38,398 nucleotides of DNA from positions 1 through 38,398 of the forward strand of contig NZ_CYPR01000161.1 in NCBI RefSeq assembly GCF_001408515.1. Reading direction: 5' to 3'. The position numbers were made by a program, and so were the translations under genes. Below the pieces are notes generated by a model. That model was given only the letters and a program-made list of their open reading frames with translations, was not told the DNA's origin and made no database searches. This DNA comes from Jannaschia seosinensis. GTDB taxonomy: Bacteria; Pseudomonadota; Alphaproteobacteria; Rhodobacterales; Rhodobacteraceae. Positions 1-38,398 of this stretch are shown here, in pieces; the first letter of the stretch is position 1, and each line of letters starts with the position of its first letter.

Positions 1-219
1 GCGATGGACCTCGCGATCGCCATCCAGCCAGCCGTCGATGATCCCGGTGAACCCGTCCAGCTTCGGCCGCTTCACGGGCGCCGTTCGCCGGTATCCTGGA
101 GGAATCGAGAACGCCAACATCTTCTGAACGCTGTCGCGCGAAATCCCGAAGTGATGCGCCGCCGCCCGCTGGCTCATGCCCTCCGCACAGGCCAATCGCA
201 CCTTACGATACAAGTCCAC
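1..219 (-). CDS. istA: IS21-family transposase IstA, N-terminal part (cut by window edge)
   Basis: The first 73 codons of an IstA transposase, which together with the IstB ATPase moves IS21 elements. The frame is read on the minus strand from a GTG at 219 and is open to base 1. The protein begins VDLYRKVRLACAEGMSQR and continues with a helix-turn-helix (about residues 14-33, GMSQRAAAHHFGISRDSVQK), then an IPPGYRRTAPVKRPKL segment typical of this IstA subgroup. The GTG start is chosen because family members begin with the same DLYRKVR motif. The gene is intact as far as it can be seen, so the element may still encode active transposase. The catalytic DDE domain is beyond the window. Confidence 0.88.
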   Translation of the reverse strand, partial: MDLYRKVRLACAEGMSQRAAAHHFGISRDSVQKMLAFSIPPGYRRTAPVKRPKLDGFTGIIDGWLDGDREVHR

Positions 220-262
220 GGTGAAAATCCTCCCGCCCTCCCTGCCGCCAGAGAGGGTAAAG

Positions 263-329
263 GTGGACGACTTTTACGCCGCCCGCAGCAGGCTCATCCC
301 GCCGCTACCGTGGCAGACTTTTGCACCGC
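263..329 (-). repeat. Two IS21 terminal repeats (21 bp, direct)
   Basis: Bases 263-283 and 309-329 match at 17 of 21 positions; on the minus strand both read GGCGGnnnAAAAGTCnnCCAC. Multiple short repeats inside each terminus are characteristic of IS21-family elements, where they serve as transposase binding sites. They lie between the istA start and the inferred outer end. Confidence 0.75.
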
Positions 330-336
330 CGTTCTC

Positions 337-605
337 ACCCAGCCAGTAGCGGGTTGCCCAGCCATGCGGAGAAGATGCCTTCCCGGCAGATCAGCGTCTC
401 GGATCCGCATGTGATACCAATGTTCGTCGAGTTTCTGGGCAGCACGTTGTGCCCTTGAGGTGGCTACTGCAGCCGACCTCGTGCGGAGCGAATACTTGAT
501 CCGGCTTACGTTGTAATGTTGGGACAGATCGCTCGGGACCCGACGTGAGAAGTAAAAGATTCCCTGTTTCACAAATGTGAAAGGGGCAGGCTTAGTCTCC
601 AGCAT
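337..605 (-). pseudogene. Tyrosine-type integrase, N-terminal fragment disrupted by IS21
   Basis: A minus-strand frame starts with ATG at 605 and encodes about 89 residues before the IS21 terminus. The sequence (TFVKQGIFYFSRRVPSDL, then YSLRTRSAAVATSRAQRAAQKLDEHW) is the N-terminal DUF6538/arm-binding region of phage-type site-specific integrases. It would be followed in an intact protein by a core-binding domain and the R-H-R-Y catalytic domain, none of which is in the window. The start lies 63 bp beyond the 3' end of tRNA-Thr and is read away from it, the usual layout of an island integrase at its attachment site. The remainder may lie on the far side of the IS. Confidence 0.75.
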
Positions 606-667
606 GGTCTACGGCTCCAGCTCTCATTAGCAAAACTGAAGGGAGACAGGAGGTTACCTGTTGGGAA

Positions 668-743
668 TGGTGCCCCCAGAGAGACTCGAACTCCCGACCT
701 ACTGATTACAAATCAGCCGCTCTACCAGCTGAGCTATAGGGGC
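668..743 (-). tRNA. tRNA-Thr(TGT), with encoded CCA
   Basis: The minus strand folds as a complete tRNA. The acceptor stem GCCCCTA pairs with TGGGGGC (one G-U pair). The D arm is AGCTCAGCTGGTAGAGC, the anticodon loop TTTGTAA has anticodon TGT, and the T arm contains GGTTCGAG-like GAGTTCGAGTC. The discriminator is A at 671 and CCA is encoded at 668-670. TGT decodes ACA and related threonine codons. The 5' end is only 8 bp from the stop of the permease gene on the same strand, so it may be read through from there. The integrase remnant at the 3' side suggests the tRNA 3' end is an attachment site. Confidence 0.97.
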
Positions 744-751
744 ACGGGTGA

Positions 752-2416
752 TCACCTAGCCGTGTCTGCCCGCGCGAGCAAGAGGACGGATGCAAGGCCG
801 ACGCCGGCGATGACGAGCGCGGCGGGGGCCGCCTCCGACAAACGCTCGAGCGAGGCCTGATCGTAGACGCGGGTAGCCAGCGTATTGAAACCGAAGGGCC
901 GCAGCAGGAGCGTTGCCGGAAGCTCCTTCATCGCATCGACAAAGACCAGCAGCAGCGCCATCGCCACGGAGCTGCGCATCAACGGCAGATGCACCGCCAG
1001 CAGCGTCCCTCCCGGTCCTCGCCCCAGCGAGCGCGCCGCCAGCGGAAGGGCGGGCGGAATACGCCCCAGCGCCGCGTCGGCGGCCCCCTGCCCGATCGCG
1101 TAGAACCGCACGACATAGGCATAGACAAGCGCGGCCATCGAGCCGGTAAGGATCAGGCCCGGATCCCAGCCCGTCACGGCCAGAATTCCATCCGCCACCC
1201 GATTGTCCAGCGCCGCCAGCGGGATCAGCACGCCGAGCCCCAAGACCGCGCCCGGCGCGGCATATCCCACCGTCGTCACCGGCAGCAGCATGCGCGGCAG
1301 GGTCCGGCCCGCCAGCCGCACACCGTAGGTCATGAAAAGCGCAAGGCCCACGGTCAGCAGCGCCGCCGCCCCCGCGACGGCCACCGTGTTCCAGATCGCC
1401 CGCGCCAGTCCCGGCGCCAGCCAGCTGTCCGATGCCGTCACCGAATGCCACAGCATGACGCTGGCGGGGAAGACGAAGCCCAGAAGCGGCGGCACCGCAC
1501 AGGCCGCGACCGCCGCCCAGGCCGCGCCGCCCGTCAGGCGCGTGCGGGTGACGGGGCGTTGCGCCCGGGCCGCCTGCCAAAACCGCCGCCGGGCGCGCGA
1601 CCGCCGCTCCAGCCAGATCAGCGCGGCGATCAGCACGAGGATCACGCAGGCGATCTGCGCCGCGCCGCCCGCATTTCCTCCCGATAGCCAGACCGAGAAG
1701 ATACCCGTGGTCAGTGTCTGCACCCCGAAGTAATCGACCGTGCCGAAATCGTTGACGCTCTCCATCATCGCGACGGCACAGCCTGCCGCGATGGCCGGAC
1801 GCGCTAGCGGCAGCCCCACGCGCAGAAACCGCCGCCACGGCCCCGCGCCCAGCGCGCGCGCCACCTCGTAGCCCGCGCCCGATTGCTCCGAAAACGCCGC
1901 GCGCGACAGAAGATAGACGTAAGGATAGAGCGTCAGCCCCAGCACCGCGATCGCTGCGGGTAGCGAGCGGATATCGGGAAACCAGTAATCGGCCGCGTTG
2001 CGCCAGCCGAAGGCCGCCCGCATCGCAGTCTGAACCGGCCCCGCATAGTCGAGGAAATCCACCAGTGCATAAGCCCCGACATAGGCCGGGATCGCCAAAG
2101 GCATCAGCAGCGCCGAAGCCAGCCATCGCCGCCCCGGAAAGTCGTGCATCGCGACAATCCAGGCTGTTCCCGCGCCGACGAAGGCCGTCACCACGCCCAC
2201 GCCCGCCATCAGGATAACCGTCGTGCGCAGGTAGCGCGGCAGGACCGTCGACCACAGATGCGGCCAGATGTTCTCGGTCGGAAAGGCGGCCATCCAGAAC
2301 ACCGCGACGATCGGCACCAGAACCAGCACCGCGATGATTACGGCGCCGACCGACCAGAGGTCGGGGCGCAGACGTGCCTGCCGCACGCGCGGTGCCTGAG
2401 CGGAAGCGTAGGACAT
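752..2416 (-). CDS. fbpB: Iron(III) ABC transporter permease, FbpB/AfuB type (two fused permease domains)
   Basis: A 554-residue inner-membrane permease with about 12 hydrophobic segments, made of two binding-protein-dependent permease domains in tandem (about residues 50-270 and 330-545). This fused arrangement is typical of the FbpB/AfuB/ThiP group; the motif LPLAIPAYVGAYALVD in the first half is characteristic of the iron(III) branch. In the second half the coupling region reads AARSLGRGPGGTLLAVHLPLM. It would work with a periplasmic iron-binding protein (FbpA) and an ATPase (FbpC), but neither is adjacent. The start is the only reasonable ATG; no strong Shine-Dalgarno sequence is visible. 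tRNA-Thr follows 8 bp after the stop. Thiamine or another substrate cannot be excluded from sequence alone. Confidence 0.85.
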   Translation of the reverse strand: MSYASAQAPRVRQARLRPDLWSVGAVIIAVLVLVPIVAVFWMAAFPTENIWPHLWSTVLPRYLRTTVILMAGVGVVTAFVGAGTAWIVAMHDFPGRRWLASALLMPLAIPAYVGAYALVDFLDYAGPVQTAMRAAFGWRNAADYWFPDIRSLPAAIAVLGLTLYPYVYLLSRAAFSEQSGAGYEVARALGAGPWRRFLRVGLPLARPAIAAGCAVAMMESVNDFGTVDYFGVQTLTTGIFSVWLSGGNAGGAAQIACVILVLIAALIWLERRSRARRRFWQAARAQRPVTRTRLTGGAAWAAVAACAVPPLLGFVFPASVMLWHSVTASDSWLAPGLARAIWNTVAVAGAAALLTVGLALFMTYGVRLAGRTLPRMLLPVTTVGYAAPGAVLGLGVLIPLAALDNRVADGILAVTGWDPGLILTGSMAALVYAYVVRFYAIGQGAADAALGRIPPALPLAARSLGRGPGGTLLAVHLPLMRSSVAMALLLVFVDAMKELPATLLLRPFGFNTLATRVYDQASLERLSEAAPAALVIAGVGLASVLLLARADTAR

Positions 2417-2502
2417 GCCCCGGGCGCTAGAGGATTGCCGTTTGCCTGTCCAGCGGGCCCCGTCTATCTGTCGCCGGTCATCAAGGATGCGGGGGCTGCG
2501 CT

Positions 2503-3381
2503 TTGGAGATCGCCATACATCTGGGCGCGCATTGCACCGACGAGGACCTGATCGTCCAGACGCTCCACCGCGACGAGTTCCTCAGGCGGGAGGCGGGCTT
2601 CACGATCCCCGCGCCGCGCCGCTTCCGTCCCGCGCTGCGCCATGCATTGCAGGAGGACGGAGACGATCTGTTGCCGGGTGCGTCGAATTCGCTTGTCGCG
2701 GAGCTTCTGGAGGGCGTGGAAGGGCGACGCCTGATCCTGAGCTATGAGGGTTTTCTCGCAGCGCGCCGGACCGCGTTCTCGCAGGCCACGATATATCCCG
2801 AAGCGGCCGTGCGCTGTGCCCGGCTGCGCGACCTGTTTCCCGGCCACGAGGTATCGTTCCTGATGGGCATCCGCAATCCGGCGACGCTGATCCCCGCTGT
2901 GTTCGAGGCGTCTTCGGAGGAGGATTTCGTCACGTTCATCGCCGGACTCGACCTGTCGGCGCTGGCTTGGTCGGATACCGTCGGCGCGATCCGCGAGACT
3001 TGCCCCGACGTGCCGCTGACGCTTTGGTGCAACGAGGACCTGCCCCTGATCTGGCCGGAATTGCTGCGGGCGACGGCCGGCCTGCCGCTGCGCGGGCCGG
3101 AGCGTCTGGAGGGGGAGTTCGCGATCCTCGAACGGATCATGACGCCGGAGGGCCTGACCCAGCTGCGGGACCACCTGCGCGTCAACCCGCCCAAGCGCCC
3201 GATCGCGCGCCGCCGGATCGTCAGCGATTTCCTCGCCGAACATGCCGATTCGGCCGAGATCGCACCCGAGATCGACCAGCCCGGCTGGGGCGCGGAGGTG
3301 ATCGCGGGGCTTTCGGAGAATTACGAGGCAGATGTCGCCCGGCTCACGACGCGCGGCGACATCTCGTTTTTGGCGCCCTGA
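2503..3381 (+). CDS. Conserved hypothetical protein, diverged sulfotransferase-like
   Basis: A 292-residue soluble protein with a TTG start at 2503 and no better start nearby. The beginning (EIAIHLGAHCTDEDLIVQTL) has the shape of the P-loop region of bacterial sulfotransferase-like proteins, which read IHxGAHKTGTTxLQ. The middle segment EVSFLMGIRNPATLIPAVFE resembles the family's IRNP(x)4-P motif. The Lys/Arg and GT(T/S) residues that bind the 5'-phosphosulfate of PAPS are replaced (CTDED), so sulfotransferase activity is doubtful. The assignment is inference from motif shape only. It is divergent from the permease gene with 86 bp between them, and is followed by GapR on the opposite strand. 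Confidence 0.7.
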   Translation: MEIAIHLGAHCTDEDLIVQTLHRDEFLRREAGFTIPAPRRFRPALRHALQEDGDDLLPGASNSLVAELLEGVEGRRLILSYEGFLAARRTAFSQATIYPEAAVRCARLRDLFPGHEVSFLMGIRNPATLIPAVFEASSEEDFVTFIAGLDLSALAWSDTVGAIRETCPDVPLTLWCNEDLPLIWPELLRATAGLPLRGPERLEGEFAILERIMTPEGLTQLRDHLRVNPPKRPIARRRIVSDFLAEHADSAEIAPEIDQPGWGAEVIAGLSENYEADVARLTTRGDISFLAP

Positions 3382-3414
3382 CCGCTCCGGCCCGGCAAAG
3401 ACGCGGTTCCGGCC

Positions 3415-3693
3415 TCAGCTCATGCCGAGCGCTTCCTTGTACATCTCCAGCACGGCCTCTTCCTCGGCCACGTCATCCGGCTCCCGCTTGCGCAACGCGA
3501 CGACCTTGCGCATGACCTTGGTGTCGTAGCCCCGGCCATTGGCTTCGGCGAAGACTTCCTTCACCTGCTCGGCGATGTCCTTCTTCTCCTGCTCCAGCCG
3601 CTCGATCCGCTCGATGAACTGGCGCAGTTCGTCTGCGGTGACGCGATAGGTGTCGGCCGGGCCGTCGCCCTCGACCACGTGAAGATCTGCCAT
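3415..3693 (-). CDS. gapR: GapR-type nucleoid-associated protein (DUF2312)
   Basis: A 92-residue protein of the DUF2312 family, whose studied member is Caulobacter GapR. That protein is a small DNA-associated clamp that prefers overtwisted DNA ahead of replication and transcription and assists topoisomerases. Visible hallmarks are the helical core DELRQFIERIERLEQEKKDIAEQVKEVFAEAN, followed by GYDTKVMRKVVALRKRE and an acidic C-terminal helix. An upstream in-frame ATG exists at 3705, but GGAGG lies a few bases before the ATG at 3693, so the shorter start (MADLHVVEG) is chosen. It is a single gene, convergent with its left neighbour. Confidence 0.92.
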   Translation of the reverse strand: MADLHVVEGDGPADTYRVTADELRQFIERIERLEQEKKDIAEQVKEVFAEANGRGYDTKVMRKVVALRKREPDDVAEEEAVLEMYKEALGMS

Positions 3694-3774
3694 CTGTCCC
3701 TCCATCCGTTTTTCTTGCTATGGCCCCTCGCGTAGCGTCGGGTCCGGCGCGATGCAACGCAGGAGGCAGGCGAC

Positions 3775-3990
3775 ATGGCGGCACTGATCTGGATCGGCGC
3801 GATCTTGTGCCTTGCGGGTCTCGGCGGACTCGTCTGGTGCATCTTCGTGGCCGCCGGCGCGCGGCGCGAGGGGCTCGAGGGTGAAGCGATGGAGGCGCGC
3901 CTGCGCGGTCTCGTGGCGTGGAATCTCGGGGCGCTCGCCGTGTCGGCCATCGGGCTGATGCTCGTGGTGACGGGCGTGATCCTCGGCTGA
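3775..3990 (+). CDS. Small two-helix membrane protein, unknown function
   Basis: A 71-residue protein with two hydrophobic segments (about residues 3-25 and 48-70) joined by a charged loop (ARREGLEGEAMEARLRG). I do not recognise a named family; it looks like one of the small integral membrane proteins common in Rhodobacteraceae. AGGAGG is placed 8 bases before the ATG, a strong translation signal. The gene is divergent from gapR, with a short shared upstream region. Confidence 0.75.
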   Translation: MAALIWIGAILCLAGLGGLVWCIFVAAGARREGLEGEAMEARLRGLVAWNLGALAVSAIGLMLVVTGVILG

Positions 3991-4336
3991 CCTGCCCGCC
4001 TTGGCGCCCGATCCGGGAAATTACCCATGGGTAATTGGCGCAAGGCATTGTTTCGGCAGGACTGTTTTTCAGGGGTCGCGATGGTTGGCCCCTCTCCGGG
4101 GCCGCCCCGGCCGGAGCCGCCGCCCTGTCTTGGCGAGGCGATAACCGCTCACGCAAGATCAAGTCTTCGTGAATGGACGCCGCACGACGCTCCGGCTTGG
4201 CGCGGGTTAAAACTGGATCAAGCGGCGTGATGTCGCGGACGGCGGGTTTCCTCGCATTCCCTTCTCCCCGCGCACCCCTAACTTTCAGCGAGGATGGCGA
4301 CATCGCCGTCCAGACCGAATTAATGGGAGAACTCCG
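3991..4336. other. Intergenic region with a perfect palindrome
   Basis: There is no credible gene in these 346 bases. The region holds the 18-bp palindrome at 4019-4036 (listed separately) and the leader of the fasciclin gene, with GGGAGAA just before the ATG at 4337. I see no convincing sigma-70 promoter. A 67-codon open frame starting inside the palindrome lacks a ribosome binding site and family resemblance and is not called. Confidence 0.6.
4019..4036. repeat. 18-bp perfect palindrome, copy 1
   Basis: AATTACCCATGGGTAATT is its own reverse complement. The identical 18-mer recurs at 35084-35101. This copy is 29 bp after the stop of the small membrane protein and 300 bp before the fasciclin gene. 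It could be an operator or a site for a DNA-binding or DNA-modifying protein; its role is not known to me. Confidence 0.8.
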
Positions 4337-4819
4337 ATGATCCGCAGAACCTTCATGGCCCTTGCCGCGACCACCGCTTTCGCCGGCTCCGCCTTTGCTG
4401 CCGCCCACATGTCCAACATCGTCGAGACCGCGCAGGATGCGGGCAACTTCTCGACGCTGCTCGCCGCCGCCGAGGCCGCGGGCCTTGTCGAGACGCTGAC
4501 GGGCGAAGGTCCCTACACCGTCTTCGCCCCGACCGACGAGGCGTTCGCCGAACTGCCCGAGGGCACCGTCGACACGCTTTTGATGGAAGAGAACCAGGAG
4601 CAGCTGTCGAACATCCTGCTCTACCACGTGGTGCCGGGCTCCGTGATGTCGGGCGACCTGGCCGACGGAATGGAAGTCGAGGCCGCCAATGGCGGAACGC
4701 TGACGATCAGCACCGAAGGCGGCGTGACCGTCAACGGCGCGAGCGTGACCACCGCCGACATCGAAGCGTCGAACGGCGTGATCCATGTGATCGACACGGT
4801 GCTGATGCCCGACGGCTGA
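4337..4819 (+). CDS. Secreted fasciclin (FAS1) domain protein
   Basis: A 160-residue exported protein: signal peptide about residues 1-21 (positively charged start, hydrophobic core, cleavage near AFA-AAH), followed by one FAS1 domain. The domain shows the two family motifs, GPYTVFAPTDEAFAELP (about 75-91) and the downstream LLYHVVPG segment, and ends with the typical VIHVIDTVLMP. FAS1 domains mediate adhesion or surface interactions; single-domain secreted versions are common in alphaproteobacteria. GGGAGAACTCCG precedes the ATG. The gene is monocistronic, closed by a strong terminator at 4841. Confidence 0.93.
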   Translation: MIRRTFMALAATTAFAGSAFAAAHMSNIVETAQDAGNFSTLLAAAEAAGLVETLTGEGPYTVFAPTDEAFAELPEGTVDTLLMEENQEQLSNILLYHVVPGSVMSGDLADGMEVEAANGGTLTISTEGGVTVNGASVTTADIEASNGVIHVIDTVLMPDG

Positions 4820-4840
4820 ACCGCCGCGAAATCCTTACGG

Positions 4841-4867
4841 AAAGGGGCCGATCGCGGCCCCTTTTTT
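4841..4867 (+). terminator. Rho-independent terminator after the fasciclin gene
   Basis: A 9-bp stem AAAGGGGCC / GGCCCCTTT with loop GATCGC is followed by a T run (4862-4867). It lies 22 bases past the FAS1 stop. The A run on its left side could also serve the convergent PhzF gene in the other direction. Confidence 0.92.
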
Positions 4868-4887
4868 GTCAGTTTGGTTCGGATGCT

Positions 4888-5727
4888 TCAGACGTTTGCG
4901 GAGGCGGCATGGTCGCCGATCTCGATTTCCCCGCGAAGATAGGTCGCCGCCCGTCCGGTCAGCGTAACCGCCTCCTCCTCCAGCGTGCAGGTCGCCCAGC
5001 CGACGCGCGCCGAGATCTGCCGCGCCTCCAGCACCTTTTCCCCCAGCCGTTCCGCCCAGTACGGCGTCAGCACGCAATGCGCCGAACCGGTGAACGGATC
5101 CTCGTCGATCCCGGCGGCGGGCGCGAAGTAGCGCGAGACGAAATCACCCTCCTCCGCGGCCGGGGCCGTGCAGATCACCCCGCGCGACGCCCGATCCCCG
5201 CCCAGACGCGCAAGCGCGCGCATGTCCGGGGCCAGCGCGGCGATGTCGGCCTCCTGCTCGAACACGGCGAAATCGTCCCACTCGTCGGCCGTGTAATGTG
5301 CCCGCAGCACCGCATCCGGCGTCGCGCCAAGCGCGTCGGCCAAGCCCTCCGGCATTTCGACCGCGACCGGGTCGAGCCGGGGCAGACGCAGCGTCAGCGT
5401 ATCGCCGGCGCGGGTGACGGTGAGGCGGCCGGATTTGCGCGTCTCGAAAGCCACCTCGTCCAGCTCCGGGTGATCGTCCAGCACCACGCATCCCGATGCG
5501 AGCGTCGCGTGACCGCACAGCGCAACCTCGATCGTCGGCGTGAACCAGCGCAGCTCAAGGACGCCGCCCGTGCCGCGCAGGAACGCCGTCTCCGCCAGAT
5601 TGTTTTCGGCCGCGATGGCGAGGAGCGTCGCGTCCGGCAGCCATTCGTCGAGACGGACCACCGCGGCCGGATTGCCGGTGAACACCCCGCGGGAGAAGGC
5701 GTCGACCTGGCGTATCGGAAGTTTCAT
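4888..5727 (-). CDS. PhzF-family isomerase/epimerase
   Basis: A 279-residue PhzF-like protein, a family with a diaminopimelate-epimerase fold that includes the phenazine isomerase PhzF and many enzymes of unknown substrate. Motifs seen: VDAFSRGVFTGNPAAVV at the start, ENNLAETAF with Glu46 at the position of the PhzF catalytic glutamate, CGHATLAS at about 72-78, and GIDEDPFTGSAHC at about 206-218. No other phenazine genes are near, so this is not phenazine biosynthesis by context. The ATG at 5727 is preferred over one 7 codons upstream because AAAGGA lies 8 bases before it. Confidence 0.92.
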   Translation of the reverse strand: MKLPIRQVDAFSRGVFTGNPAAVVRLDEWLPDATLLAIAAENNLAETAFLRGTGGVLELRWFTPTIEVALCGHATLASGCVVLDDHPELDEVAFETRKSGRLTVTRAGDTLTLRLPRLDPVAVEMPEGLADALGATPDAVLRAHYTADEWDDFAVFEQEADIAALAPDMRALARLGGDRASRGVICTAPAAEEGDFVSRYFAPAAGIDEDPFTGSAHCVLTPYWAERLGEKVLEARQISARVGWATCTLEEEAVTLTGRAATYLRGEIEIGDHAASANV

Positions 5728-5882
5728 GTCACCCGTCCTTTGGTTCATTCAGTTCCGGCGCGGATATCAGGAAGCCGTGGTGACTTCATGCCGCCTTGGC
5801 CGCGTTTCGGGCATTGAGGCGGAGGGTCCGGAACCAGCCCTCGCCCATCAGGGTTTTCCCGCAGCGGCAAGGGAGAAGGCTC

Positions 5883-6098
5883 ATGGCAACGTATAGTGAG
5901 GGCGACAAGGTGAGCTGGAGCTGGGGCAACGGCACGGCCACCGGCAAGGTGCAGAAGGTCTATTCCAGCAAGATCACGCGCAAGATCGACGGCAGCGAAA
6001 TCACGCGCAACGGCTCGGACGACGATCCCGCACTCTATATCGAGCAGGAGGATGGCAGCGGGGTCCTGAAGCTGTCGAGCGAGGTTCACAAGGGCTGA
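5883..6098 (+). CDS. DUF2945 / HVA1-type Tudor-like small protein
   Basis: A 71-residue protein with the DUF2945 pattern: YSEGDKVSWSWGNGTATGKVQKVYS at the start (a short SH3/Tudor-like beta barrel), then a variable segment and LYIEQEDGSGVLKLSSEVHK at the end. The family occurs in many bacteria and fungi (hypervirulence-associated protein domain); its biochemical role is not established. The ATG at 5883 is preceded by AAGGGAGAAGG. An in-frame extension upstream has no family resemblance and is rejected. Confidence 0.88.
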   Translation: MATYSEGDKVSWSWGNGTATGKVQKVYSSKITRKIDGSEITRNGSDDDPALYIEQEDGSGVLKLSSEVHKG

Positions 6099-6125
6099 CC
6101 CGCCGCCACGGCGCAGAATGCTTCG

Positions 6126-6147
6126 GGGCCGGATACGCATCCGGCCC
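6126..6147. terminator. Hairpin between convergent genes
   Basis: A perfect 9-bp stem GGGCCGGAT / ATCCGGCCC with loop ACGC lies between the DUF2945 stop and the convergent maeB stop. There is no T run on either side, so it is a probable but unproven bidirectional terminator. Confidence 0.55.
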
Positions 6148-6176
6148 GTCGGAGGGCGGAGGGCCTTTGCGCGCCC

Positions 6177-8468
6177 TTACCCGTAATGCGCCACCGGCGT
6201 TCCGGCGAGGGCGGAGATGTTCAGAAGGCCCCGCGCCGTGATCGACGGTGTGACAATGTGGGCCTTGTTGCCCATTCCCATCAGGATCGGCCCAACCTCC
6301 AGCCCGCCCGCGCGCGCCTTTAGGATGTTGCGCGTGGCCCCCGCCGCGTCGGTGCCGGCGAAGACGAGGACGTTGGCCGGCCCCTCCATGCGCCCCCGAG
6401 GCAGGAACCGCGCGCGCAGATCGGCGTCGAGCGCCGCATCCGCGTTCATCTCGCCCTCGTACTGGAAATCAAGCGCCATCGCATCGAGCGCGGCGAGCGC
6501 GGCGCGCATGGTGCGCCCGGAATGGCTGTCGAGATTGCCGAACTGGCTGCCGGAGCAGAGCGCGACCTTCGGCTCCACCCCGAAGCGGCGGACGTGGCGG
6601 GCGCAGGCGAGGACTGTCTCGGCCACCTGATCGGGCGTCGGCTGTGCATGGACATGGGTGTCGGCGATGAAGAGCGGCCCCTCTTCGAGGATCATCAGCG
6701 ACATTGCCCCGACCGGGTGCAACCCGTCCTGGCCCAGCACCTCGGTCACATAGCGAAGGTGCCACAGGAATTGGCCGAACGTGCCGCAGATGAGGCTGTC
6801 GGCTTCGTTGCGATGCACCATCACGGCGCCGATCGCGGTGGTATTCGTGCGCATCACCGCGCGGGCCAGATCGGGTCCGACGCCGCGCCGGGCCATGATG
6901 TCGTGGTAGGTCTCCCAGTAATCCCGGTAGCGGGGGTCGTTCTGGGGGTTCACGATCTCCAAATCGCGGCCCGGCTCCATCGTCAGGCCGGCGCGGGCGA
7001 TGCGGGTGGCGATGACGTCGGGGCGGCCGATGACGATGGGCGTGTCGGTCGTCTCCTCCACGATGGCTTGGGCGGCCCGCAGCACCCGCTCGTCCTCGCC
7101 CTCGGCAAAGACGATCCGGCGCTGCGCCTGCGAGGCGGCGGAGAAAACCGGCCGCATGATGAGCGAGGAGCGGAAGACCGAGGCGTCGAGACCCTTCTTG
7201 TAGGCCTCGATATCCTCGATCGGGCGGCTGGCCACACCGGATTCCATCGCGGCTTTTGCCACGCTGCTGGCGACGACCCCCATCAGGCGCGGATCGAAGG
7301 GTTTGGGGATCAGGTAATCGGGACCGAAGGTGAGCTGCTCGCCCTGATAGGCGGCGGCGGCCTCGGCCGAGGTGGTCGCGCGGGCCAGAGCGGCGATCCC
7401 CTCGACGCAGCCGACCTTCATCGCCTCGTTGATCTCGGTCGCGCCGACATCGAGCGCGCCGCGGAAGATGAAGGGAAAGCACAGGACGTTGTTGACCTGA
7501 TTGGGATAATCCGACCGGCCCGTCGCGATGATCGCATCGGAGGCCGCGGCGCGGGCGACGTCGTAGGAGATTTCGGGGTTGGGATTGGCCAGTGCGAAGA
7601 TGATCGGCCGCGATGCCATGCGCGCGACCATTTCGGGCTTCAGGACGCCCGGCCCCGACAGGCCCAGGAACATGTCCGCTCCGTCGATCACGTCGTCCAG
7701 AGAGCGCGGCCCGCCGGGTTGGGCGAATTCGGCCTTTTGCGGGGTCATGTCCTCGGTCCGCCCCTCGTGGACGAGGCCCGCCAGATCGCACAGGAACACA
7801 TTTTCACGCCGCACGCCGAGCGTCACGAGCATGTTGAGGCAGGCGATCCCGGCCGCGCCGCCGCCGGTGGAGACGACCTTGATGTCGCGCCATTTCCGCC
7901 CCGTGAGGCGCAGGGCGTTGAGCGCGGCGGCGCCCACGACGATGGCGGTGCCGTGTTGATCGTCGTGAAAGACGGGGATGTTCATGCGCTCGCGGCAGAG
8001 CTTCTCGACGATGAAGCAGTCGGGGGATTTGATGTCCTCGAGATTGATCGCGCCGAAGGTCGGCTCCAGTGCGCAGACGATGTCGGCCAGACGCTCGGGG
8101 TCGCTCTCGTCCAGTTCGATGTCAAAGCAGTCGATGCCGGCGAAGGTCTTGAACAGGACGGCCTTGCCCTCCATCACCGGCTTTGAGGCGAGCGCGCCGA
8201 TATTTCCCAGCCCCAGAACCGCCGATCCGTTCGAGACGACCCCCACGAGGTTGCCGCGCGCGGTGTAGTCGCGGGCGCGCGCTTGGTCCGCATGGATGGC
8301 TAGCGAGGCCTCGGCGACGCCGGGCGAATAGGCGAGCGCGAGGTCGCGGCCGTTGGCGAGGGGCTTGGTCGCGCGGATCTCGAGCTTACCGGGCCGGGGC
8401 AGCCGGTGGTAATCGAGGGCGGCCTGGCGCTGCGCGGCCTGCGCGTCGTCGCTCGTGTGGTCGTTCAT
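6177..8468 (-). CDS. maeB: NADP-dependent malic enzyme (malic enzyme-phosphotransacetylase fusion)
   Basis: A 763-residue MaeB-type enzyme that decarboxylates malate to pyruvate, forming NAD(P)H in the cytoplasm. Domains in order: malic enzyme N-terminal domain (about 20-155, with [10 protein letters not shown] and [11 protein letters not shown]), NAD(P)-binding domain (about 165-410, with [16 protein letters not shown]), and a phosphotransacetylase-like domain (about 430-755, with [16 protein letters not shown] and [14 protein letters not shown]). In known MaeB proteins the C-terminal domain is regulatory (acetyl-CoA response) rather than a working transacetylase. Length matches the family. 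AGGAGG lies before the ATG. It stands alone between a convergent and a divergent gene. Confidence 0.97.
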
Positions 8469-8690
8469 CGTCTGGCCCCTCCTGCCCGTCTTTCGAATTC
8501 GTTTAACATCGAAGGACTCTGCGGGACAGGCTCGTCAAGGGGTGCGGATCGGCGCCCGCCTGGGGATCGTGGGAAGCATCGGGCGTGGTCGCGGTCCCGG
8601 TCTTGCGGAAGGGACGCCTCGGTCCGTTCACCCGGCCAGCCGGCGACGAAACCGCTGGCGGCAGGTCGCGCGGGCATGCTCTATGCCGGG

Positions 8691-9581
8691 ATGTCGCTCT
8701 GGATCCTCGCAACCCTCTTCGCGGCCACGATTCAGGCGCTGCGGTTCTTGCTTCAGAAGCGGCTCGCCGTGGGGGGGCTGTCGCCGACAGCGGCCACGTT
8801 CGCGCGGTTCGTTTATGCTCCGCCCGCGATCGCCGCAGGCCTGGGGCTCTGGCTCTGGAGCGGCGGTGTGCTGCCCGAGATCCGGTCCGGCTTCTGGCCC
8901 TTCGCGCTGTCGGGGGCGATGTCGCAGATCCTCGCGACGATCTGCATCGTGGCCCTGTTCGCGCATCGCAGCTTTGCCGTGGGCATCGCCTTCTCCAAGG
9001 TGACGGTGCTGCTGACGGTCCTGACGGGGTTCGTGGTTCTGGGCGAAACGGTGACGCGCCCCGCGCTCGCGGCGATGGCCGTCGGCATGGGGGGCGTGCT
9101 GATCCTGTCGGTACCGGCGGCGGGCGGCTGGCAGGTGTTCAACCGGGCGGCGGCTTTGGGCCTTGGGGCGGCGGCGTTCTTCGCGGTCTCGGCGGTCGGC
9201 TACCGCGGCGCCTCGCTGGCGGTGGCGAGCGACGCGCCGCTCTTGCGCGCGGCGGTGACGCTGGGGCTCGTCACGCTGGTCCAGACGGCAGTGCTTGGCA
9301 TCTGGCTCGGCCTGCGGGACCCGGCGGGCCTCTTGGCCGTCTTCGCGCGGTGGCGGGTGACACTGGCCGTGGGGGCGACGTCGCTTCTGGGATCGCTCGG
9401 CTGGTTCACGGCCTACACGCTGCAGAACGCGGCGTACGTGAACGCGGTCGGACAGGTCGAACTGATCTTCTCGATCCTGATCTCGTGGCTGATCCTCGGG
9501 GAACGGCAGAGTCCGCGCGAATGGGCGGGGATCGCCCTGATCGGGGCGAGCGTCGCGGTTCTGGTGATCCTGCGCGGCTAG
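8691..9581 (+). CDS. EamA/DMT-family transporter
   Basis: A 296-residue inner-membrane protein with about ten hydrophobic segments, organised as two EamA repeats. The repeats end with FVVLGETVTRPALAAMAVGMGGVLIL (about 112-137) and ILISWLILGERQSPREWAGIALIGASVAVLVIL near the C-terminus. DMT transporters move small metabolites; the substrate cannot be told. An in-frame ATG 15 bases upstream (8676) is an equally possible start because neither has a clear Shine-Dalgarno. The stop overlaps the convergent NUDIX stop within the tetramer CTAG. The 222 bases between maeB and this gene hold no further gene. Confidence 0.9.
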   Translation: MSLWILATLFAATIQALRFLLQKRLAVGGLSPTAATFARFVYAPPAIAAGLGLWLWSGGVLPEIRSGFWPFALSGAMSQILATICIVALFAHRSFAVGIAFSKVTVLLTVLTGFVVLGETVTRPALAAMAVGMGGVLILSVPAAGGWQVFNRAAALGLGAAAFFAVSAVGYRGASLAVASDAPLLRAAVTLGLVTLVQTAVLGIWLGLRDPAGLLAVFARWRVTLAVGATSLLGSLGWFTAYTLQNAAYVNAVGQVELIFSILISWLILGERQSPREWAGIALIGASVAVLVILRG

Positions 9582-10231
9582 AGGCGGTGTATCGCCGACC
9601 TTTCGGCGGAATTGTCGAGAAACGGCACCCCGGCGGTGCTTCCGTCTTCGATGAGCGCGGTGATCTCGGCCAGAACGATCTCGGTGATGAACGGCATGTC
9701 GAGTTGCCGCGCCTCGGCCAGCGGAACCCAGTGCAGGTGACCGAGCTCATCCTCGGCGGCCGAAAAATCGTCCGGGTCCGTGCAGACCGCATCGGCATTG
9801 GCAAGGAAGAAGCGTGCATCGAATCGGCGCGGCGGTCCCGGCGGGGTCACGGCGCGGAAGACGAAGCGCAGCGGTTGCGGATCGGGGATCAGCCCCTCGA
9901 AGCCCGGCCAGTCGCAGCCCGCGCCCGGCGCCCCGATCACCTGCCCGGTCTCCTCGGCCAGTTCACGGATTGCGGCTGCGGCGATGGCCTGTGGATTGGA
10001 AACAGAGCGGGCCGTGAGACCAGCATGCAGAGCAGCGTCAAGCGGGCTCGCCATGGGAACATCGCCGTCGGCCACGTCCACCGCGCCGCCGGGAAACACG
10101 TATTTCGATGGCATGAAGACCGCCTTGGCCCCACGCTGCCCCATCAGGACGCGCGGTCCCTCGACCCCGTTGCGCAACAATATGATCGTCGCCGCGTCGC
10201 GGATCGGCGTCACGACGAGATCAGGCGGCAT
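9578..10231 (-). CDS. NUDIX hydrolase (NUDT19-like)
   Basis: A 217-residue NUDIX protein that should hydrolyse a nucleoside diphosphate linked to another moiety; CoA-type substrates are possible for this subgroup. The Nudix box is split: YVFPGGAVD at about 44-52 and AAIRELAEETG at about 86-96, with roughly 25 extra residues between GG and RE. Such an insertion is usual in NUDT19-like members. The chosen ATG (MPPDLVVTP) overlaps the end of the upstream DUF983 gene by 11 bases, pointing to translational coupling. An upstream in-frame ATG inside that gene is less likely. Confidence 0.9.
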   Translation of the reverse strand: MPPDLVVTPIRDAATIILLRNGVEGPRVLMGQRGAKAVFMPSKYVFPGGAVDVADGDVPMASPLDAALHAGLTARSVSNPQAIAAAAIRELAEETGQVIGAPGAGCDWPGFEGLIPDPQPLRFVFRAVTPPGPPRRFDARFFLANADAVCTDPDDFSAAEDELGHLHWVPLAEARQLDMPFITEIVLAEITALIEDGSTAGVPFLDNSAERSAIHRL

Positions 10232-10685
10232 CGTCGCGATGGCCGTGGTCGATATAATCGGGGCCAGCCACGTCGCGCCCTTCATGCCCGAAGCCGTGCA
10301 TTCGCGCCGCCCACTGCACCCCGACGATCACGCCCTTGAGGCGCGGCAGGAACCAGAGCGACATCACGACGGACATCGTCATGAAGATGGCCATGAATTC
10401 CAGCGGCTCGGGCTCATAGGCGACGAAGTAATAGAGCATCGCCGGACCAATTATATGCCCGACGATCAGCAGCGTCAGGTAGGGCGGCCCGTCATCGGCA
10501 CGGTGGTGATGCAGCACCTCTCCGCAATTTTCGCAGCGGTCGTTCACCTTGAGGTAGCTGTGCAGCAACCTGCCCTCGCCGCAATTCGGACAGCGCCGCC
10601 GCCAGCCGCGCCAGATCGACTGCTTCATCAGTCGCTCTTCGGATTCGGCCCCAAGCGGGCCCGCCTCTGTTCGGATGTCGGACAT
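10221..10685 (-). CDS. DUF983 membrane protein with zinc-ribbon
   Basis: A 154-residue DUF983 protein. Two CxxC pairs (CPNCGEGRLL and CENCGEVL, about residues 33-58) look like a zinc ribbon, followed by PPYLTLLIVGHIIGP and a second hydrophobic segment (about 70-120) that should span the membrane. DUF983 proteins are common in alphaproteobacteria; function is not established. AAGGAG lies 5 bases before the ATG. It is the first gene of a two-gene operon with the NUDIX hydrolase. The last residues beyond about 130 are variable and charged. Confidence 0.92.
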   Translation of the reverse strand: MSDIRTEAGPLGAESEERLMKQSIWRGWRRRCPNCGEGRLLHSYLKVNDRCENCGEVLHHHRADDGPPYLTLLIVGHIIGPAMLYYFVAYEPEPLEFMAIFMTMSVVMSLWFLPRLKGVIVGVQWAARMHGFGHEGRDVAGPDYIDHGHRDDAA

Positions 10686-10812
10686 GAACGCTCCTTCCGT
10701 GCACTTTATTTAGGCTTTCGGGGCGTGTTGGCAAAGGGGGTTGGTGCGCGACGTGTTGACCGCCGGCTCTTGGCGGTGCCGATTCCGCCGAGGCCCGATG
10801 AAGACGCGGAGC

Positions 10813-12255
10813 CTAGAGAGCCGCCTCGCCCGCGACGTTGACACGGTTGCGGCCCGCATGCTTCGCCGCATAGAGCGCGCGGTCCACGCGAGCCAGCGTG
10901 TCCGACCCGTCGCTGTCGCCGGAATTGAGCATCCCCACGCCGATCGACACCGTCACGGAAACCGGCGCCGTCCCCGCCAGCGGGATCGCCGCCGCCTCGA
11001 CGGTCTGACGCAGACGCTCCGCCACGAGGCGCACCTGGTCGAGATCGGCGTCCGGCAGGATGGCAAGGAATTCCTCTCCGCCGAGACGCGCGACCAGATC
11101 CTCGGAGCGCAGGCTGTCCTTGAGGATCTGGGCGATCCGCGCCAGGACCTGATCGCCCGCCGGGTGGCCGTGCGTGTCGTTGACATGCTTGAAGTGGTCG
11201 ATGTCGAGCAGGACGACGCCTGCACGGATGCCCTGCATCCTGCACCGGATCGCGACCTGCGACAGGTGGTGCAGGCCATAGCGGCGATTGTGCAGCCCCG
11301 TGAGCGGGTCGATCACGGCGAGTTTCAGGCCGGTATCGAGCGTCGAGCGCATCTTGTCGGCCCGGCGCTTGCGGGAAAGTTGCGTGCGGATGCGCATCGC
11401 CATCTCGTCGACCTGCATCGGGTGGTAACCGACATCGGCCGCCCCCAGATCGAGCGCGGTGGCCGCCCGCTCGCTGTCGCCCTCGCTCAGAAGGATGATG
11501 AAGGCGGCATGACGCGTGGCCGAGCGGGACCGCAGTTCCGACATCAGACGCAGCCCATCATTGCGGGCACCAAGATCCGCATCGATCAGGAATAAATCCG
11601 GGACGTCGGCGTCGGAAAGCGCCAGTGCACGGCCCCGGTCCATCGTCGAGATCCCGCCCCGAAACAGCGGGGCGAGCCGCTCGCGCTGCGCCGCCGGCCA
11701 CCGCGCTTCGGGTCCGGCAATGATCGCGACGCGGCCATCGACGGCCGTCGGACGGGCATCATAGGCCGCCTGCCCCCCCGCTTCGGAGAAGCCGGCATTG
11801 GTGTCGTATCCGAAGGGCTGAGTCGAAGGCCCCGCCGCGAAGACCAGCATCTCGCCGCCGCGTGCGTGAAAATCCCGCTCCTCCTCCCGGCTGCGCAGGA
11901 GCGAGCGGACGCGCGCCAGAAGCGCCACTTCGTCCACCGGCTTGGCAAGGAAGTCGTCGGCCCCGGCCGAGAGGCCGTCCATCCGGGCCTGCATGTCTTC
12001 GGACGCCGTCACGAGGATCACCGGGATCGTCGCCGTATCCGGCGCGGCACGAAGACGGCGGCACGCTTCGGCCCCCGTCATCCCCGGCATCATCATGTCC
12101 ATGATCACAAGATCGATCCCGCCCCGCGATGCGACCTCGATCGCTTCGGCGCCACTGCAGGCGGGAACAACGTCGTACCGTGCGGCGGCCAGCTTGACCT
12201 TCATCACGATGCGGTTCGTGGCGACGTCATCGACAATGAGGATGCGGCCAGACAT
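10813..12255 (-). CDS. pleD: PleD-type response regulator, diguanylate cyclase
   Basis: A 480-residue PleD protein that makes the second messenger c-di-GMP from two GTP after phosphorylation. Domains: receiver 1 (residues 3-120, with phospho-acceptor Asp53 in IMDMMMPG and Lys105), a degenerate receiver 2 (about 155-295), and GGDEF (about 310-478) with the active motif GGEEF at 392-396. An RxxD inhibitory site (RSED, 383-386) lies nine residues before GGEEF, so product feedback inhibition is expected. GTG at 12270 is an alternative start; the ATG at 12255 matches family N-termini (MSGRILIVDD). In relatives it controls the surface/motile transition. It is divergent from the DUF3572 gene. Confidence 0.96.
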   Translation of the reverse strand: MSGRILIVDDVATNRIVMKVKLAAARYDVVPACSGAEAIEVASRGGIDLVIMDMMMPGMTGAEACRRLRAAPDTATIPVILVTASEDMQARMDGLSAGADDFLAKPVDEVALLARVRSLLRSREEERDFHARGGEMLVFAAGPSTQPFGYDTNAGFSEAGGQAAYDARPTAVDGRVAIIAGPEARWPAAQRERLAPLFRGGISTMDRGRALALSDADVPDLFLIDADLGARNDGLRLMSELRSRSATRHAAFIILLSEGDSERAATALDLGAADVGYHPMQVDEMAMRIRTQLSRKRRADKMRSTLDTGLKLAVIDPLTGLHNRRYGLHHLSQVAIRCRMQGIRAGVVLLDIDHFKHVNDTHGHPAGDQVLARIAQILKDSLRSEDLVARLGGEEFLAILPDADLDQVRLVAERLRQTVEAAAIPLAGTAPVSVTVSIGVGMLNSGDSDGSDTLARVDRALYAAKHAGRNRVNVAGEAAL

Positions 12256-12362
12256 GGACGGGGTTCTCACATGTTTAACAGTTCGAATAAAATCTTTATC
12301 AAGCCAGAAGGTTAATAAATGGTTTCCGTCGGGTGACGGGAAGCGGCGAAAGGAGCATTTGC

Positions 12363-12638
12363 ATGGATCGCAACCGGGCCGAGCTCGTGGCGCTTGGCGC
12401 TCTCGGATGGCTGGCCGAGAACGACCTGCTGGACGCGTTCATGAACGCTTCGGGTGTGGATCAGGATACGATCCGTGCCGCGGCCGGACAACCGGAATTC
12501 TTGGGCTCGGTCCTCGACTTCGTGCTCATGGACGATGCATGGGTCCGGGGTGTCTGCGATGCGCAGGCCCTGCCCTACGAGCAACTGATGAGGGCGCGGA
12601 TGGTCCTACCGGGAGGCGACCTGCCCCACTGGACCTGA
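12363..12638 (+). CDS. DUF3572 family protein
   Basis: A 91-residue protein of the DUF3572 family, small helical alphaproteobacterial proteins often found beside pleD/divK. Seen: ALGALGWLAENDLLDAFMNASGV, then a Gly-Ser-Val-Leu-Asp-Phe core and a VRGVCDAQALPYEQLMRARMVLPGG tail. Function is unknown. The ATG at 12363 is preceded by AAGGAG with 7-base spacing; a start 10 codons upstream is rejected. The neighbourhood with pleD is as expected for the family. Confidence 0.85.
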   Translation: MDRNRAELVALGALGWLAENDLLDAFMNASGVDQDTIRAAAGQPEFLGSVLDFVLMDDAWVRGVCDAQALPYEQLMRARMVLPGGDLPHWT

Positions 12639-12668
12639 GCGGGCCGGGGTTCGTGCACTCCCGAGTTT

Positions 12669-12721
12669 GGATCCGGCTTGCGCCGGATCCGTTCGCGGCG
12701 GGAATCGGGTTTCGCCCGATT
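12669..12721. terminator. Two tandem hairpins between convergent genes
   Basis: Hairpin 1 is GGATCCGGC-TTGC-GCCGGATCC (12669-12690). Hairpin 2 is AATCGGG-TTTCG-CCCGATT (12703-12721). They fill the space between the DUF3572 stop and the convergent binding-protein stop. No long T run is present, so termination in either direction is probable but not certain. Confidence 0.65.
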
Positions 12722-12732
12722 TCGCGGGCCGT

Positions 12733-14568
12733 TTAGCCTTCGAACCACCACAGGTCGGGCTGAAACCCGATCCAGTCGCCGTAGATCGGCAGGCGGTCGG
12801 CCGGGTATTTCAGATCGGAATCATGCGCGATCCAGCTCACGAGGTTCCGCCAGACGGGGACGACGTAGCGCCCCGCGGTCAGAACCCGGTCCAGCGCCTT
12901 GACGGCTGCAACGTAATCCTCCTGCGTCTCGGAGGTCAGCATCGCCTCGATCATGGCGGCAATGGCCGGATCGCCCGCGCCCATCAGGTTACGGCTGCCG
13001 GGGGTGTCGACGCCCGCCGGGCCCCAGTAGGAATATTGTTCGTTGCCGGGGCTCAGCGACAGGCCCCATTCGGACCAGACCATGTCGAAATCGTAGGCAT
13101 TTGTGCGCTCCTTGAATTGCGCACTATCGACGGCGACGGCGCGGGCATCGATGCCCAGCCGGTCGAGCGCCTCGAGGTAGATATCCACGATCGACTGCAC
13201 CTCCGACGATCCGGTGGGCACGAGGATCTCGAGCGAGACCGGCCCGTTCGGCCCGACCAAGGCTCCGTTCTCGACATCGTAGCCCGCCTCGTCCAGCAAA
13301 CGCATCGCCGTGCGGAGGCCGCGCCGATTCGACAGCGTCCCGTCCGTCGCAGGCAGCTCGTACCCCTCCAATGTACCCGGCAGGCGTTCACCCGGCGCCG
13401 CGGCCAGAAGCTCCGCAACCCGCCCCTCGGCCGGCCCGGCACTCATCGCGAGCGGCGAGTTGTCGAAGTAGGACTCGATGCGCGGCTGCGCGCCATCATT
13501 GATGACGTTGTTGACGTATTCGTAGTTGAACGCGGTGATCAGCGCCTCGCGCACCCGCCAGTCCTTGAGGAAATCGCGGCGCGTGTTCATCACCAGCCCG
13601 ACCATCCCGGTCGGCCGCTGGTGCGGAATCTCCGACAGGACGACATCGCCCGCGCGGACAGCGGGAAAGTCGTAGTCCCGCGCCCAGGAGGTCGCGTTGG
13701 TTTCACGCATGCTGCTCAACTCGCCGGCCTTGAACGCCTCGAAGTGGGCGGTGGCATCGCCGAAGAACTCCATCCGGATCACGTCGACATTGTGCGTGCC
13801 CCGTCGGAACGGCAGATCCGCGCCCCAGTAATCCTCGTCGCGCATCAGCTCGACGTAACGGCCGGCATCGAAATCGCCAATGACGTAGGGCGCGCTGGAG
13901 ATCGGGACGTTGCGCAGGCCGGAGCGGAAGAACGCAGCCTCGTCCTCGGCATATTGCGCCTTTTTCATGATCGGGCGCAGGCCCGTCGTCATCAGCAATT
14001 CCCGGTCGGGCTCGGCAATAGTGAAGCGCACGCCGCGCTCGCCCACCGGCTCGACCGAAGTGACCTTGGCGAAGGATGCGCGGTAGCGGCCATTCGCACC
14101 CTCCTGGCCGAGGATGTTCCACGACCAGATGACATCCTCGACCGTGACGGGCGTGCCGTCCGAAAACCGCGCGTCCGGATGGATCGTGTAAGTGATCGCG
14201 GTCTCGTCGTCGTTCACCTCCACGCTGTCGGCCAGCAGGTTGTAGAGCGTGAAGGGCTCGTCCCAGGAGCGGCCCATGAGGCTTTCATAGGCGAGGAACC
14301 GCAACTGCCACGGCACGTTCCCCTGCAGGATATGTGGATTGAGACTGTCGAAACTGCCCACTTGGCCGTCCACGAAAGTACCGCCCTTGGGCGCGTCCGG
14401 ATTGGCCTGCGGCAGGTGGAAATAACCGGGCGGAAGCGCGGGATCCCCGTACAGGGCGATCCCGTGATTGTCCGCGCCGGCCGCCCCGGCGATGATTCCC
14501 GACGCGGCCAAAACGGCGGCCATCGCCGCGCGCCGACCCGAAAGGTTACGAAAACGATGAGTTCTCAT
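12733..14568 (-). CDS. Periplasmic peptide-binding protein, SBP family 5 (YejA-like)
   Basis: A 611-residue exported solute-binding protein. Residues 1-32 look like a signal peptide (RRAAMAAVLAASGIIAGAAGA). The mature part begins HGIALYGDPALPPGYFHLPQANPDAPKGG, the opening typical of YejA-like members (microcin C/oligopeptide uptake), followed by FDSLNPHILQG and the SDGTPVTVEDVIWSWNI motif of family 5. Partner permeases (YejB/YejE) and ATPase (YejF) are not in the window, so this is an orphan binding protein that must borrow a distant transporter. The gene ends at the hairpin pair at 12669-12721. Substrate is inferred only. Confidence 0.9.
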   Translation of the reverse strand: MRTHRFRNLSGRRAAMAAVLAASGIIAGAAGADNHGIALYGDPALPPGYFHLPQANPDAPKGGTFVDGQVGSFDSLNPHILQGNVPWQLRFLAYESLMGRSWDEPFTLYNLLADSVEVNDDETAITYTIHPDARFSDGTPVTVEDVIWSWNILGQEGANGRYRASFAKVTSVEPVGERGVRFTIAEPDRELLMTTGLRPIMKKAQYAEDEAAFFRSGLRNVPISSAPYVIGDFDAGRYVELMRDEDYWGADLPFRRGTHNVDVIRMEFFGDATAHFEAFKAGELSSMRETNATSWARDYDFPAVRAGDVVLSEIPHQRPTGMVGLVMNTRRDFLKDWRVREALITAFNYEYVNNVINDGAQPRIESYFDNSPLAMSAGPAEGRVAELLAAAPGERLPGTLEGYELPATDGTLSNRRGLRTAMRLLDEAGYDVENGALVGPNGPVSLEILVPTGSSEVQSIVDIYLEALDRLGIDARAVAVDSAQFKERTNAYDFDMVWSEWGLSLSPGNEQYSYWGPAGVDTPGSRNLMGAGDPAIAAMIEAMLTSETQEDYVAAVKALDRVLTAGRYVVPVWRNLVSWIAHDSDLKYPADRLPIYGDWIGFQPDLWWFEG

Positions 14569-14644
14569 TGTCTGCCCTGCCCTAAGATCCTGTTCACTTT
14601 ACCGTTTATCCTCGGCATCTCGGGCCCAATTCGTAAAGAAATGC

Positions 14645-14673
14645 TTGGACTCCGTGAAGGGGGAGGTTATAAC
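14645..14673 (+). promoter_or_regulatory. Sigma-70-type promoter for the candidate small RNA
   Basis: TTGGAC at 14645-14650 and TATAAC at 14668-14673 are separated by exactly 17 bases. This is the clearest sigma-70-like promoter I can see in the window. Transcription would begin near the A at 14680. No gene begins within the following 300 bases. Confidence 0.7.
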
Positions 14674-14679
14674 CACCTC

Positions 14680-14755
14680 ACTGCTCGATAGGTTTCTTGC
14701 CTGTATGAAACCTGCCTCATTGACTGGACGCCGGCCTTGCGCCGGCGTTTTTTTT
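14680..14755 (+). ncRNA. Candidate small RNA, about 76 nt
   Basis: An independent transcription unit is visible in the gap between the divergent binding-protein and bdhA genes. It has a good promoter (14645-14673), a 5' hairpin AGGTTTC / GAAACCT (14690-14696 with 14707-14713, 10-nt loop TTGCCTGTAT), a single-stranded linker CTGCCTCATTGACTGG-like, and a strong terminator (14728-14755). No frame with a ribosome binding site lies inside. This is the architecture of a trans-acting bacterial sRNA, with the loop and linker free for base pairing. I do not recognise it as a named sRNA. It could instead be a truncated leader, but no gene in the same direction begins before 15007, past the terminator. 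Confidence 0.6.
14728..14755 (+). terminator. Rho-independent terminator of the candidate small RNA
   Basis: An 8-bp stem ACGCCGGC / GCCGGCGT with loop CTTGC runs directly into eight T residues (14748-14755). It terminates transcription to the right, yet no protein gene ends upstream on this strand; the nearest one upstream (yejA-like) points the other way. Confidence 0.92.
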
Positions 14756-15006
14756 CGTTGTAAACAAGGTGTTTCCGGAAAACCGCCCCTTCGCGACCGC
14801 TTTCAATCGCCTCGAAGCTTCACCGGCAGCGCAGCATTTACAGGCGGTGCGCGATCCTCCGCATGGTGCGCATGCCGATTTCGATGCACCCGGAACATGC
14901 GGTATTCCGCCCGACGCGCGGATATCCGCCGATCAACACGCCCCTTTCCTTCGCATCCGCGGCATCTATGCTTCGCCTCGACCACGAAATCAGAGGAGCA
15001 TCGCAC

Positions 15007-15780
15007 ATGTCCGTTGCGGGAAAGACCGCCGTCGTCACCGGGTCGAACTCGGGCATCGGCCTGGGGATCGCGCGCAGTTTCGCGGCGGCCGGAATGAAGG
15101 TCGTGCTGAACTCCTATACCGACCGGAAGGAAGATCATGCCCTCGCGGAGGAACTTGCCCGCGAGCACGGCACGGAGGTCCGCTACATCGCCGCGGATCT
15201 GTCCGACGGTGAAGCGGCCCGGCGGCTCGTCTCCGAGGCGGGATCCTGCGACGTGCTCGTCAACAATGCGGGCATCCAGCACGTCGCCGCCATCGACGAG
15301 TTTCCGACCGACAAGTGGAACGCGATCATCGCGATCAACATGTCTTCGGCCTTTCACACCACGGCCGTGGCCCTGCCGATGATGCGGGCGGCAGGCTGGG
15401 GCCGCGTCATCAACATCGCTTCGGCCCACGGCTTGACGGCCTCGCCCTACAAATCCGCCTATGTCGCCGCCAAGCACGGCGTCGTCGGGATGACCAAGGT
15501 CGTCGCCCTTGAGACGGCGGAGGAGCCGATCACCGCCAACGCCATCTGCCCCGGCTATGTCATGACCCCGCTGGTCGAGAGCCAGATCCCCGACACGATG
15601 CGCAAATACGACATGGACCGCGAGACGGCGGTCCGCGACGTTCTGCTCCAGCGGCAGCCCTCCAAGGAGTTCGCGACGACCGATCAGCTTGGCGGGACGG
15701 CGCTGTTTCTGTGCTCCGACCATGCGGCCCAGATCACCGGCACGACCATCAGCGTCGATGGCGGCTGGACCGCGCTATGA
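15007..15780 (+). CDS. bdhA: 3-hydroxybutyrate dehydrogenase
   Basis: A 257-residue short-chain dehydrogenase that interconverts (R)-3-hydroxybutyrate and acetoacetate with NAD, the step after polyhydroxybutyrate (PHB) depolymerisation. Visible: cofactor motif TGSNSGIG (11-18), NNAG (86-89), catalytic Ser139, Tyr152 and Lys156 (YVAAK), and the HBDH-specific run ITANAICPGYVMTPLVESQIPD plus a C-terminal ITGTTISVDGGWTA. Length fits the family. AGAGGAG precedes the ATG; upstream in-frame starts are rejected. Its stop overlaps the next gene by four bases, so it leads a three-gene operon with a pentapeptide-like protein and a patatin hydrolase. Confidence 0.95.
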   Translation: MSVAGKTAVVTGSNSGIGLGIARSFAAAGMKVVLNSYTDRKEDHALAEELAREHGTEVRYIAADLSDGEAARRLVSEAGSCDVLVNNAGIQHVAAIDEFPTDKWNAIIAINMSSAFHTTAVALPMMRAAGWGRVINIASAHGLTASPYKSAYVAAKHGVVGMTKVVALETAEEPITANAICPGYVMTPLVESQIPDTMRKYDMDRETAVRDVLLQRQPSKEFATTDQLGGTALFLCSDHAAQITGTTISVDGGWTAL

Positions 15781-16130
15781 GCGACCTGTTCGATCAATCC
15801 GACGCGCCGCAGGACAGCCCCGCGCCCGAAAAGCTGGAGGTCGCGGATCGGTTTCTCGACGGCTCCACCTTCACGCGGGTCTCGCTGCGCGACGCCGTGG
15901 TCGAGGACAGCATCCTGACCGCCGCGCGGATCGAGGACGTCAACGCCGAAGGCATCGCCTTTTCCGATTGCCGCCTTGCTCGTGCGACGTTTCGCGACGT
16001 GAACCTGACCGGGGCCGCGCTTCGGGACGTCAACCTGACGGGCGTGGAGATCGTGGATTCCGAGATCGACGGGATGACGATCGACGGGATCCCGGTGGCG
16101 GACCTGTTGGCGAGGTGGCGTGATGGCTGA
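15777..16130 (+). CDS. Pentapeptide-repeat-like small protein
   Basis: A 117-residue protein starting within the bdhA stop (ATGA overlap). After an acidic N-terminal stretch, residues about 30-100 follow a five-residue rhythm (FTRVSLRDAVVEDSILTAARIEDV, then ATFRDVNLTGAALRDVNLTGVEIVDSEIDG), typical of pentapeptide-repeat right-handed beta helices. Such helices commonly act as protein- or DNA-mimicking surfaces; no activity can be assigned. The stop overlaps the patatin start by eight bases, so production is coupled to both neighbours. Confidence 0.82.
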   Translation: MSDLFDQSDAPQDSPAPEKLEVADRFLDGSTFTRVSLRDAVVEDSILTAARIEDVNAEGIAFSDCRLARATFRDVNLTGAALRDVNLTGVEIVDSEIDGMTIDGIPVADLLARWRDG

Positions 16131-17139
16131 GCGCAAGCGCCTGAACCTCGCGTTGCAGGGCGGCGGCGCCCACGGCGCCTTCACCTGGGGAGCGCTCGAC
16201 GCGCTTCTGGCCGATCCCCGGATCGAGATCGCGGGCATTTCGGGAACGTCGGCCGGCGCGCTCAACGGTGCCGCGGTGAAATCGGGGCTGGCGCGCGGCT
16301 CCGCCGACCTCGCGCGCGAGGCCTTGGAGGATGTCTGGACCGCCATCGGGGCCCGGACCGAGTCGGAGCTTTCCGGCTGGCTCAACGCCATCTCGCCACT
16401 GGCGATCAGCCATGCGGTCGAATTGTCGCCGGGCTATCAGGCGGCGGACATGTTTTCGCGGTCTGTCTCGCCCTACGTGACCGGAAGCATCATGGAAGAA
16501 GCGTTCCGCAAGGTCGTCGCGGGCATGGATTTCGACGCCATCTGCTCGGAGGTCGGACCCGCCTTTCATATAAGCGCGACCAATGTCCGGACGGGCCGGA
16601 TCAAGCTGTTCACCCGCGAGGAGATCACGACCGACGCAATCCTCGCATCCGCTTGTCTACCTACGGTATTCCCGGCGGTCGAAATCGACGGGGAGCATTA
16701 CTGGGACGGCGGCTATACCGGCAATCCGGCGCTCTTTCCGCTGTTCGACGCGGCATTGCCGGACGATATCCTGATCGTGAACATCAACCCGCTCGAACGC
16801 CCCGAACTGCCGGTGACGGCGCGCGACATCCAGAACCGCATCAACGAGATCAGCTTCAACACCTCGCTCTTGCGGGAATTGCGCGCGATCGAGTTCGTCC
16901 AGCGCCTCGTGCACACGGGCAAGGTGCCGAAGGGCGCGATGAAGGCGGTCCTTATTCACATGATCTCCGACGACGTGCTGATGCGGCAGCTTTCGGTGGC
17001 GACCAAGACGGTGCCCAACCCAATCGTGATCCACCAGTTGCGCGCGGCCGGCCACGCCGCGGCGAAGGCCTTTCTCGACCGTGACTTCGATCGGATCGGC
17101 CGGGAATCGAGCGTGGATCTGCCGCAGATGTTCGCTTGA
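16123..17139 (+). CDS. Patatin-like phospholipase/acyl hydrolase
   Basis: A 338-residue patatin-family serine hydrolase. It has the oxyanion motif LQGGGAHGAF (11-20), the nucleophile elbow GTSAG with Ser43, and the dyad Asp195 in DGGYTG, so it should be active. The family removes acyl chains from lipids or related esters; no signal peptide is visible, implying a cytoplasmic enzyme. In the bdhA operon a role in mobilising stored PHB or membrane lipid to feed 3-hydroxybutyrate is plausible but inferred. The ATG at 16123 overlaps the previous stop; a GTG one codon earlier is the alternative. Confidence 0.93.
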   Translation: MAERKRLNLALQGGGAHGAFTWGALDALLADPRIEIAGISGTSAGALNGAAVKSGLARGSADLAREALEDVWTAIGARTESELSGWLNAISPLAISHAVELSPGYQAADMFSRSVSPYVTGSIMEEAFRKVVAGMDFDAICSEVGPAFHISATNVRTGRIKLFTREEITTDAILASACLPTVFPAVEIDGEHYWDGGYTGNPALFPLFDAALPDDILIVNINPLERPELPVTARDIQNRINEISFNTSLLRELRAIEFVQRLVHTGKVPKGAMKAVLIHMISDDVLMRQLSVATKTVPNPIVIHQLRAAGHAAAKAFLDRDFDRIGRESSVDLPQMFA

Positions 17140-17208
17140 ACCGGAACCGCGCCCCAAGCGACGGGTTGCCTCCCTAGCCTCACCGCAAACGACCACGAGG
17201 AGACTTCG

Positions 17209-17556
17209 ATGAGCCGCCAGAACTTTCAGGAAGATTGGGTTCCCTTCCGCGACGCGATCCTCAGCCGCTATCCCGAACTGACCGACGGCGATCTGGCCGA
17301 TGCCGACGGATCGACCGCAGAACTGGCCAGACGGATCGCCGAGCGGCAGGAGATTGACCCCGCCGAAGCACAGGAACGCCTGCACGAGTTTCTCGAAGGG
17401 CCGATGCCGGCCGACGCCTATGCTGATCCGACCCATGACAACGCCGCCGCGCAGGACAGCGGCCAATACGTCCCGGCGGGCGAGGATCCGCTGGCCGACG
17501 ACAATCGCTTCGGCGACGATCACAACGACGAAAACCCCGTCGGGCGGAACCGATGA
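17209..17556 (+). CDS. CsbD-like stress protein (probable)
   Basis: A 115-residue hydrophilic protein. The first about 65 residues match the spacing of the CsbD fold: a Trp near the start (EDWVPFRDAILSRYPELTDGDLADADG), then LARRIAERQEIDPAEAQERLHEFLEG. This corresponds to the family pattern W-x-x-(L/F) ... LTDxDL ... G ... I ... A ... F. CsbD proteins are stress-induced in many bacteria, with no known activity. The C-terminal half is acidic, Asp/Asn-rich and probably disordered. GAGGAG lies before the ATG. The stop overlaps the next gene by four bases. Confidence 0.75.
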   Translation: MSRQNFQEDWVPFRDAILSRYPELTDGDLADADGSTAELARRIAERQEIDPAEAQERLHEFLEGPMPADAYADPTHDNAAAQDSGQYVPAGEDPLADDNRFGDDHNDENPVGRNR

Positions 17557-17954
17557 AGGCGCTCCTCGCGGCCGTCGCGCTGACGCTCGCCTCGCCGGCT
17601 TCGGCCGACGGGGTTCTCGGGTTCGAGTACGACCCGGCCTATGCGTGGCTCTATGCGCCCGACACGACCGAACTCGGCGACGGGCGCGTGCGGATGGTCT
17701 TCGGCGACGGCCGTGCCGCGCTCCTGACACCGAACCAGTTCTGGTACTACGAGCAGATCTACAAGGAGGTCCTGGCGCAGCTTTCCTTCCGCATGCCGGT
17801 CCAGCAGGCCGTTCCGCGTGCGCAGCATGCAGCCCTCACGGCAATGGTCCGCGCCCACCCGACCCTCCGGGTGCAGGGTGCCGACATGGAGCCACTTACG
17901 GTGCCGCGCCTGCTGCCCCGCATCCCCGGCGTGACCGTCAGGCCAGGCTCGTAA
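17553..17954 (+). CDS. Secreted protein of unknown function
   Basis: A 133-residue protein with a clear signal peptide (KALLAAVALTLASPASA, cleaved near residue 19), then an aromatic-rich mature part (FEYDPAYAWLYAP, FWYYEQIYKEVLAQ). I recognise no family. It is translationally coupled to the CsbD-like gene by an ATGA overlap. Its last 17 bases overlap the convergent XRE-cupin gene. It is probably periplasmic. Confidence 0.75.
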   Translation: MKALLAAVALTLASPASADGVLGFEYDPAYAWLYAPDTTELGDGRVRMVFGDGRAALLTPNQFWYYEQIYKEVLAQLSFRMPVQQAVPRAQHAALTAMVRAHPTLRVQGADMEPLTVPRLLPRIPGVTVRPGS

Positions 17955-18564
17955 CCCACAGGATCGTCGCGTCCTCGGGCGAGGTGCTGACGACGTTGTG
18001 CCCCATCGACGCGTCGTAATAGGCGCTGTCGCCCCGGCGCATCTCGATGGGTTCGTAGAACTCCGTAAACAGCCGAATCGTACCCGTCAGGACCAGCAGG
18101 AACTCCTCTCCGTCGTGGCGCACCCAACCGTCGAACTCGTCGAAACTGCGTGCCCGGATGCGCGCGCGGTACGGCAGCATCGCCTTTTTCGACAACGCAC
18201 CGGCCAGCAATTCGTGCTCGTAAGTTGTGGTGACCTGCTGCTGCCCCTCGCCCGCACGCGTCACGTCGCGCCGGCCCGTGACCTGCGGCGACTTGGGCGG
18301 CGTGAAAAGCTGCGGCACCCCGATTTCCAGCCCCGTCGCCAGTTTGCGCAGCGCGTCGAATGTCGGCGACATCTGGCCGTTCTCGATCTTGGACAGGGTG
18401 GACCGGGCGAGACCCGCGCGCCGCGCCGCCTCCTCCAGCGTCCAACCCTGTGCCTTGCGCAAGCCACGCACCCGCACGCCGAGGTCCAGCGGTTCGGCCT
18501 GCACCTCTGCCCCGTTTCCGCGGGCAAGCTGGATCAGGCTCGGTCGATTTTCTTCATGGTCCAT
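17938..18564 (-). CDS. XRE-family transcriptional regulator with cupin domain
   Basis: A 208-residue regulator: helix-turn-helix of the Xre/Cro type (about 27-85, LGVRVRGLRKAQGWTLEEAARRAGLARSTLSKIENGQMSP) followed by a cupin (about 125-205, with VRHDGEEFLLVLTGTIRL and RRGDSAYYDASMGHNVVS). Proteins of this plan (PuuR/SutR-like) usually repress catabolic genes and sense a small ligand in the cupin. It reads toward the convergent secreted-protein gene and overlaps it by 17 bases. DUF1330 lies just upstream on the same strand, so both may be transcribed from the preT side. The nearby dyad at 18899-18917 is a candidate operator, by position only. Confidence 0.92.
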   Translation of the reverse strand: MDHEENRPSLIQLARGNGAEVQAEPLDLGVRVRGLRKAQGWTLEEAARRAGLARSTLSKIENGQMSPTFDALRKLATGLEIGVPQLFTPPKSPQVTGRRDVTRAGEGQQQVTTTYEHELLAGALSKKAMLPYRARIRARSFDEFDGWVRHDGEEFLLVLTGTIRLFTEFYEPIEMRRGDSAYYDASMGHNVVSTSPEDATILWVTSLA

Positions 18565-18585
18565 GCGCGCTTCTAGGCGCGGCGG

Positions 18586-18873
18586 TCACACCCCTTCAAG
18601 CAACATGATCTGCGCATCCCCCGCACCGATCCGGTGTTCGCGCGCCGCCTGATACTCCGCACTGTCATAGCAGGCACGGGCGGCTTCCATGCTGTCGAAC
18701 TCGATGATGACATTGCGCGGGCGGCTCTCCCCCTCCAGTCCGACGACTTCTCCGCCGCGGGCCAGAACCCGCGCGCCGTGCTTCTCGAACGCCTCCGTCG
18801 CGCCCTTGGCATAGAGCGCGTAGGGGTCGGGGTCGGTCACGGTGACATGGGCGATCCAGTAGGCTTTCGGCAT
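18586..18873 (-). CDS. DUF1330 family protein
   Basis: A 95-residue ferredoxin-like-fold protein of the DUF1330 family (dimeric alpha-beta barrel), beginning MPKAYWIAHVTVTDPDPYALY and ending GDAQIMLLEGV. The conserved block EGESRPRNVIIEFDSMEAARACYDSAEYQAAREHR is typical. Members are small cytoplasmic proteins of unproven function, often near catabolic genes. GGATGAG lies shortly before the ATG at 18873; 29 extra upstream codons are rejected as they run through the intergenic dyad. The gene is divergent from preT and precedes the XRE-cupin regulator in the same direction. Confidence 0.9.
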   Translation of the reverse strand: MPKAYWIAHVTVTDPDPYALYAKGATEAFEKHGARVLARGGEVVGLEGESRPRNVIIEFDSMEAARACYDSAEYQAAREHRIGAGDAQIMLLEGV

Positions 18874-18898
18874 GTTCTCATCCTGCACAAATTTTACC

Positions 18899-18917
18899 AG
18901 TTGATAAAAAATCAACT
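18899..18917. promoter_or_regulatory. Candidate operator, perfect inverted repeat
   Basis: AGTTGAT-AAAAA-ATCAACT is a perfect 7-bp inverted repeat with a 5-base centre, in the 85-bp gap between divergent DUF1330 and preT. An overlapping looser dyad, TTTACCAGTTGATAAA, is also present. Position favours an operator for the pyrimidine genes or for the adjacent XRE-cupin regulator. It resembles an FnrL box but the spacing is one base too long. Confidence 0.5.
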
Positions 18918-18958
18918 CGTGGCACTCTGTCGAGGCCAAATATGAGCCGGAGAACGAC

Positions 18959-20290
18959 ATGACCGACGCGATGCGACTTGACGGGATCCGAGCCGGGCGC
19001 CTGGGTCCGGAGGATCTGGCACGGAACTTCGGCGACCTGCATCCCGCCCTCGACCGCCACGAGGCGACGGTTGCGGCCGACCGCTGCTACTTCTGCCACG
19101 ACGCGCCCTGCATCACCGCCTGCCCGACCGACATCGATATCCCGCTCTTCATTCGCCAGATTCAGGCGGGCCAGCCGGAGAGCGCCGCGAAGACGATCTT
19201 TGACCAGAACATCCTGGGCGGCATGTGCGCCCGCGTCTGCCCGACCGAGACGCTGTGCGAGGAGGCCTGCGTCCGTGAGAAGGCCGAAGGCAAGCCCGTC
19301 CAGATCGGCAGCCTTCAACGCTATGCCACCGACAGCATGATGGCGGCGGGCGAACATCCCTACTCACGCGCCGCCCCGACCGGAAAGCACGTCGCGGTCG
19401 TCGGCGCGGGCCCGGCGGGACTGGCCTGTGCGCACCGGCTGGCCATGCAGGGACACGACGTCACCATCTACGACGCCCGGCCGAAGCCCGGCGGTCTGAA
19501 CGAATACGGCATCGCCCAATACAAGACCCCGGGCGGGTTCGCGCAGGCCGAGGTGGATTGGCTCTTGAAGATCGGCGGCATCACGGTCGAGACCGGGCGC
19601 GCCATCGGCGACGGCCTGACGCTGGAGGGGCTGCGCGCCGATCACGACGCGGTGTTCCTCGGTATCGGCCTCGGCGGCGTGGGCAAGCTGGGGATGGAGG
19701 GCGAGAGTCTGGCCGGCACCGACAACGCCGTCGATTTCATCGCCGCCCTGCGGCAGCACGCCGACCTGACGCAGCTTCCCATCGGGCGGCACGTCGTGGT
19801 GATCGGTGGCGGCATGACGGCCGTCGATGCCGCCGTGCAATCCAAGCTGCTCGGTGCCGAGAGCGTGACGATCGCCTACCGGCGCGACCGCGAGAAGATG
19901 CCCGCCAGCCGGTTCGAGCAGGATCTGGCCGCCTCCCACGGCGTCCGCCTCCTCTTCAGCGTGGTGCCGCATGCGCTGCATGGCGGCGACCGGCTGCGCG
20001 AGGTCGAGCTGGCCTATGTCGGCCCGGACATGTCCCCCACCGGCGAAACGTTCCGCCTGCCCGCCGATCAGCTTTTCCGCGCGATCGGTCAGAAACTCGT
20101 CGCCGTCGAGGGGCTGGAGGTCGAGCATGGCAAGATTTCCGTCACCGGTTCCGGCCGCACGTCGCTCTCCGGTGTCTGGGCGGGGGGCGATTGCGCGGCG
20201 GGGGGCGAGGATCTGACCGTGACCGCCGTGGCGGAAGGACGCGATGCCGCAATGGACATTCATGCGAGTCTGACCCAAGGTCAGATATGA
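18959..20290 (+). CDS. preT: NAD-dependent dihydropyrimidine dehydrogenase, subunit PreT
   Basis: A 443-residue flavoprotein subunit that takes electrons from NAD(P)H and passes them to PreA for reduction of uracil or thymine. The N-terminal domain (about 20-130) has two 4Fe-4S cysteine sets: Cys43, 46, 51, 55 (CYFCHDAPCITAC) and Cys90, 94, 100, 104 (CARVCPTETLCEEAC). A FAD-binding Rossmann motif follows at about 147-156 (VVGAGPAGLA) and an NAD(P)-binding motif at about 280-290 (VVIGGGMTAVDAA). It matches E. coli PreT and the GltD-like family. GGAG lies 6 bases before the ATG. Its stop overlaps the next gene by four bases. The operon appears to be preT, an unknown gene, a DNA glycosylase gene and preA. 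Confidence 0.95.
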   Translation: MTDAMRLDGIRAGRLGPEDLARNFGDLHPALDRHEATVAADRCYFCHDAPCITACPTDIDIPLFIRQIQAGQPESAAKTIFDQNILGGMCARVCPTETLCEEACVREKAEGKPVQIGSLQRYATDSMMAAGEHPYSRAAPTGKHVAVVGAGPAGLACAHRLAMQGHDVTIYDARPKPGGLNEYGIAQYKTPGGFAQAEVDWLLKIGGITVETGRAIGDGLTLEGLRADHDAVFLGIGLGGVGKLGMEGESLAGTDNAVDFIAALRQHADLTQLPIGRHVVVIGGGMTAVDAAVQSKLLGAESVTIAYRRDREKMPASRFEQDLAASHGVRLLFSVVPHALHGGDRLREVELAYVGPDMSPTGETFRLPADQLFRAIGQKLVAVEGLEVEHGKISVTGSGRTSLSGVWAGGDCAAGGEDLTVTAVAEGRDAAMDIHASLTQGQI

Positions 20291-20820
20291 AAAAATCCAA
20301 AACTCCCGCCAAACCCGTCCGTGCCGCTTCGACCGAGAAGGAGATCGCGGCCCGCGATGCCGCCGCGCTCGCCCGCATCGAGGCGATGGACGACCCGGAC
20401 AAGCTTCGGAACCTGATGGCGAATGCCGAACGGATGGGTGTGATGCCGGTCCGGAACGCGGCATTCCGGCGGCTGGCGCTGATCCAGACACCGGGCGATC
20501 CGGGGAGTGTCGCGCACGAATTCTGGCAGACGATCCACGCCTTCGAGCAGCTTTTGCGGGAAGAGCGCGGGAAGGCCGTCCGTCTGACGCGTATTCGCCA
20601 GAAGATCGCGCGGGTCGGCGAAGTCCGGGCCTTGGCCGATTTCGCCAGTGCGACGGAGGAGACGCAGGGCTTCGAGACGCTCATGGCCCGCGACCTGCCG
20701 GAAATGACCGGCGAAGCGATCATCCTGCGCCACCCCGACGATTTCGATGCGCCCACCTGCGATGCGGCACGGGCGCGGCTGGAAAGCGCGGGCTTCGACC
20801 CGGCGACACTGGTCGCGTGA
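20287..20820 (+). CDS. Conserved protein of unknown function, coupled to preT
   Basis: A 177-residue soluble, mostly helical protein starting in the preT stop (ATGA). After a basic N-terminal stretch (KKSKTPAKPVRAAS), residues about 25-175 form one domain: EAMDDPDKLRNLMANAERMGV, FRRLALIQ, EFWQTIHAFEQLLREERGKAVRLTRIRQKIARVGE, then GFETLMARDLPEMTGEAIILRHPDDF. I recognise no named family. The Arg/Lys-rich helix pair could contact nucleic acid, but this is a guess. Its position between preT and a DNA glycosylase gene, with overlap, says it is made together with pyrimidine catabolism. Confidence 0.8.
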   Translation: MKKSKTPAKPVRAASTEKEIAARDAAALARIEAMDDPDKLRNLMANAERMGVMPVRNAAFRRLALIQTPGDPGSVAHEFWQTIHAFEQLLREERGKAVRLTRIRQKIARVGEVRALADFASATEETQGFETLMARDLPEMTGEAIILRHPDDFDAPTCDAARARLESAGFDPATLVA

Positions 20821-20891
20821 CTTCGGGCGCGCCCTTAGAATGCAGCGCGACGCGGCGTGATCCGCCGCGGCGCGGCATCTGAGGGGGTCCG

Positions 20892-21683
20892 ATGCCGGAA
20901 TTGCCCGAAGTCGAAGCGTACCGCCGCCGGATCGAACAGGGCGCGTGTCATCGTACCATCGCCGCCGTGGAACGCGGCGACGACACCAGCCATGTCGATC
21001 TGCCGGGGCCAAAGGACCGCGCCCGGCTCGACGGGCACCAGTTCACCAAGGCGCGGCGGCATGGAAAGCTCCTGTTCGCGGGCTCCGCCTCCGGGCCTTG
21101 GGTGGCGCTCCATATGGGTATGGCCGGATCGGTCCGTGTCTACGATGCGGACGACGGAACCCCGGATTACGCGCGCCTGATCGTGACTTTCGAGGGGGAC
21201 AGACGCATGGCCTTCCGCGACCCGCGCAAGTTCGGCTGGGTCAAGGTGATCGACGATCCCGACGCGGAAATCGCATCCCACGAACTTGGCCCCGACGTCC
21301 TGGAGGTCGATGCGGAGACGTTCGCCGACCGTCTCGGATCGGGGCACGGCGCGGTGAAGTCGGCGCTGACCGATCAGGCGCGCCTTGCGGGCATGGGCAA
21401 CCTCTGGGCCGACGAGACGCTCTATCAGGTTGGCATCCATCCTGCCGCGAAGGTGTGCGATTTGAGCGCGGATGACATTCGCGCCCTTTACCGGACGGCC
21501 CGCCGCATCCTGTCGGCCGTATGCGACGCCGACGCCGATTACGCCGCCCTGCCCGTTGCATGGCTCATCCATCATCGCGAGGCGGGCGCGGCCTGCACCC
21601 GCTGCGACGGCACAATCACGTCCCGGAAGATCGGCGGCCGCACGTCGTTCTTCTGCCCTGAACATCAACCGAAGCCGAGCTGA
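20892..21683 (+). CDS. Fpg/Nei-family DNA glycosylase
   Basis: A 263-residue DNA repair glycosylase of the MutM/Nei family, which excises oxidised bases and nicks the abasic site. The catalytic N-terminus PELPE is present (Pro2, Glu3), as is the conserved Lys in RRHGKLL (about 58). The helix-two-turn-helix reads GMGNLWADETLYQVGIHP, and a C-terminal zinc finger is CTRC-x16-CPEH, where the fourth ligand is His instead of Cys. Whether it prefers purine (Fpg) or pyrimidine (Nei) damage cannot be read from sequence. It lies between the preT-coupled gene and preA. GGGGGTCCG precedes the ATG. The general Fpg of this organism may be elsewhere. Confidence 0.9.
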   Translation: MPELPEVEAYRRRIEQGACHRTIAAVERGDDTSHVDLPGPKDRARLDGHQFTKARRHGKLLFAGSASGPWVALHMGMAGSVRVYDADDGTPDYARLIVTFEGDRRMAFRDPRKFGWVKVIDDPDAEIASHELGPDVLEVDAETFADRLGSGHGAVKSALTDQARLAGMGNLWADETLYQVGIHPAAKVCDLSADDIRALYRTARRILSAVCDADADYAALPVAWLIHHREAGAACTRCDGTITSRKIGGRTSFFCPEHQPKPS

Positions 21684-21705
21684 TCCCTAGCCGAGGAGAC
21701 ATCCC

Positions 21706-23007
21706 ATGGCCGACCTCACGACCAACTTCGTAGGCATCAAGTCCCCGAACCCGTTCTGGCTCGCCTCCGCGCCGCCGACGGACAAGGAATACAACGTCCG
21801 CCGCGCCTTCGACGCGGGCTGGGGAGGCGTCGTGTGGAAGACGCTGGGCGCCGAGGGCCCGCCCGTCGTCAACGTGAACGGCCCGCGCTACGGCGCGATC
21901 TACGGTGCGGACCGGCGGCTCCTCGGCCTCAACAACATCGAATTGATCACCGACCGCCCGCTGGAGGTGAACCTGCGCGAGATGAAGGTGGTGAAGCGCG
22001 ACTATCCCGATCGCGCGTTGATCGCCTCGATCATGGTTCCCTGCGAGGAGGAGGCCTGGCGCGCCATCCTGCCCCGCGTGGAGGATACCGGCGCCGATGG
22101 GATCGAGCTGAACTTCGGCTGCCCGCACGGCATGTCGGAGCGCGGCATGGGCTCCGCCGTCGGTCAGGTGCCGGAATACATCGAAATGGTCGCCCGGTGG
22201 TGCAAGCAATATACCCGCATGCCCGTCATCGTGAAGCTGACCCCCAACATCACCGACATCCGTAAGCCCGCACAGGCCGCGCGCCGCGGCGGGGCGGATG
22301 CGGTGTCGCTCATCAACACGATCAACTCGATCACCAATGTCGATCTCGACCTCTTCGCGCCCGAGCCCACCATCGACGGCAAGGGCAGCCATGGCGGCTA
22401 TTGCGGCCCGGCTGTCAAGCCGATCGCCCTGTCAATGGTGTCCGAGATCGCCCGCGATCCCGAGACGCGCGGCCTGCCGATCAGCGGTATCGGCGGCGTC
22501 ACCACCTGGCGCGACGCGGCGGAGTTCATGGCCCTTGGCGCGGGATCGGTACAGGTCTGCACGGCGGCGATGACCTACGGCTTCGGGATCATCAAGGAGA
22601 TGACCGCCGGCCTGTCGCGCTATCTGGACGAGAAGGGCATGACCATGGACGACCTCGTCGGCCGGGCCGTGCCGAACGTCACTGACTGGAAGCACCTCAA
22701 CCTCAACTACGTCACCAAGGCGCGGATCGATCAGGATCTCTGCATCTCCTGCGGACGCTGCTTCGCCGCCTGCGAGGACACCTCGCATCAGGCCATCGGC
22801 ATGTCGGAGGACCGGACCTTCACGGTGATCGACGAGGAATGCGTGGCCTGCAATCTCTGCGTCGATGTCTGCCCGGTCGAGGGCTGCATCGACATGGTGG
22901 AGCTTGAACCCGGCACGACCGACCCCCGCACGGGCAAGGTCGTGGAGGCGAAGCCCGCAGACTGGACGACACATCCGAACAACCCGGCGGCGGTCGCGGC
23001 GGAATGA
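21706..23007 (+). CDS. preA: NAD-dependent dihydropyrimidine dehydrogenase, subunit PreA
   Basis: A 433-residue catalytic subunit that reduces uracil/thymine to the 5,6-dihydro form. The N-terminal about 325 residues are a dihydroorotate-dehydrogenase-type FMN barrel (NFGCPHGMSERGMGSAVGQ at 136-154, GKGSHGGYCGPAVKPIAL, PISGIGGV). The C-terminus is a two-cluster ferredoxin domain with Cys346, 349, 352, 356 and Cys379, 382, 385, 389. The residue matching the active-site Cys of mammalian DPD (MGxxCGQ) is Val152; E. coli PreA, as I remember it, also has Val there. GAGGAG precedes the ATG. It is the last gene before the divergent rutR side, and it acts with PreT. Confidence 0.96.
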   Translation: MADLTTNFVGIKSPNPFWLASAPPTDKEYNVRRAFDAGWGGVVWKTLGAEGPPVVNVNGPRYGAIYGADRRLLGLNNIELITDRPLEVNLREMKVVKRDYPDRALIASIMVPCEEEAWRAILPRVEDTGADGIELNFGCPHGMSERGMGSAVGQVPEYIEMVARWCKQYTRMPVIVKLTPNITDIRKPAQAARRGGADAVSLINTINSITNVDLDLFAPEPTIDGKGSHGGYCGPAVKPIALSMVSEIARDPETRGLPISGIGGVTTWRDAAEFMALGAGSVQVCTAAMTYGFGIIKEMTAGLSRYLDEKGMTMDDLVGRAVPNVTDWKHLNLNYVTKARIDQDLCISCGRCFAACEDTSHQAIGMSEDRTFTVIDEECVACNLCVDVCPVEGCIDMVELEPGTTDPRTGKVVEAKPADWTTHPNNPAAVAAE

Positions 23008-23043
23008 TCGGGCGGGGGCGCGCATCGACGCGTCCCCTTCATC

Positions 23044-23685
23044 TCAGGGACGATCCTGGGGCGCCGGGGGCGCGTCCGGCTTCAGCACCCGCCGGAAATG
23101 CCGCTCCAGTTCCGCCTCCGCCTCGGCCCACGGATCGCGGGCGCGGCCGAGAACGGCGCGGACCTGAACCTCGAAATCGGCATAATGCTGCGTCAGGGCC
23201 CAGATCGAGAAGATCAGGTGATGCGGATCCGATCTCGCCAGACATCCGGCATCCATCCAGCGCGCGATCACCGACGCCCGTGCATCGACCAATTCCCGCA
23301 GATCGACCGACAGCATCTCTCCCATCTCCGGCGCACCGCGCAGGATTTCGCCCGCGAAGAGCCGGCTCTCCCGGGGGAAGTCGCGCGCGAGGAGCAGCTT
23401 TCGGCGGATATAGGCCAGCATTTCCGTGAGCGGATCGCCCGAAGGATCGAGCGCGCGCAACGGGTCGAGCCACATGTCCAGCAGCCCGCCCAGAAGCGCC
23501 ACGTAAATCGCCTCCTTCGTCGGAAAGTAATAAAGCAGGTTCGGCTTCGAGAGCCCCGCGGCGCGCGCGATGCCGTCGACCGTGGCGCCACGAAACCCTT
23601 CGGCGGCGAACACGTCCAGCCCGGCCTCGAGGATGCGCGCGCGCCGCTCCACCTGGATGCGGGTCGCGCTCTCGCCGTTCGTCAT
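23044..23685 (-). CDS. rutR: RutR-like TetR-family regulator
   Basis: A 213-residue TetR-family protein with the RutR signature throughout. Helix-turn-helix: ILEAGLDVFAAEGFRGATVDGIARAAGLSKPNLLYYFPTKEAIYVALL. The ligand domain has WLDPLRAL, LLLARDFPRESRLFAGEILRGAPEM and DPHHLIFSIWALTQHYADFEVQV, which matches E. coli RutR in detail. E. coli RutR binds uracil/thymine and releases DNA when ligand is present. The ATG at 23685 follows GAGGAACGTGC and is preferred to an upstream one. It is divergent from the amidohydrolase with a near-consensus RutR box at 23799-23816, so it probably represses that operon and itself until pyrimidine appears. Confidence 0.93.
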   Translation of the reverse strand: MTNGESATRIQVERRARILEAGLDVFAAEGFRGATVDGIARAAGLSKPNLLYYFPTKEAIYVALLGGLLDMWLDPLRALDPSGDPLTEMLAYIRRKLLLARDFPRESRLFAGEILRGAPEMGEMLSVDLRELVDARASVIARWMDAGCLARSDPHHLIFSIWALTQHYADFEVQVRAVLGRARDPWAEAEAELERHFRRVLKPDAPPAPQDRP

Positions 23686-23798
23686 GCACGTTCCTCGGGC
23701 AATCCCCGTGCCGCGTGACGCGCATTCGGGCATCTTCCGTTCCGCGTCATTATGGCTCGAGCGACAGTTGACTGACTTCCGGCCCGTGATAGCGTCAC

Positions 23799-23816
23799 TT
23801 TGACCAGACGGTCAAA
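23799..23816. promoter_or_regulatory. RutR-type operator
   Basis: TTTGACCAGACGGTCAAA is a perfect 7-bp inverted repeat with a 4-base centre. Compared with the E. coli RutR consensus TTGACCAnnTGGTCAA, 13 of 14 defined bases agree. It lies 27 bp upstream of the amidohydrolase ATG and 113 bp upstream of rutR, between the divergent genes, as expected for a shared repressor site. Confidence 0.88.
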
Positions 23817-23843
23817 TCCAGAGAACCGGTCGAGGGGACAGAC

Positions 23844-25097
23844 ATGGCAGCCGCAGGACAGAATCTTCGCATCGACGGCGACCGCCTTTGGGACAGCCTT
23901 ATGGAGATGGCGAAGATCGGCCCCGGCGTGGCGGGCGGCAACAATCGCCAGACCTTGACCGATGCCGATGCCGAAGGCCGCGCGCTGTTTCAATCCTGGT
24001 GCGAGGCGGCGGGCTGCACGATGGGCGTCGACAAGCTGGGCACCATGTTCGCCACGCGACCGGGAACCGAGGACCTGCCGGCGGTCTATGTCGGCTCTCA
24101 CCTCGACACCCAGCCGACCGGCGGCAAGTATGACGGCGTCCTCGGCGTGCTGGGGGGGCTGGAACTGGTCCGGACGCTCAACGACCTCAACATCAAGACG
24201 AAGCACCCGATCGTCGTGACGAACTGGACGAACGAGGAGGGCACCCGTTTCGCCCCGGCGATGCTGGCCTCGGGCGTGTTCGCCGGCATGCACGATCAGG
24301 ACTGGGCCGAGGACAAGACGGATGCCGAGGGAAAGCGCTTCGGCGACGAACTCGACCGCATCGGCTGGCGCGGAGAAGAGGAGGTCGGCGCACGCCGCGA
24401 CGACATTCGCGCCTTCTTTGAGCTGCATATCGAACAGGGCCCGATCCTCGAGGCGGAGGAGAAACAGATCGGTGTCGTCACCCACGGCCAAGGGCTCTGG
24501 TGGCTTGAGGTCACGCTCACCGGAAAGGACGCCCATACGGGCTCCACCCCCATGCACATGCGGGTGAATGCCGGTCTCGGCATGGCGCGGATCACCGAAC
24601 TCGCCCACCAGATCGCCATGGACCATCAGCCGAACGCCGTCGGCGCGGTGGGTCAGGCCAATGTCTATCCCAACTCCCGCAACGTGATCCCCGGCAAGGC
24701 CGTCTTCACCATCGATTTCCGGTCGCCCGACCAGGGCAAGCTCGACGCGATGAAGGCGCGACTGGAGGCGGAGGCGCCGAAAATCGCCGCGGATCTGGGC
24801 CTCGGCATCGAAATCGAATCGGCGGGACATTTCGATCCCGTGACCTTCGATGCGGATTGCGTCGCCGCCGTGCGCGATGCGGCGGAGCGGCTGGGCTACA
24901 GCCACATGGACATCGTCTCCGGCGCCGGCCACGATGCCTGCTGGATCAACCGCATCGCACCGACCGCGATGATCATGTGCCCCTGCGTCGACGGCCTGTC
25001 GCATAACGAGGCCGAGGAAATCACCAAGGACTGGGCGCGCGCGGCGACGGATGTGCTTCTCCATGCGGTGGTCGAAACGGCGGAGGTCGCGTCGTGA
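23844..25097 (+). CDS. N-carbamoyl-beta-alanine amidohydrolase (beta-ureidopropionase type, M20 family)
   Basis: A 417-residue Zn-dependent hydrolase of the AmaB/HyuC/PydC type that cleaves N-carbamoyl amino acids, releasing CO2 and ammonia. In this setting the substrate is N-carbamoyl-beta-alanine, or the 2-methyl form from thymine. Metal ligands can be placed by family pattern: His86 (GSHLDTQ), Asp97, Glu132 (NEEGTRF), His195 and His387 (GLSHNEAE). The dimerisation part includes GKDAHTGSTPMHMR. Length matches the family. The start is the ATG after GAGGGGAC. It is the last catabolic step, after HydA. Its stop overlaps the lipoprotein gene (GTGA). The RutR box upstream suggests pyrimidine induction. 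Confidence 0.93.
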   Translation: MAAAGQNLRIDGDRLWDSLMEMAKIGPGVAGGNNRQTLTDADAEGRALFQSWCEAAGCTMGVDKLGTMFATRPGTEDLPAVYVGSHLDTQPTGGKYDGVLGVLGGLELVRTLNDLNIKTKHPIVVTNWTNEEGTRFAPAMLASGVFAGMHDQDWAEDKTDAEGKRFGDELDRIGWRGEEEVGARRDDIRAFFELHIEQGPILEAEEKQIGVVTHGQGLWWLEVTLTGKDAHTGSTPMHMRVNAGLGMARITELAHQIAMDHQPNAVGAVGQANVYPNSRNVIPGKAVFTIDFRSPDQGKLDAMKARLEAEAPKIAADLGLGIEIESAGHFDPVTFDADCVAAVRDAAERLGYSHMDIVSGAGHDACWINRIAPTAMIMCPCVDGLSHNEAEEITKDWARAATDVLLHAVVETAEVAS

Positions 25098-25348
25098 TCG
25101 GCGCCCGTATCACCGCCGTCGCGGCCGCTCTCCTGCTCACCGCCTGCCTCCCCACCTCCGATGCGCCCGTTCCCGACCCGCAGGCCTATGCCCGGATCGA
25201 TGCGCCCGTGCCGTTCGCCGTTCGCCGTCTGCTGCCGCAGGGCATTACCGAAGCGGACGTGCGCGTGGCCGATAATTGCTACGCCTATGCCTATGACGGC
25301 CAGATCTGGCCCGTGCTGATCCCGCGCGGCACGCAATACTGTCTCTGA
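25094..25348 (+). CDS. Small lipoprotein of unknown function
   Basis: An 84-residue protein with a lipoprotein signal: about 14 hydrophobic residues ending LLLTAC, so Cys18 should carry the lipid. The mature part is about 66 residues and ends DNCYAYAYDGQIWPVLIPRGTQYCL, with two cysteines that could form a disulfide. I do not recognise the family. The GTG start lies in the amidohydrolase stop (GTGA), and hydA follows 13 bases later, so it belongs to the catabolic operon. A role at the envelope, for instance with uptake, is inference. Confidence 0.78.
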   Translation: MIGARITAVAAALLLTACLPTSDAPVPDPQAYARIDAPVPFAVRRLLPQGITEADVRVADNCYAYAYDGQIWPVLIPRGTQYCL

Positions 25349-25361
25349 AGGAGCCCGCCTA

Positions 25362-26822
25362 ATGTCCAAGGTCATCAAGAACGGCACGATCGTCACCGCC
25401 GACCGCCAGTGGAAGGCCGACGTCCTGATCGAGGGCGAGACGATCGCCGAGATCGGCGAGAACCTGGAGGGCGACGAGGTGATCGACGCCACCGACGCCT
25501 ACGTCATTCCTGGCGGCATCGACCCGCATACGCATCTGGAAATGCCGTTCATGGGCACGACCGCCGCCGAAACCTTCGAGAGCGGCACCTTCGCCGCCGC
25601 CGCGGGCGGGACCACGATGCTGGTCGATTTCTGCCTGCCGGGCGAGGACGGGCTGCTCGCGGCGATCGACGACTGGGATCGGAAGTCTCGCGACCAGATC
25701 TGCACCGACATCTCCTATCACATGGCGATCACCGGCTGGTCGGAGAAGATCTTCGACGAGATGGAGACCGTCGTGAAGGAGCGGGGGATCAACACCTTCA
25801 AGCACTTCATGGCCTACAAGGGCGCGCTGATGGTCGAGGATGACGAGATGTTCGCCTCCTTCCGCCGCTGCGCCGAACTGGGCGCCCTGCCCCTCGTCCA
25901 TGCCGAAAACGGCGATGTCGTGGCCGCGCTTCAGGAGAAATACATCGCCGAGGGGATCACCGGCCCCGAGGGTCACGCCTATTCCCGCCCGCCCGAAGTC
26001 GAGGGCGAGGCCGCGAATCGCGCCATCATGATCGCCGACGCGGCCGGCACCCCGCTCTACATCGTCCACGTCTCCTGCGAGCAGGCGCACGAAGCCATCC
26101 GCCGCGCGCGCCAGAAGGGGATGCGCGTCTACGGCGAGCCGTTGATCCAGCATCTGACGCTCGACGAATCCGAGTATTTCGACAAGGATTGGCAATATGC
26201 CGCCCGCCGGGTGATGAGCCCGCCCTTCCGCTCCAAGACGCACCAGGACGGTCTCTGGGCCGGCCTCGCCTCCGGCTCGCTGCAGGTCGTCGCTACCGAC
26301 CACGCCGCCTTCTCCGACGAGCAGAAGCGCATGGGCGTCGGCGACTTCACCCGCATACCGAACGGCACCGGCGGTCTGGAGGAGCGGATGGCTATGCTCT
26401 GGACCAAGGGCGTCGAGACCGGGCGGCTCACGCCCGAGGAATTCGTTGCGGTGACGTCCACGAACATCGCCAAGATCCTCAACATCTATCCCATGAAGGG
26501 CGGCATCAACGTGGGCGGCCATGCCGATGTCGTGGTCTGGGACCCGTCGATCCACCGCACCGTCTCGGTCACCAACCAGAAGAGCATAATCGATTACAAC
26601 GTCTTCGAAGGCATGGAGCTGAAAGCCGCCCCCCGCTACACCCTGTCGCGCGGCGAGATCATCTGGGCCCACGGCCAGAACTCGCAGCCCCGGCCCGGGC
26701 GGGGCAAATTCGTCAAACGACCCGCCTTCGCAAGCGCCCATCAGGCCCTGTCGAAGTGGAAGGCGCTGAATACGCCAAGGAAGATTGAGCGGGATCCGAT
26801 GAACATCCCGGCGGGGGTTTGA
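25362..26822 (+). CDS. hydA: Dihydropyrimidinase (D-hydantoinase family)
   Basis: A 486-residue cyclic amidohydrolase that opens dihydrouracil/dihydrothymine to N-carbamoyl-beta-alanine (or its methyl form). Metal-site residues seen: His56 and His58 (GGIDPHTHLE), Lys153 in FMAYKGALM as the likely carboxylated lysine, His180 (LVHAENGD), His236 (IVHVSCEQ) and Asp313 (ATDHAAF). Substrate-loop and C-terminal regions match dihydropyrimidinases (HADVVVWDP, IDYNVFEGME). AAGGAG precedes the ATG. It follows PreTA action and feeds the amidohydrolase two genes upstream. A 489-bp AT-rich gap separates it from the ABC genes. Confidence 0.96.
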   Translation: MSKVIKNGTIVTADRQWKADVLIEGETIAEIGENLEGDEVIDATDAYVIPGGIDPHTHLEMPFMGTTAAETFESGTFAAAAGGTTMLVDFCLPGEDGLLAAIDDWDRKSRDQICTDISYHMAITGWSEKIFDEMETVVKERGINTFKHFMAYKGALMVEDDEMFASFRRCAELGALPLVHAENGDVVAALQEKYIAEGITGPEGHAYSRPPEVEGEAANRAIMIADAAGTPLYIVHVSCEQAHEAIRRARQKGMRVYGEPLIQHLTLDESEYFDKDWQYAARRVMSPPFRSKTHQDGLWAGLASGSLQVVATDHAAFSDEQKRMGVGDFTRIPNGTGGLEERMAMLWTKGVETGRLTPEEFVAVTSTNIAKILNIYPMKGGINVGGHADVVVWDPSIHRTVSVTNQKSIIDYNVFEGMELKAAPRYTLSRGEIIWAHGQNSQPRPGRGKFVKRPAFASAHQALSKWKALNTPRKIERDPMNIPAGV

Positions 26823-27311
26823 TCGTGGAAAAGAGAGGTCGTGACCTCCCTTCGTGGCAAATGAAAGGAATGCATCGCGTCAATAAAATAAGTCCGCTTA
26901 GGTAGATTCTGGGGATTTTCTTAGCTTGTTTGTTGGTCTTTATGTATGCGTGCAGCGGTCGATCATTTTTCTGACGCATCCTTATATTTAATGAGCGACA
27001 TCATGCTAATCGCACATCAGAACGCAGATCGGCTCGCGATCAATAAACCCAGCGAAGAGTTACTGTCGTGACTGGTTTGAATGATAATGATTTTTCCAAG
27101 CGAGACGATTTATCTATGAATTACACATGATTATCTCGCGGACCCAGAATGCGCCGAGGGCGCGGCAATGATGTTCGCTTTCACCGGGAGGATCTATCAA
27201 CGATGGTTTTATGGAGCATCGCATCAGAAATGAAACGTGGGATGGTGTTCCTTATGCAAAACCTTACCTCCAAATGAGCTTTTTGAAGGCGTCCAAGTCT
27301 GCGAGGATGAT
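26823..27311. other. AT-rich intergenic gap within the pyrimidine locus
   Basis: A 489-base stretch without a convincing gene, visibly richer in A and T than the surrounding DNA (for example AATAAAATAAG, TTATATTTAATG, GATAATGATTTTTCC). A weak dyad GAGGTCGTGACCTC lies at about 26835-26848 just after the hydA stop. A 24-codon frame at 27203 (GGGAGG upstream) runs to about 27277; it is not supported as a gene. I find no clear RutR box and no certain promoter. It presumably holds the promoter of the ABC operon. Confidence 0.6.
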
Positions 27312-28085
27312 ATGACCACCATCTCCGCCCAATCCCTCGACCTCACCTTCCACACCGGCGACGGGCCGGTCCAGGCGCTGTCCGACATCACGCTCGACGT
27401 TGCCGAGGGCGAGTTCGTCTCCTTCATCGGCCCCTCGGGCTGCGGCAAGACGACGTTCCTGCGCTGTGTCGCGGCGCTCGAGACACCGACCGGCGGCACG
27501 CTCACCGTCAAGGGCATGACGCCGGACGAGGCCCGCAAAGCGCGCGCTTACGGCTACGTGTTCCAAGCCGCAGGCCTCTATCCGTGGCGCACGATCGGTA
27601 AGAACATCACGCTACCGCTCGAAATCATGGGCTATTCCAAATCCGAGCGGCAGGAGCGGATGCGGCGCGTCCTGAAACTGGTGGAGCTGGAAAAGTTCGC
27701 CAACAAATATCCTTGGCAGCTGTCGGGCGGGATGCAGCAGCGTGCCTCCATCGCCCGCGCCCTTTCCTTCGACGCCGAGATCCTCCTGATGGACGAGCCC
27801 TTCGGCGCATTGGACGAGATCGTGCGCGACCGCCTGAACGAGGAACTGCTCGCTTTGTGGAAGCGCACGAACAAGACGACGCTCTTCGTGACCCATTCGA
27901 TCCCGGAGGCGGTCTACCTGTCGACGAAAATCGTCGTCATGTCTCCACGCCCCGGCCGCATTGCCGACGTGATCGACAGCCCCCTGCCCCGCGACCGGCC
28001 GCTCGACATTCGCGACACGCCTGAATTCCTCGCCGTCGCGCACCGCGTCCGCGAGGGGCTGCGCGAAGGGATGGAGGCCGCGTGA
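27312..28085 (+). CDS. ABC transporter ATPase, NitT/TauT/HMP type
   Basis: A 257-residue ATPase that powers import. Walker A GPSGCGKT (40-47), Q-loop Gln85, signature LSGGMQQR (137-144), Walker B ILLMDEP (157-163) and the switch His in VTHSIPEA are all present. It resembles the ATPases of nitrate/taurine/hydroxymethylpyrimidine transporters. Two permeases and a binding protein follow, and the cluster sits next to pyrimidine catabolic genes, so a pyrimidine-related substrate is inferred. GAGGA precedes the ATG. Its stop overlaps a small membrane gene (GTGA). Confidence 0.94.
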   Translation: MTTISAQSLDLTFHTGDGPVQALSDITLDVAEGEFVSFIGPSGCGKTTFLRCVAALETPTGGTLTVKGMTPDEARKARAYGYVFQAAGLYPWRTIGKNITLPLEIMGYSKSERQERMRRVLKLVELEKFANKYPWQLSGGMQQRASIARALSFDAEILLMDEPFGALDEIVRDRLNEELLALWKRTNKTTLFVTHSIPEAVYLSTKIVVMSPRPGRIADVIDSPLPRDRPLDIRDTPEFLAVAHRVREGLREGMEAA

Positions 28086-28261
28086 CCCCCCGCACCGCCC
28101 AGACCGTCGCCGACGTAATCGCAATTGCCGTGGCGGTCTTCTTCATCGTCTCGCCCTCTTTCGAGGGGATGCCGGGGCGTCAGGTGATGAACGCCGTCGC
28201 GATCTTCGTGATCGGCCTGTCTCTCTGGCGCCTCTGGCGACGACACAGGAGCGGCACATGA
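28082..28261 (+). CDS. Small membrane protein within the ABC operon
   Basis: A 59-residue protein, GTG start inside the ATPase stop and stop inside the permease start (four-base overlaps on both sides). It has two hydrophobic segments, about residues 10-24 (VADVIAIAVAVFFIV) and 38-54 (VMNAVAIFVIGLSLWRLW), and a basic tail RRHRSG. Both overlaps and the intact frame argue for a real gene although it is short. It may be a small accessory subunit of the transporter. I know no named family for it. Confidence 0.75.
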   Translation: MTPRTAQTVADVIAIAVAVFFIVSPSFEGMPGRQVMNAVAIFVIGLSLWRLWRRHRSGT

Positions 28262-29256
28262 CCGACATGCCCCTCTCCGCCCCCGGCGCGGCAATCGGCA
28301 GGTCGGGCCGCGTCGCGCTGGCGATCCGGGGCCTGCGCCACCAGGGCGGACCGATCCTTGCCGTCGTCGCGGTCCTGCTCGCGCTGTGGTACCTCGCTTG
28401 CATCCCGATGAACGCGCAGCAATCGGTTCTGCTGGCCGAACGGGCGGGCGCGGTCGTCACCCCCGCCACCGCGGCGGAGCGGCGCGACATGGGCGGCCTC
28501 GCCCTCACGTTCGCCAATCCGGGCCCGGCCACATCCTCCGCCTTCGCGCAGGACCGACCCCGCCTGCCCGCGCCGCACCAAGTCGCGGTCGAGCTCTGGA
28601 ACACGACGATCGGCCAGAGCATCACGTCGAAGCGCAGCCTCGTCTGGCACGCAGGCGTGACCCTCGCGCCGACCCTTCTGGGCTTTCTGATCGGGTCGGT
28701 GCTCGGGACGCTTCTGGCCATCGGCATCGTGCATAGCCGGGTCATGGACCTGTCGGTGATGCCGTGGGCCATCGCCTCGCAGACCATCCCGATCCTCGCC
28801 ATCGCGCCGATGATCATCGTGGTGCTCAACTCCATCGGCATCCAAGGCCTGCTGCCCAAGGCGATCATTTCGGCCTATCTGTCGTTCTTTCCCGTCACGG
28901 TCGGCATGGTGAAGGGGCTGCGCGCGCCCGCGCCTTCCGATCTCGACCTGATGCGCACGTGGAACGCGTCAGGGCTGCGCACGCTGGTCTCGCTCCGCCT
29001 GCCCGCGTCACTGCCCTACCTGTTCGCATCGCTCAAGGTAGCCGTGGCCGCCTCGCTGGTCGGCGCCATCGTCGGAGAACTTCCGACCGGCGCCACCGCC
29101 GGCCTCGGCGCGCGCCTCCTCGCCGGCAGCTATTACGGCCAGACGGTGCAGATCTGGTCGGCCCTGTTCGGTGCGGCCATCGTCGCGGCGGGGCTGGTCG
29201 CCGTGATCGCACTCACGCAACGGGCGGTCCTTTCGCGGATGGGACTTACACGATGA
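28258..29256 (+). CDS. ABC transporter permease 1
   Basis: A 332-residue inner-membrane permease of the NitT/TauT type. There is one hydrophobic segment near residues 32-49, then the core permease domain from about 130 to 325 (VTLAPTLLGFLIGSVLGTLLAIGI, the coupling motif LRTLVSLRLPASLPYLFASLK, and VGAIVGELPTGATAGLG). Between residues 51 and 101 is an unusual hydrophilic stretch (QQSVLLAERAGAVVTPATAAERRDMGG) absent from most relatives, which would form a long periplasmic loop. The start overlaps the small membrane gene and the stop overlaps permease 2. Confidence 0.92.
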   Translation: MTDMPLSAPGAAIGRSGRVALAIRGLRHQGGPILAVVAVLLALWYLACIPMNAQQSVLLAERAGAVVTPATAAERRDMGGLALTFANPGPATSSAFAQDRPRLPAPHQVAVELWNTTIGQSITSKRSLVWHAGVTLAPTLLGFLIGSVLGTLLAIGIVHSRVMDLSVMPWAIASQTIPILAIAPMIIVVLNSIGIQGLLPKAIISAYLSFFPVTVGMVKGLRAPAPSDLDLMRTWNASGLRTLVSLRLPASLPYLFASLKVAVAASLVGAIVGELPTGATAGLGARLLAGSYYGQTVQIWSALFGAAIVAAGLVAVIALTQRAVLSRMGLTR

Positions 29257-30086
29257 GCGGCGTGCTGATCCTCGGAACCTGGGCCGCGCTCTGGGGCCTG
29301 AACGTGGCGCTTGCGGGGTGGTCCGCCGCGCGCTGGGCCTCGCCCATTCTTTTCGGCGTGACCTTGCTGATCCTGTGGGAACTGGTGGTGCGCCTCTTCG
29401 CCGTGCCCACCGTCATTCTCCCGGCGCCGAGCCAGATCTCGGCCGCCATCGCCGCCAACGGTCCGACGCTCTGGGGCGACTTCGTGCAGACCGTCCTGAA
29501 GGGAGCGTTGACCGGCTGGCTCATCGGCTGTGCCGCCGGAATCGGCGCGGCGCTTCTGGTGGCGCGGTCGGATTTCCTGCGCCGCGGGCTCTTGCCAGTG
29601 GGCAACTTCGTCGCCGCCCTGCCGATCGTGGGCACCGCGCCGATCCTCGTGATGTGGTTCGGCTTCGGCTGGGAGTCGAAGGCGGCGGTCGTCGTGCTCA
29701 TGGTGTTCTTTCCTGTCCTCGTGAACGCGGTCGCGGGCCTTGCCGACACGGATGCGATGCAGCGCGACCTGATGCGGACCTATGGCGCCACAACGGGGCA
29801 GGAACTGCGCTATCTGCGGGCGCGCGCGGCCCTGCCCTTCGTGTTCAACGGTCTCAAGATCGCGACGACGCTTGCCCTGATCGGCGCCATTGTCGCCGAA
29901 TTCTTCGGCAGCCCGACCATCGGAATGGGTTTCCGCATCTCGACCGAGGTCGGGCGCCTGAACCTGCCGGTCGTATGGGCCTCCATCGTCGTGGCCGCTG
30001 TGGCGGGTTCTTTCTCCTACGGGCTCATCGCCCTGTTGGAGAAACGCCTGACCTTCTGGCATCCTTCACAGAGAGGTCGGGGGTGA
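29253..30086 (+). CDS. ABC transporter permease 2
   Basis: A 277-residue permease of the same family, with standard length and six or so membrane segments. The core includes VILPAPSQISAAIAAN, GNFVAALPIVGTAPILVMWFGFG, and the coupling region LRYLRARAALPFVFNGLKIATTLALIGAIVAEFFG. It starts in the permease 1 stop (ATGA) and is followed 28 bases later by the binding-protein gene. Together with permease 1 it should make a heterodimeric channel. Confidence 0.93.
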   Translation: MSGVLILGTWAALWGLNVALAGWSAARWASPILFGVTLLILWELVVRLFAVPTVILPAPSQISAAIAANGPTLWGDFVQTVLKGALTGWLIGCAAGIGAALLVARSDFLRRGLLPVGNFVAALPIVGTAPILVMWFGFGWESKAAVVVLMVFFPVLVNAVAGLADTDAMQRDLMRTYGATTGQELRYLRARAALPFVFNGLKIATTLALIGAIVAEFFGSPTIGMGFRISTEVGRLNLPVVWASIVVAAVAGSFSYGLIALLEKRLTFWHPSQRGRG

Positions 30087-30114
30087 ACACCCGTGCCCGC
30101 AACAGGAGAGAGAC

Positions 30115-31098
30115 ATGAAAACACTGATCGGAGCCTTGGGCCTTGCCGCCCTCGCCACACCGGCCCTCGCGCAGGACGACGCGGTGACGTTGCAGCTGCA
30201 ATGGGTCACGCAGGCCCAATTCGCCGGCTACTACGTCGCGCAGGAAAAGGGATATTACGAGGAAGAAGGCCTCGACGTCACAATCCTGCCCGGCGGCCCG
30301 GACATCGCCCCCCCGCAGGTGCTGGCCGGTGGCGGCGCCGACGCGATGCTGAACTGGATGCCCTCCGCCCTTTCGGCGCGCGAAAAGGGCCTCCCCGTGG
30401 TCAACATTGCCCAGCCGTTCAACTCCTCCGGCCTGATGCTGACCTGCTGGAAGGATACCGGCATCGAGGGGCCGCAGGATTTCCGCGGCAAGACCATCGG
30501 CGTCTGGTTCTTCGGCAACGAATACCCGTTCCTGTCCTGGATGAGCCAGGAGGGCATCCCCACCGATGGCGGCGAAGAGGGCGTGACCGTCCTCAAACAG
30601 GGTTTCAACGTCGACCCCCTCCTGCAGCGGCAGGCGGATTGCATCTCGACGATGACCTACAACGAGTACGGCCAGGTCCTCGATGCCGGCGTGTCCGAGG
30701 ATGAGCTGACGACCTTCCGCTACGAGGATCAGGGCGTCGCCACGCTGGAGGACGGGATCTGGGTTCTGGAAGAAAACCTCGAGGATCCCGACTTCCGCGA
30801 CAAGATGGTCCGCTTCGTCCGCGCCTCGATGAAGGGCTGGAAATACGCCGAGGAGAACCCGCAGGAGGCCGCCGAGATCGTTCTGGAGAACGACGAGACC
30901 GGCGCCCAGACCGAGGCGCACCAAGTTCGCATGATGACCGAGATCGCCAAGCTGACTGCGGGGTCCGACGGCGCTCTGGACGAGGCCGATTACCAGCGTA
31001 CGGTCGATACGCTCCTCGCCGGCGGGTCCGACCCGGTGATTTCCGCGGCGCCGGAAGGGGCGTGGACGTCGGTGATCACGGATGAAGCGCTGCAGTAA
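30115..31098 (+). CDS. ABC transporter substrate-binding protein (ThiY/NMT1-like)
   Basis: A 327-residue periplasmic protein: signal peptide about 1-19 (KTLIGALGLAALATPALA), then the NMT1/ThiY-like core (VTLQLQWVTQAQFAGYYVAQEKGYYEEEGLDVTILPGGPD). Relatives bind hydroxymethylpyrimidine or formylated pyrimidine precursors, and similar proteins bind other small molecules. With the neighbouring degradation genes, a pyrimidine base or derivative is the likely ligand, but this is inference. AGGAGAGAG precedes the ATG. It is the last gene of the ABC operon. Confidence 0.92.
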   Translation: MKTLIGALGLAALATPALAQDDAVTLQLQWVTQAQFAGYYVAQEKGYYEEEGLDVTILPGGPDIAPPQVLAGGGADAMLNWMPSALSAREKGLPVVNIAQPFNSSGLMLTCWKDTGIEGPQDFRGKTIGVWFFGNEYPFLSWMSQEGIPTDGGEEGVTVLKQGFNVDPLLQRQADCISTMTYNEYGQVLDAGVSEDELTTFRYEDQGVATLEDGIWVLEENLEDPDFRDKMVRFVRASMKGWKYAEENPQEAAEIVLENDETGAQTEAHQVRMMTEIAKLTAGSDGALDEADYQRTVDTLLAGGSDPVISAAPEGAWTSVITDEALQ

Positions 31099-31342
31099 CG
31101 CCCATTCCGCGAGACCGAGGAGGCGGCCCACCGGGCGCCTCCTCACGCATGTGTGATCGGCAATGTTCCGCGCATTCAACATTGCACATCAAGCACCGCT
31201 TGCGGCGGTCGCAGCGGGGCCCTATCTGCTCCGTGCGACGTTATCTCTATCGGCTACACTGCTCCTTCCAGGCCCAGTCTTTCGATCAGCACTGACGAGC
31301 CGACCTGCCGCATCCGCGGGCAGGACTAAAAGGAGTAAGACA

Positions 31343-31549
31343 ATGGCCACAGGCACCGTCAAATGGTTCAACGCCACCAAAGGTTTCGGCTTCATCGCCC
31401 CCGATAGCGGCGGCAAGGACGTGTTCGTCCACATTTCCGCTGTTGAGCGTGCGGGTCTTTCCGACCTCGCCGACAACCAGAAAGTCACCTTCGACACCGA
31501 ATCGGGCCGCGACGGCCGCGAGAGCGCGACGAACCTGCAGCTGGCCTAA
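31343..31549 (+). CDS. Cold-shock protein (CspA family)
   Basis: A 68-residue cold-shock protein that binds single-stranded RNA and DNA. RNP1 (KGFGFIAP) and RNP2 (DVFVHISA) motifs are both present, as is the [11 protein letters not shown] opening. It matches alphaproteobacterial CspA-like proteins. AAAGGAGTAAGACA precedes the ATG. A 240-base leader upstream (from 31099) has no gene and probably forms a structured 5' UTR, a common csp trait. A strong terminator follows. Confidence 0.96.
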
Positions 31550-31592
31550 GCCGCAGGTTGCCCGGCGCCACGGCGCAGGGCAGGGATTTTGG

Positions 31593-31621
31593 AAGGGCGG
31601 TCCGCATGGGCCGCCCTTTTT
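31593..31621 (+). terminator. Rho-independent terminator after the cold-shock gene
   Basis: An 8-bp stem AAGGGCGG / CCGCCCTT with loop TCCGCATGGG is followed by a short T run. It lies 44 bases past the csp stop and 21 bases before the convergent dehydrogenase stop. Confidence 0.88.
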
Positions 31622-31641
31622 CGTTTTGGGTGGAGCGCGGC

Positions 31642-32514
31642 TCAGCCGAAGGCCGCCAGCCGCGCGATCAGGCTCGACGTGTCCCAGCGACCGCCGCCCA
31701 TGATCTGCACGTCCTTGTAGAACTGGTCGATCAGGGCCGTCCCCGGAAGCGGCACGCCCATATTCTCCGCCTCCGCCAGGCAGATCGCCAGATCCTTGCG
31801 CATCCAGTTGACCGCGAAGCCGTGGTCGAACTCACCCGCCAGCATCGTCTTGTGACGGTTGACCATCTGCCAGGACCCGGCCGCGCCGCCTTGGATCACG
31901 TCAACCACGGCCGCCCCGTCGAGCCCGGCCTTCTGCGCGAAGGCCAATCCTTCGGACAGGCCCTGCAAAAGCCCGGCGATGCAGATCTGGTTGACCATCT
32001 TCGTCAGTTGCCCGGCCCCGACATCGCCCATCCGGCGCGACAGCTTGGCATAGGCCGCCATGACCGGCTCGGCGCGCGCGTAATCCGCCTCCGCGCCACC
32101 GCACATGATGACGAGTTGGCCATTCTCCGCCCCCGCCTGTCCGCCCGAAACGGGCGCATCGACATAGCCGATACCCCGCGCGGCGGCGGCCTCGGCGAGT
32201 TCCCGCGTCACCTCGGCGCTCACCGTCGTGTGATCGACGAACAGCGTCCCGTCGCCCATGCCGGCAAAGGCACCGTCCTCGCCCAGACAGACCGCGCGCA
32301 GATCCGCATCGTTGCCGACACAGGCCAGCACGATTTCCGCCCCTTCGGACGCCGCACGGGGCGTGTCGCCCGACGTGCCGCCATGGGCCGCGACCCAATC
32401 CGAGGCCTTCGATGCGGTGCGGTTGTAAACCGTCACCGCGTGCCCATCATCCGCCAGATGCCCGGCCATCGGCCCGCCCATCACACCCAGTCCGAGAAAC
32501 GCGACGCGCGCCAT
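31642..32514 (-). CDS. 3-hydroxyisobutyrate dehydrogenase-family reductase
   Basis: A 290-residue beta-hydroxyacid dehydrogenase (HIBADH/GarR/GlxR-like), which reduces or oxidises small 3-hydroxy acids with NAD(P). Seen: cofactor motif FLGLGVMGGPMA (6-17), substrate motif DAPVSGGQAGAENG (119-132) and catalytic Lys172 in GQLTKMVNQ. Length fits the family. The exact substrate is not determinable; 3-hydroxyisobutyrate, tartronate semialdehyde or malonic semialdehyde are possible. It lies 0.5 kb from the pyrimidine locus, separated by the cold-shock gene, so a link through beta-alanine metabolism is only a thought. It is divergent from the acylase gene. Confidence 0.92.
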   Translation of the reverse strand: MARVAFLGLGVMGGPMAGHLADDGHAVTVYNRTASKASDWVAAHGGTSGDTPRAASEGAEIVLACVGNDADLRAVCLGEDGAFAGMGDGTLFVDHTTVSAEVTRELAEAAAARGIGYVDAPVSGGQAGAENGQLVIMCGGAEADYARAEPVMAAYAKLSRRMGDVGAGQLTKMVNQICIAGLLQGLSEGLAFAQKAGLDGAAVVDVIQGGAAGSWQMVNRHKTMLAGEFDHGFAVNWMRKDLAICLAEAENMGVPLPGTALIDQFYKDVQIMGGGRWDTSSLIARLAAFG

Positions 32515-32586
32515 GGCAACCCCCTTTGCAACTTCTGTTCCGCACGACTAGAGCGTCGGGACGCAGAGGGGTCAACCGGGGGCAAG

Positions 32587-35040
32587 ATGGAGCGGCTGTT
32601 CCGCTGGACATTCCGCGTGGTGGCGGGCGTGCTTTTGCTGCTCGGCATCGCGCTGGCGACGGTGCTGTGGCTCGCCTCCCGCTCGCTCCCAGAATATGAC
32701 GCGACCGAAACCGTCGCGGGCCTCGATGCGCCCGTCGAGATCGTCCGCAACACCCACAACGTCCCCCACATCTTCGGCGAGAGCGATGCGGACGTGTTCT
32801 TCGGACTGGGCTATGCCCATGCGCAGGACCGGCTGTGGCAGATGACGCTGCTGCGGCGCACCGCGCAGGGTCGCCTGTCGGAGTTGTTCGGCCGCCGCAC
32901 GCTTCGCACCGACGAGTTGATGCGCCGGCTGCGCATCTACCGCAACGCCACCGCCTCGCTCGACGCACAGGACGCGGCGACGATGGAGATGCTGCGCGCC
33001 TACTCCGCCGGAGTGAATGCACGGATCGAGGTCATCAACCGCGAGGCGTCGGGCCGGGGCGCGCCCGAATTCTTCCTGTTCTCGCGTGAGATCGCGCCCT
33101 GGCAACCCGCCGACAGCCTCGCCCTGATGAAGCTGATCGCGCTGCAATTCTCCGGACATCTGCGGGAGGAGGTGCGTCGCGCCCGCGCCGCGCTGGTGCT
33201 GGAGCCGGAGCGCCTGCGCGACCTGCACCCTGACATGCCCGGCGACGGCACCGTGATCCTGTCGAAGCTGCTGGGCGACGCGCCTTCCCTGCGCCACGCC
33301 CGGGCCGAGGACACCTTTCTCTGGCCCTCCGCGCCGTCGGGCCTGTCGGGTGCGTCCAATGCCTTCGCGGTCGCGCCCGACCGGGCGGCGGCCGGGGGGG
33401 CGCTTCTGGCCAACGACCCGCATGTGGAGTTGAGCGCCCCGGCCCTGTGGTATCTCGCGCGCCTGGAGCTTGAGACCGGTGGCGTGATCGGCGCGACGAT
33501 CCCGGGCGTTCCGGTCATCGTGGTCGGACGATCCGCGCGGCTCGGCTGGGGCCTGACGTCCAGCTATCTCGACGACATGGACATCATGATTGAGGAGCTG
33601 AACCCTGACGATCCTACCAAATATCGCACGCCCGACGGGTGGGCCGAGTTCGAGAACGAGCGCAGCATCATCCGCATAAAGGACGAGGCGCCCGTCACGC
33701 TCACGCTGCGGCGCACCGGAAACGGCCCTGTCCTGACGGGAGGGCAGTTCAACCTCGGTCAGGTCACGCCGCGCGGCCACGTCGCTGCATTGGCCTGGAC
33801 GGGATCCTCGCCCGAAGACACGTCGATGCGCACAGGGATGGAATTGATGCGCGCGCAGACGCTCGACGAGGGGCTTGCGGCGGCCGAACATTTCATCGCG
33901 CCGTCGCAGAACCTGACTCTGACCGACGGCGAAGAGATCGCGATGCAGCTCATGGGCCGGCAGCCCGACCGCGACCCGATGCATCAATCCGAAGGCCGCA
34001 TCCCCGCGCCGGGCTGGATCGCGGAAAACCGCTGGAAGGGCTTGAAGCCGTTCGCGGACAACCCGCTCTGGCGCGCGCCCGACAGCGGCCTCTTGGGCAA
34101 CACCAACAACAAGATCACCGACGCCCCCTTCCCCGACCACATCACGCACTACTGGGGCGACAGCCAGCGCGTGCAGCGGATGGAGCGGCTGATGAACGAG
34201 CGTAAGGTCCATACCCGCGCCAGCCTGATCGAGGCACAGCTCGACACCGTGTCGAATACCGCGCGCACGCTTCTGCCGCTTGTGGGGCGCGATCTGTGGT
34301 TCACCGGCGAATCGGCCTCCCCCGGCACAGCGGAGCGTCGGCGACAGGATGCGCTGGAGCTTCTGGCGGCGTGGAACGGCGAGATGTCCGAGCACCTGCC
34401 CGAGCCGTTGATCTATGCCGCTTGGATGCGCGCATTGAATCAGCGGCTGATCCAGGACGACCTGGGCCCCTTGGCCGAGGAGGAATATCCCCGGATGGAG
34501 CCGCTCTTCATCGAGCGGGTCTACCGCAACATCGACGGTGCGGGCGCATGGTGCGACATCATCCACTCCTCCGCCGTCGAAAGCTGCTCCGACATCGCGC
34601 GGCTCGCGCTCGACGATGCGCTGCAATATCTCGAGGACACGTTCGGCGCAGGCGTGACGACGTGGCGTTGGGGCGATGCGCACGAGGCGATGCAGGACCA
34701 TTCCGTCCTCGGCAACCAGCCCGGCCTGTCCTTCCTCGTCAACATCCGCCAGAGCACGTCGGGCGGGGATCACACGCTCAACCGCGGCCGGACGGATGGG
34801 CTGGGCCCGAACCCCTTCGCGAACCTCCATGCGGCCAGCTATCGCGGCGTCTACGATTTTTCCGATCCGGAGAGCAGCGTCTTCATCATCTCGACCGGAC
34901 AATCCGGCCATCCGCTGTCACGCCATTACGACGATCTGGGCGAATTGTGGCGGCGGGGAGAGTACATTCCCATGACGCTCGATCCGGCTCTGGCACGAGC
35001 CGGAGCGGTCGGCGTGACGGTCCTGCTTCCGGAAGACTGA
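32587..35040 (+). CDS. Penicillin acylase-family Ntn hydrolase
   Basis: An 817-residue Ntn hydrolase of the penicillin/AHL acylase family (peptidase S45). One N-terminal hydrophobic segment (about residues 10-29) anchors or exports it to the periplasm. The alpha part contains VEIVRNTHNVPHIFGESDADVFFGLGYAHAQDRLWQM. The maturation site is at GASNAFAV, with Ser257 as the new N-terminal nucleophile after autocleavage. The beta part contains LLANDPHVELSAPALWYL and GLLGNTNNKI. Family members hydrolyse amides of penicillins, N-acyl-homoserine lactones or other acylated compounds; the natural substrate is unknown. The ATG at 32587 is chosen; long upstream open frame is not coding. Confidence 0.93.
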   Translation: MERLFRWTFRVVAGVLLLLGIALATVLWLASRSLPEYDATETVAGLDAPVEIVRNTHNVPHIFGESDADVFFGLGYAHAQDRLWQMTLLRRTAQGRLSELFGRRTLRTDELMRRLRIYRNATASLDAQDAATMEMLRAYSAGVNARIEVINREASGRGAPEFFLFSREIAPWQPADSLALMKLIALQFSGHLREEVRRARAALVLEPERLRDLHPDMPGDGTVILSKLLGDAPSLRHARAEDTFLWPSAPSGLSGASNAFAVAPDRAAAGGALLANDPHVELSAPALWYLARLELETGGVIGATIPGVPVIVVGRSARLGWGLTSSYLDDMDIMIEELNPDDPTKYRTPDGWAEFENERSIIRIKDEAPVTLTLRRTGNGPVLTGGQFNLGQVTPRGHVAALAWTGSSPEDTSMRTGMELMRAQTLDEGLAAAEHFIAPSQNLTLTDGEEIAMQLMGRQPDRDPMHQSEGRIPAPGWIAENRWKGLKPFADNPLWRAPDSGLLGNTNNKITDAPFPDHITHYWGDSQRVQRMERLMNERKVHTRASLIEAQLDTVSNTARTLLPLVGRDLWFTGESASPGTAERRRQDALELLAAWNGEMSEHLPEPLIYAAWMRALNQRLIQDDLGPLAEEEYPRMEPLFIERVYRNIDGAGAWCDIIHSSAVESCSDIARLALDDALQYLEDTFGAGVTTWRWGDAHEAMQDHSVLGNQPGLSFLVNIRQSTSGGDHTLNRGRTDGLGPNPFANLHAASYRGVYDFSDPESSVFIISTGQSGHPLSRHYDDLGELWRRGEYIPMTLDPALARAGAVGVTVLLPED

Positions 35041-35078
35041 GCCTGCCTTTGAAAAATAACCTTCTGGATCAGGTGTTT

Positions 35079-35633
35079 CTAAGAATTACCCATGGGTAAT
35101 TCCAACGCCTTCCCCAGTCGCGGCAGGCGCGCCCGCTTCATCAACGCACGCAGCGGCAGCGTCTCCCCGGACAGCCGCTCCGCCGTGGCGTGGACGTCAT
35201 GCACCACGCCCGCCACCGCGTCGGGCGCCTCGAGCCACAGGTCCATCAGGAAGGCATCCGGATTCTCAAGCGCCATCCCCTCCGCCGTCACGTCGCGGCG
35301 CGGAAAATCCCGCAGGTTCAGCGTCACCAGGATGTCCGCGCCGGCATCCGAAGCGGCGGCCAGAACGTGTATGTCATTCCGGTCCGGCAGCCAGAGCCGA
35401 GCTTCCGTCGCGGCGCCGGGCCGCACCTCCGACTGCGGGAAGCGGGCGCGAAGGGCGGCAATCTCTCCGCGGGCAATCACCTCGCCATCGGGCAGCTTGC
35501 GCGTGGCGCGGGCCCATTCCTCCAGCACCCGCGGCGACCAGAGCGGCCTGTAAAGCCCCGCCGCCGCCACACCGGTCAGGATTTCGCGCAGGACCGTCGG
35601 GTAGAGCACACAAGCATCGAGAAACGCCTTCAC
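35079..35633 (-). CDS. PIN-domain protein (RSP_2648 type)
   Basis: A 184-residue PIN-domain protein, a putative metal-dependent RNase. The start VKAFLDACVLYPTVLREILTG carries the first conserved Asp, and later segments DRNDIHVLAAASDAGADILVTLNLRDFP carry the other acidic residues of the site. No antitoxin gene is beside it; instead its GTG start overlaps the stop of the rRNA methyltransferase gene (GTGA). So a stand-alone RNase rather than a toxin pair is more likely. The last codons run through an 18-bp palindrome, giving the C-terminus LPMGNS. A larger upstream frame is rejected. Confidence 0.85.
   Translation of the reverse strand: MKAFLDACVLYPTVLREILTGVAAAGLYRPLWSPRVLEEWARATRKLPDGEVIARGEIAALRARFPQSEVRPGAATEARLWLPDRNDIHVLAAASDAGADILVTLNLRDFPRRDVTAEGMALENPDAFLMDLWLEAPDAVAGVVHDVHATAERLSGETLPLRALMKRARLPRLGKALELPMGNS
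35083..35102. repeat. 18-bp perfect palindrome, copy 2 (20 bp here)
   Basis: GAATTACCCATGGGTAATTC, the same palindrome as at 4019-4036, extended by one pair. It lies inside the last codons of the PIN-domain gene and 43 bp after the acylase stop, i.e. at a convergent gene end. No T run is adjacent on the right; a terminator role is unlikely. Confidence 0.8.
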
Positions 35634-36823
35634 GCCAGAAGCCGGAAGGTCAGCGCCTTGAGATAGCCGCTTTCGCCCAGATGCGGATGCACCGGATGGT
35701 CCGGGCCGGCAAACCCCGTATGGATCAGTTGCGGCACCCTTCCCGCGCGCCCGATGCCGCGCAGACAGGCCATGCGGAACTTTGCCAGATCGGCGGCATG
35801 CGAGCAGGAGCACAACGTCAGATAACCACCCGGCGCGACCAGCGGCGCGGCGGTACGGGCGACCTTCTCGTACGCCCGCAGGCCTGCGGTCAGCGCGGGC
35901 TTGGCAGGTGCGAAAGCGGGCGGATCGGCGACCACCACGTCAAAAGTCGCGCCCTCGTCCGCGAGCGCGGCCATCACGTCGAATGCGTCGCCGCGGCGTG
36001 TGGCGAACCGCTCCGCAACACCCGACGCCGCCGCGCCGCGCTCCGCCAGATCCAGAGCGGGGGCAGAGCCATCGACGGCCAAGGCCGAAGCCGCGCCACC
36101 GGCCAACGCGGCCAATCCGAACCCGCCGACATGCGCGAAGACATCGAGCACATGCGCCCCGCGCGCAAGGCCCGCAACGAAGGCATGATTCGGCCGCTGG
36201 TCGTAGAAGAGCCCGGTCTTCTGCCCGCCCGTCAGGTCGGCAAGATAGGTTGCGCCGTTCATCGGCACCGGAACCGGCGCCGCCACGCCGCCGCGCAGCC
36301 AGCGCGTCTCCGCGTCGAGTCCCTCACCCGCGCGCGCACGGCCGGTGGCGTTGAGCAGCAGATGCGCGATCCCGAGCGCCGCGAAGCCGTCGGCAAAGTC
36401 CTCGATCCGTTCTTCGGCCCAAGCGGCGTTGGGCTGAATGACCGCAGCGTCGCCGAAGCGGTCGACGATCACGCCGGGCAAGCCGTCCGCCTCCGCATGA
36501 ACCAACCGGTAGAACGGCGCGTCGTAAAGCCGGTCGCGGAGCTCGGCCGCGCGGGAAAGGCGCGTGGCGATCCATTCCGCACCAATCTGCGCCTCCGGGT
36601 CGCGGTCGAGCATCCGGCCGACGATGCGCGCCTCCATATTGACGGCGACGGCGCCTAATGGCGCGCGCTCCGCATCCTCCAGCGTGGCAATCGTACCGGG
36701 CGCGATTGCGCGGGTGCGGCGGTCGGCCACGACGTCGTCGGCGTGGATCCAGGGGTAACCGTGGCGGATGCTGCGGGCGTCGGCCTTTGGCTTCAGGCGA
36801 AGGATGGGTCGTTCGATGATCAT
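35630..36823 (-). CDS. RlmI-like class I SAM-dependent rRNA methyltransferase
   Basis: A 397-residue methyltransferase with an N-terminal PUA-like domain (RPILRLKPKADARSIRHGYPWIHADDV) and a Rossmann-type catalytic domain. RlmI family members methylate cytosine in 23S rRNA. SAM-binding region: VLDVFAHVGGFGLAALAGGA. Catalytic region: VVADPPAFAPAKPAL, with Cys in LTLCSCSHA as the probable nucleophile. The ATG at 36823 is favoured over a 50-codon longer frame, which runs through the terminator. It is followed by the coupled PIN gene. Confidence 0.93.
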   Translation of the reverse strand: MIIERPILRLKPKADARSIRHGYPWIHADDVVADRRTRAIAPGTIATLEDAERAPLGAVAVNMEARIVGRMLDRDPEAQIGAEWIATRLSRAAELRDRLYDAPFYRLVHAEADGLPGVIVDRFGDAAVIQPNAAWAEERIEDFADGFAALGIAHLLLNATGRARAGEGLDAETRWLRGGVAAPVPVPMNGATYLADLTGGQKTGLFYDQRPNHAFVAGLARGAHVLDVFAHVGGFGLAALAGGAASALAVDGSAPALDLAERGAAASGVAERFATRRGDAFDVMAALADEGATFDVVVADPPAFAPAKPALTAGLRAYEKVARTAAPLVAPGGYLTLCSCSHAADLAKFRMACLRGIGRAGRVPQLIHTGFAGPDHPVHPHLGESGYLKALTFRLLA

Positions 36824-36854
36824 GACCCGCTCTAATCCGCGCGCCAGACATGCG

Positions 36855-36877
36855 AAAGGCCCCGCGAGGGGGCCTTT
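36855..36877 (-). terminator. Rho-independent terminator after the RSP_7527-like gene
   Basis: A 9-bp stem AAAGGCCCC / GGGGCCTTT with a 5-base loop lies between the small gene stop (36897) and the methyltransferase start. On the minus strand it is followed by only a short T stretch (CTTTCGC). It is a reasonable terminator for the small gene. Confidence 0.7.
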
Positions 36878-36896
36878 TCGGTCGCCGCTCAGCGCG

Positions 36897-37043
36897 TCAG
36901 GCGCGGGCGGGCAGGACTGGAAGATGCAGGCGGGCAGCGAGATCGGCGAAGGCCTTGCGCAGATAAGCGGCACGGAGCGCGCGGGCCTCGGCCTCGATGG
37001 CGGAAAGGTCGAGATAGGAATCGGTCAGGCGGGCATTGGTCAT
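36897..37043 (-). CDS. RSP_7527-like small protein, 48 residues
   Basis: A short minus-strand frame starting with ATG at 37043 and ending with TGA at 36897. It encodes a 48-residue helical protein, beginning MTNARLTDSYLDLSAIEAEA and ending VLPARA, with a run of Ala, Arg and Leu (RALRAAYLRKAFADLAARL). It resembles the small alphaproteobacterial proteins annotated as the RSP_7527 family; I recall this from memory only. Function is unknown; the amphipathic helix and small size suggest a regulatory or stress-related role. GAAAG lies upstream. Confidence 0.72.
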   Translation of the reverse strand: MTNARLTDSYLDLSAIEAEARALRAAYLRKAFADLAARLHLPVLPARA

Positions 37044-37146
37044 GGATGCGTCTTTCATTCGGCTTCTACGCTTCCGGAGCTATGCCGCGCCGCAGCGAAT
37101 AACCAATGCCGATCCCGGAAGCCCGCCATGCGCGCCGCGCAAGCCC

Positions 37147-37899
37147 TCAGGACGGCTCGGAAATCCCGTCGGCGACCGCGCGCGCATCCTGCAGCATGCA
37201 GCCATGCTCGGACGCGACGACGAACATGGGGAAGCAGTGATGCCGCCATTCCCGCGCCCTCACGAGGTCCGGCACCCGCGTCGCATCGGTCTTGCCCGCT
37301 TCCGCGCAAGCACGCCCGACGCGCCCCATCGCGGCGGCGACGTCCGGAATGTGCATGTCGTCACGGCCGTATGCGACGGTAATATCCGTGGGTCCGGTAA
37401 ACGGCCATCGATGCCGGGCATCGCGGCAATGGCTTCGCAAGCCTCCACACCCCCCGGCTCCTCGATCTGGGCGATGACGATTGTTTCGGCCTGCGAACGG
37501 GCGAGCAGGTCGGGCATGCGTGATGCAGTATAGCGGGTCGAGCCGGCATAACCGCGTCCGCCAATGCCAAACTGAGCGGCCCGCGCAGTTGCTTGGGCCT
37601 TCTCGACAATGTCGCCATGCGGAACGCCGATCCCGGTGGCACCCGCATCCAGCACATCCAGAATGCGCGCGGCCGATCCGGACGAGAACCGGAAAGTTGC
37701 GAGCGTATGCCACGGCCAAGGCGGCATCCGCTTCGGAGCAGTCGAACGGCGCGCGTTCCGCGTCGATGCAGACGAAATCGAGGCCGGCGAGGATCAGGAT
37801 CTCCATCGTAACGTGGTTCGGGGTCTTCACGATTGCCCCGGCGAGGCGGCCACCGGCGCGCTTCCGTGCATGCAGGCTGGTGGTCTCGGCATTGGCCAT
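37147..37899 (-). pseudogene. HpcH/HpaI-family aldolase with two frameshifts
   Basis: Read on the minus strand from ATG at 37899, the protein starts as a HpcH/HpaI aldolase (LAGAIVKTPNHVTMEILILAGLDFVCIDAERAPFD, then VAYARNFPVLVRI). Near 37665-37680 homology moves to another frame (AARILDVLDAGATGIGVPHGDIVEKAQ to EAIAAMPGIDG). Near 37395-37410 it returns to the first frame (PFTGPTDITVAYG to the stop at 37147). One shift is +1 and the other -1, so the total frame is restored but the middle 90 or so residues are lost. The family cleaves 2-keto-3-deoxy or hydroxy acids; the metal site would lie in the lost part. Sequencing error cannot be excluded. Confidence 0.82.
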
Positions 37900-37959
37900 G
37901 CACGCCCCCTCAGGCGGGTTGGCGGCGACAAGAGGGGATTAGGTCGCGCAGCGCAAGCG

Positions 37960-38398
37960 TCAGGGGAGATCCGGAAGATCGGGAAGATCGGGAAGATCGG
38001 GAAGATCCGGCAATTTGGGCAGGTCCGGCAACTCGGGCAGGTCAGGTACGGCCTCGTCCGCCGCAAGGGCCCGCGGGGAGTTGTGGTCGGAGGCCGGGGC
38101 GGCGGATTGCGGTCCCGAATTGGCAAGCGCGGCGGCACCGAATTCGTCGTCTTCGGTCACCTTCGCTGGATCGTCACGCTCTCCCGGGAGGCGGGAAATC
38201 TTGACGGCACGGCGGCCATTCAACTGCCCCAGACGGGCGCCGAGAGAGGCGCCGCGCGGCAGCCGTTTGCGCCCCGCCATCGTCACGCCCGACGACCCGC
38301 CGACAAGCTCGACCTGCGACAGCGCCCCAGGCTCCAGCGGCAGCAGATCGCCCGGCTTCATCTTCATCAGCTGCGACAACGGCAGGCGCAGCGGCGGC
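37960..38398 (-). CDS. FliM/FliN-type flagellar motor switch protein, C-terminal part (cut by window edge)
   Basis: The minus-strand frame is open to the right edge and ends at 37960; at least 145 residues are visible. The part with LPLSQLMKMKPGDLLPLEPGALSQVELVGGSSGVTMAGRKRLPRGASLGARLGQLNGRRAVKI is a SpoA domain, as in FliM/FliN C-ring proteins that switch flagellar rotation. After it comes a low-complexity tail ending in nine Leu-Pro triplets (DLP, ELP, KLP). The N-terminal part lies outside, so FliM against FliN cannot be decided. It precedes the aldolase pseudogene in the same direction. Confidence 0.85.
   Translation of the reverse strand, partial: PPLRLPLSQLMKMKPGDLLPLEPGALSQVELVGGSSGVTMAGRKRLPRGASLGARLGQLNGRRAVKISRLPGERDDPAKVTEDDEFGAAALANSGPQSAAPASDHNSPRALAADEAVPDLPELPDLPKLPDLPDLPDLPDLPDLP
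37963..38043 (-). repeat. Nine 9-bp tandem repeats encoding a (D/E/K)LP tail
   Basis: Nine 9-base units run directly before the stop of the FliM/FliN-like gene; the unit on the minus strand is GATCTTCCC (Asp-Leu-Pro). Three consecutive units near the end are identical in sequence and others differ by a few bases. The repeat makes the extreme C-terminus of the protein and could vary in number through slipped-strand replication. Confidence 0.85.

Follow-up and report, generated by a model that had tools for sequence, protein, structure and literature searches.

Organization of the locus

The window analysed, that is, the whole stretch of 38,398 nucleotides of the genome of Jannaschia seosinensis (contig NZ_CYPR01000161.1, positions 1 to 38,398), carries a putative small RNA (sRNA) gene in a gap between two protein-coding genes. 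On one side lies a divergently oriented, yejA-like gene for an extracellular solute-binding protein (12733–14568, minus strand), recognized by PF00496 and by YejA structures, and on the other a bdhA-like gene for 3-hydroxybutyrate dehydrogenase (15007–15780, plus strand). The initial annotation, made from the sequence alone, had described this gap as one in which no gene begins in the direction of the sRNA, which is not quite right, since bdhA starts at 15007 on the same strand, past the terminator. A patatin-like phospholipase gene is located beyond bdhA (16120–17139, plus strand), and an ORF resembling it was seen by eye near the sRNA in three other stretches (L066, L078 and L085). The window also contains an ordinary tRNA-Thr (TGT) at 668–743 (minus strand).

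The promoter proposed in the initial annotation was borne out: the −35 box TTGGAC (14645–14650, plus strand) and the −10 box TATAAC (14668–14673, plus strand) are present and separated by 17 nt. The place immediately upstream (14630–14644, plus strand) corresponds to an A/T-rich element that is degenerate in this species, where the window reads TTCGTAAAGAAATGC; the consensus of 116 relatives, at −50 to −36 above the promoter, is TTTCAAACTTTTAGC. The start of the sRNA was set at 14680 from the spacing of the boxes and the start of the conserved block, and its end at the T-run, which gives a gene at 14680–14755 (plus strand) with an expected transcript of 72–76 nt. From the expected start to the last T there are 76 nt, in agreement with the length of about 76 nt claimed beforehand. 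The predicted RNA has a 5′ hairpin (14690–14713, plus strand), read directly and supported by folding, in which AGGTTTC (14690–14696) and GAAACCT (14707–14713) form 7 bp (8 with a U-G pair) around the 10-nt loop TTGCCTGTAT (14697–14706), exactly as had been described. It ends in an intrinsic terminator (14728–14755, plus strand) detected by a terminator scan, with a stem at about 14728–14748 and eight Ts at 14748–14755, also where the first reading had placed it. The fold comprising the 5′ hairpin and the terminator was better than those of all 200 shuffled sequences (z = −3.53). The gene is present as a single copy in its own genome.

When the window was scanned on its own, no sigma-70 promoters were counted in the region (0.4 expected), and terminator-like sites stood at the shuffle mean (2 found vs. 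2.1 expected). Since these single-sequence scans remain at the level of shuffled sequences, the case for the sRNA rests on comparison with other genomes.

Conservation in the family Rhodobacteraceae

A 32-nt core of the sRNA, searched with up to two mismatches, was found in 284 of 295 family genomes, each representing one genus; among the matches listed, three were seen with mismatches. The reversed control pattern gave no hits in the table of these 295 genomes. In our judgement, such retention is unusual for a bacterial base-pairing sRNA. Within a relatives set of 60 genomes, the sRNA was detected in all 36 genomes of the same family (J. seosinensis included) and in none of the 24 genomes of other families, and a 39-nt block was identical in all 30 loci returned (L001–L030) out of the 36 family loci. 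Exact copies of the 39-nt core occurred in at least 118 stretches of named genomes, affiliated to Rhodobacteraceae-type genera, to uncultured Rhodobacteraceae or Rhodobacterales, or to Alphaproteobacteria. This last scan took exact matches only, so the invariance of the core in those rows exists by construction; the searches of the relatives set and of the 295 genomes were not exact-match searches. The fuller alignment comprised 148 loci, and the sRNA alignment is clean enough to seed a model of a new RNA family.

The promoter is conserved as well. Counted from the base at which the conserved block starts, 116 upstream regions showed TTG at −35 to −33 (conservation 1.00, 0.90 and 0.97) and TATA at −12 to −9 (0.98, 0.99, 0.95 and 0.94), with a spacing of 17 nt in 92 of the 107 regions for which it was measured. 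The length to the end of the T-run was 74–77 nt in 110 of 117 measured relatives (118 in the set). The distance from the core to the terminator varies by single bases, and peptide coding was set aside by eye on this account.

Covariation was evaluated on 34 aligned rows that we selected from these loci, 32 of them distinct and one locus entered twice. All 480 pair cells were standard and no broken pair was observed. Six of the eight terminator pairs were changed on both sides among the 32 distinct sequences, and the terminator covariation score of 0.214 (0.057 when shuffled) was reached by none of 500 shuffles. Four of five covariation measures exceeded all 500 shuffles, while 44 of these attained the value of the fifth, further pair types. 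The 5′ helix was invariant in the 32 distinct sequences and therefore gives no covariation evidence for or against pairing.

The shuffle-level results of the single-sequence scans are what would be expected if the promoter and terminator were chance look-alikes in a GC-rich gap, or if the latter were merely the terminator of a neighbouring gene. This reading was already refuted by the occurrence of the core across the family, the conserved promoter and the covariation of the terminator, and its probability is negligible. It had been stated beforehand that an independent small RNA would be contradicted if close relatives had quickly lost both the hairpin and the promoter; the opposite was found, both being conserved, and the comparative data support an RNA with its own promoter and terminator. 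Comparison of genomes is decisive here: the element is a real and strongly conserved gene with a conserved promoter and terminator, and it is presumably transcribed in J. seosinensis.

The genomic neighbourhood is largely maintained. The yejA-like gene lies divergently within 600 nt of the sRNA in 103 of 108 evaluable records, and in 77 of 100 bdhA lies downstream on the sRNA strand at a distance of up to 600 nt (118 named records in both cases). The latter arrangement would suit an element that acts in cis on bdhA, as its leader or attenuator, and is no RNA of its own; however, in the remaining 23 evaluable records, all with the core, bdhA is missing or farther away. The terminator is maintained by compensatory changes, no conserved column was found just past it (17-row alignment, with 14 of the 30 loci, those on the minus strand, left out), and the conserved complement of the RNA sits in the mraZ leader. 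A role as bdhA leader is accordingly very improbable.

Complementarity to the dcw (mraZ) leader

The leader of mraZ was examined because StsR of Rhodobacter sphaeroides is reported, in the available portions of the sources, to pair with the sRNA UpsM and with the dcw leader (PMC8307010, PMC11354728, PMC8625941). In J. seosinensis this leader is located on another contig (G000:C23) and holds AATGAGGCAGGT-CAAA-ACAGGCAA, which is complementary, in the right order, to two blocks of the sRNA of 12 and 8 nt: ACCTGCCTCATT (block 2, 14710–14721, plus strand), a perfect complement of AATGAGGCAGGT, and TTGCCTGT in the hairpin loop (block 1, 14697–14704, plus strand), matched by direct comparison with ACAGGCAA. 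The 12-nt complement of block 2 was reached by none of 100 shuffled leaders. The target pairing guessed for the loop in the initial annotation therefore found computational confirmation, the loop and the 3′ arm of the stem both matching the dcw/mraZ leader. J. seosinensis carries a rare CATT variant that fits the mraZ leader of the species, and no covariation matching it was detected in the leaders of its neighbours.

Of 37 family genomes, 18 had a perfect complement of 12 nt or more within the 600 nt ahead of mraZ, a length attained in only four of 3700 shuffled leaders; in seven mraZ leaders from other families the longest was 6–11 nt, with the 11-nt match in G044. Outside Jannaschia the complement is often 15–18 nt long (GCAGGTTTCATACAGGCA). 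Within this genus it is shorter and interrupted, with no more than 9 nt in 10 of the 20 genomes (J. seosinensis among the 20); G008 has only a 6-nt complement, its best duplex lying elsewhere than in the usual place, and G005 a 9-nt complement at another position. Two further family genomes, G027 and G033, showed complements of only 7 and 9 nt.

A first energy scan of long duplexes was uninformative, and 40-nt windows and exact complements were used instead. The windowed duplex energies overlap, from −24.6 to −36.7 in the family and from −22.5 to −29.9 in the seven control leaders; for G034 the energies were computed with the RNA of the window (its own has one mismatch) and the exact complements with its own RNA.

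The distribution of the 15-nt complement AGGTTTCATACAGGC was also determined in the 295 genomes, one copy per genome being expected as the antisense of the sRNA gene itself. According to a hand count of the table, performed twice, 164 genomes had two or more exact copies, 123 had a single copy and 8 had none; one reversed-control hit was seen. In all 10 two-copy genomes examined (G020, G021, G022, G024, G025, G026, G028, G029, G031 and G032), the mraZ leader contains AGGTTTCATACAGGC.

An own promoter and intrinsic terminator, a conserved pairing segment and a target elsewhere in the genome are, as computed here, the features of a trans-acting base-pairing sRNA. The idea that the sRNA acts on the dcw leader in the manner of StsR is well supported, though on purely computational grounds. 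As a separate observation, the region upstream of mraZ in G050, a genome of another family (L218), has GCGCAGGTTTACAGGCAC in its leader, similar to the pairing site of the family; the relatives-set search found no copy of the sRNA in G050, where a diverged one perhaps exists.

Position of the pairing site in UpsM

Genome G094 is very likely that of R. sphaeroides 2.4.1, and its pufL product is identical to what we take to be the R. sphaeroides sequence. Its sRNA gene is located at 1444 kb, its mraZ gene at 695 kb, and the sRNA homologue measures 68 nt to the T-run and 76 nt to its end. Besides the sRNA gene itself, just two complements of at least 12 nt were found in 1,997,800 strand-bases (1.04 Mb) searched, one of which is the mraZ leader. 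The second (ACAGGCAAGAAA; L292, about 17565–17576, plus strand) lies approximately 30 nt before an acyl-CoA dehydrogenase-like ORF and may be a further target in this genome.

According to the accessible part of its description, UpsM (RSs0682) is an sRNA produced in R. sphaeroides by premature termination of the dcw leader; it starts 268 nt before mraZ and is 206 nt long, with an RNase E 3′ product of 130 nt (PMC5089854). The sRNA described here would pair with it and is encoded at a separate locus, unlike UpsM, which is made from the dcw leader. In G094, the pairing site spans 18 nt, with a single mismatch and a perfect stretch of 12 nt, and corresponds to nt 54–71 of UpsM. From the published sizes, the RNase E cut was deduced to fall after nt 76, in CGC/UUUCAUCC, so that the site ends five bases before it; if the 3′ end of UpsM is instead placed farther downstream, the site occupies nt 50–67, nine bases from the cut. 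RNase E guided by an sRNA usually cuts a few bases beyond the sRNA duplex. In a simple fold of UpsM with the site blocked, the pairing of nt 73–79 hardly changed, and thus an opening of the cut region was not reproduced.

Relationship with StsR and other small RNAs

The sRNA is either the known StsR or one with the same target. StsR is described, in the parts of the reports available, as an orphan, Hfq-associated sRNA of 72 nt that depends on RpoHI/RpoHII (PMC8307010, PMC11354728, PMC8625941), and under its old name RSs0827 as an RNA induced when iron is limiting and at a late stage of singlet-oxygen stress (PMC3413700, PMC3688512). The sRNA resembles it in its size of about 72 nt (68–76 nt in the R. 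sphaeroides-like homologue) with an own promoter and terminator, and in its computed complementarity to UpsM and the dcw 5′ leader. Its TTG and TAT boxes are compatible with the RpoHI/RpoHII motif, reported in the excerpt available as TTG at −35 and TAT at −12 (PMC10673084), although housekeeping promoters share them. We consider it rather probable that the sRNA is the orthologue of StsR, i.e., the Jannaschia copy.

The map position suggested by the number in the old name differs. RSs numbers appear to follow map order at the placed points of the R. sphaeroides-like genome, which are CcsR1 (presumably RSs0680) at 692 kb, mraZ with UpsM (RSs0682) at 695 kb, SorY (presumably RSs1543) at 1633 kb and SorX (presumably RSs2461) at 2598 kb. 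RSs0827 would then be expected at about 850 kb, vs. 1444 kb for the sRNA gene, which would be near number 1370; this estimate rests partly on the presumed numbers. The sRNA could accordingly be a second, unnamed RNA of the family, which targets the dcw/UpsM leader as StsR does but at a site of its own. StsR would then be a different gene, possibly that of a terminator-ended RNA at 858 kb (L259, about 3460–3540, plus strand), 12 nt of which are complementary to the leader close to the start of mraZ. However, the 858-kb element is placed directly behind an rlmB-like ORF, has no TAT box, and its leader match is not conserved (at most 11 nt in the other 43 leaders examined). A scan for other StsR candidates yielded seven elements in 1,039,000 bases, 40,100 of them N; in the 1.04 Mb covered, TTG/TAT boxes, a terminator and a 12-nt match to the leader came together in the sRNA gene alone. 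The stretches L261, L262 and L268 of the R. sphaeroides-like genome contain many N (7,000, 20,000 and 13,000 bases). The 72 nt of StsR also fit the sRNA gene. We regard a second RNA beside StsR as a tentative alternative.

A stronger form of this alternative, which is rather unlikely, holds that the dcw leader has had, since the ancestor of the family and throughout it, a partner sRNA that is unnamed and different from StsR. Nearly every genus keeps the core of this sRNA unchanged, and in Jannaschia the contact would have shifted from a continuous helix of 15–18 nt to one of two blocks. If true, it would imply that cell division in the family is controlled by an sRNA–leader pair under unusually strong selection.

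Other landmarks did not help in placing StsR. It is stated to pair with the rpoE mRNA from 10 nt after the GTG, in the portion of the source available, and rpoE was not found in the examined stretches of the R. sphaeroides-like genome, where part of the expected region reads N. RSP_0829, a lactate dehydrogenase gene, was unhelpful as a map landmark, and the papers listed in a literature search for RSs13xx or RSs14xx numbers included nothing relevant. A text search of the literature with part of the core gave no match, and among the papers matched by short probes those listed had unrelated titles.

None of the Rfam 15 families attained its gathering score with the sRNA; SorX, Hrs13, suhB and others appeared only below threshold. 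SorX (RF02784) and SorY (RF02651) share the arrangement of 5′ hairpin, linker and terminator, but their scores were 24.6 bits (whole model, gathering 46.6) and 14.1 bits (gathering 111), respectively. The short alphaproteobacterial sRNA suhB/mmgR (RF00519) gave a weak whole-model score of 15.6 bits (gathering 41). The sRNA 'intergenic 134' of Paracoccus denitrificans, of 84 nt, appears in the accessible part of its report as conserved in R. sphaeroides, Jannaschia and others, the list also naming rhizobia, Streptomyces and Chloroflexus (PMC5107571). It may be the same sRNA, although the listing of these last three groups does not fit an RNA bound to one family.

Proposed function

The preferred explanation, which we consider likely, is that the locus encodes a conserved, independently transcribed base-pairing sRNA of the Rhodobacteraceae that pairs with the dcw leader and tunes cell division. 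The anatomy of the gene, its conservation and synteny, the complementarity to the leader and the location of the pairing site next to the deduced cut in UpsM were observed or computed; transcription in J. seosinensis, the sigma factor, the role of Hfq, the cleavage by RNase E and the effect on growth are inferred. The nearly invariant loop and 3′ stem arm of the 72–76 nt RNA would pair with the dcw (mraZ) leader, probably with the help of Hfq, and this pairing would alter the fold of the leader. RNase E may then cut just downstream of the pairing site, and dcw expression would be lowered under stress and in stationary phase, by which the sRNA probably tunes cell division. Given that the predicted partner is the leader of the cell-division operon, division may be under sRNA control throughout the family, and not just in the one species for which this has been described.

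In genome G060, the copy of the sRNA (C143:53856–53887) differs by a single base within the pairing block (GCCTGTTTGAAACC). The pairing site, together with this and other natural variants such as the Jannaschia leaders, makes the proposed pairing directly testable.
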